Assembly: GCF_027497215.1 (NCBI RefSeq)
Contig: NZ_CP114904.1
Coordinates: forward strand, 2,440,001 to 2,504,000
Length of the DNA stretch: 64,000 nt
Source: Micromonospora sp. WMMD812
GTDB lineage: Bacteria; Actinomycetota; Actinomycetes; Mycobacteriales; Micromonosporaceae
Direction: 5' to 3'
Each line of letters begins with the position of its first letter. Within the stretch, counting starts at the first letter, position 1. Shown here piece by piece: positions 1 through 64,000 of this stretch. The notes beneath the pieces were generated by a model, which saw only the letters and a list, made by a program, of their open reading frames with translations, made no database searches and was not told the DNA's origin. The translations under genes were made by a program, and so were the position numbers.

Positions 1-45
1 TGGTGGACCGGAGAGCACTCCGGCGCACCACGACGGGAGAGACGA

Positions 46-1050
46 TTGACTATCAGGGTGAACCGCAGGACCGCGCTCGGCCTCGGCACGGTGGCCACGG
101 CCGGCACCGTGCTGGGCACCGCCACACCGGCGTCCGCCGACACCGCGCCCGCCGCCACACCGGAACGGGTCGCCGCCCGGCTGGCCGCGGCCTACGAGCG
201 GGAGACCACGCGGGCCGGCGGGAACTGGCAGGCGTACGTCAGCGTGGCCGGCACCGCCGGCGGCACACCGGTCGTAGCCGTCGCCGAGTCGCCCGACCAG
301 CGGATCGAGGCGTACAGCGTGAACAAGATCGCCGTCGCCACCGCCGTGCTCGACAAGGTCGACCGGGGTTTGCTCGCCCTGGACCAACGGGTGGAGGTGA
401 CCGCGTCGATCGTCGTGCCCGGCGGAGACGGCATCTTCAGCCTCGACGGCGCGTACCCCAGCTCGGTGACCCTCGGCCACGCCCTCGCGGCCCTGCTGAC
501 CGTCTCGGACGACACCGCCGTCCGGCTCTGCGGCCTGGTCTGCCCGGCCGCCGAGCTGAACAGCATCCTGGTCGCCAAGGGCTTCCCCAACACGCAGGTG
601 GAGCCGGTCGCCAACCCGAACCGGTTCTTCCTCGGCACCAGCACCCCCCGGGAGACCCACGAGCTGCTGCGCGCGCTGGTGGCCGGCACGCTGCTCTCCC
701 CCGCCTCCACCACGTTCCTGCTCAACCTGCTGCGCTCCCCCATCGCGTTCACCGACGGGATCCGGCGCACCATGTCGTCGGACGAGCGGGCCCGTATCGC
801 CACCAAAGCCGGCTGGTTCGGCAGCGCGCGGCACGAGGCCGGGATCGTCTTCGACGCTGCGGGCGCCCCGCTGCTCACGTACGCGCTCTTCGCCGACGGG
901 CAGGCCGGCGCGGACGACTTCGGTGCCACCCACCCCGCCGTGCAGGCCCGGGCCCGGCTCGGCCGGGTCTTCCTCGACGCGACGGCGCGGCTGACCGGAA
1001 CGGGCGCGCGGCACCGGCTGACCGCGCAGCGCCCGAGCAACGGCGGCTGA
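46..1050 (+). CDS. Secreted class A beta-lactamase-fold serine hydrolase
   Basis: This is a 334-residue exported serine hydrolase of the class A beta-lactamase/DD-peptidase fold. The start is TTG with GGGAGAG just upstream; GTG at 58 is an alternative. The N-terminus carries a twin-arginine-like signal (NRRTALGLG, then a hydrophobic stretch and an ASAD cleavage region near residue 31), so Tat export is likely. Active-site motifs are S-V-N-K at residues 91-94 (SxxK), S-D-D at 154-156 (the SDN position) and K-A-G at 254-256 (the KTG position). The altered third motif fits the broad 'beta-lactamase-related serine hydrolase' group better than a proven resistance enzyme. The true substrate (beta-lactam, peptidoglycan or other ester/amide) cannot be told from sequence. 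Confidence 0.85.
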   Translation: MTIRVNRRTALGLGTVATAGTVLGTATPASADTAPAATPERVAARLAAAYERETTRAGGNWQAYVSVAGTAGGTPVVAVAESPDQRIEAYSVNKIAVATAVLDKVDRGLLALDQRVEVTASIVVPGGDGIFSLDGAYPSSVTLGHALAALLTVSDDTAVRLCGLVCPAAELNSILVAKGFPNTQVEPVANPNRFFLGTSTPRETHELLRALVAGTLLSPASTTFLLNLLRSPIAFTDGIRRTMSSDERARIATKAGWFGSARHEAGIVFDAAGAPLLTYALFADGQAGADDFGATHPAVQARARLGRVFLDATARLTGTGARHRLTAQRPSNGG

Positions 1051-1284
1051 CCCGTCCGACGCCGGGCGGGTCGGCACGTCCCGATCCGCCCGGTGCCGGA
1101 CCCACGGCGCGGCCGCACGCCGGCTTCCCACCCCGGAGCAGCGCTGACCGGCCCCACGGCGCCGCCGCACGGCGGGCTCCCCGCCCCTGGCCGGCCTCGC
1201 GGCGCCGCCGCGCGCCGGGTTCCCCGGAGCGCGGCGGCGCGCGGTGGCTACGGTGTACTGCGGGAGACGGCCGGAGGGACGACC

Positions 1285-2433
1285 ATGCGCGGATCAGCGG
1301 AACGACCGGAACGCGACCGGGCCCTCGGCCGGCGGCTGGGCGGGCTCGCCGGCGTGGCCGCGCTGGCCGGGCTGGCCTGGGTGGCCCGGGACGTGCCGCT
1401 GGCGCTCGGCGGCCGGCTGGTCGGCGCGCGGGCCGAGCGGGCGGCACGATCGCCGCAGTTCCGCGACGGCACCTTCCACAACGCCGCGGGCGTCCGCTCG
1501 ACTCTCGCCGAGCCGGGCCGAAACCTGGTCTGGGAGCTGCTCTTCGGCAAGCAGAAGCGCCGTCCGAGCGCCGCCGTGCCGCTGCTGCGGCCGCTCGAGG
1601 CGCCCGCCGGCACCGACCCGACCCGCGAGCTCAACGTCATCTGGTACGGCCACGCCTCCGCGCTCATCGAGATCGAGGGCCGCCGGGTGCTGCTCGATCC
1701 GGTGTGGAGCGACCGCTGCTCGCCGTCCGCGCTGGTCGGCCCGCGCCGGCTGCACCAGCCCCCGGTGCGCCTCGACGAGTTGCCGCCGCTGGACGCGATC
1801 CTGATCTCCCACGACCACTACGACCACCTCGACCTCCCCACGGTGCGCGGGCTGCTGGCGGGCCAGTCCGCGCCGTTCGTGGTGCCACTCGGGGTCGGCG
1901 TGCACCTCGACCGGTGGGGCGTACCGGCGGACCGGATCATCGAGCTGGACTGGTCGGAGAGCCACCGGTTGGCCGGCCTGGAGATCACCGCGACGGCGGC
2001 CCAGCACTTCTCCGGGCGCGGGCTGCGCCGCGACGGCACGCTGTGGAGTTCCTGGGTCATCGCCGGAGAGCACCGCAGGGTCTTCTACAGCGGCGACTCC
2101 GGCTACTTCGCCGGCTACGCCGCCATCGGCGCCGAACACGGCCCCTTCGACGTGACGCTCGTGCAGATCGGCGCGTACGACCGGGCCTGGCCGAGCATCC
2201 ACATGTACCCGGAGGAGGCGGTCACCGCCCACCTCGACCTGCGCGGGGGGCTCTTCATCCCGGTGCACTGGGCGACGTTCAACCTCGCCCTGCACGACTG
2301 GGCCGAGCCGGTGAACCGGCTCTGGGCGGAGGCGAAGGCCCGGGACGTCCGGCTGGCCGTCCCACGACCCGGGGAACGAGTGGTGGTGGACGACCCACCG
2401 CCGGTCGACGGCTGGTGGCAGGCGGTCGCCTGA
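1285..2433 (+). CDS. Metallo-beta-lactamase-fold hydrolase, NAPE-PLD/UlaG-like
   Basis: This 382-residue zinc hydrolase has a hydrophobic N-terminal stretch (about residues 18-43) that probably anchors it to the membrane. The core begins near residue 117 (IWYGHASALIEIEG), followed by the metal motif H-D-H-Y-D-H at 176-181, with further conserved histidine and aspartate residues (YSGDSGY; PVHWATF). This layout is shared with N-acylphosphatidylethanolamine phospholipase D-like and UlaG-like proteins. The ATG at 1285 is chosen because GGAGGG lies eight bases upstream; the open frame runs back to 1093, but that part is low-complexity GC-rich translation. The natural substrate is unknown. Confidence 0.82.
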   Translation: MRGSAERPERDRALGRRLGGLAGVAALAGLAWVARDVPLALGGRLVGARAERAARSPQFRDGTFHNAAGVRSTLAEPGRNLVWELLFGKQKRRPSAAVPLLRPLEAPAGTDPTRELNVIWYGHASALIEIEGRRVLLDPVWSDRCSPSALVGPRRLHQPPVRLDELPPLDAILISHDHYDHLDLPTVRGLLAGQSAPFVVPLGVGVHLDRWGVPADRIIELDWSESHRLAGLEITATAAQHFSGRGLRRDGTLWSSWVIAGEHRRVFYSGDSGYFAGYAAIGAEHGPFDVTLVQIGAYDRAWPSIHMYPEEAVTAHLDLRGGLFIPVHWATFNLALHDWAEPVNRLWAEAKARDVRLAVPRPGERVVVDDPPPVDGWWQAVA

Positions 2434-2463
2434 GTCCCGGCCCGGCGGGTCGGCGCGGGGTGC

Positions 2464-2541
2464 TCAGAGCACGAACGCGTCGCTCGGGCCCGGCCGGCGC
2501 GGAGACGGCGCGCAAGCGACGGTCAGAGCACGAACGCGTCG
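2464..2541. repeat. 19-bp direct repeat at the dGTPase 3' end
   Basis: The 19 bases at 2523-2541, which encode the last residues and stop codon of the dGTPase gene, recur identically at 2464-2482, 59 bp further along and outside the gene. The outer copy overlaps a small palindrome (GTGCTC-A-GAGCAC, 2460-2472) in the gap between two convergent genes. Confidence 0.85.
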
Positions 2542-4034
2542 GTCCAGAGGGCGCCGGAGCGCCCGGAGAGCGCGTCCAGCATCGCCACCGCCTGGTTGTC
2601 GGTGAGCTGCGCGACGAAGTCGATGATGGCCCGTCCCCGGGCCCGGGCGAGCCGGTCCGCGGTCCGCGGGTGCAGCTCGGCCTCGGCCAGCTCGACCAGG
2701 TCGTGCAGGCGTCGCGGCAGCCGCGACTCCTCCTCCGGGTCGAGCAGCCACTCCCACAGCGCCTCGACGAGGGTGCCCAGCAGCCGCGCCTGCCCGCGCT
2801 GGTGCAGCGCCAGGTCGGGGCGGGCCAGCACGAAGCGGTGGTGGACGAACTTGAGCACCTGCACCTCGTGCCACTGGGCCGGGGCGAGCAGCACGTACCC
2901 GGAGCGCACCGACGGCCGGTCGGTCACCGTGACCGCCTCGACGAACCGGGTCGACCAGCGGGCGGAGAAGCGCGCGACGTACTGCTCGGCCTCGATCGAA
3001 CCGTCGAAGGGCACGGCCAGCAGCCCGTCCGCCAGCTCCTCCCGGACGTGCTCGACGGCGGCGGCGAACGCGTCGTCGTCGGCCACCCAGGCGTCCTTGC
3101 GGTGCAGCTGCCGGCGCAGCAGTTCGATCGCGGCGCCGGGCCGGCGGGCCGCGGTGGCGAGCGCGGCGTCGGTGATCGCCCGGAAGTGCCCGCCCTCCCG
3201 CTGCCAGGCGATCAGCTCGGCGGACACCGCGCCCTGCTGGAGCACGCCGACCCGGTAGAAGTCCTCGACGTCGTGGATCGCGTACGCGATGTCGTCGGCC
3301 GTGTCCATCACGGACGCCTCCACGGTCTGCTGCCAGTCCGGGATCCGGCCGACGAAGGGCTCCCGCGCCTGGCGCAGGTCGTCGACCTCGGTCCGGTAGG
3401 CGCCGAACTTCGACGAGCCGCTCTCCGGATCGTCCGGTGGCGGCGTCGCCCCGCGCGGCGGCGGGTCCAGCAGACGCGGGTGCGGGTCCGGGTGGTCGAG
3501 CCGGGTCCACGGGTACTTGAGCATCGCGGCCCGCACCGCCGCGGTGAGGTCGAGCCCGGTGGTGGCCGCGCCGCGGATCTCGGTGCTGGTGACGATGCGG
3601 TACGACTGCGCGTTGCCCTCGAACCCGTCGGCGAGGCCGAGCCGCTGCCGGGCCAGCCGGTCCAGCACCCGCTCGCCCAGGTGTCCGAAGGGCGGGTGGC
3701 CGAGGTCGTGGGCGAGCGCCGCCGCCTCGACGACGTCCGGGTCGCAGCCGCCGAGCGCGTCGAGCCGGGCGCGCCGACCCTCGTCGGCGGTGAGCCGCTC
3801 GGCGATCGCCCGGGCGACCTGGGCGACCTTGAGGCTGTGGGTGAGCCGGTTGTGCACCAGCAGGCCGGAACCGACCGGGCTGATCACCTGGGTGACCCCG
3901 CCGAGCCGGGCGAAGAACGGCGAGCCCACGATCCGGTCGCGGTCGGCCCGGAAGGGGCTGGTCGCGAGGTCGCCGAGGGCCCGGGCGCTGCCGCCGAAGA
4001 GCCGCCGGACACGCGGCTCCACAGGTGGTTCCAT
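2523..4034 (-). CDS. dgt: Deoxyguanosinetriphosphate triphosphohydrolase-like protein
   Basis: This 503-residue HD-domain protein is predicted to hydrolyse dGTP or other dNTPs to the nucleoside and triphosphate. Metal-ligand motifs are visible: HNRLTHSLKV with H66 and ALAHDLGHPPFGHLGE with H109-D110. The sequence NAQSYRI and the following region match the bacterial dGTPase family. The ATG at 4034 gives the canonical actinobacterial N-terminus; there is no convincing ribosome-binding site, but TAGCGT lies seven bases upstream, so translation is probably leaderless. The gene diverges from tex, with a TnpB gene sitting between the two. The frame stays open to 4505, but that part lies inside the TnpB gene and is an artefact. 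Confidence 0.88.
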   Translation of the reverse strand: MEPPVEPRVRRLFGGSARALGDLATSPFRADRDRIVGSPFFARLGGVTQVISPVGSGLLVHNRLTHSLKVAQVARAIAERLTADEGRRARLDALGGCDPDVVEAAALAHDLGHPPFGHLGERVLDRLARQRLGLADGFEGNAQSYRIVTSTEIRGAATTGLDLTAAVRAAMLKYPWTRLDHPDPHPRLLDPPPRGATPPPDDPESGSSKFGAYRTEVDDLRQAREPFVGRIPDWQQTVEASVMDTADDIAYAIHDVEDFYRVGVLQQGAVSAELIAWQREGGHFRAITDAALATAARRPGAAIELLRRQLHRKDAWVADDDAFAAAVEHVREELADGLLAVPFDGSIEAEQYVARFSARWSTRFVEAVTVTDRPSVRSGYVLLAPAQWHEVQVLKFVHHRFVLARPDLALHQRGQARLLGTLVEALWEWLLDPEEESRLPRRLHDLVELAEAELHPRTADRLARARGRAIIDFVAQLTDNQAVAMLDALSGRSGALWTDAFVL

Positions 4035-4041
4035 GATCGCC

Positions 4042-4047
4042 ACGCTA
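4042..4047 (-). promoter_or_regulatory. -10 element for the dGTPase gene (leaderless)
   Basis: On the minus strand the sequence reads TAGCGT, then seven bases, then the ATG at 4034. This is the spacing expected when transcription begins at or next to the start codon. Confidence 0.5.
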
Positions 4048-4124
4048 GCGCGGCCGCCATGAACATTCACCAGGTTGCTCGCGGATTTGAAGGATTGTCG
4101 TAGGCGTGGTGTTGGCTGAGGTTC

Positions 4125-5621
4125 GTGCCTCGCCGTCGGGACCCTGCCGCGCCTCCGGTGCTGCATCGCACGGCTCGGGTCGGGTTGCGGGTGACGCCGG
4201 GTCAGCGGCGGCGGTGTTTCGGTCTGCTTTGGTCGGCTGATGACGTGTGGGCGTGTGTGTTGGAGGTCAACGGGTGGCGGCGTCGCCGCGGTGATGTGCC
4301 GCTCGCCGGCTATCAGGAGTTGTGCCGGGAGTTGACCGCGTCGGGGCCTGGCACGTTCGGCGAGCTGGATACCACGGGTGCGCGGTCGGTGTTGCGCCGG
4401 TTCTCGGAGGCGTGGTTCGCGGCGGCAAAGCGCCGCAAATCCGGTGACGACGCGGCGCGGTTTCCGCGTCGTCGTCGTGGGTTGGTGCCGGTGCGTTGGT
4501 ATCACGGCACATTCACGGTTGACGGACGGCAGGTGCGGATCCCATCGGCGAGAGGCGCCGCCCCGTTGTGGGTTCGCCTGGCCCGGGATCTGCCCTATCC
4601 GGTGGAACAGGTCCGCTCAATCACTCTTCTGTGTGAGGGTGGTCGTCTGTTCCTCGACGTGACCGCCGAAGTCCCGGTCACCGTCTACCCGCCTGGCCAA
4701 GAGCCGGACCCCGGACGGGTCGCCGGGGTGGACCTGGGCATCATCCACCCTTACGCGGTTGCCGGACCTGACGGTGCCGGGCTGTTGGTGTCCGGACGGG
4801 CGATCCGCGCTGAGCAGCGGATGCACCTGGCCGACACCAAGGCCCGCCACCGCGCGGTGGCGAGACGGGCACCGAAACCGGGCGAACGGGGATCACGGCG
4901 GTGGCGCCAATACCCCCGCCGGGTGCGACTGGTTGAGGGACGGCATCGGCGGCGCGTCCGCCAAGCCCAGCATGAGGCCGCCCGCACCGTCGTGTCCTGG
5001 GCCCGGCAGCAACGGGTGGGGGTGCTGCACGTCGGCGACCCACGAGGCGTCCTCGATATTCCGGCGGGCCGGCGGCACAACCTGCGGCTGCGGCAGTGGC
5101 AGATCGGCCGGCTGATACAGGTCCTCGTTGACAAGGCCGCCCTCGCCCGCATCACCGTGCGGCTCGTCGACGAACGTGGCACATCATCGACCTGCCCCGA
5201 TTGCCACCGCCGGATACCGAAACCCCGTGACCGGACACTGACCTGCCCACATTGCCGATTTTCCGGGCACCGCGATCTTGTCGCGGCGGCCAACATCGCC
5301 ACCCGCACCCCGGGCGGCGGACCCACCACCCCCACGACGGCCGTGACGGTGCCGCCAGGGGTGGTCACGCGCCGTCGAGCCGGCCGGCACCTCCCCGGTG
5401 CTGGTCGGTCCCGACGTGACAGCCCCGCCGCCCGAACGCGCGGCGCGAGGATCAGTTGGCCCGCGGTGGCCCACCCCACCACCCGGTGGGGAGTCGCTCG
5501 CCCGTCAGGGGCGAGGATCCACAACACACCACCGGAACACCCGGTGCACGTTAGTGGGAACCGCACTAGCGCGGCAGAATGCTCGGCGGAAACCACTCCC
5601 GAAGGCGGATCGAGATCGTGA
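4125..5621 (+). CDS. TnpB/IS605 OrfB-family protein with altered RuvC-II motif
   Basis: This 498-residue protein is of the TnpB family (RNA-guided nuclease of IS200/IS605-type elements). It has the RuvC-I aspartate in GVDLGIIHP (D203), a zinc ribbon with paired cysteines (C357/C360 and C374/C377), and the RuvC-III aspartate in [12 protein letters not shown] (D384). Where most TnpBs carry the RuvC-II glutamate (consensus around 'EdL'), this one reads VGDPRGVL (G304-D305); E350 in VDERGTSS is a possible substitute. About 100 residues follow RuvC-III; this tail is Pro/Arg-rich and probably reads through the element's right end. The start is GTG after GGCTGAGG. No TnpA is present. The stop overlaps the GTG of tex. 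Activity is uncertain: active, rearranged-site or nuclease-dead are all possible. Confidence 0.8.
5551..5569 (+). other. Hairpin in the probable right end of the TnpB element
   Basis: The sequence TAGTGGG-AA-CCGCACTA can fold into a short stem (TAGTG with CACTA, GG with CC, one bulged G). TnpB genes usually end in or near their guide RNA (omega RNA), whose 3' part contains a hairpin before the guide. Placing the element boundary here is inference. Confidence 0.35.
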
Positions 5622-8086
5622 CCCTCTCTGTTCATCAGCGGATCGCCGAGGAGCTCGGCGTGGCCGAGCGCCAGGTCCGGGCGGCCGTGGAGCTGCTCGA
5701 CGGCGGCGCGACCGTGCCGTTCATCGCCCGCTACCGCAAGGAGGCCACCGGCCTGCTCGACGACACCCAGCTGCGCACGCTCGAGGAGCGGCTGCGCTAC
5801 CTGCGCGAGCTGGACGAGCGGCGGGCGGCGGTGCTGGAGTCGATCCGCGGCCAGGGCAAGCTGGACGAGGCGCTGGAAGCCCAGATCATGGCGGCCGACT
5901 CGAAGTCCCGGCTGGAGGACATCTACCTGCCGTACAAGCCGAAGCGCCGGACCCGGGCCCAAATCGCCCGCGAGGCCGGGCTGGAGCCGCTCGCCGAGAC
6001 GCTGCTGGCCGACCCGGCGCAGGACCCGAAAGCGGTGGCCGCCGGCTACGTGGACGCGGACAAGGGCGTCGCCGACGCCGCCGCCGCCCTGGACGGGGCG
6101 CGGGCCATCCTCATCGAGCGCTTCGGCGAGGACGCCGACCTGATCGGCACGCTGCGCGAGCAGATGTGGTCGCGGGGCCGGCTGGTGTCCCGGGTACGCG
6201 ACGGGCAGGAGTCGGCCGGCGCGAAGTTCGCCGACTACTTCGACTTCGCCGAGCCGTACACCCGGCTGCCGTCGCACCGGATCCTGGCGATGTTCCGGGG
6301 CGAGAAGGAGGGCGTGCTCGACCTGACCATGGAGCCGGAGGAGGCCGGCGAGGCGGACGCGGTCCCGACCGGCCCGAGCCGGTACGAGGCGGCGATCGCC
6401 GGCCGGTTCGGCGTCAGCGACCAGGGTCGGCCGGCCGACCGGTGGCTGACCGACACGGTCCGCTGGGCCTGGCGCACCCGGATCCTCATCCACCTCGGCG
6501 CGGACCTGCGGATGCGGCTCTGGCAGGCGGCCGAGGAGGAGGCGGTGCGGGTCTTCGCCACCAATCTGCGTGACCTGCTGCTCGCCGCCCCGGCCGGGGC
6601 CCGGCCGACCATGGGCCTCGACCCGGGCCTGCGTACCGGGGTGAAGGTGGCCGTGGTCGACGCCACCGGCAAGGTGGTCGCCACCGACACGATCTACCCG
6701 CACGAGCCGCGCCGGCAGTGGGACGCGTCCGTCGAGACCCTCGCCCGGCTCGCCGGGGCGCACGGCGTGGAGCTGGTGGCGATCGGCAACGGCACCGCGT
6801 CCCGGGAGACCGACAAGCTCGCCGGTGACCTGATCAAGCGGTACCCGCAGCTGAACCTGACCAAGGTGGTGGTCTCCGAGGCCGGCGCGTCGGTCTACTC
6901 GGCCTCCGCGTACGCGGCCCAGGAGCTGCCCGGGCTGGACGTCTCGCTGCGCGGCGCGGTGTCCATCGCCCGCCGCCTCCAGGACCCGCTCGCCGAGCTG
7001 GTCAAGATCGATCCGCGGTCGATCGGGGTCGGCCAGTACCAGCACGACCTGTCGGAGGTGAAGCTCTCCCGGTCGCTGGACGCGGTGGTGGAGGACTGTG
7101 TGAACGGAGTCGGGGTGGACGTCAACACCGCGTCGGCGCCGCTGCTGACCCGGGTCTCCGGCATCGGTGCGGGTCTGGCCGAGAACATCGTGCTGCACCG
7201 GGACGCCAACGGGCCGTTCCGCACCCGGGCCGAGCTGAAGAAGGTGGCGCGGCTCGGGCCGAAGGCGTTCGAGCAGTGCGCCGGCTTCCTGCGCATCCCG
7301 GGTGGCGACGACCCGCTCGACTCGTCCAGCGTGCACCCGGAGGCGTACCCGGTGGTGCGCCGCATCCTGTCCAGCACCGGTCAGGACGTGCGGTCGCTGA
7401 TCGGGAAGTCGACGATCCTGCGCGGGCTGAAGGCCACCGACTTCGTCGACGAGACGTTCGGCCTCCCCACGGTCACCGACATCCTCGCCGAACTGGAGAA
7501 GCCGGGCCGCGACCCGCGACCCGAGTTCCGCACCGCCACCTTCGTGGAGGGCGTGGAGAAGATCGGTGACCTGACCCCGGGGATGGTGCTGGAGGGCGTG
7601 GTGACGAACGTGGCCGCGTTCGGCGCCTTCGTCGACGTCGGGGTGCACCAGGACGGTCTGGTGCACGTGTCGGCGATGTCGCGGACCTTCGTCAAGGACC
7701 CGCGCGAGGTCGTCAAGTCCGGCGACGTGGTCAAGGTCAAGGTGCTCGACGTCGACGTACCCCGCAAGCGGATCTCCCTGACCCTGCGGCTGGAGGACGA
7801 GCCCGGCGCCGAGGCGGGCGCGCGACCGGCCCGCGGCGGCCGGGGCGACGCCGGAGCCCGTGGCGAGGCCGGCGGGCGCGGTGGCGGTCAGGGCGGCGCT
7901 GGCGGTCAGGGCGGGGGCCCGCGCGGCGGCGGACGCGAGGGTCAGCGCGGCGGCCAGCGCGGTCAGGGCGGCGGCGGGCGCGGCGGTCAGGGCGACGGGG
8001 GTGGCGCCCGGCAGGGCCGCGGCGCGGCCGCCCCGCCGGCCAACAGCGCGATGGCGGACGCCCTGCGTCGCGCCGGCCTGGCCTGA
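5618..8086 (+). CDS. tex: Tex-family transcription accessory / RNA-binding protein
   Basis: This 822-residue protein has Tex architecture: an N-terminal helical domain ([14 protein letters not shown]), a central YqgF/RuvC-like fold ([18 protein letters not shown]), helix-hairpin-helix segments ([31 protein letters not shown]) and an S1 RNA-binding domain (about residues 650-725). The family binds nucleic acid and affects transcription and expression of many genes. GTG at 5618 is preferred because it gives the usual N-terminus with GAAGGCGG upstream; ATG at 5579 lies six bases after TAGCGC and is an alternative. After the S1 domain comes a tail of about 80 residues dominated by Gly and Arg with RGG-type repeats, ending in a short conserved-looking helix ([11 protein letters not shown]). 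Confidence 0.9.
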
Positions 8087-8175
8087 TCGAACCCGTCGGC
8101 CGTCCCGCCGGCCGCGGGGCGGCTGCTGCCGGACCTGACGCGCGGCTGGCACGAGCGACGGTGGCTCCCTGCCGT

Positions 8176-8215
8176 GCCTGTCGAGCTGCCCCATACCTGG
8201 GGCAGCTCGACAGGC
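8176..8215. terminator. Perfect 17-bp hairpin downstream of tex
   Basis: The arms at 8176-8192 and 8199-8215 are exact reverse complements around a six-base loop (ATACCT). It lies about 90 bp after the tex stop. It lacks a T-run, as is normal for actinomycete terminators, and could act on either strand. Confidence 0.6.
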
Positions 8216-8627
8216 GGCCAACCTCATCTGCGCTCCACCGCCGGCGGCCTCGCCGAGCGGCGGCGCGCGGCGCGGCGCACGTCCGCCTTGTTCGCGTCGC
8301 CCCGCCCGCGTCGCCCGCTCGCTGGGCGGTTTGGTCGGCCTCGGAATCCTGACCACCGCGACACCGCCCGCGTCGTCGAGGAACAGGGCGACCTCGTCCT
8401 ATCGCGGCATGCTGTGGAGCTGATGTCGTCAACGAATCGCGTGATGTCGCTACCGACTCAGCTCCAGAGGGCCCGGGAGACATGCGGGCGGGATCACCGG
8501 GCGTTCACGCGATGGCGGCGCTGCGGGCGGGCGAAGGCCAGCGCAGTGCCCTGCCGGACCGAGGCAGATCGACGGCGCGCCGGGAGGCGGCCTGGGCGGG
8601 AACCGGGCTGCAGCCGGGCGGTGGGCG

Positions 8628-8633
8628 TACCGT
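8628..8633 (+). promoter_or_regulatory. -10 element TACCGT, leaderless geometry
   Basis: TACCGT is followed by six bases and then the GTG at 8640. No ribosome-binding site precedes that GTG, so the start is read as leaderless. Confidence 0.45.
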
Positions 8634-8639
8634 CGGGGC

Positions 8640-9071
8640 GTGGGTGAGGACGACGGCCTGGACTGGCCGGACCGGCAGCGGCGGGCGGTGCTGGCGCACG
8701 CCGAGGCCGACGCCCGGCGGCGGGCGGCGGAGCACGCGGAGGCGGCGGGGATCGTGGCCTGGTTCGTGGCGGAGGCGAACCGCCGAGGGCTTCGCCCCAC
8801 CCGGCTCGTCGCGCGCTCCTACGACGGCCGCGGCCGGTACCGGACCCGGCTCACCGGCTGGTACGTGGATCGGGCCCGGAGCCGGGCGGTCGACGTGCAG
8901 GGAGGGTTCCATCTGCTGACCGTGCCGGGCGGCCTGCGCGCCCGGCTGCTCGGCGCCGAGCCGGAGCCCAGCCCGCCGCCGCTGATCGTCGGCGAGGGCG
9001 GTCGGGACGGCGAGTCGATCCCGCTGCGAGTGCTTCTCACGCGCCGGCTGGACGCCGGGAACGACGGTTGA
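8640..9071 (+). CDS. Hypothetical protein
   Basis: This 143-residue protein is of unrecognised family. The N-terminal half is a charged, probably helical Ala/Arg/Glu segment (residues 8-50). The middle (SYDGRGRYRTRLTGWYVDRARSRAVDVQG at about 63-92) looks like beta structure. There is no signal peptide or membrane segment. The GTG start is supported by the leaderless -10 spacing. Its 3' end overlaps the convergent DUF389 gene by 35 bp, so either its last residues or the other gene's C-terminus must tolerate antisense constraint. No function is proposed. Confidence 0.6.
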   Translation: MGEDDGLDWPDRQRRAVLAHAEADARRRAAEHAEAAGIVAWFVAEANRRGLRPTRLVARSYDGRGRYRTRLTGWYVDRARSRAVDVQGGFHLLTVPGGLRARLLGAEPEPSPPPLIVGEGGRDGESIPLRVLLTRRLDAGNDG

Positions 9072-9984
9072 GGTTCCACCACCACAGCTGCTGCACGACC
9101 AGGGTGAGCAGGCCGGCGAGAACGATGGCGCAGACGTTGATGACCAGTTGGAGCGCCGAGCCGGCCGCCTCGTGCCACACCCCGTAGGCGCCGGCGACGG
9201 CCACGTTCGCGGCGGCCGGCACGGTGGTGACCGAGATCAGCACCCCGACCAGGCTGCCGGACTTCTTCGAGGTCAGTGACAGCATGCCGGCGACCCCGGC
9301 CAGCAGTCCGACCACCCAGGAGAGCGCGTCCGGTCGCCAGATGAAGTCGGTGAGCGGCCGCTCGGCCAGGAGCATCTGCCGGTTGACCAGGTCGGCGGCG
9401 GTGAGCGCCCAGGTGCTGAGCACGGTGGCCGCCATGGCGGCCAGGAACCCCACCACGAGTGCCTGCACCGAGCGCCCGATCGTCCGGACCTGGCGGCGGA
9501 GCAGGGCCACGCAGAGCGCCGCGAGGGGGCCGAACTCGGGGCCGACGACCATGGCGCCGACGACGAGGATCGGCTGGTCCAGCAGGACGCCGATGCCGGC
9601 GATCATGGTGGCCACGATGATCAGCACCAGGTAGGTGCCGGAGAGTTCGGTCTGCTCGCCGGTCTTCGCCGCGATCTCGTCCCAGACCACGGCGTCGGCG
9701 CCGCTGCCGGGCGCCCGTTCCGCCGCCCGCTCGGCGGCCGCCGAGATCGTCAGTTCCACGTCGTCGGCCGCGATGCCGCCGCGGACATCCACACCCAACT
9801 GCTGCAGGCCCTGCAGGACGGTGTCGGCGCTCTCCCGGACCACGTCGCACTGGATCAGGTCGCCCGCGGGCTGTCGGGCGACGCCCGGGAGCACCACGAG
9901 GTGGGTCACCCCCGGCTCGGCGGCGAGCAGGTCGGCCACCTCCGTCGACTGGTCCGGTGAAGCGATGACCCTCAGGTGCAGCAC
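9037..9984 (-). CDS. DUF389-family membrane protein
   Basis: This 315-residue protein has a soluble N-terminal part (residues 1-105) followed by several membrane segments that include the family's characteristic GAMVVGPEFGPLAAL-type loop after ILVVGAMVVG. DUF389 proteins (TIGR00341-like) are widespread integral membrane proteins without an agreed function. GTG at 9984 is selected because GGGGGAG sits directly upstream and gives a short, plausible N-terminus (LHLRVIASPD). It is divergent from the polysaccharide cluster and convergent with the preceding hypothetical gene. Confidence 0.8.
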   Translation of the reverse strand: MLHLRVIASPDQSTEVADLLAAEPGVTHLVVLPGVARQPAGDLIQCDVVRESADTVLQGLQQLGVDVRGGIAADDVELTISAAAERAAERAPGSGADAVVWDEIAAKTGEQTELSGTYLVLIIVATMIAGIGVLLDQPILVVGAMVVGPEFGPLAALCVALLRRQVRTIGRSVQALVVGFLAAMAATVLSTWALTAADLVNRQMLLAERPLTDFIWRPDALSWVVGLLAGVAGMLSLTSKKSGSLVGVLISVTTVPAAANVAVAGAYGVWHEAAGSALQLVINVCAIVLAGLLTLVVQQLWWWNLNRRSRRPAGA

Positions 9985-10159
9985 GTCTCCCCCTCGCCCG
10001 ACCGGCCAGCCCATGCCTCGCCCGTCTGGCCGCCGCGACTCTACCGCCCGGTCCGCTGATCCCGTTGACCGCACAAGGGACCGCTGGTCAGCCGTGTCCC
10101 GGTGAGGAGTTTGGGGGTTGATCGGGGCGAAGCAGCCCGAGTGTCACCATTCGGCGCCG

Positions 10160-10203
10160 CTGAGCTGTCTCAGGCTGATAAAACCCATCTATAGCGCTTT
10201 GTC
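10160..10203 (+). promoter_or_regulatory. AT-richer leader with possible -10 TATAGC
   Basis: The 241-bp gap before the phosphoglycosyltransferase gene contains a short inverted repeat (CTGAG-CTGT-CTCAG) followed by an unusually AT-rich run and TATAGC. No good -35 was found. It is the likely promoter region for the pglC-to-pglD-like operon. Confidence 0.3.
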
Positions 10204-10225
10204 GCATTCTGCGGAGGTCGGAACG

Positions 10226-10918
10226 GTGCCGGTGCCTGGTGGTCTCGTGAACGCCCCCGATCGCGCCCTGTCGCGGACGCGCCCCGACCGGGGCAAGCGG
10301 TTCGTCGACGCGGTGGTGGCGGCCGTCCTGCTGGTGCTCGTCGCGCCGGTGCTCGCGGTGGTGGCGGTCCTGGTCGCGGTGGGGCTCGGCCGCCCGGTGC
10401 TGTTCCGCCAGTGCCGCGCCGGCCTGGACGGCCAGCCCTTCGAGGTGATCAAGTTCCGCACCATGCGGCCCCCGGACCCGAGCCGCGGCCTGGTCGGCGA
10501 CGCCGCCCGGCTCACGCCGCTGGGGCGCTGGCTGCGTGCCACCAGCCTGGACGAGCTGCCCACGCTCTGGAACGTGCTGCGCGGCGACATGAGTCTGGTC
10601 GGCCCGCGCCCGCTGCTGCCGGAGTACCTCGACCGCTACTCGCCCTGGCAGGCCCGCCGACACGAGGTGCGGCCGGGCGTGACCGGGCTGGCCCAGGTGC
10701 GCGGGCGCAACAGCCTGAGCTGGGAGGAGAAGCTCGACCTCGACGTGTGGTACGTGGACAGCCGCAGCCCTCGGGTCGATCTGTCGATCCTCCTCGCGAC
10801 CGTACGCACGGTGCTGCGCCGCGAGGGGATCACCGCGGCAGGGGCGGCGACCGCCCCCGAGTTCCTCGGTACGCCCGACCGCCCGGCACCGGCGCAACGC
10901 GACCGGACACCGGTATGA
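10226..10918 (+). CDS. pglC: Initiating phosphoglycosyltransferase, PglC-like
   Basis: This 230-residue enzyme of the small monotopic bacterial sugar transferase family transfers a sugar-1-phosphate from a UDP-sugar to undecaprenyl phosphate, the first membrane step of glycan assembly. One hydrophobic re-entrant segment (about residues 27-53) precedes the catalytic core: FRQCRAGLDGQPFEVIKFRTM-like opening, the Asp-Glu pair in SLDELPTLWN, then DMSLVGPRPLLPEY and RPGVTGLAQVRGRN. The length matches minimal PglC-type enzymes, not the long WbaP type. GTG at 10226 follows GGAGG. The stop overlaps the next ATG, so the following aminotransferase is translationally coupled. The donor is probably UDP-diacetylbacillosamine, inferred from the neighbours. 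Confidence 0.85.
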   Translation: MPVPGGLVNAPDRALSRTRPDRGKRFVDAVVAAVLLVLVAPVLAVVAVLVAVGLGRPVLFRQCRAGLDGQPFEVIKFRTMRPPDPSRGLVGDAARLTPLGRWLRATSLDELPTLWNVLRGDMSLVGPRPLLPEYLDRYSPWQARRHEVRPGVTGLAQVRGRNSLSWEEKLDLDVWYVDSRSPRVDLSILLATVRTVLRREGITAAGAATAPEFLGTPDRPAPAQRDRTPV

Positions 10919-12087
10919 CGAGCCCGGAAGCCGGCCCGGCGAGTCAGACGATCCTCCTGTCCCCGCCCGACGTCGGGCCGCTCGAGGAGTCGTACCTGAT
11001 CGCCGCCCTGCGCTCGGGCTGGGTCGCACCGGCCGGCCCGGACCTGCAGGCGTTCGAGAACGACATCTCCGAGCGGGTCGGCACCCGCGGCGCCGTCGCG
11101 GTCAGCTCCGGAACCGCCGCCCTGCACCTGGCCCTGCTCGGGGTGGGCGTAGGCCCCGGCGACGTGGTCGTCGTGCCCACCTTGACGTTCGTCGCCACCG
11201 CCAACGCGGTCCGCTACATCGGCGCGCGTCCGGTCTTCGTCGACTGCGACCCCCAGACCGGCAACGTGGACGTCGGCCTCGTCGGCGACCTGCTCGGCCG
11301 GCTGCGGGCGCGCGGCGAGCGGGTCGGCGCGGTCCTTCCGGTGGACATGTTCGGTAGCTGCGCCGACTACAGCACGCTGGCACCGCTCTGTGCCGACGCC
11401 GGGGTCCCCCTGGTGGAGGACGCCGCGGAGGCCCTGGGCGCGAGCCACCGGGGACGGCCGGCCGGCTCCTTCGGCAGCGTCGCCGCGCTCTCCTTCAACG
11501 GCAACAAAATCATGACCACCTCGGGTGGCGGGATGCTCGTGTCCGACGACGCGGCCCTGCTCGCCCGCGCCCGGCACCTCTCCACCCAGGCCCGGGAACC
11601 GACGCCGCACTACGAGCACCGCGAGACCGGCTACAACTACCGGCTCAGCAATCTCCTCGCCGCGCTCGGCCGGGCCCAACTGGTCCGGCTGGACGGGATG
11701 ATCGCCCGACGCCGTCAGTTGCGCGACCGCTACGCCAAGCTCTTCGCCCCGGTGCCGGGCGTCCGGCTGCTCGGCGCGGAGGACACCGAGTCGAACTGCT
11801 GGCTGACCGTCATCACGGTCGAGGAGCGCCGGTGCGGGTGGCGGGCGGCCGACCTGGCGGCCCACCTGGCGCAGCGGGGCATCGAGACCCGGCCGGTGTG
11901 GAAACCGATGCACATGCAGCCGGTCCACGTCGGGATCGAGAGCGTGCTCACCGGCGCCGCGGAGCGGCTCTTCGCCGACGGGCTCACCCTGCCCAGCGGA
12001 AGTGCCCTGACCGAGCCCCAGATCGCCCGGGTGCTCGCCACGATCGACGAGTTCCTCACCGTCCGAACCGGAGGATCGACCGCGTGA
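10915..12087 (+). CDS. pglE: DegT-family PLP aminotransferase, PglE-like
   Basis: This 390-residue sugar aminotransferase of the DegT/DnrJ/EryC1 family has the PLP-binding lysine in SFNGNKIMTTSGGGM and cofactor-contact segments SSGTAALHLAL and DAAEALGA. Between an initiating transferase, a NeuD-like acetyltransferase and a CapD-like dehydratase, it is predicted to aminate the 4-keto group of UDP-2-acetamido-2,6-dideoxy-4-ketohexose, the PglE step toward UDP-diacetylbacillosamine. ATG overlaps the upstream stop (ATGA) and its own stop overlaps the next GTG, so the three genes form a tight operon. Another 4-ketosugar substrate cannot be excluded. Confidence 0.83.
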   Translation: MTSPEAGPASQTILLSPPDVGPLEESYLIAALRSGWVAPAGPDLQAFENDISERVGTRGAVAVSSGTAALHLALLGVGVGPGDVVVVPTLTFVATANAVRYIGARPVFVDCDPQTGNVDVGLVGDLLGRLRARGERVGAVLPVDMFGSCADYSTLAPLCADAGVPLVEDAAEALGASHRGRPAGSFGSVAALSFNGNKIMTTSGGGMLVSDDAALLARARHLSTQAREPTPHYEHRETGYNYRLSNLLAALGRAQLVRLDGMIARRRQLRDRYAKLFAPVPGVRLLGAEDTESNCWLTVITVEERRCGWRAADLAAHLAQRGIETRPVWKPMHMQPVHVGIESVLTGAAERLFADGLTLPSGSALTEPQIARVLATIDEFLTVRTGGSTA

Positions 12088-12728
12088 CGACCGGACTGGT
12101 GGTGATCGGCTGCGGCGGGCACGGCCGGGAGGTGCTCACCATCGCCCGGGCCGTGAACGAGGCCTCCCTCCGGCCGCGCTGGCACCTGCTCGGGGTCGTT
12201 GACGACCGGCCCACCGAGGAGAACCTGAAGCGGTTGCAGCGCCTCGACGTGCCGTACCTCGGTGACGTCGCCTGGCTGCGCGACGCGGCGCCGGACGTCC
12301 ACCACGTCATCGGCATCGGTGACCCGCGGATCCGCCGGGCCGTCGCCCGGCGCGTCGACGGGTACCCGACGCCGGCCGCGAGTCTCGTGCACCCGGCCGC
12401 CACGATCGGGCCGGACACCCGGCACGGGCCGGGCTTCGTGGCGTTCCCCGGGGCCCGGGTCACCACGAACGTCACCATCGGGCGGCACGTGCACCTCAAC
12501 CAGAACGCCACCGTCGGCCACGACAGCACCCTCGCGGACTTCGTCGGGGTCAACCCGCTCGCCGCCGTGTCGGGTGACTGCGATCTCGCCGAGGGCGTAC
12601 TGATCGGGACCACCGCCGCGGTGCTGCAGGGCCTGCGGGTCGGGCGGGACAGCACGGTCGGCGCCGGCGCGTGCGTCGTCCGGGACGTGCCCGACCAGGT
12701 GGTCGTGAAGGGCGTACCGGCCCGCTGA
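12084..12728 (+). CDS. pglD: NeuD/PglD-type sugar O/N-acetyltransferase
   Basis: This 214-residue acetyltransferase has an N-terminal nucleotide-sugar-binding segment (VVIGCGGHGREVL) and a left-handed beta-helix of hexapeptide repeats from about residue 105 onward. The catalytic histidine is probably in NATVGHDSTLADF. It ends in the family signature VVKGVPAR. It would acetylate the 4-amino group installed by the upstream aminotransferase, with acetyl-CoA as donor. GTG overlaps the previous stop and GGAGGA lies upstream. Confidence 0.85.
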   Translation: MTTGLVVIGCGGHGREVLTIARAVNEASLRPRWHLLGVVDDRPTEENLKRLQRLDVPYLGDVAWLRDAAPDVHHVIGIGDPRIRRAVARRVDGYPTPAASLVHPAATIGPDTRHGPGFVAFPGARVTTNVTIGRHVHLNQNATVGHDSTLADFVGVNPLAAVSGDCDLAEGVLIGTTAAVLQGLRVGRDSTVGAGACVVRDVPDQVVVKGVPAR

Positions 12729-12818
12729 TCGCACCGGGACGTACAGGATATTCGACCCATCACTCCTGAAACCGCCCATCGGGGCAGTGACGGCATGTAA
12801 CAAGGACAAAGAGCACAG

Positions 12819-12848
12819 CCGCTCCTTCCGCCGTTCGGGCGGAAGCGG
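12819..12848. terminator. Hairpin in the leader of the pglF-like gene
   Basis: Eight base pairs (CTTCCGCC at 12825-12832 with 12838-12845) around GTTCG, extended by three outer pairs across a small internal loop. It lies between pglD and pglF, 28 bp before the pglF start. It could be a terminator, an attenuator or an mRNA-stability element. Confidence 0.4.
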
Positions 12849-12875
12849 TCGGGAGACGGACAGGGAGCCACCCAT

Positions 12876-14750
12876 ATGCCGCAGGACACTGAGAGCAGCG
12901 AACGCACGGATCGGCGGTCGCGGCGGGCCCGGGCGCGTCGCCGCGCCGTCGGGTTCCTCACCACCGACACCACCGCCTGGATCGGCGGTCTCGTCGCGGC
13001 CGCCTGGACCCGCTACGAGTTCCAGCTCCCCCCGGGTCAGCTGGCCCGGGCCGCCGCGATCGGCGCGGTCGCCGCGATCGTGTACGTGGCGGTGGCCGCG
13101 CTGCGCCGGCTCTACTCCGGACGGCACCCCCTGGGCAGCCTGCAGGAGGTCCAGGGCGTCGCCGGCACGACGATCACGACGGCGGCCATCGTGCTGTTGG
13201 GCCTGCTGCCCTCCGCGGACCGGCCGGTGCCGGCGAGCACACCGCTGGTCGGCGGCGCGCTCGCGCTGCTGTTCATGCTCGGCGCCCGGTTCGCGTACCG
13301 ACACCGGCGCGACCTCGCCATGCGACCGGACGTGCGGTCCTCGACGCCGGTGCTGCTGTTCGGGATGGGCGACGCCGGGCAGGATCTGCTGCGCGCCCTG
13401 CTCAGCGACCCGCGGGGACGGTACCTGCCGGTCGGCGCCCTCGATGACGACCCGGACAAGCGTGACCTGCGCATCCGAGGGGTACGCGTGCTCGGCGGGC
13501 GGCACGACGTCGGCGCCGCGGTCCGGCGTACCGGTGCCACCGCGGTCATCTTCTCGGTCGCCAACGCCGACGCCTCCCTGATCCGGCAGATCCGCGAGGC
13601 CACCCTCCACGCCGGGGCCGCCTTCAAGGTGCTGCCCCCGGTGCGGGACCTGGTCGACCACCGGATCACCGTCACCGACGTACGCGACGTGCGGATCAGC
13701 GACCTGCTCGGCCGTCGCCAGGTGGTCGGCGACCTGCCGTTCAGCATGAACAGCCTCACCGGGCGTCGGATCCTGGTCACCGGCGCCGGCGGGTCGATCG
13801 GCTCGGAGCTGTGCCGGCAGGTGATGAAGGCCGACCCGGGCGAGCTGATGATGCTGGACCGGGACGAGTCCGCCCTGCACGGCCTCCAGATGTCGCTCGC
13901 CGGTCGGGCCCTGCTCGACGGCCCGGAGCTGATCCTGGCCGACCTGCGGGACGACGAGGGCATCCGGCAGATCATCCGGGAGCGCCGTCCCGACATCATC
14001 TTCCACGCCGCGGCGCTCAAACACCTGACCCTGCTCCAGCGGCACCCGGGTGAGGCGGTCAAGACGAACGTCTGGGGCACCCTGTCGGTGCTGGACGCCT
14101 GCCGGGACGTGGCGAAGTTCGTGAACATCTCCACCGACAAGGCGGCCGACCCGATCAGCGTGCTCGGCTACTCGAAGCGGATCACCGAGCGGCTGACCGC
14201 GCACGCCGCCTCACGGTTCCCGGGCACGTTCCTCAGCGTCCGGTTCGGCAACGTCCTGAGCAGCCGCGGTTCCGTGGTGACGGCGTTCCAGCAGCAGATC
14301 GAGGCCGGCAAGCCGCTGACCGTCACCCACCCGGAGGTCACCCGCTATCTGATGACCGTCCAGGAGGCCGTCCACCTGGTGCTCCAGGCCGCCGATATCG
14401 GGCGCGACGGGGAGGCGCTGGTGCTGGACATGGGTGAGCCGGTGCGTATCGCCGACCTGGCCCGGCAGATGGCCGAGCAGGCGTCCAGCTCGGTGCCGAT
14501 CGTCTACACGGGCCTGCGCCCCGGGGAGAAGCTGCACGAGGACCTGCTGGGCACCGGCGAGATCGACACCCGCCCGTTCCACCCGCTGGTGTCGCACGTG
14601 CGCGTGCCCGCCCTCGACCCGATGGAGGTGAGCGGGCTGGACCCGTACGCCGAGCCGGCCAAGGTCGTCGAACAGCTCGCCCTGCTCTGCGCCCTTCCGG
14701 TCGACCCGGTGGTCGACGGTCCGCTGGGCGTGCCGATGTCGTCGCACTGA
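12876..14750 (+). CDS. pglF: Membrane nucleotide-sugar 4,6-dehydratase, CapD/PglF-like
   Basis: This 624-residue protein has the full PglF/WbpM layout: about four N-terminal membrane segments (residues 25-145), a first Rossmann-like domain (VLLFGMGDAGQDLL) and a C-terminal short-chain dehydrogenase domain with GAGGSIGSELC (NAD binding) and NISTDKAADP. It would convert UDP-GlcNAc to the 4-keto-6-deoxy intermediate used by the PglE-like enzyme. The family's usual Met four residues before the catalytic Lys is Leu here (LGYSK). ATG follows AGGGAG. It is separated from pglD by 147 bp containing a hairpin, so it may have its own promoter. Confidence 0.85.
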   Translation: MPQDTESSERTDRRSRRARARRRAVGFLTTDTTAWIGGLVAAAWTRYEFQLPPGQLARAAAIGAVAAIVYVAVAALRRLYSGRHPLGSLQEVQGVAGTTITTAAIVLLGLLPSADRPVPASTPLVGGALALLFMLGARFAYRHRRDLAMRPDVRSSTPVLLFGMGDAGQDLLRALLSDPRGRYLPVGALDDDPDKRDLRIRGVRVLGGRHDVGAAVRRTGATAVIFSVANADASLIRQIREATLHAGAAFKVLPPVRDLVDHRITVTDVRDVRISDLLGRRQVVGDLPFSMNSLTGRRILVTGAGGSIGSELCRQVMKADPGELMMLDRDESALHGLQMSLAGRALLDGPELILADLRDDEGIRQIIRERRPDIIFHAAALKHLTLLQRHPGEAVKTNVWGTLSVLDACRDVAKFVNISTDKAADPISVLGYSKRITERLTAHAASRFPGTFLSVRFGNVLSSRGSVVTAFQQQIEAGKPLTVTHPEVTRYLMTVQEAVHLVLQAADIGRDGEALVLDMGEPVRIADLARQMAEQASSSVPIVYTGLRPGEKLHEDLLGTGEIDTRPFHPLVSHVRVPALDPMEVSGLDPYAEPAKVVEQLALLCALPVDPVVDGPLGVPMSSH

Positions 14751-14795
14751 TATCCACCGGCCCCGCCCCGCGCGTGGGGTGGCGGACGAGGCAAC

Positions 14796-14827
14796 CGGGG
14801 GTGGCACCGTACGGGGTGCCACCCCCG
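14796..14827 (+). terminator. 13-bp hairpin after the pglF-like gene
   Basis: The arms at 14796-14808 and 14815-14827 pair perfectly around a six-base loop (GTACGG), 45 bp after the stop. It is the likely end of the plus-strand bacillosamine transcript. Confidence 0.7.
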
Positions 14828-14918
14828 TCTCGTGCAGACCCGCCGGCGACGGAGGCCGACACCGGCGAGGCGCGAGCGAGGGGGCACGGGCCCGCGGCCC
14901 GGCGCGGGGAGAGACGGT

Positions 14919-14952
14919 GAGGCCGGCGACCACGGTCGTGGTCGCCGGCCTC
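14919..14952 (-). terminator. 15-bp hairpin after the UDP-sugar 2-epimerase gene
   Basis: The arms at 14919-14933 and 14938-14952 pair perfectly around GGTC, 12 bp past the stop of the minus-strand gene. Together with the preceding hairpin it insulates two convergent operons. Confidence 0.72.
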
Positions 14953-14964
14953 GGGTGACGCGGG

Positions 14965-16089
14965 TCAGCGGCGGATGCCCGCCCAGTCGTGGTGCCGGCG
15001 GACGGTGGAGAGGATGAAGTCCACCACCCGCCGGGAAGTGTCCGGGACCTGGTAGTCGACCGGGCAGGGAACACCCTGCGCGGCGACCTGGTCGACGGTG
15101 ACCTGCACGGCCTCGACCACGCCCGCCGGGTCGAGGCCGGTCATGATGATCCCGCCAGCGTCCAGCGCCTCCGGCCGTTCGATCGACTCGCGCAGCGTGA
15201 CCGCGGGGAAGCCGAGGATCGCGGCCTCCTCGCTGATCGTCCCGCTGTCAGAGAGCGTGCAGTACGCCCGGGTCTGCAGGTGCACGTAGTCGACCAGGCC
15301 GAACGGCTCGTGGAAGGCGATCCCCTCCAGCGCCGTGGCGTCCGGCGCCAGCGCCTCCAGCCGCTTGCGCGTACGCGGGTGCGTGGACACCAGCACGGGA
15401 TGGCCCCAGCGGTCGTGGACCGCCCGCAGGCAGTCGAGCAGCCGCCGCAGCCGGGCCGGCTGGTCCACGTTCTCCTCCCGGTGGGCGCTAACCATGAAGT
15501 AGCGGCCCCGGTCGAGTTCGAGCTGCCGCAGGATCGTGGAGGCTTCGATGTCCGCGCGGTAGTGCTCCAGCACCTCCCGCATCGGCGAACCGGTGTGCAG
15601 GATCCGCCTCGGGTGCAGCCCCTCGGCCAGCAGGTTGCGCCGGGCGTGCTCCGTGTAGACCAGGTTGAAGTCGGCGACGTGGTCGACCAGCCGGCGGTTG
15701 GTCTCCTCCGGCACGTTGAGGTCGAAGCACCGGTTGCCGGCCTCCATGTGGTAGACCGGCACCCGCATCCGCCGGGCCATCAGCGCCGCGATGCAGCTGT
15801 TGGTGTCACCGAGCACGAGCAGCGCGTCCGGCCGCAGGTCGGCGATCGCCGCCTCCATGCCGACCAGCACGCCGCCGAGCACCCGGCCGAGCGAGGAGGT
15901 GTCGACCTCCAGGAACCGGTCCGGCTGGCGCAGCCGCAGCTCGGTGAAGAACACGTCGGAGAGGGTCGGATCCCAGTTCTGCCCGGTGTGCACCAGCACG
16001 TGGTCGACCGTGTCGTCGAGCCGGGTGATCACCCGGGACAGTCTGATGATCTCCGGCCGGGTACCGACCACCGTCATGATCCGGGTCAT
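14965..16089 (-). CDS. fnlC: UDP-sugar 2-epimerase, WbjD/FnlC type
   Basis: This 374-residue enzyme of the non-hydrolysing UDP-GlcNAc 2-epimerase (WecB) fold shows GTRPEIIRLSRVI at the N-terminus, MEAGNRCFDLNVPEE, VSAHREENVD and SDSGTISEEAAILG. Because it is cotranscribed with CapE- and CapF-like genes, the specific role is most likely the final C2 epimerisation giving UDP-N-acetyl-L-fucosamine, not ManNAc formation. The ATG overlaps the upstream stop (ATGA). It is the last gene of the operon and is followed by a strong hairpin. Confidence 0.82.
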   Translation of the reverse strand: MTRIMTVVGTRPEIIRLSRVITRLDDTVDHVLVHTGQNWDPTLSDVFFTELRLRQPDRFLEVDTSSLGRVLGGVLVGMEAAIADLRPDALLVLGDTNSCIAALMARRMRVPVYHMEAGNRCFDLNVPEETNRRLVDHVADFNLVYTEHARRNLLAEGLHPRRILHTGSPMREVLEHYRADIEASTILRQLELDRGRYFMVSAHREENVDQPARLRRLLDCLRAVHDRWGHPVLVSTHPRTRKRLEALAPDATALEGIAFHEPFGLVDYVHLQTRAYCTLSDSGTISEEAAILGFPAVTLRESIERPEALDAGGIIMTGLDPAGVVEAVQVTVDQVAAQGVPCPVDYQVPDTSRRVVDFILSTVRRHHDWAGIRR

Positions 16090-17318
16090 GCCCGTCCTCT
16101 CTGTGCTGCCGCCTTCGTCAGGATGTCCTCGAACTGGTCGACGCCCACCCGCAGCGACATCCGCTCCCGGTAGACCTGGCGGGCCCGATCGCCCATCTCC
16201 CGCCGGGCGGCGTCCGGCAGGCTCGCCGCCGCCACGAACCGGTCGGCCAGCGCCCGCCAGTCCTCCGGCGGGCAGGCGAGACCGACCCCGGTCGACCGCA
16301 CCAGGGCGGCGGTGTCGCCGGCCACGGAGGCGATCACCGGCACGCCGCAGGCCAGCGCGGCCTGCAGCTTCGACGGGACGGCGGCCCGCAGGGCGGGCAC
16401 GTCGCGCAGGCAGACCAGCTGCCAGTCCGCGGCGGCGTACAGCTCGGCCATCTGCTCGGCCGGGCGCCGACCGACGAACCGTACGTTGTCGGCGCCGAGG
16501 TCGGCGGTGAGCCGGCGGGCGGCGTGCTCGCCGGCACCGGACCCGACCAGCACCAGGTCGATCTGGTCGACCGCGGCGGCCGCCCGGATGGCCGTCTCGA
16601 GGCCCTGCAACAGGCCGATGTTGCCGGCGAACATGACGGTGGGACGCCCGCGGTGGCCCAGCACCGCGCGGGCCTCGTCGGTGCCGGGCACCGGCCGGAA
16701 GAGGGCGTCGTCGGTCCAATTCCAGACCACCCGTACCCGGTCCGGGTCGGCGCCGCGCGCCACGACCCGCTCCGCCATCGCCGGCGAGATCACCACGACG
16801 GCGTCGGCGAGCCGGTACGTCCGGCGCATGAGCCCACCCAGCGCGCGTTCCATGGCCCGACCCTTTCGGCCGGTCGGCGCCATTCCGGATCCGAGCACCG
16901 ACTCGGGCCACAGGTCCTGGACGTGCAGCACGACCGGCGTCCGCCGGGCGGCGCGCAGCAGGGCCGCGGCGGCGATCGACGTGGGCGGCGGGTGATAGAC
17001 GTACGTGACGTCGACGCCGGCGAGCCACCCCACCCCGGCCGCGCTGCTGGCGCCGAAGGAGAGGTGGCTCAGGGCCCGCCGGGCTGCCGACGTGTCATGG
17101 CTGGGATAGGCCGGCACCCGCCGGACGGCGACCGGCCCGTCGGTCTCCCGGTGCCGCCAGCGCTGCCGCCACCCCGGGAAGACCCGGCCGTACGGATAGC
17201 TGGGGAACGTGGTGAGCACCCGCACCTCGTGGCCACGTTCGGCCAGTTGCTGGGCCAGGTTGCCCGGGATGAACACGCCCTCCGGCGGATACCACTGGCT
17301 GATCAGGCCGATCTTCAC
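16086..17318 (-). CDS. wbuB: GT4 glycosyltransferase, WbuB-like (probable L-FucNAc transferase)
   Basis: This 410-residue cytosolic GT-B glycosyltransferase begins MKIGLISQWYPPEGVF and has the N-terminal acceptor domain motifs YHPPPTSI and HVQDLWPESV typical of WbuB/WcaI-like enzymes, followed by a donor domain (VMFAGNIGLLQGLE; VPSKLQAALACGVPVIAS). WbuB-type enzymes transfer L-FucNAc and commonly sit beside fnlABC, as here. GTG at 17318 overlaps the upstream stop by four bases (GTGA); the downstream gene overlaps in the same way. Acceptor and linkage are unknown. Confidence 0.8.
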   Translation of the reverse strand: MKIGLISQWYPPEGVFIPGNLAQQLAERGHEVRVLTTFPSYPYGRVFPGWRQRWRHRETDGPVAVRRVPAYPSHDTSAARRALSHLSFGASSAAGVGWLAGVDVTYVYHPPPTSIAAAALLRAARRTPVVLHVQDLWPESVLGSGMAPTGRKGRAMERALGGLMRRTYRLADAVVVISPAMAERVVARGADPDRVRVVWNWTDDALFRPVPGTDEARAVLGHRGRPTVMFAGNIGLLQGLETAIRAAAAVDQIDLVLVGSGAGEHAARRLTADLGADNVRFVGRRPAEQMAELYAAADWQLVCLRDVPALRAAVPSKLQAALACGVPVIASVAGDTAALVRSTGVGLACPPEDWRALADRFVAAASLPDAARREMGDRARQVYRERMSLRVGVDQFEDILTKAAAQRGRA

Positions 17319-18442
17319 GCCCCGACCGCCACGGGCGCCGGCCGGGCGGCCTCCACCGGCTCGGGCCAGGTGTCTGGCCGGTCCGGGTCGAACAGCTCGT
17401 TGGTCCAGAACATGGTGACCAGCTCGTCCGGGCCGGTGTTCACCAGCTTGTGCACCCACATCGTGGGCATGTCCACCAGCACCGGCTCCTCGCCGCGCAC
17501 CGGGAACCTCAGCACCTCGGTGTCGCCGACGCGGCGCAGGCTGATCTCGGCCGAGCCGCGCAGCACCACGAACCGCTCCACCTTCGCCAGGTGGAAGTGC
17601 TCGCCGCGGGTGATGCCCGGCCGGGTGGTGGAGCAGAACGTCTGTCCCGCGCCGCCGTGCGCCTTGACCGTCTCGACCAGCTCGCCGCGGGCGTCCCCGC
17701 GGCGGGGCAGCGGGAGCGGATAGTGCGCGGGGAAGCAGTGCGACCGGTAGGTGTTGAACAGCCGCACGTCGTGCCGGTCCACCAGGGACGGGATCTCCCC
17801 CGTCCGGTATGTCGCGGCCACCTCGGTGAGCCGGCCGACCAGGTCCCGGACGCTGATCCGCAGCGCCGGCATGGCCGGGTCCCAGGACCCGCCGGCCGGT
17901 ACGCCGGCGAGCCGGGCGGCCGCGTCGGTGACGTGTACCAGGCCCAGCTCGCGGTCGGCGTGCACCTCCGGCCGGCCGCCCTCGGCGAGCACCCGGCAGA
18001 AGGTCGCCACCGCCGAGTTGTAGTAGGGCCGGCCGTGCTCGCCGTAGAGATTCGGCAGCAGGACGTTGTCGAGGTCGACCCCGGTGTCCGCCAGCAGCCG
18101 CGCCGCGGCGGCCTTGCTGTCGCCGTACGGGCTGCCGTTGCCCGCCTGCACCGAGTTCGCGTACACCACCCGCGCGGGCGGGTTCGCGCAGTGCTTGAGA
18201 CCCTCGGCGAGCTGCGCGGCGAGCTGCACGTTGCCGGCCGCGACCTCGGCCGGCTCCCCCCGGTTCACGCCGGCCAGGTGCAGCACCCGGTCGACGCCGT
18301 CCACCCTCGCCGCCAAGACTGCGGGGTCGGCGAGATCGGAACGGGTGAGCACGGTCGGCTCCGGCCAGCCCAGCGCGCGCAGCAGCACCCGGACGTGCCA
18401 GCCGAGGAAGCCACCGGCGCCGGTGACCGCCAGCCTCAGCAC
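17315..18442 (-). CDS. fnlB: CapF/FnlB-like bifunctional reductase with cupin domain
   Basis: This 375-residue fusion has an N-terminal NAD(P) Rossmann reductase (LAVTGAGGFLGWHV; ANSVQAGNGSPYGDSK with the YxxxK pair) and a C-terminal cupin domain with metal-type motifs (RPGITRGEHFHLAKVERF; MWVHKLVNTG). This is the CapF/WbjC architecture, which reduces the 4-keto-hexosamine intermediate to UDP-2-acetamido-2,6-dideoxy-L-talose; the cupin provides the 3-epimerase activity. GTG start; its beginning overlaps the preceding gene by seven bases. Confidence 0.88.
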   Translation of the reverse strand: MLRLAVTGAGGFLGWHVRVLLRALGWPEPTVLTRSDLADPAVLAARVDGVDRVLHLAGVNRGEPAEVAAGNVQLAAQLAEGLKHCANPPARVVYANSVQAGNGSPYGDSKAAAARLLADTGVDLDNVLLPNLYGEHGRPYYNSAVATFCRVLAEGGRPEVHADRELGLVHVTDAAARLAGVPAGGSWDPAMPALRISVRDLVGRLTEVAATYRTGEIPSLVDRHDVRLFNTYRSHCFPAHYPLPLPRRGDARGELVETVKAHGGAGQTFCSTTRPGITRGEHFHLAKVERFVVLRGSAEISLRRVGDTEVLRFPVRGEEPVLVDMPTMWVHKLVNTGPDELVTMFWTNELFDPDRPDTWPEPVEAARPAPVAVGA

Positions 18443-19476
18443 GCCAACACCGGATCCCGCAGGGCCAGCTCCGCGCGGACCTCGGGCAGCGTCTTCAGCA
18501 ACTCCACGATCTCGGGTACGCCGAGCCGCGGCGCGTTCGCCGAGTTGAAGTCCTCGGTCGGGCCGCGACCGAGGTCGCCCTCGGAGACGTACAGCGCGTA
18601 GTTGAGGTCGCGCGCGTCCAGCGGGACCCGGAGGAAGTCCCCGAAGTCCTCGGCCTGGACGAGTTCCTCCCGGCTGGCCAGCGTCTCGTCCTGCTTCTCG
18701 CCGTGCCGTACGCCGATCACGTCGAGCTTGGCCGGCACGTCGAAGAGCAGGCAGACCGCCTCGGCCAGGTCGCCGATGGTGCAGGCCGCGGCCTTGCGGA
18801 TGAAGATGTCCCCGGGCCGGGCGTGCCGGAAGGCGTGCTCGACCAGTTCCACCGAGTCGGCCAGCGACATCAGGAAGCGGGTCATCCCCGGGTCGGTCAC
18901 CGTGGGCGCCCGACCCGCCTTGATCTGCTCGATGAACAGCGGGATCACCGACCCGCGCGAGTACATGACGTTGCCGTACCGGACGCAGGAGACAGTCGTG
19001 GCGCTGGTCGGGTTGTTCCGCGCGTGCGCCTGGGCGACCTTCTCCATCATCGCCTTGCTCATGCCCATCGCGTTCACCGGGTAGACGGCCTTGTCGGTGC
19101 TGAGCACCACCACCGAGCCCACCCCGTTGCGCTCGGCCGCCTCGACCACGTTGGCGCTGCCCAGCACGTTGGTCCGGACCGCCTCCAGCGGGAAGAACTC
19201 ACACGACGGCACCTGCTTGAGGGCGGCCGCGTGGAAGATGTAGTCGATGCCGCGGCTGGCCTTCAGCACCGAGTCGTAGTCGCGCACGTCCCCGACGTAG
19301 TAGCGGACCCGTTCGTCGGCGAGCGACCGGCGCATCGCGTCCTGCTTGGCCTCGTCACGGCTGAACACCCGGATCTCGCCGGCGCCCCGGTCGAGGAGGC
19401 GGCGCACCATGGTCTGGCCGAAGGAGCCGGTGCCGCCGGTAATGAGTACTCGGCGTCCGGCTACTGAGTGGGTCAC
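18436..19476 (-). CDS. fnlA: UDP-GlcNAc 4,6-dehydratase/5-epimerase, CapE/FnlA type
   Basis: This 346-residue soluble short-chain dehydrogenase opens the FucNAc pathway. It has the NAD motif GGTGSFGQTMVRRLL, STDKAVYPVNAMGMSKAMME (with Met in place of Tyr four residues before the catalytic Lys, as in CapE/FlaA1) and RYGNVMYSRGSVIPLF. GTG at 19476 follows an AGGAGC site. It heads a four-gene, mutually overlapping operon fnlA-fnlB-wbuB-fnlC. The open frame extends upstream to 19830, but that stretch is antisense to the next gene and is not counted. Confidence 0.88.
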   Translation of the reverse strand: MTHSVAGRRVLITGGTGSFGQTMVRRLLDRGAGEIRVFSRDEAKQDAMRRSLADERVRYYVGDVRDYDSVLKASRGIDYIFHAAALKQVPSCEFFPLEAVRTNVLGSANVVEAAERNGVGSVVVLSTDKAVYPVNAMGMSKAMMEKVAQAHARNNPTSATTVSCVRYGNVMYSRGSVIPLFIEQIKAGRAPTVTDPGMTRFLMSLADSVELVEHAFRHARPGDIFIRKAAACTIGDLAEAVCLLFDVPAKLDVIGVRHGEKQDETLASREELVQAEDFGDFLRVPLDARDLNYALYVSEGDLGRGPTEDFNSANAPRLGVPEIVELLKTLPEVRAELALRDPVLAC

Positions 19477-19488
19477 GGAAGCTCCTGT

Positions 19489-19550
19489 TCGTTGCTCACA
19501 GATCAGGCGCGCCCCCGGAGGCGGTCGGACGGCCACATGTCGAGCAACGA
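19489..19550. repeat. 9-bp inverted repeat in the fnlA leader
   Basis: TCGTTGCTC at 19489-19497 and GAGCAACGA at 19542-19550 are exact inverted copies 44 bases apart, placed just upstream of the fnlA ribosome-binding site. They could form a leader stem or mark an operator. Confidence 0.4.
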
Positions 19551-19616
19551 GCGAGGTATCGGTCAGACACGCCGAAACACCACAAACCGGATAAACTTCC
19601 GCTGATCGTCCGGCGG

Positions 19617-20828
19617 TTAACCCGAATCGGCGGCACCCCGAACCAGGTCCAGGATGTTCGCCCCAGCGAGGTCGGCGCGCCACCGGCGGTAGGCGTCCCC
19701 CGCCGCCAGCCGGGCAGCATGGCGCTGCTTGGGACTGAGCGCCGCCCAGCGCTCGATCTCCGCCGCCCACGCGCCGGCGGTGAGCTCCGGCGGCACCGCG
19801 CCGCCGCCGTCCCGCAGCACCGAGGTCCACGGTGTCCGGTCAGAGCAGAGCACCGGGCAGGAGGCGGCGAGACTCTCCGCGATGACGTGGCCGAAGTTTT
19901 CGCCGAGGGTCGGCAGCACCAGCGCGTCGTGGTCGGCGAAGACGTCCAGCACGGCCGACGGTGCAAGGCTGCCCCGGTATGTGGCCCGGACGTTCGGCGG
20001 AAGCGCCGCCAACAGCGCCTCGCAACGCCGCCAGTAGGCGGCGTCCTCGATCGGGCCGTAGACGTCCAGCGTCACCGGCCGTCCCACGCCCGCCAGGGCC
20101 TCCAGAGCGAGGGCCAGGTTCTTCATAGCGGCGATCCGGCCTACGAACACCAGCCGCAGAGGGCCCGGCACGGGAGCGGGGACCGGCGCCGGCTCGAGCG
20201 GCAGCCCCGTCTGGTTGGCGTTGATCCGGACGGTCGCCCACGGAAACATCCCGCGCACGTCGGCCGCCTCCCGCTCCGTCGAGGCATGGAACTCGACGCC
20301 GAGACTACGGAGCACCCGACGCCAGCCGGTGACGAACAACCGCTTGCGGCCGGACTTCAGCGACAGCGCGCCGGGCGAGCACTCGCCCCTGGGCGCGACC
20401 ATCACCCGGTCCGCGCGCAGCAGGCGCAGCCGGACGGCGAGGATCGGCACCAACGACATCGGCGCCCAGAGGCTGTTGACATAGAGCAGGTCGAAGCGCG
20501 CGGCCCGCAGCTGACGCCAGAGGCCGTACCACTGCCGGGGCCGTCGCCGCGGCAGGTAGAACACCCGGGCCCGGCCGCGATCGACCCACCGCCCAGACAG
20601 TCCCGGGTACGCCTCGGTCGCGCCCAGATCGCGGTCTCTGGTGACCAGGATCGGGGCCACCCCTGGTGCGGCCGCGTCGAGGATGTGCGCGACAGAGCGG
20701 ACCGGGCCGCCACCGCGAAAACCCGGCTCGAAGAACGTGGAGGTGACCAGCACCCGAAACGGTGCCGGTTCCGTGAGGATCGGCCGCCCGCCTTGGGCCG
20801 GACGGGGAATCAGGTGGTTCTCCCGCAC
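19617..20828 (-). CDS. GT4-like glycosyltransferase
   Basis: This 403-residue GT-B glycosyltransferase has an N-terminal acceptor domain (FRVLVTSTFFEPGFRGGGPVR; LLYVNSLWAPMSL; APRGECSPGALSLKSGRK) and a C-terminal donor domain (LRLVFVGRIAAMKNL; LPTLGENFGHVIAESLA, the E-x7-E-type nucleotide-sugar contact). There is no signal or membrane segment, so it acts on the cytosolic face. GTG at 20828 is chosen because GGGAGGT precedes it by five bases; longer in-frame extensions are Arg-rich and implausible. Donor and acceptor are unknown. Confidence 0.8.
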   Translation of the reverse strand: MRENHLIPRPAQGGRPILTEPAPFRVLVTSTFFEPGFRGGGPVRSVAHILDAAAPGVAPILVTRDRDLGATEAYPGLSGRWVDRGRARVFYLPRRRPRQWYGLWRQLRAARFDLLYVNSLWAPMSLVPILAVRLRLLRADRVMVAPRGECSPGALSLKSGRKRLFVTGWRRVLRSLGVEFHASTEREAADVRGMFPWATVRINANQTGLPLEPAPVPAPVPGPLRLVFVGRIAAMKNLALALEALAGVGRPVTLDVYGPIEDAAYWRRCEALLAALPPNVRATYRGSLAPSAVLDVFADHDALVLPTLGENFGHVIAESLAASCPVLCSDRTPWTSVLRDGGGAVPPELTAGAWAAEIERWAALSPKQRHAARLAAGDAYRRWRADLAGANILDLVRGAADSG

Positions 20829-20988
20829 CAGGGACCTCCCGCGTCCAGCGATTCGGCGACGATTCTGCAAACGAGCGTCCGCGCCGACGGTTACCGATTC
20901 CGCGAACCTTGCTGGCTGAGAGATTCGTCTCCGACCGGCAATTGTCGCGGCAAACATGAAAGACGAGATGGCGCTATCGCGACGCCGG

Positions 20989-20994
20989 TATAAC
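20989..20994 (+). promoter_or_regulatory. -10 element TATAAC, leaderless geometry
   Basis: TATAAC is followed by six bases and the ATG at 21001. The last base departs from TANNNT, but the position matches and no Shine-Dalgarno sequence precedes this ATG. Confidence 0.5.
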
Positions 20995-21000
20995 CGTGCC

Positions 21001-21693
21001 ATGACCACCGCCGAGGTCGCTCGCATTACCGCCCCCGACCGGACCGCTTTCGCCCGTTCACCCCTGGTCGTGCTGGGCACGTCCGGACACGCGCGGGAGA
21101 TCGCCTGGATCGGGGAGGAGGCAGGGTATCCGCTGCTCGGGTGCCTGGGCCCGCATCGGGCCGCCGAGGCGGCCCGCCTCCCGGTCCCCTGGCTCGGCGA
21201 GGACGACTGGCTGGACAGCGCCGACCTTTCGGTGCGCTACCTCATCGGCGTCGGCGACGGTTCCGTACGGGCCCGGATCGACCATCTGGCCAGCCGCAAC
21301 GGTCGCCGCCCCGGCTCGTTGGTCTCTCCGGCGGCGACCGTCGGCGCCCGGTGCACGCTGGGCGACGGCAGTGTTTTGTGGCCCGGCGCGATCCTCACGA
21401 CCGATGTCCGCCTCGGGCGACACGTACACGTCGGCACCGGAGCGACGGTGAGTCACGACACCGAGATCGGCGACTTCGCCACACTGCTGCCGGGGTGCAG
21501 GGTGGCGGGCAGCAGCCGGGTCGGCCGGGGCGCGACCATCGCCGCCGGCGCCACCGTCATCGACAACATTTCCATTGGAAGAAACGCGGTGGTGGGCGCC
21601 GGCGCAGTGGTTGTCCACGACGTTCCGGAGAACGTCGTGGTGGTGGGTGTTCCCGCGCGGATTCTGCGGCCGAACCATCCCCCGGTGTACTGA
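21001..21693 (+). CDS. perB: NeuD-family acetyltransferase, PerB-like
   Basis: This 230-residue acetyltransferase has the N-terminal nucleotide-sugar-binding motif [18 protein letters not shown] and a hexapeptide left-handed beta-helix ([18 protein letters not shown] onward) with the putative catalytic His in [13 protein letters not shown] and the terminal [11 protein letters not shown]. Its neighbours are gmd and perA, so N-acetylation of GDP-perosamine is the most economical role. A second copy of this family (the PglD-like gene) lies 9 kb away, consistent with two separate amino sugars. ATG at 21001 is favoured by the -10 spacing; an upstream in-frame ATG at 20956 would add 15 unlikely residues. 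Confidence 0.78.
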
Positions 21694-21728
21694 TCGTAGA
21701 CAACTCTCACTTTCGGGAAAGGCGCGGC

Positions 21729-22742
21729 ATGAGTCGAGTCGCACTCATCACCGGCATCACCGGGCAGGACGGCAGCTACCTGTCGGAACTTCTTCTCGAC
21801 AAGGGCTACACGGTGCACGGTCTCAAGCGTCGGTCGTCGAGCTTCAACACGGAGCGGATCGATCGGATCGACGTGCACCCACGGCATCCGGACGCGCGCC
21901 TGTTCCTGCACTACAGCGACCTGTCCGACGCGGGCTCGCTGGTGGCTCTGCTGCGCGACATCCAACCCGACGAGATCTACAACCTGGGCGCGCAGAGTCA
22001 CGTGCGGGTCTCCTTCGACATACCGAGCTACACGGCCGACGTCACCGGGATGGGTGCCCTGCGGTTGCTCGAGGCGGCCCGGCTGGCCGGGGTGAGCAGC
22101 CGCTTCTATCAGGCGTCCTCCTCGGAGATGTTCGGTTCGACCCCGCCGCCGCAGCGCGAGGAGACCCCGTTCCATCCGCGCAGCCCGTACGCGTGCGCGA
22201 AGGTCTTCGCCTATTGGGCGGCGGTGAACTACCGGGAGTCGTACGGGATGTACTGCGCCAACGGCATCCTGTTCAACCACGAGAGTCCTCGGCGGGGCGA
22301 GAACTTCGTGACCCGGAAGATCAGCCGGGCGGTCGCCCGGATCGAGGCCGGCATCCAGGACAAGCTCTACCTGGGCAACCTGGACGCGGTCCGCGACTGG
22401 GGATACGCACCGGAGTACATGGAGGCGGTCTGGCTCACCCTCCAGCAGGACCACCCGGACGATTTTGTCGTCGCGACCGGCGAGGGACACACCGTGCGCG
22501 AGTTCGTCGAGACCGCGTTCGCCCACGTCGGACTGGACTGGCAGACGTACGTCGTCACGGACCCGGCCTACTTCCGCCCGGCCGAGGTGGACGCACTGAT
22601 CGGCGACTACGGCAAGGCCCGCCGGAAGCTGGGGTGGGCACCCAAGACCCACTTCGCCGATCTGGTGCGGGTGATGGTGGACGCGGACCGGCAGTTGCTC
22701 GAGGACGAGCGGATGGGCCGGCTCGTCCGGGTCGACCGGTGA
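21729..22742 (+). CDS. gmd: GDP-mannose 4,6-dehydratase
   Basis: This 337-residue short-chain dehydrogenase converts GDP-D-mannose to GDP-4-keto-6-deoxy-D-mannose. Diagnostic segments are [20 protein letters not shown] (NADP binding), [38 protein letters not shown] (YxxxK), and [17 protein letters not shown]. Length and motifs match canonical Gmd. ATG follows GGGAAAGG. It is followed by a GT4 gene with overlapping start and then a perosamine synthase, so its product is probably committed to GDP-perosamine. Confidence 0.93.
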
Positions 22743-23938
22743 GGATCGGCATCGACGCCACCTCCGTGCGGCCGGGACACTCGGCGGGTATCGAGGCGTT
22801 CACCTATGGGCTGCTCAACGGCATGGCCGACGGTCCGCACGAGCTGACCGTCCACGTGCTGAACGGCACCGGCGACGAGTGGCGCCGGCGGGTCCCGTCG
22901 GAGCGAATCGGGTGGTCGGAAGTCCGTACGCCCCTGCGCACGGACAACCGGCTCGGCCGCCTGCTGCGCCGGCACACCCCCCGCAGCGCGGTGACCTCGG
23001 TGGCCCTGCGTCGCACCGTCAACCTCGTCCGGCAGTGGAACCGCGCCCCGGTTACGGGCGCGGATGTCACGGTCTACCCGTTCGCGGGCGTGCCGGTGAA
23101 CGTGGACCCGTCCGTCATCGTGCTGCACGACCTTCGTCAGCTTCAGCCGGGCCTCGGCTCTCCGGGCTTCGCGGAGGTCATCCGGCGGAACGTGGCCCGG
23201 GCGGCCGCCGTGGTGTTGTCCTGGCCGCACCCGTACGAGCAGGCGGTGCGCGCGTTTCCCGAGGCGCGCGACAAGATCGCGATGATTCCACTGCCCGCTT
23301 TCCACGCCGCGCGCACCCTACCGTCGACCGAGCCCGAACCGGGTCTGCTGGTGTATCCGTCGTCGACCGCGCCGCTGAAGAACCACGCCACACTGTTGGA
23401 GGCGATGGCGCTACTCCCGGAGTGCCGTCTCGTGTGCCCAGGACCCCTGGTGGAGCCCGAGGCAAGCCGGCTGCGCGCCCGCGCCGACCGGCCCGACCTG
23501 CGTGGACGGGTCTCCTTCCCGGGATTCGTGAGCACCGAGGAACTGGCGTCGATGTACGCCCGCGCCTCGGCAGTGGTCGTGCCGTCCCTGTGGGAGGCGG
23601 CCAGCGGGGCCATGCTCGAGGCGTTCAGCTGGGGGCTCCCCGTGGCCTGCGCCGACTCGGAACCGCTGCTGGCCCAGCTCGACTTCACCCGGGCCGAGGC
23701 GGCTGTCTTCGCGGCACACGACCCGGCCGACCTCGCGGCAGCCGTCCGGCGGCTGCTGCGCGAGCGAGAGCACTATGCGCGCTCCTCCCGGGCGGCCGGC
23801 GCACTACTGGCGGCACGCACATGGCCGGACACCGCCGCCGACTACGTCGCCGTGTTGGACTGGGTGCGGGCGGGCCGGCCAGGGCCGATCCCTCGGTCGT
23901 CGTTCGCCGAAACGTTGAGTTCCGGAGGAGCCCGTTGA
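22739..23938 (+). CDS. GT4-like glycosyltransferase (possible perosamine transferase)
   Basis: This 399-residue GT-B glycosyltransferase begins [20 protein letters not shown]. It contains [12 protein letters not shown] in the N-terminal domain and [20 protein letters not shown] and [19 protein letters not shown] in the donor domain. GTG overlaps the gmd stop (GTGA) and its own stop overlaps the perA start, so it is translated with the perosamine genes. It is therefore a candidate for adding perosamine or N-acetylperosamine, which remains inference. Confidence 0.78.
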
Positions 23939-25065
23939 GCGCACAGGATCGCTACCCGGTCGCGCGTCCCTGCCTGTCCGACCTCGAGGAGCGGTACCTA
24001 CTCGACGCGTACCGGAGCGGCTGGGTCTCCTCCCAGGGGCCGTACCTCCAACGATTCGAGGAACAGTTCGCGGCAAGGTGCGGTGCGGCGACGGCCGTGG
24101 CCACCGGCAACGGCACAGTTGCGCTGCACCTCGTGCTCGCGGCCGCAGGCATCGGCCCCGGCGACGAGGTCATCGTCCCGGCCCTGACCTACGTCGCCAC
24201 CGCGAACGCGGTCACCTACTGTGGTGCCCGACCGGTGTTCGTCGACGTGTCGCCGGAGAGCTGGTGCATCGACGTGGAGCAGGCCGCAGCCGCCGTCGGC
24301 CCCCGTACGCGTGCCGTCGTGGCCGTCGACCTGTACGGCCACCCGGCCGACTACCCCGCGCTGCGGGCGCTCTGCGCGCGGCACGGACTGCTCCTGGTCG
24401 CCGACGCCGCCGAGTCGTTCGGCGCCCTCCTGGACGGCCGTCCGACCGGCGACCTGGCCGACGCCACCACATTCTCGTTCTTCGGCAACAAGGTGATCAC
24501 CGCCGGCGAAGGAGGCTGCGTGACCACCTCCGACCCGGCACTTGCCGAGCGGATGCGGCTGCTCCGGAACCAGGGCATGGATCCCCGCCGGCGCTACTTC
24601 TTCCCCGTCGTCGGCTTCAACTATCGGCTCACCAACCTCGCGGCAGCGCTGCTCTGCGCCCAACTCGAACGCGCCGACGAGATCGTCGGCCGGCGGGACG
24701 CGGTCATCGCCACGTACGAGCGTGAGTTGAGCGACCCTCCGCTGATCAACCCCCAACCGGTCCTGCCCGGCGTGCGCCGCGCACCGTGGATGGCATCCTT
24801 CCTCGTCGGTCCCCCCGGCACGGGAGGGCTGCGCGACGAGCTCGCCCGGACGCTCGACCTGCTCGGCGTCGACACGCGACCGTTCTTCGTCCCCATCCCG
24901 GACCTGCCGCCGTATGCGGACGCCGCCGGCGACCACCCTGTCACCGCCGACCTGGCCCGGCGCGGCATCAACCTGCCGACCTTCGCCGAACTCTCGGACG
25001 TGGACGTGAAGGTCATCATCGACCGGGTACGGGCTGCCCTCTCCGGGATCAGCGGCCGCCGCTGA
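23935..25065 (+). CDS. perA: GDP-perosamine synthase
   Basis: This 376-residue PLP-dependent aminotransferase makes GDP-perosamine from GDP-4-keto-6-deoxymannose and glutamate. It resembles PerA/RfbE proteins throughout: SGWVSSQGPYLQRFEEQFA, GNGTVALHLVLAAAGIGPGD, DLYGHPADY, FSFFGNKVITAGEGGCV (PLP lysine in GNK), GMDPRRRYFFPVVGFNYR, RRGINLPTFAELSD. The start is TTG, chosen because GGAGGAG lies four bases upstream and TTG overlaps the previous stop. The 3' end overlaps the convergent flippase gene by 17 bp. Confidence 0.88.
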   Translation: MSAQDRYPVARPCLSDLEERYLLDAYRSGWVSSQGPYLQRFEEQFAARCGAATAVATGNGTVALHLVLAAAGIGPGDEVIVPALTYVATANAVTYCGARPVFVDVSPESWCIDVEQAAAAVGPRTRAVVAVDLYGHPADYPALRALCARHGLLLVADAAESFGALLDGRPTGDLADATTFSFFGNKVITAGEGGCVTTSDPALAERMRLLRNQGMDPRRRYFFPVVGFNYRLTNLAAALLCAQLERADEIVGRRDAVIATYERELSDPPLINPQPVLPGVRRAPWMASFLVGPPGTGGLRDELARTLDLLGVDTRPFFVPIPDLPPYADAAGDHPVTADLARRGINLPTFAELSDVDVKVIIDRVRAALSGISGRR

Positions 25066-26428
25066 CCCGGGACGCGGAGAGCCGGGACTCGCCTCCCTCG
25101 GCGCCCGAAGCAGCCGTCGGCGTACCGGTCGGTCGGCCGCCCACGACCGGCGCGCCACCGTCGTGACCGCCGCCGGTCGTTTGCAGGTAGCTGGCCCACC
25201 ACGCCGCGGCACTGATCAGCCCCATGAGCGCCAGTGCGACTGCGGCACCGACCGCTCCCCACACCACGGCACAGGCCACGACCACCGGGACTCTGAGCAC
25301 GCCGAGTGCACCGCCGAGGAGCAGGGCCCGACGGGCGGCGCCGTGAACCCGATGCCCCGCGAAAGCCACCATGGCCGTCCCGCCGAGTAGGACCTCCAGC
25401 GCGAGCAGCCACAACAGCGGCTCCGCGTGCCGCCAGTTGTCGCCGAGGACCGCCTCGCCCAGGCGGTCGGGCAGCAGCAGCACGAACAGGCAGGCCGGAG
25501 CGGTGGCGAGGAGCAGGGCGACCGTGACCCGCGCGGCGGCGCGCCGGCGGGCGGGTGCGGTCGCCGTCCGGACGCGGGCGAGGTAGGGGATGACGAGCGA
25601 GGTGGCACTCCCCACGAGGAGCGTCGCCGGACCGAGCACGGTGCGCCCGGCGCTCAACGCGCCCACGACGGCCATGCCGACGGTCACGCCCAGAGCCGTC
25701 AGAGCGAGCTGGGCCGATCCGGCGGTGAGCAGGAACTGCAGGCCGTAGCTGAGTGCCGCGTGGCTACCCGGACGGTCCATTCGCCAGCCTGGCCAGATCT
25801 GGTGGCCGCTCAGGAGTGCCGTGACGTACCCGAGCAGGGCGCCGGCACCCGCCCACAGGCCGAAGACGGCAGATGGCCCCACCACCCCGGTCAGGCCCAG
25901 CAGAGCGGCGAGCGCTGTCAGCGTGGTCCAGATCACCTCCCGGACGCACGGACGGCGTGGCCGTCCCACCCCCACCCCGACGCTCCTCGCGTAGTCGTGC
26001 AGCAAAAGACCGGGCAGCGCGACACCGCCGAGGAGCAGATAGCTAGACCGGTCGACGATTCCGCCGGCGAGCAGTGGCAGGGCGCACCCGACGCCGACGG
26101 CGACGACGCGACGGCTGCCCGCTGCGACTGCACGGCGACGCGTCCCCTCAACCACCGCCTCGGCCAGGACGGCCTCGGTCACCACCGTCCGAGACAGGCC
26201 GGTGGCCAGCACGTAGAGGGAGAAGGCCAGGGCGAACCGGCCGAGGTCGTCGATCGTCGCCAGCCGGGCGACGGTCAGTGACAGCAGGAGGTTGCCCAGG
26301 CTCGACACAGCGGTCGTAAGGACTGCCCAGGGGGCACGACCGCCGACGAAACGCCGGACGACGGTACAGGCACGGTTTGGCCGCGTACCGGGGAGGGGTG
26401 AACCCACGGCGAGGTGGCGCATTCTCAC
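25049..26428 (-). CDS. Wzx-like polysaccharide flippase
   Basis: This membrane protein of up to 459 residues has about 12 hydrophobic segments and an MVF/PST superfamily look (VLTTAVSSLGNLLLSLTVARL near the N-terminus; VTVGMAVVGALSAGRTVLGP mid-protein). In this locus the natural role is flipping undecaprenyl-linked repeat units across the membrane. The start is uncertain: GTG at 26428, ATG at 26422 or a later GTG are possible, none with a good ribosome-binding site. The last 45 residues are a hydrophilic Gly/Ser-rich tail. No closer subfamily assignment can be made by eye. Confidence 0.68.
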   Translation of the reverse strand: MRMRHLAVGSPLPGTRPNRACTVVRRFVGGRAPWAVLTTAVSSLGNLLLSLTVARLATIDDLGRFALAFSLYVLATGLSRTVVTEAVLAEAVVEGTRRRAVAAGSRRVVAVGVGCALPLLAGGIVDRSSYLLLGGVALPGLLLHDYARSVGVGVGRPRRPCVREVIWTTLTALAALLGLTGVVGPSAVFGLWAGAGALLGYVTALLSGHQIWPGWRMDRPGSHAALSYGLQFLLTAGSAQLALTALGVTVGMAVVGALSAGRTVLGPATLLVGSATSLVIPYLARVRTATAPARRRAAARVTVALLLATAPACLFVLLLPDRLGEAVLGDNWRHAEPLLWLLALEVLLGGTAMVAFAGHRVHGAARRALLLGGALGVLRVPVVVACAVVWGAVGAAVALALMGLISAAAWWASYLQTTGGGHDGGAPVVGGRPTGTPTAASGAEGGESRLSASRVSGGR

Positions 26429-26532
26429 TCAGGCCCACCACGTCGGTCGCACACCCGAAGTGTCGGCACCAAATTCAAACGACCCTCACCTCTCCGCTAC
26501 ACGGACGGTATTTCGACGACGACCGTCAGTCC

Positions 26533-27843
26533 TCACGGGACGAAAAGAGCGTGCTTGCCGGCCCGAGTCCGGGCGGGATCGGAGATCTGGGCGAAGCTGA
26601 TCGAGTCCGCGATCAGCTCCGGATGATCCTTACGCAGTTCGCGTACGAAGAACGCGCCCACGTCCGTCAGGTCGAGTCGCCGGTCCGCCTCGACGTGAAT
26701 GCGCAGGGCGTCCGGACGCACCTGCTGGAACTGCACCCCGACGATGCCCGGATACGACTTGAGAATGTGCACCGGGAGGATCGCGGACAGGTCGAGCACG
26801 CCCCGGGCCGACCCCACCCTGACGACGTCCTGTTGCCGGCCGAGGACGGCGCGGAAGGCAAGGGCGTTGCCGTCCACCACGTCGCTGGGCTCGACCCGGT
26901 CGCCGATGGCGTAGTGCACCAGTGGGAAGAGGCGACCGGTCAGCGTGGTGACGCTGAGTTCCCCGTCGGCGTCGGTGAGACAGACGAAGCTGTCCCAGAT
27001 GACCCTGATGTCCCGCGTGCTCCGACGGGACATGGCGAGTACGCCGGTCTCGGCCGAACCGTATTCGATCACCGCCGGAACCTTGAAAACCCGCTCCACC
27101 ATTGCGATGTCCGCGTCGCTGGCCGTCTCGGCACATAGGACCACCGCACGCAACCGCCGTGGTTCGCCCAGGTCGAGCTGATTCCGTTCTATGTACCGAG
27201 CCAGCTTGAAGATCGCCGAGGTGTAACCCGTGAGCACAACCGGGTCACGTCGGCGCGCCGCCAGGTAGTGCGCGCGCAGCGACGGCTCGCTCAGATCGTA
27301 TGCGTTGAGCCGAGTGACGTTCACGACCAGGTCGAGGAGCCTTCGCTGTGCCTGGGCAAGTCTGCCGCGCAGGCCCGCGCCGAAGAGATGAGAGTGCCCC
27401 CACAGCAGCACACCGGGATCCGTCGGGCGAACCCCCGCCCAGTGGCGGCCGAGGTACGCGTCGATCCACCGCCTGTCGACTTCACCAGCGCCGCGTGGAT
27501 AACGTGTCGGCTGCCCGGTGCTGCCGCCAGTCGTGTAGGCGTCGCGGATGCGGCCGTTCTGAAAGATCTCGTCGTGCCGGGCGATGAGGATTTCCTTTGT
27601 CAACGATGGGAAATCCCGCAGCTCCGCGAGCCGGTCGATCCGCTCCGGAAGACCGTGCTCCCGACGCCACGACCGGTAGAACGGCACCTCCGCGAGGCAG
27701 TACTCCCACACCTCGTTGAACCGTCGGACCTGGTGCCGCTCGATCCACGTGCGGTCCCGGCCTTCGTCGTACAGGGCGATTTTCCGCGCCAGCCCCTGGT
27801 GACGGGCACGCAGGGCGGCGCGACCAAGCCAGGAACGGTCCAT
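26533..27843 (-). CDS. PaaK/CapK-like adenylate-forming enzyme
   Basis: This 436-residue protein resembles phenylacetate-CoA ligase/CapK proteins of polysaccharide loci. Adenylation motifs are TTGGSTGQPTRYPRG (phosphate loop, about residues 107-121), YGSAETGVLAMS and GRQQDVVRVG. ATG at 27843 follows AAAGGTG. The family activates carboxylic acids with ATP. In capsule clusters its acyl substrate is generally unknown, but an acyl or aryl decoration of the polymer would fit. It lies between the flippase and polymerase genes on the same strand. Confidence 0.75.
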   Translation of the reverse strand: MDRSWLGRAALRARHQGLARKIALYDEGRDRTWIERHQVRRFNEVWEYCLAEVPFYRSWRREHGLPERIDRLAELRDFPSLTKEILIARHDEIFQNGRIRDAYTTGGSTGQPTRYPRGAGEVDRRWIDAYLGRHWAGVRPTDPGVLLWGHSHLFGAGLRGRLAQAQRRLLDLVVNVTRLNAYDLSEPSLRAHYLAARRRDPVVLTGYTSAIFKLARYIERNQLDLGEPRRLRAVVLCAETASDADIAMVERVFKVPAVIEYGSAETGVLAMSRRSTRDIRVIWDSFVCLTDADGELSVTTLTGRLFPLVHYAIGDRVEPSDVVDGNALAFRAVLGRQQDVVRVGSARGVLDLSAILPVHILKSYPGIVGVQFQQVRPDALRIHVEADRRLDLTDVGAFFVRELRKDHPELIADSISFAQISDPARTRAGKHALFVP

Positions 27844-28205
27844 TGAGTCTGCACCTTTCAGTCGAGGTCGGGTTCGTCGTGGATCGGGCCAGCCGTCAGC
27901 GGTCGACGGGCCTGCGTCCGAGCGGGTAGATGTCGGAACAGAGTGGGTCGGGAGCGGCACCGGTCCCAGCCCGTCCCAGACGACGTCGCGGACCTTCACC
28001 TTGCTGCCGGCGGAGCGATGCAGGGCGAGCAACTCGTCGGTCCGGGACTCGTCTCTCGGGCCGGTGACCTCGTCGATCACCCGATGGACATGCCCAAATC
28101 GGTGTGCCCGACCGAGAAGAGCCCCGTCCCGCACCCGCGTCGGCGACGGTCCCGACGGGTGCGAGTTCGGACCCCAGCCCGAAGTGGAACGTCTGGCTCT
28201 AAACC
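27844..28205. other. Gap between CapK-like and polymerase genes; possible gene relic
   Basis: No complete gene is seen in these 362 bp. On the minus strand, in the same frame as the downstream CapK-like gene, about 60 codons (roughly 27925-28110) keep strong GC-rich third positions and a protein-like composition (VIDEVTGPRDESRTDELLAL; SKVKVRDVVWDGLGP), but have no start or ribosome-binding site. A hairpin at 28130-28163 precedes it. Confidence 0.4.
28130..28163 (-). terminator. Hairpin downstream of the polymerase gene
   Basis: Outer arms CGCACCC and GGGTGCG and inner arms GTCGG and CCGAC fold with a two-base bulge and an eight-base loop, about 43 bp past the minus-strand stop at 28206. Confidence 0.5.
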
Positions 28206-29630
28206 TCATACGCGAGCCGTGCGCGCCACTCGGGCGGGTGCCGCGTGGCCAACCTCCGCAGCTCCTTCCCGACGATGCCTGCCTGCCTGCTGTTCCTCCC
28301 TTGCCGATCTGCCACGCCGGTCGCTAAGGCGAAGCAGCAGGAACACCGGCACTGCAGATACCGAGTGCTGTACGAAGGCGATCACGGAATCGGGGTATGT
28401 GCTGGACCAAAGCAGCGGGCCGGCGAGCGCGAAGCAGAGAACGGCGAGCCGCATCGGACCGGGAGCTCCGCCCGCACGGAGCAACAGCACCACGAGGGCC
28501 GACCACAGCCCGTAGAAGACAACCACTGCCCAAGGTCCATCGAGGAAGTACACGTTCCCCAGAGCCAGGAAGCTGTAGGCCGAGGTGGCGCTACCACCGA
28601 GGTACTGGTTTATCTCGACTCCGGTGGAGATTGTGGGACGGTCAGGGTCAAGTAGCCGGGGTACCAGCCCGTACCGGAGGTAGTCCGCCGGGCCGGGCTG
28701 CGGCAGGTCCACCGGGACTTGGTGGTGGGCGGCCGCCGACATCTGAAGGTCGAGCCGGAGACGGTCGTCCGCCGTGACCTGTTCGGACACACTGACACCG
28801 CCGTCTTGACGGATGTCGTTGCGCACCTCGAAGATGGCGGGCCAAGCGAGGGCGAGCACGACGGCAGCCACCGCGAGGTAGCGGGCCCGGATGACCCCTG
28901 AGATGGCGCCCGCCGCCGCCAGGAACGAGATGAACCCGAGCAGGGGCGCAGAACGGGCCGTCATGACGACGAGAAGCGCCTGGATCAGCGCCAGCGCGAG
29001 CAGCCAGCCACCGACCCTCCGCGTGGTGGCATGGCCGCCCAGACGCGAGGCGATCAGCAGTGCGACGGCGAGCGCCGACCAGCCGGACACGAGGGCGGAG
29101 AGACTAGAGAGCGGTGAGTCGGGAAGGCTTCCGGACACCTGTGTAAAGACCGTTCCACGCCCGACCACGGCGCCGGTCAGGTCCGCGACAATGCTGACCA
29201 CGGTGACTCCGCGGGCAATGTGGTAGATGCGCGGGTGGTCGTTCGCCGCCCGTACGCGTCGATCCCAACCGCGCGATGATCTGCGGAGCGGCATCGCGGC
29301 CGTCTCCACCAGCACGCTGCCCATCAGCGCCAGGCCGACCAGACGTACCAGGAACCCGATGTCGGGGTTGTCATACACCACCGCGACCGGAAGGATAAAC
29401 AGCACGTACGGTGCGAGCACCACGAGGCTGACTGGGTAGCAGCGCAAGACCCGGGCGGCCGACCGCCCGGCAACGCCGGAGCGAGTGCCCGGGTCGCCGC
29501 GCCGCTCCCCCGGTGGGAGCACGGCGCCGACGGGCGAGCTGAGCACTCCGCCGCCCCTCACCGTGGCCATCGGGCGCACCCCGATCTGACGTTCACCTGC
29601 TGAGGAACGAGGGCTTCGGGCAAAGGACAT
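28206..29630 (-). CDS. Wzy-like O-antigen/capsule polymerase
   Basis: This integral membrane protein of up to 474 residues has about 10-12 hydrophobic segments and a large extracytoplasmic loop (about residues 265-345) before three further helices. That topology is typical of Wzy polymerases, which have little sequence conservation. A soluble Arg-rich tail follows the last helix. Position beside flippase and transferase genes supports polymerisation of lipid-linked repeat units. The start is uncertain: ATG at 29630 or ATG at 29570; the first 20-60 residues are not membrane-like. Another O-antigen ligase-type function is possible. Confidence 0.65.
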   Translation of the reverse strand: MSFARSPRSSAGERQIGVRPMATVRGGGVLSSPVGAVLPPGERRGDPGTRSGVAGRSAARVLRCYPVSLVVLAPYVLFILPVAVVYDNPDIGFLVRLVGLALMGSVLVETAAMPLRRSSRGWDRRVRAANDHPRIYHIARGVTVVSIVADLTGAVVGRGTVFTQVSGSLPDSPLSSLSALVSGWSALAVALLIASRLGGHATTRRVGGWLLALALIQALLVVMTARSAPLLGFISFLAAAGAISGVIRARYLAVAAVVLALAWPAIFEVRNDIRQDGGVSVSEQVTADDRLRLDLQMSAAAHHQVPVDLPQPGPADYLRYGLVPRLLDPDRPTISTGVEINQYLGGSATSAYSFLALGNVYFLDGPWAVVVFYGLWSALVVLLLRAGGAPGPMRLAVLCFALAGPLLWSSTYPDSVIAFVQHSVSAVPVFLLLRLSDRRGRSAREEQQAGRHRREGAAEVGHAAPARVARTARV

Positions 29631-29885
29631 GCTTCAGCACGATACTTGCCCAAGTGTCCCAGAGATGGCTAAACGTTCGGCTACGCCCGATGACGTTCGT
29701 CGCGGCCGTTCGACGATGGACGTCATCGCGATCACCGTGACTGCGGTCAATCCGCATCCACCTCGCTGGGCCGGATTGGACCACGGGGCCGTCCAGTCGG
29801 AGCGAGTCGTCAGGTCGGTCCGGGCCTACCGCCTCACCTCCCGGTACGGCTGCCCGATCCCGCACGGATGTGATGAGCTGTACGC
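29631..29885. other. Divergent intergenic region, polymerase / NAD kinase
   Basis: These 255 bp hold the promoters of two divergent genes. The half near the polymerase gene is less GC-rich (CAAGTATCGTGCTG on the minus strand). No clear -35/-10 pair could be assigned and no small ORF looked real. Confidence 0.3.
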
Positions 29886-30815
29886 ATGGACCGCGTCCTG
29901 CTCGGGTTGGTGCTGCACCCGACGAGGGATGTCTCCGGGATTGTCGAGATCATCGCCGACTGGGCGGCCCGGCACGGCAAGGGCCTCGCCGTGCGCGCCG
30001 AGGATCGGCACCGGGTGCCCGCGATGGTCGAGGCGCTGCCCGACGACGAGCTGCCCCGGCGCGTGAGCGCGCTGATCAGCATCGGCGGGGACGGCACCAT
30101 GCTCGGCGCGCTCCGGATGGTGGTCGACGACCCGAAGCCGGTGCTCGGCGTGCACCTGGGGCGGCTCGGCTTCCTGATCGAGGTCGAACCGCCGGAGCTG
30201 CCGGCGGCGCTGGACCGGCTGGCCAACAAGGACTTCACCGTGGAGACGCACAGTTGCCTGGTGTGCGACGTCTGCGGCGACGACGTCGTGGCCTTCAACG
30301 ACATCGCGCTGGTCCGGCAGCCGGGCGCCGGCTTCGTCACCGCCACCCTGGCGGTGGACGGCCAGCGTTACGGCTACTACCGCTGCGACGCGCTGGTGGT
30401 GAGCACCCCGACCGGGTCGACCGCGTACAGCTACGCGGCGGGGGGTCCGCTGGTCTCCCCCGCCACGCAGGCCGTGGTGGTCACCCCGTCGGCGCCGATG
30501 GCCGGGATCTCCCGCTCGGTGGTGCTCTCGCCGGACGAGAAGATCCGGTTGGAGCTGACGCCCGGCTCCGCCCCGGTGGCGGTGGAGATGGACGGCCTGG
30601 TGATCCGGGAGGCGGCCACGGAGGGGACCGTCGACATCAGCTTCCGCCGGGAGGCGGGGCTGGTGGTGCGCCTGGACCCGCGGCGTTACCAGGAGCGCAA
30701 CCAGCTCAAGCTCAGCCTGCTGGACCTGCCGCTGTTGCCGGAGCAGCTCCGCGAGCTGCTCCCGGAGGGCCTCCGCGAGCAGCTGAACCGCCGCGAGCTG
30801 CCCCCACCCCGCTGA
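29886..30815 (+). CDS. nadK: NAD kinase
   Basis: This 309-residue enzyme phosphorylates NAD to NADP with ATP or polyphosphate. Family motifs are present: ISIGGDGTMLGALRM (GGDGT), LGRLGFLIEVEP, CFNDIAL-type segment (AFNDIALVRQPG) and STPTGSTAYSYAAGGP. The C-terminal 40 residues are Leu/Glu-rich and helical, longer than in short NadK proteins. ATG at 29886 has no ribosome-binding site; TGAGCT lies six bases upstream, so a leaderless message is possible. It separates the polysaccharide and glucan loci and belongs to neither. Confidence 0.9.
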   Translation: MDRVLLGLVLHPTRDVSGIVEIIADWAARHGKGLAVRAEDRHRVPAMVEALPDDELPRRVSALISIGGDGTMLGALRMVVDDPKPVLGVHLGRLGFLIEVEPPELPAALDRLANKDFTVETHSCLVCDVCGDDVVAFNDIALVRQPGAGFVTATLAVDGQRYGYYRCDALVVSTPTGSTAYSYAAGGPLVSPATQAVVVTPSAPMAGISRSVVLSPDEKIRLELTPGSAPVAVEMDGLVIREAATEGTVDISFRREAGLVVRLDPRRYQERNQLKLSLLDLPLLPEQLRELLPEGLREQLNRRELPPPR

Positions 30816-31010
30816 CCGCGAAGCCACCCCCCGGGCGCGCTCCACGCCCGGAGACCGGGCCCACGAAGGCCAGTCCGAGCGCCACCACGCCCTCGAGGCC
30901 CGCCAGGGCGGGACCGCCGCACGACGACCCACAGCCACGGCCACGATCACCGGATCTTGGGGGAAACGGCCCCGGCAAGGCCACCAAGATCGGAGCGGAG
31001 AGGCGCCGCG

Positions 31011-31030
31011 CCCGCGCTTCGAAACGCGGG
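31011..31030. terminator. Short hairpin between NAD kinase and pgm
   Basis: CCCGCG and CGCGGG pair around CTTCGAAA in the 243-bp gap between two convergent genes, 29 bp past the pgm stop. Confidence 0.4.
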
Positions 31031-31058
31031 ACGAGTCGGACGCTCCGGGTCGGTCGTC

Positions 31059-32702
<1,644 letters not shown>

Positions 32703-32781
32703 TGCGGCAACCTCCTCGCGGATGGGGCGGACGCCGCTTCCTTCCCGGCGGCGGGCGGTCTCATGCGTGCGGCGACCGGGG

Positions 32782-34014
32782 TCACGGCTCGACCCGCTGG
32801 CCCTTGCCGATCACCACGATGCCGTTGTCCGAGACGGTGTAGCGCTGGCGGTCCTTCTCCAGGTCGACGCCGATCTCGGCACCCTCCGGGACGAACACGT
32901 TCTTGTCCAGGATGGCGCGCCGGACCACCGCGTGCCGGCCGATCTCGACACCCTCCATGAGCACCGCGCCGTCGACGTGCGCCCAGGAGTGCACCTTCAC
33001 CTTGGGCGAGACGACCGAGTTCTCGACGAGAGAGCCGGAGATCACCGCGCCGGGCGAGACCATCGAGCCGACCGCGCGGCCGACCCGCTCGCCCCACTGG
33101 TGCACGAACTTCGCCGGCGGGTACGGCGGCTGCTCGGTGTAGATCGGCCAGTCGAAGTTGTAGAGGTTGAACACCGGGTGCACGTTGATCAGGTCCATGT
33201 GGGCGTCGTAGAACGAGTCGAGCGTCCCGACGTCGCGCCAGTAGCCGCGGTCCCGGTCCGTGCTGCCCGGGACCTCGTTGTCCTTGAAGTCGTAGACGTT
33301 CGCCTCGCCCCGCTCGACCAGCATGGGGATGATGCTGCCGCCCATGTCGTGCTTGCTGGTCTTGTCCTCCGCGTCGCGCTCCACCGCCTCGCAGAGCGCC
33401 TTGGTGCTGAAGACGTAGTTGCCCATCGAGGCGTAGATCTGGTCCGGCGCGTCGGGCAGGCCGACCGCGTCGGTGGGCTTCTCGCGGAACGCCCGGATCC
33501 GTCGGCCGTCCGAGCCGACCTCGATCACGCCGAACTGGTCGGCGGTCGACAGCGGCTGCCGGATGCCGGCTACGGTCACGCCGGCGCCGGAGGCGATGTG
33601 GTCCTCCACCATCTGCCGCGGGTCCATGCGGTAGATGTGGTCGGCGCCGAAGACGATCACGTGGTCCGGCTGCTCGTCGTTGATCAGGTTGAAGCTCTGG
33701 TAGATGGCGTCCGCCGAGCCGGCGAACCACCACGGGCCGCGGCGCTGCTGTGCCGGCACGGGGGTGACGTAGTTGCCGAGCAGGGTGGACATCCGCCAGG
33801 TCTTGGTGATGTGCCGGTCCAGCGAGTGCGACTTGTACTGCGTCAGCACCACGATCTTGAGGAAGCCGGCGTTGGCCAGGTTGGAGAGGACGAAATCGAC
33901 CATGCGGTACATCCCGCCGAACGGGACGGCCGGCTTGGCCCGGTCCGTGGTCAACGGCATCAGGCGCTTGCCCTCTCCGCCGGCCAGGACGATCGCGAGC
34001 ACCTTGGCAGCCAT
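32782..34014 (-). CDS. glgC: Glucose-1-phosphate adenylyltransferase
   Basis: This 410-residue enzyme makes ADP-glucose from glucose-1-phosphate and ATP, the committed step of glucan synthesis. It has [20 protein letters not shown] at the N-terminus, [29 protein letters not shown], and a C-terminal left-handed beta-helix for allosteric control. ATG at 34014 has no ribosome-binding site but sits six bases after TAGCGT, so it is probably leaderless. It is divergent from glgM across only 70 bp. Confidence 0.95.
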
Positions 34015-34020
34015 GCTCAG

Positions 34021-34026
34021 ACGCTA
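34021..34026 (-). promoter_or_regulatory. -10 element TAGCGT for glgC (leaderless)
   Basis: On the minus strand TAGCGT-N6-ATG. It lies 47 bp from the equivalent element of the divergent glgM gene. Confidence 0.6.
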
Positions 34027-34072
34027 ACCACCCGCGTCCGACTTCACCACTCGTACGGTCGGACTTCTGCAC

Positions 34073-34078
34073 TAGGGT
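34073..34078 (+). promoter_or_regulatory. -10 element TAGGGT for glgM (leaderless)
   Basis: TAGGGT-N6-ATG, with no ribosome-binding site before the ATG at 34085. Confidence 0.6.
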
Positions 34079-34084
34079 GCGGGC

Positions 34085-35305
34085 ATGACCGACTCCTCCC
34101 CGGCCGCCGGACAGCTGCGCGTCGATCTGCTCACCCGCGAATACCCGCCGGAGGTCTACGGCGGCGCCGGGGTGCACGTGGAGTACCTGGCCCGGGAGCT
34201 GCGTCGACTCGCCGACGTGCGGGTGCACTGCTTCGGCGCGCCGCGCACCGAGCCGGGGGTCACCGCGTACGCCGACCCGCCGGGGCTGACCGGGGCGAAC
34301 CCGGCGCTGCGCACGATGGGTGTGGACCTGGAGATGGCGGCCGGCTGCGCGGGCACCGACGTGGTGCACAGCCACACCTGGTACGCGAACCTGGCCGGGC
34401 ACACCGCGAAGTTGCTGTACGGGGTGCCGCACGTGGTCACCGCGCACAGCCTGGAGCCGCTGCGGCCGTGGAAGGCCGAGCAGCTCGGCGGCGGCTACGC
34501 GCTCTCCTACTGGTGTGAGCGGACGGCGGTGGAGTCGGCCGACGCGGTCATCGCGGTCAGTGAGGGGATGCGGCGGGACGTGCTGACCGCGTACCCGGCG
34601 GTGGACCCGGACCGGGTCCGGGTGGTCTACAACGGCATCGACACCCGGCAGTACGCGCCGGACCCGGGCACCGACGTGCTCGACCGACTCGGCATCGACC
34701 CGGCGGCGCCGAGCGTCGTCTACGTCGGCCGGATCACCCGGCAGAAGGGGCTGCCCTACCTCCTGCGCGCGGCGCGGGAGCTGCCGACCGACACCCAACT
34801 GGTGCTGCTGGCGGGGGCGCCGGACACCCCGGACATCGCCGCCGAGGTGGAGGGCCTGGTGGCCGAGCTGCGGGCGACGCGCTCCGGGGTGGTCTGGGTG
34901 GCCGAGATGCTGCCCAAGCACGAGGTGATCCAGGTGCTCACGCACGCCACGGTCTTCGTCTGCCCGTCGGTCTACGAGCCGATGGGCATCGTCAACCTGG
35001 AGGCGATGGCGTGCGAGACCGCGGTGGTGGCGACCGCCACCGGCGGCATCCCGGAGGTCGTCGCCGACGGGGAGACCGGGCTACTGGTCCCGATCGAGCA
35101 GGCCACCGACGGGTCCGGCCGGCCGCTGGACCCGGCGCGCTTCGTGGCCGACCTGGCGGCCCGGATGAACGAACTGCTGGCCGACCCGGAGCGGATCGCC
35201 GAGTTCGGCCGGGCGGGCCGGCGGCGGGCGGTCGAGCACTTCTCCTGGGACGCGATCGCGGCGCGGACGCTGGAGGTCTACCGGTCGGTGGGCGCCGTGG
35301 GCTGA
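34085..35305 (+). CDS. glgM: Alpha-maltose-1-phosphate synthase (actinobacterial GlgA/GlgM)
   Basis: This 406-residue GT4 enzyme resembles the mycobacterial protein first called GlgA and later shown to make maltose-1-phosphate from ADP-glucose and glucose-1-phosphate. Motifs are LLTREYPPEVYGGAGVHVEY, HSHTWYANLAGH, YVGRITRQKGLPYLL and CPSVYEPMGIVNLEAMAC. It is shorter than the GT5 glycogen synthases of enterics. The adjacent glgE supports the maltose-1-phosphate role. ATG is set by the leaderless -10 spacing. Confidence 0.9.
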   Translation: MTDSSPAAGQLRVDLLTREYPPEVYGGAGVHVEYLARELRRLADVRVHCFGAPRTEPGVTAYADPPGLTGANPALRTMGVDLEMAAGCAGTDVVHSHTWYANLAGHTAKLLYGVPHVVTAHSLEPLRPWKAEQLGGGYALSYWCERTAVESADAVIAVSEGMRRDVLTAYPAVDPDRVRVVYNGIDTRQYAPDPGTDVLDRLGIDPAAPSVVYVGRITRQKGLPYLLRAARELPTDTQLVLLAGAPDTPDIAAEVEGLVAELRATRSGVVWVAEMLPKHEVIQVLTHATVFVCPSVYEPMGIVNLEAMACETAVVATATGGIPEVVADGETGLLVPIEQATDGSGRPLDPARFVADLAARMNELLADPERIAEFGRAGRRRAVEHFSWDAIAARTLEVYRSVGAVG

Positions 35306-35331
35306 GCCGCGCGGAAGCGGATCACACGCAG

Positions 35332-35337
35332 TAGGTT
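35332..35337 (+). promoter_or_regulatory. -10 element TAGGTT for glgE (leaderless)
   Basis: TAGGTT-N6-GTG lies in the 38-bp gap between glgM and glgE. It suggests glgE has its own leaderless start besides any read-through from glgM. Confidence 0.5.
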
Positions 35338-35343
35338 GGCGGG

Positions 35344-37427
35344 GTGACTGGACGGTTCCCCATCGAAGACGTCTCCCCCGTCGTCTCGTGCGGTCGCTAC
35401 CCCGCCAAGGCGGTGGTCGGTGAGCTGGTGCCGGTGACGGCCCGGGCCTACCGCGAGGGGCACGACGCGCTGGGCTGCACCGTGGTCTGGCGCGGCCCGG
35501 ACGGCACCACCCGCCCCGCCACCCGGATGCGGCCCGGCGAGCCGGGGCAGGATCGCTGGCACGGCACCATCCGGCCGGACGCGGTCGGCGAATGGACCTT
35601 CCACGTGGAGGCGTTCGCCGACCCGTACCTGACCTGGCAGCACGCGGTCACCAAGAAGATCGCCGCCGGGCAGGGGCCGGAGGACCTGGCCAACGACCTC
35701 GGCGAGGGGGCGCGTGTGCTGGACGAGGCGGCGGCGCTGGTACCGGCCGCCGAGCGGAAGCGGGTCGTCGCGGCCGCCGCCGCGCTGCGCGACACCGGGC
35801 GTCCGCTGCCGCAGCGGGTCGCGCCAGCGCTGGAACTGGCCGACCTGCTCTGGGCCCACCCGGTCCGGGAACTGGTGACCGCGGGCGACGAGCACCGGCT
35901 CTGGGTGGACCGCGAACGCGCGCTCTTCTCCGCCTGGTACGAGTTCTTCCCCCGCTCGGAGGGGGCGGTGCCGGCCACCGTCGACGCGCCGGCCCGGTCC
36001 GGCACGTTCGCCACCGCCACGGACCGGCTGCCCGGCGTGGCGGCGATGGGCTTCGACGTGCTCTACCTGCCGCCGATCCACCCGATCGGCCGGGTCCACC
36101 GCAAGGGCCCCAACAACGCCCTGACCGCCGGGCCGGACGACGTCGGCTCGCCGTGGGCGATCGGCGCGACCGAGGGCGGCCACGACGCCATCCACCCCGA
36201 CCTGGGTACGGCGGAGGACTTCCGGGACTTCGTCGCGGCCGCCGCCGAGCAGGGCCTCGAGGTGGCGATGGACCTGGCGTTGCAGTGCGCGCCGGACCAC
36301 CCGTGGGTGACCGAGCACCCGGAGTGGTTCACCACCCGGGCCGACGGCACGATCGCGTACGCGGAGAACCCGCCGAAGAAGTACCAGGACATCTACCCGC
36401 TGAACTTCGACAACGACCCGGAGAGCATCCGGGCCGAGATCCTGCGGGTGGTGCTGCACTGGGTCGGCGAGGGCATCCGGATGTTCCGGGTGGACAACCC
36501 GCACACCAAGCCGTTCGACTTCTGGCACTGGCTGATCTGGGAGGTCAAGAAGGTCGACCCCGACGTGCTGTTCCTCGCCGAGGCGTTCACCCGACCGGCG
36601 ATCATGCACGGCCTCGGCAAGATCGGCTTCACCCAGTCGTACACGTACTTCACCTGGCGCACGTCGGCCGCGGAGATGCGCGCGTACTGCGAGGAACTGG
36701 TCGCGGCGGCCGACTACATGCGACCGAACTTCTGGCCGAACACCCCGGACATCCTGCACGAGTCGTTGCAGCACGGCGGGCCCCCGATGTTCAAGATCCG
36801 GGCGGTGCTCGCCGCGCTGCTCTCCCCCTCGTGGGGCATGTACGCGGGCTACGAGCTCTTCGAGCACGTGGCCCGCCCCGGCGCGGAGGAGTACCTGGAC
36901 AACGAGAAGTACGAGCTGCGTCCGCGGGACTGGGCCGGCGCGCTGGCGCAGGGCCGCTCGCTGGCGCCGTTCATCGCCGTCCTCAACCGGGTCCGGCGCG
37001 ACAACCCGGCCCTGCGCGGGCTGCGCCACCTGGTCTTCCACGACATCGACAACCCGGCGCTGCTGTGCTGGTCCAAACACGACGCGGACACCGGAAACAC
37101 GGTCATCGTGATCTGCTCGTTCGACGCGCAGGGCGTGCAGTGGGGCAACACCACCCTGGACATGCCGGCGCTCGGCTTCGACTGGCACGAGCGGTTCACC
37201 GTGCACGACGAGCTGACCGGCACCAGCTACGACTGGGGGCAGCGCAACGCGGTGCGACTCGACCCGTACCTGCAACCGGCGCACGTGCTGACCGTGCGCC
37301 GCCCGGTCCCGCCCGACGTGCCGACCCCCGCACCGTCCGGCCCGGCGGAACTCACCGTCGAAGCCGTCCCCGACGACCTCTCGGGCGGCACCGCCCCCAC
37401 CGCTCCCGCCCAGAAGGACGCTACCCG

Positions 37428-37440
<13 letters not shown>
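35344..37440 (+). CDS. glgE: Alpha-1,4-glucan:maltose-1-phosphate maltosyltransferase
   Basis: This 698-residue GH13 enzyme extends alpha-1,4-glucans using maltose-1-phosphate. Recognisable segments are the N-terminal [53 protein letters not shown] (catalytic Asp in RVDNPH), [10 protein letters not shown] (acid/base Glu) and [20 protein letters not shown]. The C-terminal 35 residues are Pro/Ala-rich and nonconserved. GTG is fixed by the leaderless spacing. Its 3' end overlaps glgB by 13 bp. Confidence 0.95.
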
Positions 37441-39530
<2,090 letters not shown>

Positions 39531-39532
39531 GC

Positions 39533-39559
39533 CGGCGCCGCGGCGAAGCCGGGGCGCCG
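39533..39559 (+). terminator. Hairpin at the end of the glg operon
   Basis: CGGCGCC/GGCGCCG and CGGC/GCCG pair with one G-G mismatch around a GAA loop, beginning two bases after the glgB stop. Confidence 0.65.
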
Positions 39560-39607
39560 ACCGCGTCGTACGGGACCGCGATCGACGGACCGCCGCTCGT
39601 GCGTACG

Positions 39608-40648
39608 TCAGACCAGGCCGGCGTCGCGGAGCAGCTGCCACAGGCCCGCGCCGTCCGGTGCGGACAGCCACTTCTGCCCCACCGGCCCCGCGGACGGGCG
39701 GTCGTGCGGGACGGGCAGACTGCCGGCGAGCACCGCCTGGGTCGGTGAGAGCCGGCGGATCGCCACCCCGGCCACGTTGTCCGGGTGCGCGGCGGCGAAC
39801 TCGCGGTAGATCTCCTGGTCGTGCTGGCCGTCGTCGCCGACGAGCAGCCAGCGCACGTCGGGGAACTCCCCGGCGAGCCGGGCGAGGGTGGCCCGCTTGT
39901 GCTCCCGGCCGCTGCGGAACCACCGGTCGGCGGTCGGGCCCCAGTCGGTGAGCAGCAGCGGCCCGGCCGGGTAGAGGTGCCGTGACAGGAACCGGGTGAG
40001 CGTCGGCGCGACGTTCCAGGCGCCGGTGGACAGGTAGAAGACCGGCGCGCCCGGGTGCGCGGTGACCAGCCGCTCGTAGAGCACCGCCATGCCGGGCACC
40101 GCGGCGCGGGCGTGCTCGTCGAGCACGAACGTGTTCCACGCGGCGAGCAGCGGCCGGGGCAGCGCGGTCACCATCACCGTGTCGTCGATGTCGGAGAGGA
40201 TGCCGAAGCGGACGTCCGGGTCGAGGATGCGCACCGGCGCCTCGACCGGTTCGGCGTCCGGCACGCTCAGCCGGACTGAGCCCCAGCCGGGCGGCAGGTC
40301 GGCCTTGACCATGGTGTCGACGAACCCGCTCCGGTCCGCCTGCGCCTCCTGCCGCACGTCGCCGGCCTCGATCGACACGGTGATGTGCTTGGCGGGCAGG
40401 GTGGTGAAGCTGCGCCAGCCGCGGACCTTCTCCAGCCGGGCCCGCTGGCGGGTGTCCGGACGGCCCAGCAGCACCCGGCACATCACGCGCACCCAGCCCG
40501 GCGCGCCGTAGCCCGTGTACGCGACGATGTTGATCCGCCAGCCGGTGCGTCGCAGCCGACGCTCCACGAGCTGGTGCACGGCGTCCTCGATCCGCGCCGC
40601 CCGGTGCAGGCGCGGGACGGCCAGTTGGCCGGCGGGAGTGGGTGACAC
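39608..40648 (-). CDS. App1-like phosphatidate phosphatase-domain protein
   Basis: This 346-residue protein carries the App1 catalytic domain seen in yeast phosphatidate phosphatase App1 and many actinobacteria. The HAD-type nucleophile motif is ILSDIDDTVMVTALP (DxDxT), followed by VFYLSTGAWNVAPTLTRFL, LTDWGPT and a third motif LLVGDDGQHDQEIYREFA. The N-terminal 150 residues are a beta-rich domain. GTG at 40648 has an AGGGTGG site; CAGGGT also sits six bases upstream. The substrate is probably a phospholipid or other phosphomonoester. Confidence 0.82.
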   Translation of the reverse strand: MSPTPAGQLAVPRLHRAARIEDAVHQLVERRLRRTGWRINIVAYTGYGAPGWVRVMCRVLLGRPDTRQRARLEKVRGWRSFTTLPAKHITVSIEAGDVRQEAQADRSGFVDTMVKADLPPGWGSVRLSVPDAEPVEAPVRILDPDVRFGILSDIDDTVMVTALPRPLLAAWNTFVLDEHARAAVPGMAVLYERLVTAHPGAPVFYLSTGAWNVAPTLTRFLSRHLYPAGPLLLTDWGPTADRWFRSGREHKRATLARLAGEFPDVRWLLVGDDGQHDQEIYREFAAAHPDNVAGVAIRRLSPTQAVLAGSLPVPHDRPSAGPVGQKWLSAPDGAGLWQLLRDAGLV

Positions 40649-40780
40649 GGTGCCACCCTGCCACACCGGCACGGTCCCGGCCACGCGAGGCGATCTCCGC
40701 CGACCGGTCTGCCCCGATCGACCGCGCCCGCCCCCGGGGCCGTGAAACACTCCGGACGGGACGACGACGGGGGCGTGGTC

Positions 40781-42400
40781 GTGTCGCAACCAGTGCAGCA
40801 CCGCAGGTGGTGGCGTCCGCGGCTCGACCGGCCGGCGCTGGTCGCGCTGCTGCTCGGGCTGGTCGGGGTCGGGTACCGGCTGGTCCTCACGCTGTACACG
40901 GTGCCGGTGTCGAACAGCGACGAGGCCACCTTCGGGCTGGCCGCCCTGCACATCTCGCAGGGCCGCGCGCACCCGGTGTTCCTCTACGGCCAGCGCTACA
41001 TGGGGATGTTGGAGTCGTACCTGGCCGCCCCACTGATCGCGCTGGCCGGCCCCAGCTGGCCGGTGCTGCGGCTGCCGATGCTGGTCCTCTACGCGGTCTT
41101 CCTGTACCTGATCTACCGGCTCACCCGGCGGATCTGCTCGCCGTGGTTCGCCACGTTCGTGGTCGGCCTGCTGGCGCTCGGCCCGGAGCGGGTGATCCGG
41201 GACCAGCTGACCGTGGTCGGCGGCCGGCCGGAGGTCAAGCCGGCGGTGCTGCTGATGCTGCTGATCGCGGTGGGGTTGGCCGCCGGCACGATCCGCCGGC
41301 GGCGGCTGGCCGCCGGGCTGTTCGGCCTGCTCGCCGGGCTGGCGCTGTGGTCGGACTGGCTCATCGCGCCGTACCTGGCGGTGGCCGGGCTGCTGCTGCT
41401 CTACGCGGCCCGCCGGGAGCTGCTCGGGTGGAGCGGGGCGCTGCTGGTGGCGGGTTTCGTCGTGGGCGTCGCCCCGATGATCTGGGCCAACCTGGTGGCT
41501 CCGCCCGGCGAGGACTCGTGGTCGGTGCTCCAGGAGATCAGCACCCGTGCCGGCCCGGCGCCGCCGTGGTCGCAGCGCGTCCGGGGTGGCCTGGTGGAGG
41601 GGGTGCCGCTGGCCGGCGGGCTCTGCCCGATCGACGGCTGCGCCCGGTGGCAGGAGTGGTTCGGGCTGCTCTACCCGGTGCTGCTGCTCGTCGCGGCGGC
41701 TCTCGCCGTGGTCTTCTACGGCCGGACGGCCGGGGCGCCGCGCGGGTCCCGGGTCGGGCCGGTCGCGCATCTCGCCCTGGTCGTCGGTGCGGTGCTCACC
41801 CTGCTGTCGTACGTGCGCAGCCCGCTCGCCGCCACCGACCCGCTGGGCAACGCGCGCTACCTGTCGGTGCTGCAGATCTCGCTGCCGGCGGTGCTCTGGC
41901 CGCTCTGGCTGGCGGCGATCACCGGCTGGCGCGGGACGGTGGGCATGCTCGGCCGGCTGACCGGCGCGGTGGCCGCCGCCGTGCTGGCCGGGCTGACCGT
42001 GATCAGCCTGGTCGCCACCGTGCGGTTCGCCGCCACCGGCGTCGCGGGCTCCCGGGACGAGGAGCGGCAGGCCCGGGAACTGGCCGCCGCGCTGCGCGCC
42101 GACGGGCCGCGCGAGGTGTACGGGGACTACTGGATCTGCAACCGGCTGGTCTTCAACACCGCGGAGGAGGTCGTCTGCGGGGTGGTCGACGGCGCCCTCA
42201 ACCCGGGGCAGAACCGGTACCTGCCGTACTGGCGGCAGGTGGGTCGGGCCGACCGGCCCGGGTACGTGGTGGAGGCCGGCTCGGCGGCGGAGTTCCGGCT
42301 CCGCCGGCTGCTCGGCGACCGCCTCGACAGCACCCCGGTACGCGAGATCGGTGAGTACCGCGTGTACCACCCGGAGACCCCGGTACGGCCCTGGCGGTAG
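40781..42400 (+). CDS. GT-C-like polytopic membrane glycosyltransferase-family protein
   Basis: This 539-residue protein has about 10-11 membrane segments. The first extracytoplasmic loop contains SNSDEATFGLAALHISQG and GQRYMGMLESYLAAP, an acidic DE motif in the position used by GT-C enzymes (GT39/ArnT-like) that take polyprenyl-phosphate sugars. The C-terminal 120 residues are soluble, with a conserved-looking YGDYWICNRLVFNT. GTG at 40781 is chosen because GGGGG lies upstream; GTG at 40742 is an alternative adding 13 residues. Donor and acceptor are unknown. Confidence 0.7.
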   Translation: MSQPVQHRRWWRPRLDRPALVALLLGLVGVGYRLVLTLYTVPVSNSDEATFGLAALHISQGRAHPVFLYGQRYMGMLESYLAAPLIALAGPSWPVLRLPMLVLYAVFLYLIYRLTRRICSPWFATFVVGLLALGPERVIRDQLTVVGGRPEVKPAVLLMLLIAVGLAAGTIRRRRLAAGLFGLLAGLALWSDWLIAPYLAVAGLLLLYAARRELLGWSGALLVAGFVVGVAPMIWANLVAPPGEDSWSVLQEISTRAGPAPPWSQRVRGGLVEGVPLAGGLCPIDGCARWQEWFGLLYPVLLLVAAALAVVFYGRTAGAPRGSRVGPVAHLALVVGAVLTLLSYVRSPLAATDPLGNARYLSVLQISLPAVLWPLWLAAITGWRGTVGMLGRLTGAVAAAVLAGLTVISLVATVRFAATGVAGSRDEERQARELAAALRADGPREVYGDYWICNRLVFNTAEEVVCGVVDGALNPGQNRYLPYWRQVGRADRPGYVVEAGSAAEFRLRRLLGDRLDSTPVREIGEYRVYHPETPVRPWR

Positions 42401-42403
42401 ATT
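42398..42403 (+). promoter_or_regulatory. -10 element TAGATT for yaaA (leaderless)
   Basis: TAGATT-N6-GTG, overlapping the stop codon (TAG at 42398-42400) of the upstream membrane-protein gene. Confidence 0.5.
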
Positions 42404-42409
42404 CCAGCG

Positions 42410-43207
42410 GTGCTCATCCTGCTGCCGCCGTCGGAGGGGAAGGCCGACGCCGGGACCGGCCGGCGGGTGGACCTGTCCCGGCTCTCCCTGCCCGAGCTGA
42501 CCCCGGCCCGCGAGGAGGTGCTGGCCGCGCTCGTCGCGCACAGCGGCGGGCCGGACGAGGTCGGGGCCCGGGCCGCACTCGGGCTCAGCGAGGGCCAGCG
42601 GGACGAGCTGCGGCGCAACGCGCGGCTGCCTCGGGCGGCCACCGCGCCGGCCGCCCGGATCTACACCGGGGTGCTCTACGAGGCGCTGGACCTGGGTTCG
42701 TTGCCGCCGACCGCGGAGCGGGCGGCGCGCCGGTCGGTGCTGATCAGCTCCGGGCTGTGGGGCGCGGTGCGGCTCACCGACCGGATCCCGCCCTACCGCT
42801 GCCCGATCGGGGCGAAGCTGCCCGGCCCGGGCGCGCTGTCGGCGTACTGGCGGCGGGCGCTGGCGCCGGCGCTGACCGCGGCGGCCGGCGACCGGCCGGT
42901 CCTCGACCTGCGCTCCGGCGCGTACGCGGCCACCTGGACGCCTCGGGGCGAGCTGGCGGACCGGACGGTGACCGTCCGGGTCCTGCACGAGCGGGAGGTG
43001 GACGGTGTGCCGGTCCGGTCCGTGGTGAGCCACTTCAACAAGGCGACCAAGGGCCGGCTGGTGCGCGACCTGCTGCTCGCCGGGGCCCGGCCACGCACCG
43101 CCGACCAGATCGTCACCACGCTGCGGGACCTCAAGTACACGGTGCTGGAGCAGCCGGTGCCGGCCGGACGGCCACGCCAGGTGGACGTGGTGGTCACCGA
43201 GCTCTGA
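42410..43207 (+). CDS. yaaA: Peroxide-stress protein YaaA family (UPF0246)
   Basis: This 265-residue protein matches the YaaA family from its first residues (LILLPPSEGKADAG) through IYTGVLYEALDLG, VLISSGLWGAVRLTDRIPPY, LDLRSGAYAATW and VSHFNKATKGRLVRDLL. YaaA limits intracellular iron and binds DNA during peroxide stress in E. coli; the actinobacterial role is assumed similar. GTG is set by the leaderless -10 spacing. Confidence 0.9.
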   Translation: MLILLPPSEGKADAGTGRRVDLSRLSLPELTPAREEVLAALVAHSGGPDEVGARAALGLSEGQRDELRRNARLPRAATAPAARIYTGVLYEALDLGSLPPTAERAARRSVLISSGLWGAVRLTDRIPPYRCPIGAKLPGPGALSAYWRRALAPALTAAAGDRPVLDLRSGAYAATWTPRGELADRTVTVRVLHEREVDGVPVRSVVSHFNKATKGRLVRDLLLAGARPRTADQIVTTLRDLKYTVLEQPVPAGRPRQVDVVVTEL

Positions 43208-43310
43208 GGGCAGTCGCAAGATTTCCTCAAGGCTGGGCCGGACCGGTTCCCCTGCCGCCGCGCACCGGTCACGGTAGGAAGACCTCGACTCCGACAAGGG
43301 AGCGCCCCCG

Positions 43311-43985
43311 TTGGCCCGCGAACCCGCTCTGCTCGACCGGCCCCGCCGGCCGTCGACACCGCCGCCGTTGGACTGGTTGACCCTGGCCGACGCGTTCGAG
43401 GCCGCCTGCCTGCTGCGCTGCATGCCTCCGCCGGCCGGGGTGCGGCCCCCGCGCGCCGCCGTTCCCTACGCGGCGTCCGTCGTGGAGTTCAACCGCGAGG
43501 ACGCCGCTCAGCGGTTGCGGCAGCTGCTGGACCGGTTGGACATCCCGGTCGGGCACGAGACGGCCGTCGGCGGCTTGCGCCGCCGCTACGAGCTGCACCG
43601 GCTGCGGGTGCCGCGGGAGCACCGGGTTGGCTACGCGCGGCTGTTGGAGACCGGTTGGCGGCAGGGCCGCCGGGAACTGCTGAGCGCGCCGGTGCCCGGC
43701 GCGTCCACCGCCCGGCGGGTCTGGGTGCCCCGGCTGGCCGAGGCGGCCTGGCGCTCGGCCCTGCTGGCCGGCGGGCGGCACGTCCGCCGGCACATCCTCG
43801 GCGTCCGGCTCACCGACCGGGAACTCGCCGCCGTCCTCATCCGCAGCGCCGCCCTGCTCGGCGTGCCGGCGGAGCTGCGGCCGGGCACCGGCTGTTTCCT
43901 GGTCAGCGTGGCGAAGGGCCCGGACCGGGACCAGATCCTGCACCGCACCCGGCTGGCCCCCGCGCGGGCCGCCGACCCGGCCTGA
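43311..43985 (+). CDS. WhiA-resembling LAGLIDADG-fold-like protein lacking a C-terminal HTH
   Basis: This 224-residue protein has no firm family. Its second half (AAWRSALLAGGRHVRRHILG, then LTDRELAAVLIRSAALLGV and TGCFLVSVAKGPDRDQIL) follows the pattern of the WhiA homing-endonuclease-like domain (WRGAFLAhGS, a strand, an 'A-ALVGAARRLGI'-like helix, a valine-rich strand, 'D-AI--LL'). The first half (FNREDAAQRLRQLLDRLDI, then RRRYELHRLRV) could be the other LAGLIDADG half. The C-terminal DNA-binding domain of WhiA is absent. TTG start with AAGGGAG eight bases upstream. The resemblance was judged by eye and could be wrong. Confidence 0.5.
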   Translation: MAREPALLDRPRRPSTPPPLDWLTLADAFEAACLLRCMPPPAGVRPPRAAVPYAASVVEFNREDAAQRLRQLLDRLDIPVGHETAVGGLRRRYELHRLRVPREHRVGYARLLETGWRQGRRELLSAPVPGASTARRVWVPRLAEAAWRSALLAGGRHVRRHILGVRLTDRELAAVLIRSAALLGVPAELRPGTGCFLVSVAKGPDRDQILHRTRLAPARAADPA

Positions 43986-44044
43986 CCGGCGGCGACGCCG
44001 GGCCGGACGGACCGTCAGGGCACCGGGCGCCGTCCCGGCGGGGG

Positions 44045-44074
44045 TTGCGACCGGTCGCCCTTTCCGCGCACAGT
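44045..44074 (+). promoter_or_regulatory. Promoter TTGCGA-N18-CACAGT for the TAXI lipoprotein gene
   Basis: A fair -35 (44045-44050) and a weak -10 (44069-44074) are 18 bases apart, and the -10 ends seven bases before GTG at 44082. Confidence 0.4.
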
Positions 44075-44081
44075 GCAGCGC

Positions 44082-45044
44082 GTGAGTCGTACCTGGCCCG
44101 GGCGCGCCCGGTGGCGCCCCGCCCACCCCGCGGCGCTGCTGGCGGCACTGTTGGTCGCGGGCGTCGGCCTGGCCGGCTGCCGGGACGCGCCCGGCGAGCC
44201 GGTGCGCATCCGGATCGCCACCGGCAGCCCCACCGCGGTCTACCACGCGTTCGGGGAGTCGCTGGCCGGGATCCTCAACCGGGAGCTGCCCGGAGTCCGG
44301 GCCACCGTGGTGGTCACGCCCGCGTCGGCGGAGAACGTCCGGCTCGTCGCCGCCGGCGAGGCCGAACTCGGCTTCACCCAGGCCGATGTCCTGCCGACCG
44401 GCCCGGACGGAGACCCCCGGGTCGCGGCGGTCGCCCGGGTGTACGACGACCAGTTGCACCTGGTCACCTCCGGCGGCGGGCCGGTGCACACGGTCGCGGA
44501 CCTGCGCGGCCGGCGGGTGTCGGTCGGCGCGGCCGGTTCCGGCACCGAGATCACCGCGACCCGCCTGCTGGACGTGGCCGGGCTGGGCGGCGACGGCGTC
44601 CGCAGGTCCCGGCTCAACCTGGACGACTCGATGGCCGCGCTGCGGTCCGGCCGGATCGACGCCTTCTTCTTCTCCGGAGGGCTGCCGGTGCGGGGCATCG
44701 CGGACCTGGCCCGCGGCAGCCCGACCCGGATCGTGGACCTCGGCGAGTGGACCGAGCCGCTGCGCGCCCGCTACGGCGAGGTCTACGTCTCCCGGGACAT
44801 ACCCCGGTCGGTGTACGGGGTCGACCCGGTGACCACCGTGGCCAACCCGAACTTCCTCATCGTCCGCGCCGACCTGCCGGATTCCCTGGTCCGGAACGTG
44901 ACCCGGTTACTCATGGAGCGCCGGTCGGAGCTGGCCGCGGCGCACCCGGCGGCCGGGCGGATGAGCCCCCGGTCGGCGATCGCCACCTCGCCGCTGCCGC
45001 TGCACCCCGGCGCCGCCGCCTGGTACCGGGCGGCGAAGCCCTGA
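44082..45044 (+). CDS. TAXI-family TRAP solute-binding lipoprotein
   Basis: This 320-residue lipoprotein has a hydrophobic signal ending in the lipobox VGLAGC (Cys about residue 33), then IRIATGSPTAVYHAFGESLA and VTPASAENVRLVAAGEAELGFTQAD, the hallmark of TAXI periplasmic-type binding proteins. The family binds small organic acids such as glutamate or 2-oxoglutarate and normally works with a fused TRAP permease; none is in the window. GTG at 44082 is preferred on promoter spacing; GTG at 44073 is possible. The stop is ten bases from the convergent histidine-kinase stop. Confidence 0.82.
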   Translation: MSRTWPGRARWRPAHPAALLAALLVAGVGLAGCRDAPGEPVRIRIATGSPTAVYHAFGESLAGILNRELPGVRATVVVTPASAENVRLVAAGEAELGFTQADVLPTGPDGDPRVAAVARVYDDQLHLVTSGGGPVHTVADLRGRRVSVGAAGSGTEITATRLLDVAGLGGDGVRRSRLNLDDSMAALRSGRIDAFFFSGGLPVRGIADLARGSPTRIVDLGEWTEPLRARYGEVYVSRDIPRSVYGVDPVTTVANPNFLIVRADLPDSLVRNVTRLLMERRSELAAAHPAAGRMSPRSAIATSPLPLHPGAAAWYRAAKP

Positions 45045-45054
45045 CCACCATGCC

Positions 45055-46515
45055 CTAACCCGCGCCCGCGGGCAGCCGGTCCACCGCCGGCGGGTCCACG
45101 TCGGTGGCGGTCGGCCCGGGCTCGTCGCCGGGGCCGGGACACTCATCGTCGGGGCCGGGGAACCAGAGGTCGGCGACGAGGCCACGCGGCTCACCCGCGC
45201 GCATGGTCAGCCGCCCGTCCGAGGCGTCGACCAGCACCGCGGCGATGGTCAGCCCCAGCCCCGCGCCGTCCACGTTCTGCACGTCCGGCGCCCGCCAGAA
45301 CCGCTCGGTCGCCTGCCCCAGCTGGCTCTCGGTCATCCCCGGTCCGGTGTCCCGCACCTCGAGCGCCACCCCGCCGTCGCGGCGGGCGACGGTCACCGAC
45401 ACCTCACCGCCGGCCCCGCTGAACTTGACCGCGTTGTCGATGAGGGCGTCGAGGGCCTGGTCCACGGCGGTCGGCACGGTGCGGGCGTACGCCGGCACGT
45501 CGGACGTCACCAGCCGCAGCGTCACCGACCGGTGCCGGGCCAGCGGCTGCCAGGCGGCGACCCGGGACGCGGCCGTCTCGGCGGCGTCGACGGTGACCCG
45601 CTCGTTCTCCTGCCGCTCGGCGCGGGCCAGGGTGAGCAGCGCGTCGAGCACCAGCGCGAGGCGGTCGGTCTCCTCCAGGGCCAGCCGGTGCTCGGACCGC
45701 CCCTGCGGGTCGGTCAGGCTCGGCCCCAGCTCCTCCACCCGCAACCGCAGCGCCGTCAGCGGGTTGCGCAGCTGGTGACTGGCGTGCGCGACGAACGCCC
45801 GCTGCCGGTCCATGACGTCCGAGACCGCGGCGGTCATGTTGTTGAAGCTAGCCGCCAGCCGCCGCAGCTCGGGCGGGCCGACCTGGTGCTGCACCCGGGC
45901 GCTGCGGTCCCCCTCGGTGATCTCGTGGGTGACCGCGTCCAGCTCGGTGACCGGCCGCAGCACCCAGCCGGCCAGCCCGAACGCGGTCAGCACACAGGCC
46001 AGCACGGCGAGCAGACCGGTCCCGGCGAGCAGCAACCACCAGGTGGTGACCGTGCGGCGTACCGCGGCGGCGGGCGTCACGGTCACCACCGCGCCGAGCA
46101 CCTCGCCGCCGTCGTTGATCGGCACCGCCACCACGACCGGGCCGTCCACCCACGGCCACACCGACTCCGGTCCGCTGGACTGCTGGCCCGCCAGGGCGGT
46201 GTCCAGCGCCTCCGGGGTGCCCGGCGCGGCGCGCCAGCTCGCCGAGGCGACGACGGTACGCCGGTCCCGGTCCACCACCGCCGCGCCGATCGCGTACAGG
46301 TCGTCGTAGCTGCGCAGCTCACTGTCGAGCGGGCCGGGGCTGCCGCCGCGCAGCGCCGGGCCGGCGAGCGAGGCGAACCGGGTGGCGTCGGCGAGACGGT
46401 CGGCCCGCACCCGGTCGGTCTCCCGGGTGGCCAGCGTGATCGCGAGCGGCGTCTCCAGCGCGATGAGGACCAGCACCATCAGCAGCAGGTAGCTGATCAC
46501 CAGCCGACGACGCAT
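45055..46515 (-). CDS. Sensor histidine kinase
   Basis: This 486-residue membrane kinase has TM1 (residues 5-30), an extracytoplasmic sensor of about 120 residues (residues 31-155), TM2 (about 158-185), HAMP (about 186-235), then the H box HASHQLRNPLTALRL with phosphoacceptor H247, and ATP-binding boxes LIDNAVKFSGAGG (N), VRDTGPGMTES (G1) and GAGLGLTIA (G2). The C-terminal 35 residues are acidic and Pro-rich. ATG at 46515 is seven bases after the stop of its response regulator, so the pair is cotranscribed. Confidence 0.92.
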   Translation of the reverse strand: MRRRLVISYLLLMVLVLIALETPLAITLATRETDRVRADRLADATRFASLAGPALRGGSPGPLDSELRSYDDLYAIGAAVVDRDRRTVVASASWRAAPGTPEALDTALAGQQSSGPESVWPWVDGPVVVAVPINDGGEVLGAVVTVTPAAAVRRTVTTWWLLLAGTGLLAVLACVLTAFGLAGWVLRPVTELDAVTHEITEGDRSARVQHQVGPPELRRLAASFNNMTAAVSDVMDRQRAFVAHASHQLRNPLTALRLRVEELGPSLTDPQGRSEHRLALEETDRLALVLDALLTLARAERQENERVTVDAAETAASRVAAWQPLARHRSVTLRLVTSDVPAYARTVPTAVDQALDALIDNAVKFSGAGGEVSVTVARRDGGVALEVRDTGPGMTESQLGQATERFWRAPDVQNVDGAGLGLTIAAVLVDASDGRLTMRAGEPRGLVADLWFPGPDDECPGPGDEPGPTATDVDPPAVDRLPAGAG

Positions 46516-46522
46516 CCGGCTC

Positions 46523-47191
46523 TCACCCGCCCCGCAGCCGGTAGCCGGCCCCGCGCACCGTCTCCACCAGACGGGGGTCGCCCAGCTTGCCGCGTAGGGA
46601 ACCGACGTGCACCTCGACGGTGTGCCGGTCGGTCCAGGTGGTGCCCCAGGCGTCCAGCAGGATGCGGTCCCGGGGCACGGCCACACCGGGCTGGCGGGCC
46701 AGGGAGAGCAGGACGTCGAACTCCTTGCGGGTGAGCGCCACCGCCCGGCCGTCGACGGTCACCGTCCGGGCCGGGACGTCGATGCGGACCGGACCGGCCT
46801 CGATCAGGTTCCGCTCCGGCACGGCGTGGGCGGCGCGGCGGAGCACCGCCTCGATGCGCGCCTGCAACTCCACCATCGAGAAGGGCTTCACCACGTAGTC
46901 GTCCGCGCCGAGGCGCAGCCCGAGCACCCGGTCCCGCTCCTCACCCCGGGCGGTGACCGCGATGATGCCCAACTGGCTGCTGCGCCGGCGCAGCTCACGG
47001 CACAGGTCGGTGCCGTCCCCGTCGGGCAGCGTCAGGTCGAGCAGCACCAGGTCGCACGGGGCCGCGGAGAGCGCCGCGGCGACCGTGGCGGCGTGCTCGA
47101 CCTCGTACCCGCGACGGCTGAGCGCGGACGACAGCGCGGCGGCGACCCGGCGGTCGTCCTCGACCAGCAGGATCCGCACCCGCGCCCCCAT
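46523..47191 (-). CDS. OmpR/PhoB-family response regulator
   Basis: This 222-residue regulator has a receiver domain with the acidic pair in VEDDRR, phosphoacceptor D52 in LLDLTLPDGDG, a Thr in VTARGEE and a Lys in DDYVVKPFS, then a winged-helix DNA-binding domain (LTRKEFDVLLSLARQPG; TDRHTVEVHVGSLRGKLG). It heads the operon with the histidine kinase. Its target genes are unknown; the convergent TAXI lipoprotein gene is a candidate partner. Confidence 0.93.
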   Translation of the reverse strand: MGARVRILLVEDDRRVAAALSSALSRRGYEVEHAATVAAALSAAPCDLVLLDLTLPDGDGTDLCRELRRRSSQLGIIAVTARGEERDRVLGLRLGADDYVVKPFSMVELQARIEAVLRRAAHAVPERNLIEAGPVRIDVPARTVTVDGRAVALTRKEFDVLLSLARQPGVAVPRDRILLDAWGTTWTDRHTVEVHVGSLRGKLGDPRLVETVRGAGYRLRGG

Positions 47192-47321
47192 CCGTCGAAC
47201 GGTCGTTCTGCGAATGGTGGCAGACGCCCGGCCCGGACGGGAGAGCCGGTCGGCGGTCTCGCGCCCGGGCGGCGCGCGGGTCGGGGGGGCCGTGGCGGCC
47301 GCCGTCCTCCGCGCGGGCCGG

Positions 47322-47633
47322 TCAGAGGCCGAAGACGTCCTCGGCCGTGGCGTCGCGTACCCCGTCGGTGAAGCCGCGGAAGCCGGGATCGTCGTGGCTG
47401 GCCGGAACGCTGGTGAGGTTCTCACCGGTGGCCTGGGTGACCGCGTCGACCAGGGGCGGGAAGTCGATCTCGGAGTCCCCGAGGCTGTCGTCGTCCGCCT
47501 CGGCCAGGTTGATCACGTGCTGCACGTCGTCCGAGGGGGTGTCCGGGTCGTCCGCCCACTCGCTGCCGGCCTGGTAGCACTCGTCGTACAGCGCGCGCTG
47601 GCTGTCGGTCCAGTCGTCGTCGTAGTTCGCCAT
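47322..47633 (-). CDS. Small acidic hypothetical protein
   Basis: This 103-residue, strongly acidic protein (ANYDDDWTDSQRALYDECYQ; EWADDPDTPSDDVQHV) is of no recognised family. It has no signal peptide or membrane segment. The ATG at 47633 follows GGAGGG at a good distance, which argues that it is a real gene. Asp/Glu-rich patches could bind metal or mimic nucleic acid, but nothing specific supports that. Confidence 0.65.
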   Translation of the reverse strand: MANYDDDWTDSQRALYDECYQAGSEWADDPDTPSDDVQHVINLAEADDDSLGDSEIDFPPLVDAVTQATGENLTSVPASHDDPGFRGFTDGVRDATAEDVFGL

Positions 47634-47716
47634 CGCCCATCCCTCCGCGACCCGCTCCACCTGAGAGCATGCCGGCCCCGGGCGGACGACCGGGCCGGTA
47701 CCGCCGAAACGGCGCG

Positions 47717-47722
47717 TACGCT
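47717..47722 (+). promoter_or_regulatory. -10 element TACGCT, leaderless geometry
   Basis: TACGCT-N6-GTG at 47729. The GGAG that touches the GTG is too close to serve as a ribosome-binding site. Confidence 0.45.
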
Positions 47723-47728
47723 GCGGAG

Positions 47729-48067
47729 GTGATCTACAAGCTGCTGCCGACCACCGAGTGGGACGACGCGCGGGCGGCCGGGCACCTGTCCGGCACGGCG
47801 GTGGACCGCCAGGACGGGTTCATCCACCTCTCCGGCGCCGATCAGGTCGTGGAGACGGCGCGACGGCACTTCTCCGGGACGACCGGGCTCACCCTGCTCA
47901 CCGTCGACCCGGACCGACTCGGCGACCGGCTGCGTTGGGAGCCGTCGCGCGGCGGGCAGCGCTTCCCGCACCTGTACGGCCCGCTGCCGGCGGCCGCGGT
48001 GGTCGCCGCCGACGCGCTGCCGGCGGACACCCCGGCCGCCGAGGCGGTGGCCGCCCTGCTGGGCTGA
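47729..48067 (+). CDS. DUF952-family protein
   Basis: This 112-residue protein has the DUF952 pattern: IYKLLPTTEWDDARAAG, then DGFIHLSGADQVVETARRHF, LLTVDPDRLGDRLRWEPS and FPHLYGPLPAAAVV. These small proteins resemble glutathione S-transferase-like or ADP-ribosyltransferase-like folds in some descriptions but have no settled function. GTG at 47729 gives the family N-terminus and fits a leaderless start. It is convergent with the next gene, 16 bp apart. Confidence 0.82.
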   Translation: MIYKLLPTTEWDDARAAGHLSGTAVDRQDGFIHLSGADQVVETARRHFSGTTGLTLLTVDPDRLGDRLRWEPSRGGQRFPHLYGPLPAAAVVAADALPADTPAAEAVAALLG

Positions 48068-48083
48068 CCACCACCGACACCCG

Positions 48084-49841
48084 TCACCGGCAGAGCCGGG
48101 CGATCTCCTCCTGGAACCGGTCCATCGGGTTGGCCTCGGCCGGGCCGAGCAGGTAGGTCTTCAGCTCCCGCCGGGCCTCGGTCATCGGGTCGTCCCCCGC
48201 CCGGGTCACCGCGACGATCTTCTCCAGCTCGCCGCAGTCCCGGGAGAGCAGGTACGCCGCCCGCGACGTCGGGTACTCGCGGCGGAACTCGTCCTCCGGC
48301 AACCCGCCGGGGTTGGCCACCACGTACGGCCGCTGGCTCTGCACGAAGTCCGACACCACGCTGGACACGTCACTGACCAGCAGGTTCGTCTGGTTGAAGC
48401 AGTCGAACAGCGCCGGCACGCGGCCGGTCACCACCAGGTGGCGGGTGCCGTCGAGCGAGGACGCGTCGGTGTCGCCGCCGGCCGCCCGGATGCGCTCCAC
48501 GATCCGGTCGTGCACCGCCTTGGCCTCCTTGGAGCGGGAGCCGGTCAGCGGGTGCGGCTTGTAGATGAGCCGGACCTGCGGCGTGGTGGCCAGCAGCCCC
48601 TTGACGATCCGCTCGCCCATCAGCACCAGCGAGGTGTGGTACGGGTCGTCGTCGAGCCAGCCCTCCCAGGTCGGCGCGTAGAGCACGGTGAACGGCCGGT
48701 CGACCGACTCGGCGCCGAAGGTGTGCACGCCGGCCAGCTGCGGGCGTCCGATCTCGACGATGTCGGAGTCGAGCACCCCGACGCCGGCCCGCGCGTACCG
48801 CTCCCGGCCGGCGAGGCCGGCGACCCAGACCTCGTCGTACACCTTGCTGTACGGGTTGACGCTGGCCTGCTTGTCGCTGTCGCCGTGCCCGACGAACACG
48901 TGCTTCATGCCCGGCTCGCGGAGCATGTGGATGTTCGCGCCGACGTTCGCGGCGTAGAGCGCCGCGCGGACGCTGCCCAGCTCCAGGTTCATGAAGTCCA
49001 CGCCGGCCGGCACGCAGATCACCGGCAGCCGGGTGTCGGCGAGCTCTCCGAACGCCTCCCGGCTGCGCATCAGCACGACCGCGCGCTGGTCGAGCGCCTC
49101 GGTCGGGGCGAGCCACATGTTGGCCTGGTAGACGTCCTTGGCCGGGCCGGCGAAGTAGAGCGCGACCTCGGGGCGGTAGGTGTCGAGCCAGCGCTGCACG
49201 GCGGGCAGCAGCGGACCCTGCCCACTGCCCCGGCCGCGCAGCCAGGTCAGCACGATGACGGCGCCGATCACCGCGGTCACCCCCAGCGCGACCGCGCCGG
49301 CGACGAGGAACGGGGTCACGTCGTCCTGCACCGCGGCGGCCACCGCGGCCGGCACCAGCAGGATGTTCAGCAGGGGCATCCGGTCGCCGGCGACCGCCTG
49401 GGCCCAGGCCGGCGGGCGGGGGGCCGACTTCAACGGGCCGAGGTCGATGTTGCGGACCAGCGCGGACAGCGGGTTCCGCCGGTCGATCATCGTGGAGAGC
49501 GCACCGGAGAAGACCGAGATCACCCAGACCGCGGCGGGCAGCACCAGCAGCAGCGTCAGCTCCACGCCGCTGAGCGGCACCTCCGCGGCGACGAGCAGCA
49601 CGGCCGCGAGGTCCCGGGTCAGCTGCCGGTACGAGCGGTGCAGCCCGACCTTCTCCAGCAACACCTCGGACTGCGGCGACCAGCGGCTGAGGGCGAACTC
49701 ACCCAGGACGGCGGCCAGCCCGGCGACGGCGAAGACGGCGACCCAACCCAGGGCGCCGGCGGCGAGCATGACCAGGTAGGACAGCACCAGCAGTGCGCCC
49801 CGTGCGGCCACTCCGATTCGTCCAGTCAACGTGCCGAACAA
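48084..49841 (-). CDS. Membrane-anchored TagF/TarL-like polyol-phosphate transferase
   Basis: This 585-residue protein has several N-terminal membrane segments (residues 10-70 and about 90-205) and a C-terminal CDP-glycerol glycerophosphotransferase-type domain. Domain motifs are VFVGHGDSDKQASVNPYSK, VLYAPTWEGW, IYKPHPLTGSRSKEA and LLVSDVSSVVSDFVQSQRPY. The family adds glycerol- or ribitol-phosphate units from the CDP-activated polyol to wall polymers. TTG start preceded by GGGGAG. A paralogue lies at 56473. With the CDP-ribitol-type enzyme nearby, a ribitol-phosphate polymer is the best guess. Confidence 0.85.
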   Translation of the reverse strand: MFGTLTGRIGVAARGALLVLSYLVMLAAGALGWVAVFAVAGLAAVLGEFALSRWSPQSEVLLEKVGLHRSYRQLTRDLAAVLLVAAEVPLSGVELTLLLVLPAAVWVISVFSGALSTMIDRRNPLSALVRNIDLGPLKSAPRPPAWAQAVAGDRMPLLNILLVPAAVAAAVQDDVTPFLVAGAVALGVTAVIGAVIVLTWLRGRGSGQGPLLPAVQRWLDTYRPEVALYFAGPAKDVYQANMWLAPTEALDQRAVVLMRSREAFGELADTRLPVICVPAGVDFMNLELGSVRAALYAANVGANIHMLREPGMKHVFVGHGDSDKQASVNPYSKVYDEVWVAGLAGRERYARAGVGVLDSDIVEIGRPQLAGVHTFGAESVDRPFTVLYAPTWEGWLDDDPYHTSLVLMGERIVKGLLATTPQVRLIYKPHPLTGSRSKEAKAVHDRIVERIRAAGGDTDASSLDGTRHLVVTGRVPALFDCFNQTNLLVSDVSSVVSDFVQSQRPYVVANPGGLPEDEFRREYPTSRAAYLLSRDCGELEKIVAVTRAGDDPMTEARRELKTYLLGPAEANPMDRFQEEIARLCR

Positions 49842-49904
49842 CGAGTACGCTCCCCTAAGAGATCAATGGTGGGCCCGCCACGAACCGCCAGCAGATGACT
49901 GCGA

Positions 49905-49916
49905 CCTTAACGCGAA
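49905..49916 (-). promoter_or_regulatory. GCGTTAAGGT motif upstream of the first TagF-like gene
   Basis: The minus strand reads GCGTTAAGGTCGC about 65 bases upstream of the TTG start. The same ten bases, GCGTTAAGGT, precede the cytidylyltransferase gene on the other strand at 54850. It is a candidate shared operator or promoter element. Confidence 0.35.
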
Positions 49917-50006
49917 GGGACAGCCGGGCGTCGCTCGGGTATCGCGGCGCATTCCGGTCAAAGCTGGCCACCGCATCCCGGGACGACCGGAGGCGGCGCG
50001 CCGGCG

Positions 50007-52103
50007 TCAGCCGTCACGCCGGAAGCAGGTCACCGCCCCCGGAGCCCGGCGCTTGGCGAACTCCGTGTAGCCGAGCTGCGGTGCCAGGTCGCGGGCGTAG
50101 GTGTTGCCGTTGTAGACGCAGATGGTGCCGACATCCAGTCGCTGGAACGCCGGGACCAGCTCGGCCCGGGTGGGCTGGATCCGCCCGTCGGCGAAGCCGG
50201 CCAGGAGCAGACGGTCCTTGGCGAAGTCCGAGTTCAGGTCGTATTCGACGAGGTAGAAGTCGCGTGGCAGTACGACCCGGACCCGGCTGGTGACGACGAG
50301 GGACGTTCGCATGATCACCGACGGGGCGAGGACCAGCCCGTCCGGACGGTCCAGATCCTTGATCCAGAACGCGATCCGCTGCCGCTGCTGCGGCAGCTTC
50401 CAGGTGGGCCGGTCGTGCACCGTCACCCAACTCGTCGGGGACCACATGGGAGTGGCGAAGAGGGCGAAGCTCGCCACCATCGCGGCCGCGATCCCGACGC
50501 TCGCCACCCGGCGCAGCACCAGCGTCGGCGCGGGCACGTCGATCGTGCAGAGCAACCCGATCAACGTCGGCAGGGCGAGCAGCCACGGCACCCGCCAGAG
50601 CACCACGGAGATGCCACTCAGCGCGCTCAGCGCCTCCAGCACACCGGGGACGAGCAGCACGCTGAGCGCCAGGGTGGCTCCGGCCGCGAGCAGCGCGGGA
50701 GTGCGGCGGCGGGCCAGCAGCGGGCCGCACCAGAGCGCGAGGCCGCTGATCACCCCGACCACACCGACCAGCAGGGTCCGCTTGTAGGTGTACTCGGCGT
50801 CGAAGAACGCGTCGTCCGCCCCGGCGGCCGCCCCGGAGCCGAGGATGAGCTGGGAGACCACCACCGAGCCGACCGGGTAGACCACCGCCGCGGCGCCGGC
50901 GATCAGCGCGTCCTTCCACCGGCCGACCAGCAGCATGGCGAAGGCCGCGGCTCCGGCCAGCATCGGCAGGATGATCGCGGCGGTGGTGGTGAGGCCGATC
51001 GCGGTGATCGAGAGCGCGATGACGAGCAGCAGGCTGCGGCGCGACCGGGTGTCGAACCACTTGGTCAGGTAGAGCCACATCAGCGGGATGACCGCCGAGA
51101 CGAACATCCCCTTGCCCTCGTAGAGCCGTGGCAGGTGGAAGGTGCCGAGCGCCGCGTCCGCGCCGGCCACCAGGTAGAGGTAGGCGACGGCGACGGTGAA
51201 GGCGAGCAGCGGGCGGCGCGGCGCCCACCGGTGCACCAGCCGCCAGAGGGACAGGATCGCGAGCACCGCCATGATCGGCAGCAGCACGTACCAGGTCGCC
51301 GAGGCGGCGTGAATGCCGATCACCCGGGCGAGCGCGCCGGCGAACACCTCGATCGAGGCGATCGGTGGCTGGGAGCCCATCGCGTGCGCGACGTTCTCGG
51401 TGAACAAAAAGTCCCGCAGCGGCACGATGTCGCGCTCGGCGACCCAGACCGACTTGCCGACGTAGTAGACGTCGTCGGGGGTGTTGCGGGCCAGGAAGAA
51501 CGAGGAGACCGCGACGAGCCCGGAGACGACGAGCGCGTACCCCGACTGAAGGGCGGTCGGCGCGGTGACGGCCGGGACCGGCTGCGGCGTGGCCAGCCAG
51601 GCCCGGCGCAGCAGCAGCATGCCCCCGACGCCGGCGACCGCGCCGGCCACCGCCGGGATCCACCAGGAGATGCCGTCCCCGGCGCTGACGCCGGCGAGCC
51701 CGGCGGTGACCGCGGCGATGGCGGCGGCGACCAGCACCACGACCAGCCAGCGACGCGGAAGGGCCGCCGAGGCGGGCGGGGCGTCCGGCGCACCGTCGGT
51801 CGACCGGTCGGCCACGGCCGACGCGCGGCGGCGGGCGCGCAGCAGCGCCACGCCGGCCAGCAGCACGCAGCCGACCAGCCAGATCTTGAGGGTCACCGAC
51901 GGGGCGAGGCTGAAGATGAACGCCGCGTGGTAGAGCACCGTCCAGAGCGCGAAAGCCAGCACGCCGGCGTCGGTGAGCAGGGCCGGTGCGGCCGCGACGC
52001 CGGCGGTGATCCGCCGGGCCAGACCCTGCCTCCGCGCGGCGCTCGGGCCCGTCCCGCCCTCCACCGACGCGGTTGTCACCACAGCGTCCTTGACTTCCGT
52101 CAC
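50007..52103 (-). CDS. Large polytopic membrane protein, GT-C-like
   Basis: This 698-residue protein has about 14 hydrophobic segments. The first long loop after helix 6 holds FFLARNTPDDVYYVGKSVWV and DIVPLRDFLF, an acidic Asp-Asp motif where GT-C glycosyltransferases keep catalytic acids. A soluble C-terminal domain of about 120 residues follows. It may belong to one of the uncharacterised actinobacterial membrane-protein families. GTG at 52103 follows AGAAGGA. It lies in the teichoic-like locus on the same strand as the TagF-like gene and could glycosylate the polymer. Confidence 0.65.
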   Translation of the reverse strand: MTEVKDAVVTTASVEGGTGPSAARRQGLARRITAGVAAAPALLTDAGVLAFALWTVLYHAAFIFSLAPSVTLKIWLVGCVLLAGVALLRARRRASAVADRSTDGAPDAPPASAALPRRWLVVVLVAAAIAAVTAGLAGVSAGDGISWWIPAVAGAVAGVGGMLLLRRAWLATPQPVPAVTAPTALQSGYALVVSGLVAVSSFFLARNTPDDVYYVGKSVWVAERDIVPLRDFLFTENVAHAMGSQPPIASIEVFAGALARVIGIHAASATWYVLLPIMAVLAILSLWRLVHRWAPRRPLLAFTVAVAYLYLVAGADAALGTFHLPRLYEGKGMFVSAVIPLMWLYLTKWFDTRSRRSLLLVIALSITAIGLTTTAAIILPMLAGAAAFAMLLVGRWKDALIAGAAAVVYPVGSVVVSQLILGSGAAAGADDAFFDAEYTYKRTLLVGVVGVISGLALWCGPLLARRRTPALLAAGATLALSVLLVPGVLEALSALSGISVVLWRVPWLLALPTLIGLLCTIDVPAPTLVLRRVASVGIAAAMVASFALFATPMWSPTSWVTVHDRPTWKLPQQRQRIAFWIKDLDRPDGLVLAPSVIMRTSLVVTSRVRVVLPRDFYLVEYDLNSDFAKDRLLLAGFADGRIQPTRAELVPAFQRLDVGTICVYNGNTYARDLAPQLGYTEFAKRRAPGAVTCFRRDG

Positions 52104-52247
52104 GAGCCGTCCTTCTCGTCGTTCCGTTCGCGCGCCGGCGCCGGGCCGTCCTGGCATCGACACGGGGGATGCCCGGATGGGCGGGTGCAGCCTACCGGGC
52201 TCGCCCCCATACGTTGGTCCCGTGGTGGCCGGCGGGACATCGCGTGT

Positions 52248-52886
52248 TCACCTACCTCCGACAGCATCGCGCTGATGCGGCACGCCGCTCCCTGCACCCA
52301 GTCCCGCGACCACCGCTTCCACGAGGGCGTCCAGGTACGTCTCCGTCAGCGGCAGGCGGGCGATCGCCAACCGCCAGTAGAGCGGGCCGACGATCAGGTC
52401 GACGGCCACCTCCGGGTTGGTGTCGGCCGGCAGCTCGCCGCGCTCGACGGCGCGGCTGATCAGCCGTCCGCCGATCTCCTGCTGCCGGGCCCGCAGCACC
52501 TGCTGGAGGGTCTGGTCGATGGTCGGGTTGCGGGCGGCCTCGGCGAGCAGGTCGGGGATGATCTGCGAGGCCAGCGAGTGTCGCAGGGCCTGTGCCACCA
52601 CCTGGAAGAGCAGCCCCAGATCGCCACGCAGGCTGCCGGTGTCGAGCGCCGGCAGGCGGCCGTGCGCAGCGGCGGCGACGAGCTCCAGCACCAGGTCGAG
52701 CTTCGAGTTCCACCGCCGATAGATCGCGGTCTTGCTCACCCCGGCCCGGCGGGCCACCGCCTCCATCGAGAGCCGGCCGTAGCCGACGGCGGCGAGCTCC
52801 TGCATCAACGCGCGACGGATGGCCGTGGTGATGTCGTCACGGAGCACCGCCGCGCCCGCGGGCGCGCGCCTCTTCTCGGTCGTCAC
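52248..52886 (-). CDS. TetR-family transcriptional regulator
   Basis: This 212-residue regulator has the N-terminal helix-turn-helix (VARRAGVSKTAIYRRWNSK, about residues 36-54) and an all-helical ligand domain with a TetR C-terminal-like end (ADTNPEVAVDLIVGPLYWRL). GTG at 52886 follows GAAAGAG. It is divergent from the TagG-like permease gene with 180 bp between, so it is a candidate repressor of the exporter operon. Its ligand is unknown. Confidence 0.9.
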   Translation of the reverse strand: MTTEKRRAPAGAAVLRDDITTAIRRALMQELAAVGYGRLSMEAVARRAGVSKTAIYRRWNSKLDLVLELVAAAAHGRLPALDTGSLRGDLGLLFQVVAQALRHSLASQIIPDLLAEAARNPTIDQTLQQVLRARQQEIGGRLISRAVERGELPADTNPEVAVDLIVGPLYWRLAIARLPLTETYLDALVEAVVAGLGAGSGVPHQRDAVGGR

Positions 52887-53065
52887 CTGGAACTCTTTCC
52901 GCACGTCACGGCGACCAGCGTAGCGCAACGACGATACGGTTGCGTCCCGACGTGTTTCGGACTACTGTCCACGCAGCGACGAGGCGGCGCTCCCCCGCAC
53001 CGGCCACGCCCGGGACCATCGTCGCGCGCATCCCGTTGACTCGAAAGATCGGAGCGCCACATCCC

Positions 53066-53962
53066 ATGGCCAACACCGCGCTGGCCGATCCCGACTCCGG
53101 CCTCACGCAGGCGCAGCTGGCCGCCCGCTACGGGCTGCGGGTCGCCGACGCGCCACCGTCCCTGGCCGAGTACAGCCGGCGGCTCTGGCACTACCGGCAC
53201 TTCATCGCCACGTACGCGAACGCGAAGCTGGTCGCCTCGTTCAGCAACGCGAAGCTGGGCCAGCTCTGGCAGGTGCTCACCCCGCTGACCAACGCGGCGG
53301 TGTACTACCTGATCTTCGGCCTGGTGCTGGAGCAGAGGAGCATCCCGAACTTCATCGCGTACCTGTGCACCGGGCTGTTCATCTTCAACTTCACCCAGAC
53401 CGCGGTACAGAACGGCACCACGGCGATCAGCGGCAACCTCGGACTGATCCGGGCGCTGCACTTCCCCCGCGCCAGCCTGCCGCTCGCCGTCACGGTCACC
53501 CAGTTCCAGCAGCTGCTCGGCTCGATGGTGGTGCTGATCGCGATCGTGCTGGTGACCGGCGAGCCGATCACCTTCGGCTGGCTGATCCTGGTGCCGGCGG
53601 TCCTGCTCCAGACGGTCTTCAACGCCGGGCTCACCATGGCGGTGGCCCGGATGGGCGCGAAGGTGGCCGACCTGAGGCAGGTCATGCCGTTCGTGATGCG
53701 CGCCTGGATGTACGGCTCGGGCGTGCTCTACAGCGTCACCCTCTTCGAGGAGAACCTGCCCGGCTGGGCCACCAAGCTGGTCGAGTTCAACCCGATGCTG
53801 GTCTACATCGAGCTGGCCCGGGTGGCGCTGCTGGAGGAGGCACCGGTGCTCAACTCGTCCCTGCCCCAGCTCTGGCTGGTGGCGGCGGGCTGGGCGATCG
53901 TGATGGGCGTCGGGGGTTACCTCTACTTCTGGCGCGGCGAACAGGAGTACGGCCGTGGTTGA
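53066..53962 (+). CDS. tagG: ABC-2 type exporter permease, TagG-like
   Basis: This 298-residue permease has six membrane segments of the ABC-2 polysaccharide/teichoic-acid exporter type (FSNAKLGQLWQVLTPLTNAA; LHFPRASLPLAVTVTQFQQL; EFNPMLVYIELARVALLEE). With the next gene it would flip a lipid-linked polymer across the membrane. ATG at 53066 follows GGAG at a rather long 11-base spacing. The last eight bases overlap the ATPase gene. Confidence 0.88.
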   Translation: MANTALADPDSGLTQAQLAARYGLRVADAPPSLAEYSRRLWHYRHFIATYANAKLVASFSNAKLGQLWQVLTPLTNAAVYYLIFGLVLEQRSIPNFIAYLCTGLFIFNFTQTAVQNGTTAISGNLGLIRALHFPRASLPLAVTVTQFQQLLGSMVVLIAIVLVTGEPITFGWLILVPAVLLQTVFNAGLTMAVARMGAKVADLRQVMPFVMRAWMYGSGVLYSVTLFEENLPGWATKLVEFNPMLVYIELARVALLEEAPVLNSSLPQLWLVAAGWAIVMGVGGYLYFWRGEQEYGRG

Positions 53963-54776
53963 CCAGTTCGAGGCGTCGACGGACGCGACACTGACGCTTG
54001 CTCCGGCGGCGCCGGAGCGGATCCCCACCGTGGTGGTGGACGACGCGCACGTGATCTACCGGGTGCACAAGGCCGCCGGCGGCGGCACCAGCCCGGTGGC
54101 GGCGCTGCGCCGGATCGTCACCCGCACCTCGGCGCCGGAGATCCGGGAGGTGCACGCGGTCAAGGGGGTCACCTTCACCGCGTACCGGGGCGAGGCGATC
54201 GGCCTGATCGGCAGCAACGGCTCGGGCAAGTCGACCCTGCTGCGGGCCATCGCCGGTTTGCTGCCGGTGAACCGCGGCGCGGTCTACACCCAGGGCCAAC
54301 CCTCGCTGCTCGGGGTCAACGCCGCGTTGCTCAACGACCTCTCCGGCGAGCGCAACGTGACGCTGGGTTGCCTGGCGATGGGGATGTCCCCCGCCGAGGT
54401 GCAGCGGGAGACCCCAGGGATCATCGAGTTCTCCGGGATCAACGAGCGGGGCGACTTCGCCTCGCTGCCGATGCGCACCTACTCCTCGGGCATGGCCGCC
54501 CGGCTGCGCTTCTCCATCGCCGCGGCGAAGAAGCACGACGTGCTGCTGATCGACGAGGCGCTCGCCACCGGTGACAAGGGCTTCCGCAAGCGCAGCGAGC
54601 AGCGGGTGCGGGAGCTGCGGGAGAGCGCCGGCACGGTCTTCCTGGTCAGTCACCAGCTCTCCTCGGTCCGGGACACGTGCGAACGGACGATCTGGCTGGA
54701 ATCGGGCGTGCTACGGATGGACGGCCCGACCGACGAGGTGATCCGGGCGTACGAGGCGTTCGCCAACGGCAAGTGA
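53955..54776 (+). CDS. tagH: ABC exporter ATPase, TagH-like
   Basis: This 273-residue ATPase has Walker A GLIGSNGSGKSTLLRAIAG, a signature region YSSGMAARLRFSIAAA and Walker B LLIDEALATGD, followed by the H-loop in FLVSHQLSSV. The N-terminal 45 residues (VVVDDAHVIYRVHKA) match the polysaccharide exporter subgroup. GTG start; translation is coupled to the permease. It energises export of the polyol-phosphate polymer predicted from neighbouring genes. Confidence 0.92.
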   Translation: MVDQFEASTDATLTLAPAAPERIPTVVVDDAHVIYRVHKAAGGGTSPVAALRRIVTRTSAPEIREVHAVKGVTFTAYRGEAIGLIGSNGSGKSTLLRAIAGLLPVNRGAVYTQGQPSLLGVNAALLNDLSGERNVTLGCLAMGMSPAEVQRETPGIIEFSGINERGDFASLPMRTYSSGMAARLRFSIAAAKKHDVLLIDEALATGDKGFRKRSEQRVRELRESAGTVFLVSHQLSSVRDTCERTIWLESGVLRMDGPTDEVIRAYEAFANGK

Positions 54777-54782
54777 CCTCAC

Positions 54783-54823
54783 GGCGGGCCGGGCGCATCG
54801 ACACAGATGCCGCCCGGCCCGCC
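54783..54823 (+). terminator. Hairpin after the TagGH exporter genes
   Basis: Thirteen perfect pairs (54783-54795 with 54811-54823) plus four inner pairs (CATC/GATG) across one bulged C, loop GACACA, starting six bases after the stop. Confidence 0.72.
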
Positions 54824-54849
54824 GCCCTCGTTGGGGTGCGGAGCTTGGC

Positions 54850-54898
54850 GCGTTAAGGTTCATCCCGTCGCCGCCTGGGCGGAACCTTTTGTTAACGC
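54850..54898. promoter_or_regulatory. Interrupted inverted repeat upstream of the cytidylyltransferase gene
   Basis: GCGTTAAGGTTC at 54850-54861 faces GAACCTTTTGTTAACGC at 54882-54898. The half-sites AAGGTTC/GAACCTT and GCGTTAA/TTAACGC are both exact, offset by a small insertion. The outer half contains the GCGTTAAGGT element also found upstream of the TagF-like gene at 49841. Probable regulator-binding or promoter site. Confidence 0.45.
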
Positions 54899-54921
54899 AC
54901 CCCCGAGAGTGAGGATCGGCA

Positions 54922-56430
54922 ATGACGCAGGACCACACCACTGGCCCGGACGCCGCACCGGAGAACCCGGCACCGTGGCGGCCCTCGCGGACAGTGGCGG
55001 TGGTGCTGGCCGGCGGCACGGGCACCCGGCTCGGGCTCGGCATCCCGAAGCAGCTGCTGAAGATCGCCGGTAAGCCGATCATCGAGCACACCCTGGCCGT
55101 CTTCGAGGCGGCGCCGGAGATCGACGAGATCATCGTGCTGATGGCCACCGGCCACGTGGACGACGCCCGGCAGATCGTCGACAAGGCCGGCTTCCGCAAG
55201 GTCACCAAGGTGATCGAGGGCGGCGACACCCGCAACGCCACCACCCGGATCGCGCTCGACGCGGTCGGCGAGGGCGACTGCAACATCCTCTTCCACGACG
55301 CCGTCCGACCCCTGGTCAGCAACCGGATCGTGCGGGAGTGCGTGAACGCGCTCTGGACCTACTCCGCGGTCGACGTGGCCATCCCGTCCGCGGACACGAT
55401 CATCCAGGTGGACGAGGACGACTGCATCACCGACATCCCGGTGCGCTCCTCGCTTCGCCGCGGCCAGACCCCGCAGGCGTTCCGCTCCGGCACCATCCGC
55501 GAGGCCTACCGGCGGGCCGAGGGCGACCCGAACTTCGCCGCCACCGACGACTGCGGGGTGGTGCTGCGCTACCTGCCCGGCACCCCGATCAAGGTGATCG
55601 ACGGCTCGGACGAGAACATCAAGGTCACCCACCCGGTCGACGTGCACCTCGCCGACAAGCTCTTCCAGCTCGCCGCCGCGCAGGCCCCCCGGCTGGCCGA
55701 CCACCGCAGCTACCGCGAGGAGCTGACCGGTCGGACGATCGTGATCTTCGGCGGCAGCTACGGCATCGGCCACGACCTGGCCGAGCTGGCCCGGGGCTTC
55801 GGCGCCCAGGTCTTCCCGTTCAGCCGCTCCAGCACCGGCACCCACGTCGAGCGCCCGGAGGACGTCGAGGCGGCGCTGAAGACCGCCTTCGAGGCCACCG
55901 GCCGGATCGACCACGTGGTGGTCACCGCCGGCATCCTGGAGAAGGGCGCGCTGACGGAGATGGACGAGGAGACCATGGACCGGGTGCTCCAGGTCAACTT
56001 CGTCGGCCCGGTCATCGTCGCCCGGCAGGCCCTGCCCTACCTCCAGCAGACCAGGGGCCAGCTGCTGCTCTACACCTCCAGCTCGTACACGCGGGGCCGG
56101 GCCCGGTACGCGCTCTACTCCTCGACCAAGGCCGCCCTGGTGAACCTCACCCAGGCGCTCGCCGACGAGTGGGCGGAGCTCGGCGTACGGGTCAACTGCG
56201 TCAACCCCGAGCGGACCGCGACCCCGATGCGCACGCGGGCCTTCGGCGAGGAGCCGGAGCACACCCTCCTCTCGGCCGAGGCGGTCGCCCAGGCGTCGCT
56301 CGACGTGCTCATCTCGGCGCTCACCGGGCAGGTCATCGACGTACGCCGGGCACCGGGCGAGGCCCCGCCGGCGGTGCCGGCACAGGCGACGCCGGCCGAG
56401 GCCGGGGCCGCCGCGGCGGCGGTCGGCTGA
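54922..56430 (+). CDS. Bcs1-like fusion: cytidylyltransferase plus short-chain reductase
   Basis: This 502-residue bifunctional protein has an IspD/TarI-type cytidylyltransferase (residues 15-250: VVLAGGTGTRLGLGIPKQLL; FHDAVRPLVSNRI; RRGQTPQAFRSGTI) followed by a short-chain dehydrogenase (residues 270-480: IVIFGGSYGIGHDLAELARG; Tyr-x3-Lys in YALYSSTKAA). The same order occurs in Haemophilus Bcs1, which reduces ribulose-5-phosphate and makes CDP-ribitol. That reaction would supply the two TagF/TarL-like enzymes here. An isoprenoid (IspD) role is unlikely because of the fusion and the context. ATG follows GTGAGGA. Confidence 0.83.
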   Translation: MTQDHTTGPDAAPENPAPWRPSRTVAVVLAGGTGTRLGLGIPKQLLKIAGKPIIEHTLAVFEAAPEIDEIIVLMATGHVDDARQIVDKAGFRKVTKVIEGGDTRNATTRIALDAVGEGDCNILFHDAVRPLVSNRIVRECVNALWTYSAVDVAIPSADTIIQVDEDDCITDIPVRSSLRRGQTPQAFRSGTIREAYRRAEGDPNFAATDDCGVVLRYLPGTPIKVIDGSDENIKVTHPVDVHLADKLFQLAAAQAPRLADHRSYREELTGRTIVIFGGSYGIGHDLAELARGFGAQVFPFSRSSTGTHVERPEDVEAALKTAFEATGRIDHVVVTAGILEKGALTEMDEETMDRVLQVNFVGPVIVARQALPYLQQTRGQLLLYTSSSYTRGRARYALYSSTKAALVNLTQALADEWAELGVRVNCVNPERTATPMRTRAFGEEPEHTLLSAEAVAQASLDVLISALTGQVIDVRRAPGEAPPAVPAQATPAEAGAAAAAVG

Positions 56431-56472
56431 CGGTCGGACGTCTGCGGCAGGGACGGCGGTGAACGGAGCGAC

Positions 56473-58188
56473 ATGCGTGGTGACCTGGTCCGGAAGCTGA
56501 TCGCGCGCTGCCTGAGCATCGGGCTGGCCGTGTTGGCCTTCCTCGTCGTGGCCCTCACCGGGGCGACCGGCTGGGGGTTGGCGCTGGCAGTGGCCGCCCT
56601 CGGCGCCGCCGCCGCGGAACGGCGGATCCGCCCGGGTGCGGACACCGCCGCCGAGACGACGCTGATCGCCGCCGCCGTCCTGGTCGGGTACGCCCGGCGG
56701 CTGGACGGCGGATTCGACCCCGCGCTGGCCGCCACCGCGCTGGTGCTGCTGGGGCTGGTGCTGCTCGTCGGGCCGCTGCGACAGGCCGGCAACCTGGAGA
56801 TCCGCGCGGCCAACCTGCCGGTGCGGTCCTGGGCGCCGCTGGTCGCCACGCACCTCGGCGGCGTGCTGCTCGGGCTCCTCGCCGCCGTCGCGCTGGCCGC
56901 CGCGGCGACCCTGCCGGCCGTCGTCGCCCTGGTGGCGGCCCTGCTGGTCGGTGCCGGGGCCGGGGCGGTCGCGCTCGACCTGGCCCGGCGCCGGCTCCGG
57001 CCACCCGCCGGCGGCGGCGCGGTGGGTCGGGCGCTGCGCCGGCACGAGCCCGAGTTCCTGCTCTACTTCTCCGCCCCGCCCGGGTCGGAGTACCAGGTCA
57101 CCATGTGGCTGCCGTACCTGGAACGGATCGGCCGGCCGTTCGTGGTGCTGCTCCGCGAGCCCGAGTTCCTGGCCCCGGTCGCCGCGGCGACCACCGCGCC
57201 GGTGGTCTACTGCCCGACCCTGCGCGCGATGGACGAGGCGCTGGCGCCGAGCCTGAAGGTGGCCTTCTACGTCAACCACGGCGCCAAGAACAGCCACTGC
57301 ATCCGGTTCACCCAGCTCACCCACATCCAGCTGCACCACGGCGACAGCGACAAGGCGCCGAGCGCCAACCCGGTCTCCGCGATCTTCGACCGGATCTTCG
57401 TGGCCGGGCCGGCGGCGATCGAGCGCTACGCCCGGGCCGGGGTGGACATCCCGGCGGAGAAGTTCGTGGTGGTGGGCCGCCCGCAGGTCGAGTCCATCGG
57501 GGTACGCCCGGAGCCGCTGCCCGCCGGAGCGCCCCGGACGGTGCTCTACACCCCGACCTGGACCGGGCACCACGCCGACGCGGACTACTGCTCGCTGCCG
57601 GTGGCCGAACCGCTGCTGCGGCGACTGCTCGACCGGGGGGCGACGGTGATCCTGCGCGCCCACCCGTACACCGCCCAGAACCCGGCCTCGGCCCGACAGC
57701 TGGGCCGGCTGACCGAGCTGCTGGCGGCGGACCGCGCGCGGACCGGCCGGCCGCACGTCTGGGGCGCGGCCGCCAGCCGGGATCTCAGCCTGGTGGAGTG
57801 CGTGAACCGCTCGGACGCGTTGATCTCCGACGTCTCCGGGGTGATCTCGGACTACCTGTACTCCGGCAAGCCCTTCGCGGTGACCGACATGGGTGCCGAG
57901 GGCGACCGGTTCCCCGAGCGGTTCCCGCTGGCCGGGGCGGGCTACGTGCTGCGCCGGGACATGACCAATCTGGATGAGGTGCTGGACCGGCTGCTCGGCG
58001 CCGACCCGCTGGCGCCGGAGCGTTGGGCCACCCGGCGGCGCTACCTCGGCGACTTCCCGGCCGCGTCGTACGCCGACGCGTTCCTGGACGCCGCACGGCG
58101 GGAGCTGGAGCCGGGCTGGAGCCCGCCGGCCCCGCGGATCGCCCCGCCCGTGGAGCCGGACGCGGCGCCCCTGTCCCCCACCGCCTGA
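56473..58188 (+). CDS. Membrane-anchored TagF/TarL-like polyol-phosphate transferase
   Basis: This 571-residue paralogue of the protein at 48084 has four to six N-terminal hydrophobic segments (residues 14-165) and the glycerophosphotransferase-type domain (LHHGDSDKAPSANPVSAIFD; VLYTPTWTGHHAD; ILRAHPYTAQNPASARQ; LISDVSGVISDYLYSGKPF). It is 42 bp downstream of the Bcs1-like gene and surely cotranscribed with it, so a CDP-ribitol donor is likely. Two related polymerases suggest one primes and one extends, as in teichoic acid synthesis. ATG follows CGGAG. A Pro-rich tail ends the protein. Confidence 0.85.
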   Translation: MRGDLVRKLIARCLSIGLAVLAFLVVALTGATGWGLALAVAALGAAAAERRIRPGADTAAETTLIAAAVLVGYARRLDGGFDPALAATALVLLGLVLLVGPLRQAGNLEIRAANLPVRSWAPLVATHLGGVLLGLLAAVALAAAATLPAVVALVAALLVGAGAGAVALDLARRRLRPPAGGGAVGRALRRHEPEFLLYFSAPPGSEYQVTMWLPYLERIGRPFVVLLREPEFLAPVAAATTAPVVYCPTLRAMDEALAPSLKVAFYVNHGAKNSHCIRFTQLTHIQLHHGDSDKAPSANPVSAIFDRIFVAGPAAIERYARAGVDIPAEKFVVVGRPQVESIGVRPEPLPAGAPRTVLYTPTWTGHHADADYCSLPVAEPLLRRLLDRGATVILRAHPYTAQNPASARQLGRLTELLAADRARTGRPHVWGAAASRDLSLVECVNRSDALISDVSGVISDYLYSGKPFAVTDMGAEGDRFPERFPLAGAGYVLRRDMTNLDEVLDRLLGADPLAPERWATRRRYLGDFPAASYADAFLDAARRELEPGWSPPAPRIAPPVEPDAAPLSPTA

Positions 58189-58200
58189 GCCGTCGCCTCC

Positions 58201-58241
58201 CCGAGCTGGCGGCCGCCGCAGAGCGGTGGCCGCCGGCTCGG
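58201..58241. terminator. Near-perfect 19-bp bidirectional hairpin
   Basis: The arms at 58201-58219 and 58223-58241 pair at every position (two G-T wobbles) around a three-base AGA loop. It lies between convergent genes ending at 58188 and 58250 and should stop transcription from both sides. Confidence 0.8.
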
Positions 58242-58249
58242 GGCGCGGC

Positions 58250-58996
58250 TCAGCGGTACGGGTCGGCCAGCGCGAGCACCGCGGCCGGGTCCTCGACGTG
58301 GGCGTTGTGCCCGAGCCCGGGCAGGGTGGCCACCGGCACGCCCAACTCCTTGAGCTGTGCGTCGGTGACCATCGGGTCGTGTTCGCCCCGGGCGAGCAGG
58401 ACCGGCACGTCCGTGGCGGCCAGCAGGGCCGGCAGGTTCGGCTCGCCCACCGCGAACGCCCCCGGGTCCATCGCCAGCCGCCACCGCCCGTCGACCTGGC
58501 GCAGCCCGCCCTCGACCACCGGGTGGTCCGGGGCGAGCAGCCCGGCCAGGCCGGAGACGCGCAGGTAGCGGCGGGCCGCCTCGTCCCGGCTGGCGAACCA
58601 GGTGACCGGGCGGTCGGCGAGGTCGCGGGCCTTGGCCAGCTCGGCCTCCGACCAGACGGCCTTGATGCCGAGGCCGATCACCGCGTCCACGGGCAGCCCG
58701 CCGGCGCGGGCGGCCAGGGCCAGACCGACCACCCCACCGAGCGAGTGCCCCAACACGACCAGGCGGTCCGTCGGCGCGAGCGCGGTGGCGACCCGGTCGG
58801 CCAGTGCGGCGAAGGAGTACCCCGGCAGCGGCGGCGCCCAGCCGTGGCCGGCGAGGTCCGGCGCCAGCCACCGGCCCGGCCACCAACGTTCGAGCAGCGG
58901 CGCCCAGGGCAGCCACACCTCACCCGTGGCGCCCATGCCGTGCAGGAGCACCAGGACGGGCGGGCGGTCGGCGCGGGCGCGGGTGTCATCGACCAT
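58250..58996 (-). CDS. Alpha/beta hydrolase
   Basis: This 248-residue alpha/beta-fold hydrolase has the oxyanion HGMG motif (VLVLLHGMGATGEVWLPW), the nucleophile elbow VVLGHSLGGVVG, an acid in LLARGEHDPMV and the catalytic His in GLGHNAHVEDP. There is no signal peptide, so it is cytosolic. It could be an esterase, lipase-like or C-C hydrolase; the substrate cannot be inferred. ATG at 58996 has no clear ribosome-binding site; CAGACT lies seven bases upstream, a weak leaderless match. Confidence 0.87.
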   Translation of the reverse strand: MVDDTRARADRPPVLVLLHGMGATGEVWLPWAPLLERWWPGRWLAPDLAGHGWAPPLPGYSFAALADRVATALAPTDRLVVLGHSLGGVVGLALAARAGGLPVDAVIGLGIKAVWSEAELAKARDLADRPVTWFASRDEAARRYLRVSGLAGLLAPDHPVVEGGLRQVDGRWRLAMDPGAFAVGEPNLPALLAATDVPVLLARGEHDPMVTDAQLKELGVPVATLPGLGHNAHVEDPAAVLALADPYR

Positions 58997-59142
58997 GAAC
59001 CGCAGTCTGCCACCGGGCCGGCGCGTCGGGCGAGAGGCGGCCGGCAGATGGCGGGTAGCGCATCCGACATCGGGCGGCGCGGAAACGACATCGGGCGCCG
59101 GCCCCCGTGCGGGGTGCCGGCGCCCGACGGAGGCGCGGACGG

Positions 59143-59973
59143 TCAGGCGGAGTAGCCGCGGCTGGTCATCCAGTTCGCCAGGTCGATGGTGGTGATCCAG
59201 TACGACGGGAGCGCCGGGTTCGCCGAGTCGGCGATCTTGACGGTCCGGCCGTTGTCCCGGTAGCCGACCACGGCGATGTAGTGCCCGCCCGAGAAGGAGT
59301 GCCAGCCACCGTTGGTGTCGGTGGCGTCGCCGACGATGTTCGCGACCACGCCGCGCCCGTCGGTGATCGCGTTGACCACGTCGGCCTGGAGCTGGTCCAT
59401 CTGGGCCGGGCTCGGCGCGTTCGGGAACATCCGGGTCCGGTACGGGTTGCCCTTGACGACGGCGTTCAACACGCGGGTGGTGTCCTCGGCGGAGTTGGTG
59501 CCCATCTCGGTGGTGCCGAGCTGGGCGGCCAGGTCGTCCTGGCTCCGGTCGACGCCGGCGGCGCTGAGCGCGTTACGGGTGGCGGCCGGGCCGCAGTAGA
59601 AGTAGGTCGTCTGCGCCTGGTAGTCGTAGTCCAGGATCTTGCTGGCCGGCGGCTTCGGCGGCTCCGGCTTGCGGGTCAGGTCCGGGTCGGCGGCCTTCTT
59701 CGCGGCGGGCGACGCGCTCGACGACGGGGCGCTGGTCGACGGGGAGCCGCTGGCCGAGGGGGTGGTGCGCTCCTGGCCGCGGGAGGCGACGGTGTCGCTG
59801 CGCAGCTCGGCGACGGCGGCCGAGGCCTGCTGGGTGGCGGGCGCGTCGTCGGCGGTGCTGAGCAGCGCGCCGGTGCTGGACGCGATCACCAGCGCCGCGG
59901 CGGACGCCGCGACGACCTGGAACGGACGCTGGGTGGCGAGACGGCGAAGCTGGCGCTTCAGGGTGTGCTTCAC
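59143..59973 (-). CDS. Secreted C39-like cysteine peptidase under c-di-AMP riboswitch
   Basis: This 276-residue exported protein has an N-terminal signal or anchor (FQVVAASAAALVIASSTGAL, about residues 18-37), a Ser/Pro/Thr-rich linker (about 60-110) and a C-terminal papain-like C39-type domain. The catalytic Cys is in TYFYCGPAATRNALS, the His in SGGHYIAVVGYRDN and the Asp in KIADSANPALPSYW. Exported C39-like proteins of actinomycetes are thought to act on wall peptides, but no substrate is shown here. GTG at 59973 follows GGAGG. Its leader of about 420 nt contains a c-di-AMP riboswitch, a small ORF and a hairpin. Confidence 0.85.
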   Translation of the reverse strand: MKHTLKRQLRRLATQRPFQVVAASAAALVIASSTGALLSTADDAPATQQASAAVAELRSDTVASRGQERTTPSASGSPSTSAPSSSASPAAKKAADPDLTRKPEPPKPPASKILDYDYQAQTTYFYCGPAATRNALSAAGVDRSQDDLAAQLGTTEMGTNSAEDTTRVLNAVVKGNPYRTRMFPNAPSPAQMDQLQADVVNAITDGRGVVANIVGDATDTNGGWHSFSGGHYIAVVGYRDNGRTVKIADSANPALPSYWITTIDLANWMTSRGYSA

Positions 59974-60083
59974 AAGATCCTCCACGGGCTCAGGGGGAGA
60001 GCGGTGCACCGCGCCGGAGCCGGGACATGGGCAGGCGCGACCGCGCGGACGTCGTCCGCGGGTGGTGGACCGCTCAGGGGAAG

Positions 60084-60101
60084 CGCCCGGTGGCCCGGGC
60101 G
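60084..60101 (-). terminator. Hairpin in the peptidase leader (candidate expression platform)
   Basis: CGCCCGG and CCGGGCG pair perfectly around a four-base loop, 20 bases past the small ORF and about 110 bases before the peptidase start. It is a candidate riboswitch-controlled terminator. Confidence 0.45.
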
Positions 60102-60120
60102 GAAAGGGCGGCTGCCGGGA

Positions 60121-60207
60121 TCAGCTCGCCGTCACGGGACGGGCGAGCGTCGGCACCGCGATGCCGTGGAGGGGCGGGGACCAGCGGGGGATGAAAGGGT
60201 GCTGCAC
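60121..60207 (-). CDS. 28-residue leader ORF between riboswitch and peptidase
   Basis: A GTG-started ORF of 28 codons (VQHPFIPRWSPPLHGI at its start) has AAGGAG ten bases upstream and begins 17 bases after the riboswitch aptamer. It ends before the hairpin described above. It may be a translated leader peptide that couples ribosome position to folding, or simply chance; the ribosome-binding site is the main support. Confidence 0.35.
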   Translation of the reverse strand: MQHPFIPRWSPPLHGIAVPTLARPVTAS

Positions 60208-60223
60208 GAGGATGGAACTCCTT

Positions 60224-60353
60224 CCGACACCGCCTACCGGGTTAGCTGACGGATTCGGGCGGGAAGATCGCCCTACCGCGGGCTGTGGCTCGCGGATTCA
60301 CCCCGGACGTACTTATGGGTCCCCGGCTCGTGGATCACGATTAGGCGGGTCGG
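60224..60353 (-). promoter_or_regulatory. c-di-AMP riboswitch (ydaO-yuaA class)
   Basis: On the minus strand the aptamer shows the conserved blocks of the ydaO class in order: GAGCCGGGGACCC, then GGGGTGAATCC, then CGGTAGGGCGA, and finally CCCGAATCCGTCAGCTAACC. The P1 helix pairs CCGCCTA with TAGGCGG (60342-60348 with 60230-60236). In actinobacteria this class binds cyclic di-AMP and usually turns off wall-remodelling genes; here it precedes the C39 peptidase gene. Confidence 0.92.
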
Positions 60354-60397
60354 CGCGGCGTCGCCTCTTGCGATCGATTACCGCACCGGACGGGCCG

Positions 60398-60426
60398 ACA
60401 CTACTGGTCGGTACTCACCCTGCCAA
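60398..60426 (-). promoter_or_regulatory. Promoter TTGGCA-N17-TAGTGT for the riboswitch transcript
   Basis: On the minus strand a near-consensus -35 (60421-60426) and -10 (60398-60403) are 17 bases apart, placing transcription start near 60391, just ahead of the aptamer. This is the best housekeeping-type promoter in the window. Confidence 0.7.
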
Positions 60427-60612
60427 CCCCATCTCACCTGCGTAAACGTCGATCATGGAAATCTTTTCCGTGCGTACGGACACTGTCGTGCCTCAATGGG
60501 ACAGGCAGTTCTCGTGGCACCCGAGGGCGACAACCGGACGGGTCGTCGGCAACCTCGCCGGAATCGGCCCGGAATTGGTGCGCCCTGTACCGGCTGACCG
60601 TTTCCACCGATC

Positions 60613-60628
60613 TGTGACCGGGCTCACG
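60613..60628. promoter_or_regulatory. Crp-like palindrome TGTGA-N6-TCACG
   Basis: The site matches the Crp/Fnr half-site pattern with one end base different (TCACG for TCACA). It lies about 220 bp upstream of the inferred start of the riboswitch transcript and 15 bp past the stop of the next gene. The 216 bp between it and the promoter hold nothing else recognisable. Confidence 0.4.
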
Positions 60629-60642
60629 GAACATCCCCGCCG

Positions 60643-61413
60643 TCAACCCACCCGGGCCGGACGCCAACGCCGCGCGGCGGCCGGGCGCGGTGCCGCGGGC
60701 TCCCGGCGGGCCGCCGGGACCCGGAGCGGCCGAAGGCGGGCCGTCGCCGCGTACGCCTCGGCGGCGAGGCTACGTGCCGCCTCGGCGGCCAACTCCGCGG
60801 CCCGCCACGCCGCGCGCTCCCGCTCCGCCGCGGCCCGGTAGTCGGCCCGCCTGCCGTCCCGGAGCATCCGTGCCAGCAGCACCTCCTGCTCGACCGGGTG
60901 CCGGCGGGCGTCCCAGCCGTTGCGGTGGCCGAACACGTCACCGAGCTGCCGCAGGGTCAGATCCCCGCGCCAGTGCGCGGCCGTGGCAGCCCGGTGCAGG
61001 TACCGCTCCCTCGCCGCGTACTCGGCCGGTGTGCGGGGGGTCCGAGGCGTCGGCAGGGCAGCCGCGCCGGCGAACCGCCGGGCAGCGCTCTCCGCCGCGT
61101 CGTACGCCGCCCAGGCCCGCTCGGCGTCGGTCTGGGCGGCCAGCCAGTCGGCCCGGCGGCGACGGGCGGTCTGCGCGGCCCCGGCCGCCGCGACGGCCAC
61201 CTCCTCGGCGTACCGGGACAGGTCGGCGGCCTCGGTCTCGGCCAGCTCCCGGTCGCTCGGCCCCCCGGCGGACGGGCCGTCGTCCGGGCGGTCGCGGTGC
61301 GGGCGCGCCGCCAGCACGGTGAGCACGGTCAGCGCGAGCACCAGCAGGGCCGACCAGATGGCGGCGGCCTGCGGCACCTCGATCAGAAACTGGTAGAGAA
61401 CGGTCTTCTCCAT
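60643..61413 (-). CDS. Membrane-anchored Ala/Arg-rich hypothetical protein
   Basis: This 256-residue protein has one N-terminal membrane segment (about residues 15-36: AAAIWSALLVLALTVLTVLA) and a long cytosolic part dominated by Ala/Arg/Glu helices that may form coiled coil (residues 55-120 and 180-235). A short globular-looking segment lies between (HWRGDLTLRQLGDVFGHRNG). ATG follows GAGGTG. No family was recognised. Confidence 0.65.
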   Translation of the reverse strand: MEKTVLYQFLIEVPQAAAIWSALLVLALTVLTVLAARPHRDRPDDGPSAGGPSDRELAETEAADLSRYAEEVAVAAAGAAQTARRRRADWLAAQTDAERAWAAYDAAESAARRFAGAAALPTPRTPRTPAEYAARERYLHRAATAAHWRGDLTLRQLGDVFGHRNGWDARRHPVEQEVLLARMLRDGRRADYRAAAERERAAWRAAELAAEAARSLAAEAYAATARLRPLRVPAARREPAAPRPAAARRWRPARVG

Positions 61414-61550
61414 GGCGGCACCTCACGGGCTGCGGATGCGGGGGAACCGCACGACCACCGGCGCTCGGGCGGGTGCGGAGCACGAGGGAGGCCGGGGGTG
61501 CGGTGGGCAGGGTTCGACAGGTACGGCGGGAGAACGTTCCCGCGGACGGG

Positions 61551-61970
61551 TCAGGCGGCCGGCGGCGCGCGCGGCGCCCGGACGGCCGGGGCGGGCGCGT
61601 GCGGCGCCCGCTGCTGGGCCGCGACGGCGGACGCCGGTGCCGGTGCGGCGGCCACCGCGGGGAGCCCGCCGGGGAGGGCGTCGACCTGGGCGTGGACCAC
61701 GCCGGGCCGGGCGTCGGCCGGCGCGTGCGGCGGGACCGCCGTGCCCGGACCGGCGGTGCGGGCCAGCTCGACACTGGCGCACGGCAGCGGACCGCCGGGT
61801 GTGGACGGTCGCCCGCCGACAGTCACCGGCGGCGCCTCGGGTGCCGCCGATGCCGCCGGTGCCGTCGCCGCCCCGAGGGTCAGCGCGCCGGCGACGGCGA
61901 GGCTGGTCAGCAGCCGCGTCGCCCACCGCGCCACCCACCACAGGGGACAGGTGAGCGCGACGGGAAGCAC
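61551..61970 (-). CDS. Small secreted hypothetical protein
   Basis: This 139-residue protein has an N-terminal signal peptide (RLLTSLAVAGALTLGAATAP, cleavage near ASAAPE) and a low-complexity Ala/Pro-rich mature part with no recognised domain. GTG at 61970 is supported by TAGCGT six bases upstream. Composition is close to what random GC-rich frames give, so the promoter geometry and signal peptide are the main evidence that it is a gene. Confidence 0.5.
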   Translation of the reverse strand: MLPVALTCPLWWVARWATRLLTSLAVAGALTLGAATAPAASAAPEAPPVTVGGRPSTPGGPLPCASVELARTAGPGTAVPPHAPADARPGVVHAQVDALPGGLPAVAAAPAPASAVAAQQRAPHAPAPAVRAPRAPPAA

Positions 61971-61976
61971 GTGACC

Positions 61977-61982
61977 ACGCTA
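61977..61982 (-). promoter_or_regulatory. -10 element TAGCGT, leaderless geometry
   Basis: On the minus strand TAGCGT-N6-GTG, identical in hexamer and spacing to the glgC start. Confidence 0.5.
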
Positions 61983-62061
61983 CCGTCGGTGCCGCCTCGT
62001 CGCATCGGTGCCGGGCGTGTCGGATTCGCCGCGCCGAGGGCTCCGACCAGCGTGGACGGCG

Positions 62062-63390
62062 TCAGCGCGTGTCGGCGTACGCCGCCCGTTCGTCGGCTGT
62101 GACGACTCCCCCGCGAGGGGCCGGCACGGCGGGCGGGCCGGCCTGGTCGGTGGGCGTCCGGCCCGACACCCCCGACTCGGCCGGATCGGCGGGCGCGGCC
62201 GGCGTCCGGGCCGGCGTGGCCGACTCGCCGGAGCCGGCGGGCGGCCCGGCCGTGCCGAGCGGGACCGTGCCCGGCCCGCCGGTCGGGCGGGACCGGCGTG
62301 GCGCGAGCCGGCGCATCATCGGCGTCTCGACGTAGCGGTGCAACACTCCGGCGAGCAGCAGGTTCAGCAGCAGGAACCCGAGGACGACGGCGGGACCCCA
62401 CCACCCGGGCAGGCCGCCGCCCCAGTCACCGGTCAGCCGCAGCACGGTCATCATGACGAAGACGTGCACCAGGTAGAAGGCGAACGACACCTCGCCGAGC
62501 CAGACCATCGTCCGGGACCGCCACGGCGAGCGCAGGCCACGTACGTCGGCGTCGGCCGCCGCGGCGATGACCAGGACGTACGCGACGGACAGCAGCGCGG
62601 CCCAGAACTCGGCGCGGATCCAGCCGGAGGCGACGACCCAGGTGGCGACGAAGAGGACGGTGGCGAGCGGGAGCCGCGGTCCAACCCAGCGGCCGCGGCG
62701 CATCAGCTCGGCGGCGGCCACGCCCATCCAGAACTCCAGCGACCGCGTCAGCGGGAAGACCTGGGTGAACCACCAGCGGTCGGCCTCGGGGACCAGTGTC
62801 TGGGCCGGCCAGAGCGCCAGGATCAGCAGCGGCACGGCGACCACCACGGCCCAGAGCAGCCCGGGGCGGGCCCGGCGCACGAACGGCAGCGCCAGCGGAA
62901 GGCAGAGGTAGAAGAAGAACTCGCAGGAGAGCGACCAGCTGACCGTGTTGACGCTGTAGAAGTAGCCGGGCGTCGGGTTCCACGCCTGGATGAGCAGCAG
63001 GTTCTGCACCGCGGCGCCGGGGTTCACCGGATCGGCCAACCAGAGACCGACCAGCAGGACGAGCGCCCAGAGCACGAGGTGGTTGGGGTAGATCTTGGCG
63101 AACCGGCGGCGCCAGAAGTCCCGCCGCCGCTCCCCCGGCCGGGCCGACCAGACCAGCACGAACCCGCTGAGGATGAAGAAGAACTGCACCCCGGAGAGGC
63201 CGAGGGTGAACACGTGACCGACCACGCCCTGGTAGTCGGGCTCGGCGATGATCCGCATCGTGCCGGCGTGGAAGCCGAAGACCAGCAGCGCGGCGATCCA
63301 GCGCAGCCCGGTGAGCGAGGGCAACCGGACGGGCCGCGGGCCACCGCGGGCGGGCTGCTCCGGCGGCGCCGCCGTGGGTGCACCCGTCAT
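62062..63390 (-). CDS. Acyltransferase-3 (OafA/YrhL-like) membrane protein
   Basis: This 442-residue protein has about ten membrane segments of the acyltransferase-3 family. It opens with LPSLTGLRWIAALLVFGFHAG (catalytic-type His) and contains LSGVQFFFILSGFVLVW, RRFAKIYPNHLVLW and WSLSCEFFFYLCLPLAL. These enzymes O-acylate extracytoplasmic glycans or lipids. The last 75 residues are a soluble Pro/Ala/Thr-rich tail. ATG at 63390 follows a G-rich GGGGGGT site. It may decorate one of the surface polymers made in this window. Confidence 0.88.
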   Translation of the reverse strand: MTGAPTAAPPEQPARGGPRPVRLPSLTGLRWIAALLVFGFHAGTMRIIAEPDYQGVVGHVFTLGLSGVQFFFILSGFVLVWSARPGERRRDFWRRRFAKIYPNHLVLWALVLLVGLWLADPVNPGAAVQNLLLIQAWNPTPGYFYSVNTVSWSLSCEFFFYLCLPLALPFVRRARPGLLWAVVVAVPLLILALWPAQTLVPEADRWWFTQVFPLTRSLEFWMGVAAAELMRRGRWVGPRLPLATVLFVATWVVASGWIRAEFWAALLSVAYVLVIAAAADADVRGLRSPWRSRTMVWLGEVSFAFYLVHVFVMMTVLRLTGDWGGGLPGWWGPAVVLGFLLLNLLLAGVLHRYVETPMMRRLAPRRSRPTGGPGTVPLGTAGPPAGSGESATPARTPAAPADPAESGVSGRTPTDQAGPPAVPAPRGGVVTADERAAYADTR

Positions 63391-63576
63391 GCCCGACCCC
63401 CCGCACGCCGCGTCACCAGCACGTCGTCTCCTCCCGCGGTTCGCTGACCGGGCCGGGACGCCGCCCGGTCCCGATCGATGCCGTCCGTTCGGGCACCCTA
63501 CCCGGCCGCTTCGGGGATGCCGGTCGGCCGGGTGGACGACGGTGGCGCGCGGGTGTGCGGGAGTTGTCGCGTGGCC

Positions 63577-63600
63577 TAATATCTCGGGACCTGGAGGTGA
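63577..63600 (+). promoter_or_regulatory. -10 TAATAT and Shine-Dalgarno GGAGGTGA for the last gene
   Basis: TAATAT (63577-63582) and GGAGGTGA (63593-63600) precede ATG at 63604. No matching -35 was found. The SD favours this ATG over the in-frame ATG at 63679. Confidence 0.4.
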
Positions 63601-63603
63601 TCG

Positions 63604-64000
63604 ATGACTGCCTCCCAGACCCTGTCGGGACGGTGTCCGGTGCGGAACGCCGTCACGGACGGACGAGAGGCGAACCCGATGCACCAGCGGATCCTCATGC
63701 GGGCCAAAAAGGGCCCCTTCGACGTCTACTCGCCGGAGGAGGCCTTCGAGCACAACTGGATCGGCGAGAACAACGGCAACCTGGTGTTCAGCCACGCCGC
63801 GCACAAACTGCTGCGGACCGCCACGGCGGACATCACCTCGACCGAGTTCAAGATCGACCTGCGGGACGCCGACAAGATCAACGAGCGGTACGACGTGTAC
63901 GTCATCCCGCTCGCCAACGCGTTCCGGCGCAGCTACGCGCACCGCATCGTCACCATGACGAAGCTGATCGAGCGGCTGAAGATCCCGGTGGTGGTGCTCG
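63604..64000 (+). CDS. Polysaccharide pyruvyltransferase-like protein, 5' part
   Basis: The first 132 codons of a gene cut by the window edge. After a weakly conserved start (an in-frame ATG at 63679 with GAGAGG upstream is the alternative) comes MRAKKGPFDVYSPEEAFEHN, then GENNGNLVFSHAAHKLL and YDVYVIPLANAFRRSYAHRI, a pattern that resembles actinobacterial proteins annotated as polysaccharide pyruvyltransferases. Such enzymes move pyruvate from PEP to sugars of surface polymers. Only the N-terminal domain is visible, so the assignment is tentative. Confidence 0.6.
   Translation, partial: MTASQTLSGRCPVRNAVTDGREANPMHQRILMRAKKGPFDVYSPEEAFEHNWIGENNGNLVFSHAAHKLLRTATADITSTEFKIDLRDADKINERYDVYVIPLANAFRRSYAHRIVTMTKLIERLKIPVVVL

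Follow-up and report, generated by a model that had tools for sequence, protein, structure and literature searches.

The C39-like peptidase gene on the minus strand of the window (the whole 64,000-nucleotide stretch of DNA analysed, from a genome of 7.13 Mb on a single contig) lies behind a predicted c-di-AMP riboswitch, with a short upstream open reading frame (uORF) between the two. The best explanation of this arrangement, to which we give slightly better than even confidence, is a c-di-AMP OFF switch in which the translated uORF would act as a relay between aptamer and peptidase. The aptamer, a uORF start placed behind its own Shine-Dalgarno sequence (SD1), the keeping of the uORF frame within the genus and the complementarity, again within the genus, between the uORF and the Shine-Dalgarno sequence of the peptidase (SD2) can all be read from the sequences. 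The features of the locus are the following:

60398..60426, minus strand: promoter-like TTGGCA-N17-TAGTGT (TTGGCA at 60426-60421, TAGTGT at 60403-60398), seen in the sequence, with too low a score for the consensus scan
60216..60357, minus strand: predicted c-di-AMP (ydaO/yuaA) riboswitch aptamer, matching RF00379 over its full length (model positions 1-134)
60262..60266, minus strand: loop CTTCC, candidate anti-SD1 (pseudoknot partner), complementary to SD1 and suggested by loop-tail covariation
60218..60225, minus strand: SD1 of the small ORF, GGAAGGAG, within the aptamer match, seen in the sequence
60121..60207, minus strand: small uORF of 28 codons with GTG start and TGA stop, recurrent in genus leaders and with frame-keeping length changes
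60164..60172, minus strand: CCTCCACGG inside the uORF, candidate anti-SD2, a 9-bp perfect complement of SD2, paired in the MFE and centroid structures
60084..60101, minus strand: GC hairpin CGCCCGG-GCCA-CCGGGCG, 3' of the uORF stop, seen in the sequence, with no U tract; absent from the earlier note on this DNA
60044..60060, minus strand: perfect hairpin CGCGGAC-GAC-GTCCGCG, seen in the sequence and present in the MFE fold
59979..59987, minus strand: SD2 region of the peptidase, CCGTGGAGG, seen in the sequence, with its GGAGG predicted to pair with the uORF
59143..59973, minus strand: C39-like, probably secreted cysteine peptidase of 276 aa (PF13529 match, invariant Q/C/H/D, model pLDDT)

The earlier note had claimed the order promoter, aptamer, small ORF with a good ribosome-binding site, perfect hairpin and peptidase, and the sequence bears this order out. 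The covariance-model check that it called for returned a significant RF00379 match at 60216-60357 (minus strand) with 90.9 bits, where the gathering score is 38 (whole-window E 5.1e-20), and this is the sole Rfam match at gathering score in the 64 kb. Core and stems are conserved, merely two columns of the alignment to the model being marked as non-standard pairs, and by this covariance-model test the element is a member of the RF00379 c-di-AMP riboswitch class. A DAC (DisA-type) domain is encoded in the window genome. No sigma-70-type promoter was found in 59900-60500 by the consensus scan, TAGTGT falling below the limit with 3/6 consensus bases. A TTGGCA-N16-18-TAnn(G/A)T pair recurs at a similar distance in 37/58 genus leaders, and 20 of the 21 other genus leaders carry TTGGC followed by a different last base (by eye).

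Six RF00379 matches occur in the window genome. By Pfam, their targets include NlpC/P60 (L002), a transglycosylase-like protein with LysM (L005) and two C39-like proteins (window and L006); the secreted-looking targets L003 and L004 gave no Pfam match at E<=0.001. Within the genus, 59/61 genomes match the C39 protein at E<=1e-70, and in the family RF00379 was found in 76/81 genomes and the C39 protein in 42/81. We examined 91 C39 loci (window, L006 and L008-L096, the weakest C39 protein matches being left out); RF00379 lies upstream on the same strand in 32 of them, spread over 11 genera, and is absent from the DNA examined at the other 59, some of which are on cut contigs (L086). At class level, 2/118 genomes match at E<=1e-10, namely the window genome and one of its genus. 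C39-like peptidases are thus a recurrent neighbour of RF00379 in the family, and therefore the presumed c-di-AMP regulon is extended, as the earlier note had proposed. The second C39-like paralogue of the genome (L006; G000:C1:1589530-1589676 and downstream) has a weaker RF00379 match of 44.3 bits and a 36-codon uORF that stops 19 nt before the peptidase start, with no excess of uORF:SD2 pairing. Separately, a divergent pair of c-di-AMP riboswitches, ~200 nt apart, was seen at G076:C14:216901-217033 (minus) and 217240-217375 (plus).

Direct and spaced arrangements were both found behind this aptamer. Among 40 non-C39 loci, hand-picked among the RF00379 matches listed for the family, a long ORF stands directly behind the aptamer in 39, and 23 of these 39 are NlpC/P60; direct here means that any ORF of at least 100 aa begins between -4 and +19 nt, and for a few of them (L165, L174) the frame may be wrong. 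The single spaced leader of this sample, L191 (G043:C6), has an ORF behind it that looks lysozyme-like by eye. In C39 loci with RF00379, a short ORF directly follows the aptamer in 29/32 cases and the peptidase itself in 3/32 (L038, L045, L087); L051 is ambiguous, since another ATG at the aptamer end begins a frame of 355 codons that reaches into the peptidase. In the spaced C39 loci the peptidase starts 19-401 nt after the stop of the short ORF, and a start codon is found at +5 to +10 after the aptamer in 29/29 spaced leaders vs 4.2 expected from shuffles. Since the promoter recurs and the start codon exceeds this expectation, the placement of both is more than chance. The window itself does not have the direct translational platform of C. 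glutamicum nlpC, its target CDS not being directly behind the SD of the aptamer.

Seven orthologues were examined in genus g44: four are spaced, two are spacer-less and one (L210) is without the aptamer landmark. In the two spacer-less loci (L206 and L207, from genomes G258 and G257) RF00379 lies upstream of an ATGA overlap, in which the TGA of an 8-codon uORF is contained and the ATG is the peptidase start. This overlap supports uORF translation, and not merely uORF RNA, as the useful input. In L140 the uORF runs on into the peptidase frame as a fusion (an out-of-frame length case). Such loci also bear on whether the peptidase escapes the riboswitch altogether, either with an aptamer that regulates the small ORF alone or with a promoter of its own. 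The good SD of the peptidase and its distance of ~240 nt from the aptamer would suit such independence; the linkage of aptamer and C39 in 11 genera, the three direct loci, the two ATGA loci and the single uORF-frame fusion all argue against it, and we hold it to be very improbable. A TTGnC/TAnnnT pair is found in 0/57 spacers vs 0.58 expected by chance, an absence that weighs little because of that expectation.

In the relay that we propose, c-di-AMP, once bound, would cause the aptamer loop CTTCC to pair with GGAAG of SD1, and no ribosome would then load on the uORF. Comparison of 76 aptamers points to such a pairing: the length of loop-tail helices averages 5.26 for true pairs vs 4.94 (sd 0.08) for shuffled ones, with 0/300 shuffles reaching the observed mean (CTTCCGTC:GACGGAAG is one example). 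Taken alone, the 40 non-C39 loci give 1/300 shuffles and the 32 C39 loci 28/300, the latter not significant.

The uORF is preserved as a reading frame within the genus. Landmarks were located by regular expressions; 3/61 genus loci (L118, L122, L151) without the aptamer landmark were dropped, the G093 match was left out and the uORF start of L129 was placed at the normally spaced ATG. Of the 58 genus leaders with the aptamer landmark, 57 contain a short ORF (14-28 codons), and in 47/50 the distance from its start to a conserved landmark is divisible by three (8/58 leaders lacking that landmark being left out of the frame test). When changes of uORF length were placed on a tree of C39 domains, the frame was kept in 10/13 events (p=0.0016), and the controls gave 1/11 for the distance from SD1 to the start and 9/44 for the spacer. 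Within the genus the uORF is a leader ORF with an SD and a conserved frame. No selection on its peptide was detected: pN/pS is 0.91, column shuffles give a null of 0.93 (sd 0.18), and the values for the two alternative frames are 0.96 and 0.85 (44/57 sequences over 25 codon columns; 601 pairs with an identity of 65% or more, 250 of them used for the null). Windows of the C39 peptidase gave 0.40-0.70 (250 random pairs, no identity filter). We rejected a selected uORF peptide because the pN/pS lies at the null mean. Under the proposed relay, the reading frame and the nucleotides of the uORF would matter and the peptide sequence would not.

These nucleotides include CCTCCACGG, which is exactly complementary to the CCGTGGAGG of SD2 (p=0.003 with uORF shuffles, window). 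The MFE and centroid structures of the window leader, whose fold has a z of -5.0 (0/200 shuffles), pair 60172-60164 with SD2, and in this fold bases at the uORF start pair with the start codon of the peptidase and with nucleotides after it. Among 56 genus leaders (L147 left out), a perfect uORF:SD2 helix of at least 7 bp covers GGAG in 46, the other 10 having fewer than 7 perfect pairs. Mean pairing probability between GGAGG and the uORF is 0.94 in these leaders vs 0.34 with shuffled uORFs, and it exceeds 0.5 in 55/56 vs 14/56. Among the genus leaders this helix is for the most part conserved and does not covary, and because the genomes of a genus are related, the shuffle tests overstate independence. 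Complementarity of 9-10 bp in different letters was found in L033 and L077 (g44) and in L042 (g22). In g44, SD2 reads GTCGAGGT, and ACCTCGAC lies upstream of it inside the uORF in 4/4 spaced leaders (L204, L205, L208, L209; L204 is the same locus as L077, and L208 the same as L033); L077/L204 and L205 have several possible uORF starts, and ACCTCGAC is inside the uORF when L204 and L205 are read from GTG.

In the second step of the proposed relay, the untranslated uORF RNA would pair both with SD2 (through CCTCCACGG and CCGTGGAGG) and with the start codon of the peptidase; a domain of ~230 nt would thereby be closed and the peptidase left untranslated. The earlier note had not taken up the possibility that the small ORF and SD2 together make up the expression platform. 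At low c-di-AMP, ribosomes would traverse the uORF, disrupt the uORF:SD2 pairing and free SD2. In the model, SD2 is still paired at 0.76 with the uORF masked vs 0.97 unmasked, so that in silico the ribosomes would free it only in part.

The pairing was also sought in 25 further leaders (24 from outside the genus and L006). Its probability exceeds 0.5 in 17/25 vs 7/25 with shuffled uORFs (Wilcoxon p=0.0085, uncorrected for relatedness), four of these 17 (L006, L015, L019, L059) being roughly equalled or surpassed by their shuffled uORFs, and the pairing is not predicted in the remaining 8/25 (L011-L014, L025, L034, L047, L057). When SD2 sequences were dealt to other leaders in a swap test, duplexes were weaker, 0/200 swaps reaching the observed mean energy and 5/200 the mean run; this test preceded the hand-setting of C39 starts in eight family loci, and the start of L029 is doubtful. 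With strictly one leader from each of 11 genera, p was 0.28 for run length and 0.15 for the corrected best per genus. Counted by genus, pairing probability is higher than with shuffles in 7/11, lower in three and equal in one (p=0.053). Thinned and full leader sets, which include several leaders from some genera, gave p=0.041 and 0.007. As a modelled structure, uORF:SD2 pairing is well supported for the genus of the window and for g44, and is not established family-wide; a leader sequestering the downstream SD is predicted for the window and its genus, and is not significant over the 11 genera. Conserved structure in the spacer, sought with a plain alignment fold, is weak (-4.5 kcal/mol). The spacers of L011-L013, ~300 nt long and without predicted uORF:SD2 pairing, have an inverted repeat directly upstream of SD2 (by eye).

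A different use of the same uORF would be Rho polarity: with translation of the uORF blocked by c-di-AMP, the uORF RNA, rich in C and poor in G, would lie exposed as a rut site and termination would occur in the spacer. Over the 60 nt behind the uORF start, the mean C-minus-G skew is 0.22 for 28 family leaders and 0.25 for 57 genus leaders, and in the genus the skew lies above the 95th percentile of 60-nt stretches of the window in 50/57 and above the 99th in 36/57, a comparison made without a matched set of 5' leaders; the anti-SD2 stretch accounts for part of this C-richness. Two Rho_RNA_bind matches in the window genome and the failure to find a U-tract terminator in 59900-60500 (0 terminator-like sites) are compatible with Rho, which would also cover the genera without predicted uORF:SD2 pairing. 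It does not, however, predict the uORF:SD2 complementarity, and the relatives with an ATGA overlap have no spacer in which termination could occur. In the available text of PMC9960051, moreover, regulation by the S. coelicolor c-di-AMP riboswitch is described as Rho-independent. We consider Rho polarity rather unlikely, if the more serious of the termination models.

The other such model is a transcriptional switch through hairpin terminators in the spacer (60101-60084 and 60060-60044), the uORF being incidental. Both hairpins are located after the uORF stop, an inverted repeat like that at 60101-60084 is present in most of the 12 genus leaders inspected (by eye), and premature termination has been reported for S. 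coelicolor rpfA in the available text of PMC10117811. The 60 nt after the uORF stop have a mean fold z of -0.73 in 57 genus leaders, a weak excess of structure, and just -0.33 in 29 family leaders. The hairpins are without a U tract, and no intrinsic terminator of a Bacillus-type expression platform was found behind the aptamer at the window. Preservation of the uORF frame and the start codon in every one of the 29 spaced leaders speak against an incidental uORF, and a hairpin terminator appears improbable. The relay through the translated uORF remains the reading that we prefer.

The presumed target of this relay matches PF13529 (Peptidase_C39_2) with 68.9 bits vs a cut-off of 24, and its best protein matches are Micromonospora proteins. 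Residues Q121, C127, H231 and D249 are invariant in 23 aligned sequences, and we take these conserved Cys, His, Asp and Gln to be catalytic. By eye, the peptidase has an N-terminus resembling a signal and a linker rich in Ser, Pro and Ala. It is probably secreted. In its modelled structure the C39 domain has a pLDDT >90 from residue 111 (mean 75.7 overall) and resembles papain-like folds; the best PDB match is the phytochelatin synthase Alr0975, and further matches are C39 domains of ComA (TM by target 0.71-0.77) and the pseudomurein endoisopeptidase PeiR (0.48-0.49). By sequence, no PDB relatives were found at E<=1. By analogy with other riboswitch targets and from this resemblance of fold, the peptidase may act on the envelope or wall. 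In Micromonospora and its relatives, the presumed c-di-AMP envelope regulon would gain a papain-like, probably secreted peptidase.

In the literature searched, we did not find a C39 peptidase as target of a ydaO/c-di-AMP riboswitch (older target lists may name one), a ydaO riboswitch in Micromonospora or, including the available text of PMC8632094, a uORF relay for a c-di-AMP riboswitch. The window thus holds an RF00379 member whose target class and expression platform we did not find described there. According to the available text of a 2024 study, the effect of riboswitch-associated uORFs on expression had been unaddressed until then (PMC11260477).

The proposed relay has elements in common with several known systems. 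In translational attenuation of the erm type, translation of a leader ORF controls access to a downstream SD, and the signal is given by drug-stalled ribosomes on a specific peptide; here, by contrast, the riboswitch would gate initiation on the leader, and peptide selection was not detected. Closer by aptamer class is the actinobacterial ydaO/kimA riboswitch of C. glutamicum nlpC, which also has a peptidase target and for which, in the available text of PMC9960051, pairing between a riboswitch CTCC and the RBS and a probable translational OFF control are proposed. The loop:SD pairing predicted at the window is similar, whereas the RBS concerned is that of nlpC itself in C. glutamicum and that of the short uORF at the window, where the target has a second SD and is C39-like instead of NlpC/P60. 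S. coelicolor rpfA and six S. lividans ydaO leaders likewise place c-di-AMP riboswitches before secreted wall hydrolases; unlike here, the six S. lividans entries name no C39-like target and no uORF is described in the leaders of either species, as far as the available text of PMC10117811 and PMC8079986 goes.

The dependence on a uORF can be compared with the B12 riboswitches of M. tuberculosis ppe2 and metE, in which output hinges on uORF translation, ppe2 being coupled through an AUGA stop/start overlap (PMC11260477, available text). Their ligand class differs, most leaders here have 70-401 nt between uORF stop and target, and uORF:SD2 complementarity is not seen in the available part of that description; L206 and L207, in turn, share the AUGA overlap of the ppe2 type. 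There is, in our estimation, an even chance that the window represents a class member working solely via a translated uORF, in which the ligand would gate initiation, the uORF RNA would be the anti-SD of the target, and the ATGA coupling and direct starts of relatives would be intermediate states of the platform. With direct, ATGA-coupled and spaced uORF arrangements behind one aptamer class in one family, the change of an expression platform under a constant sensor becomes testable.
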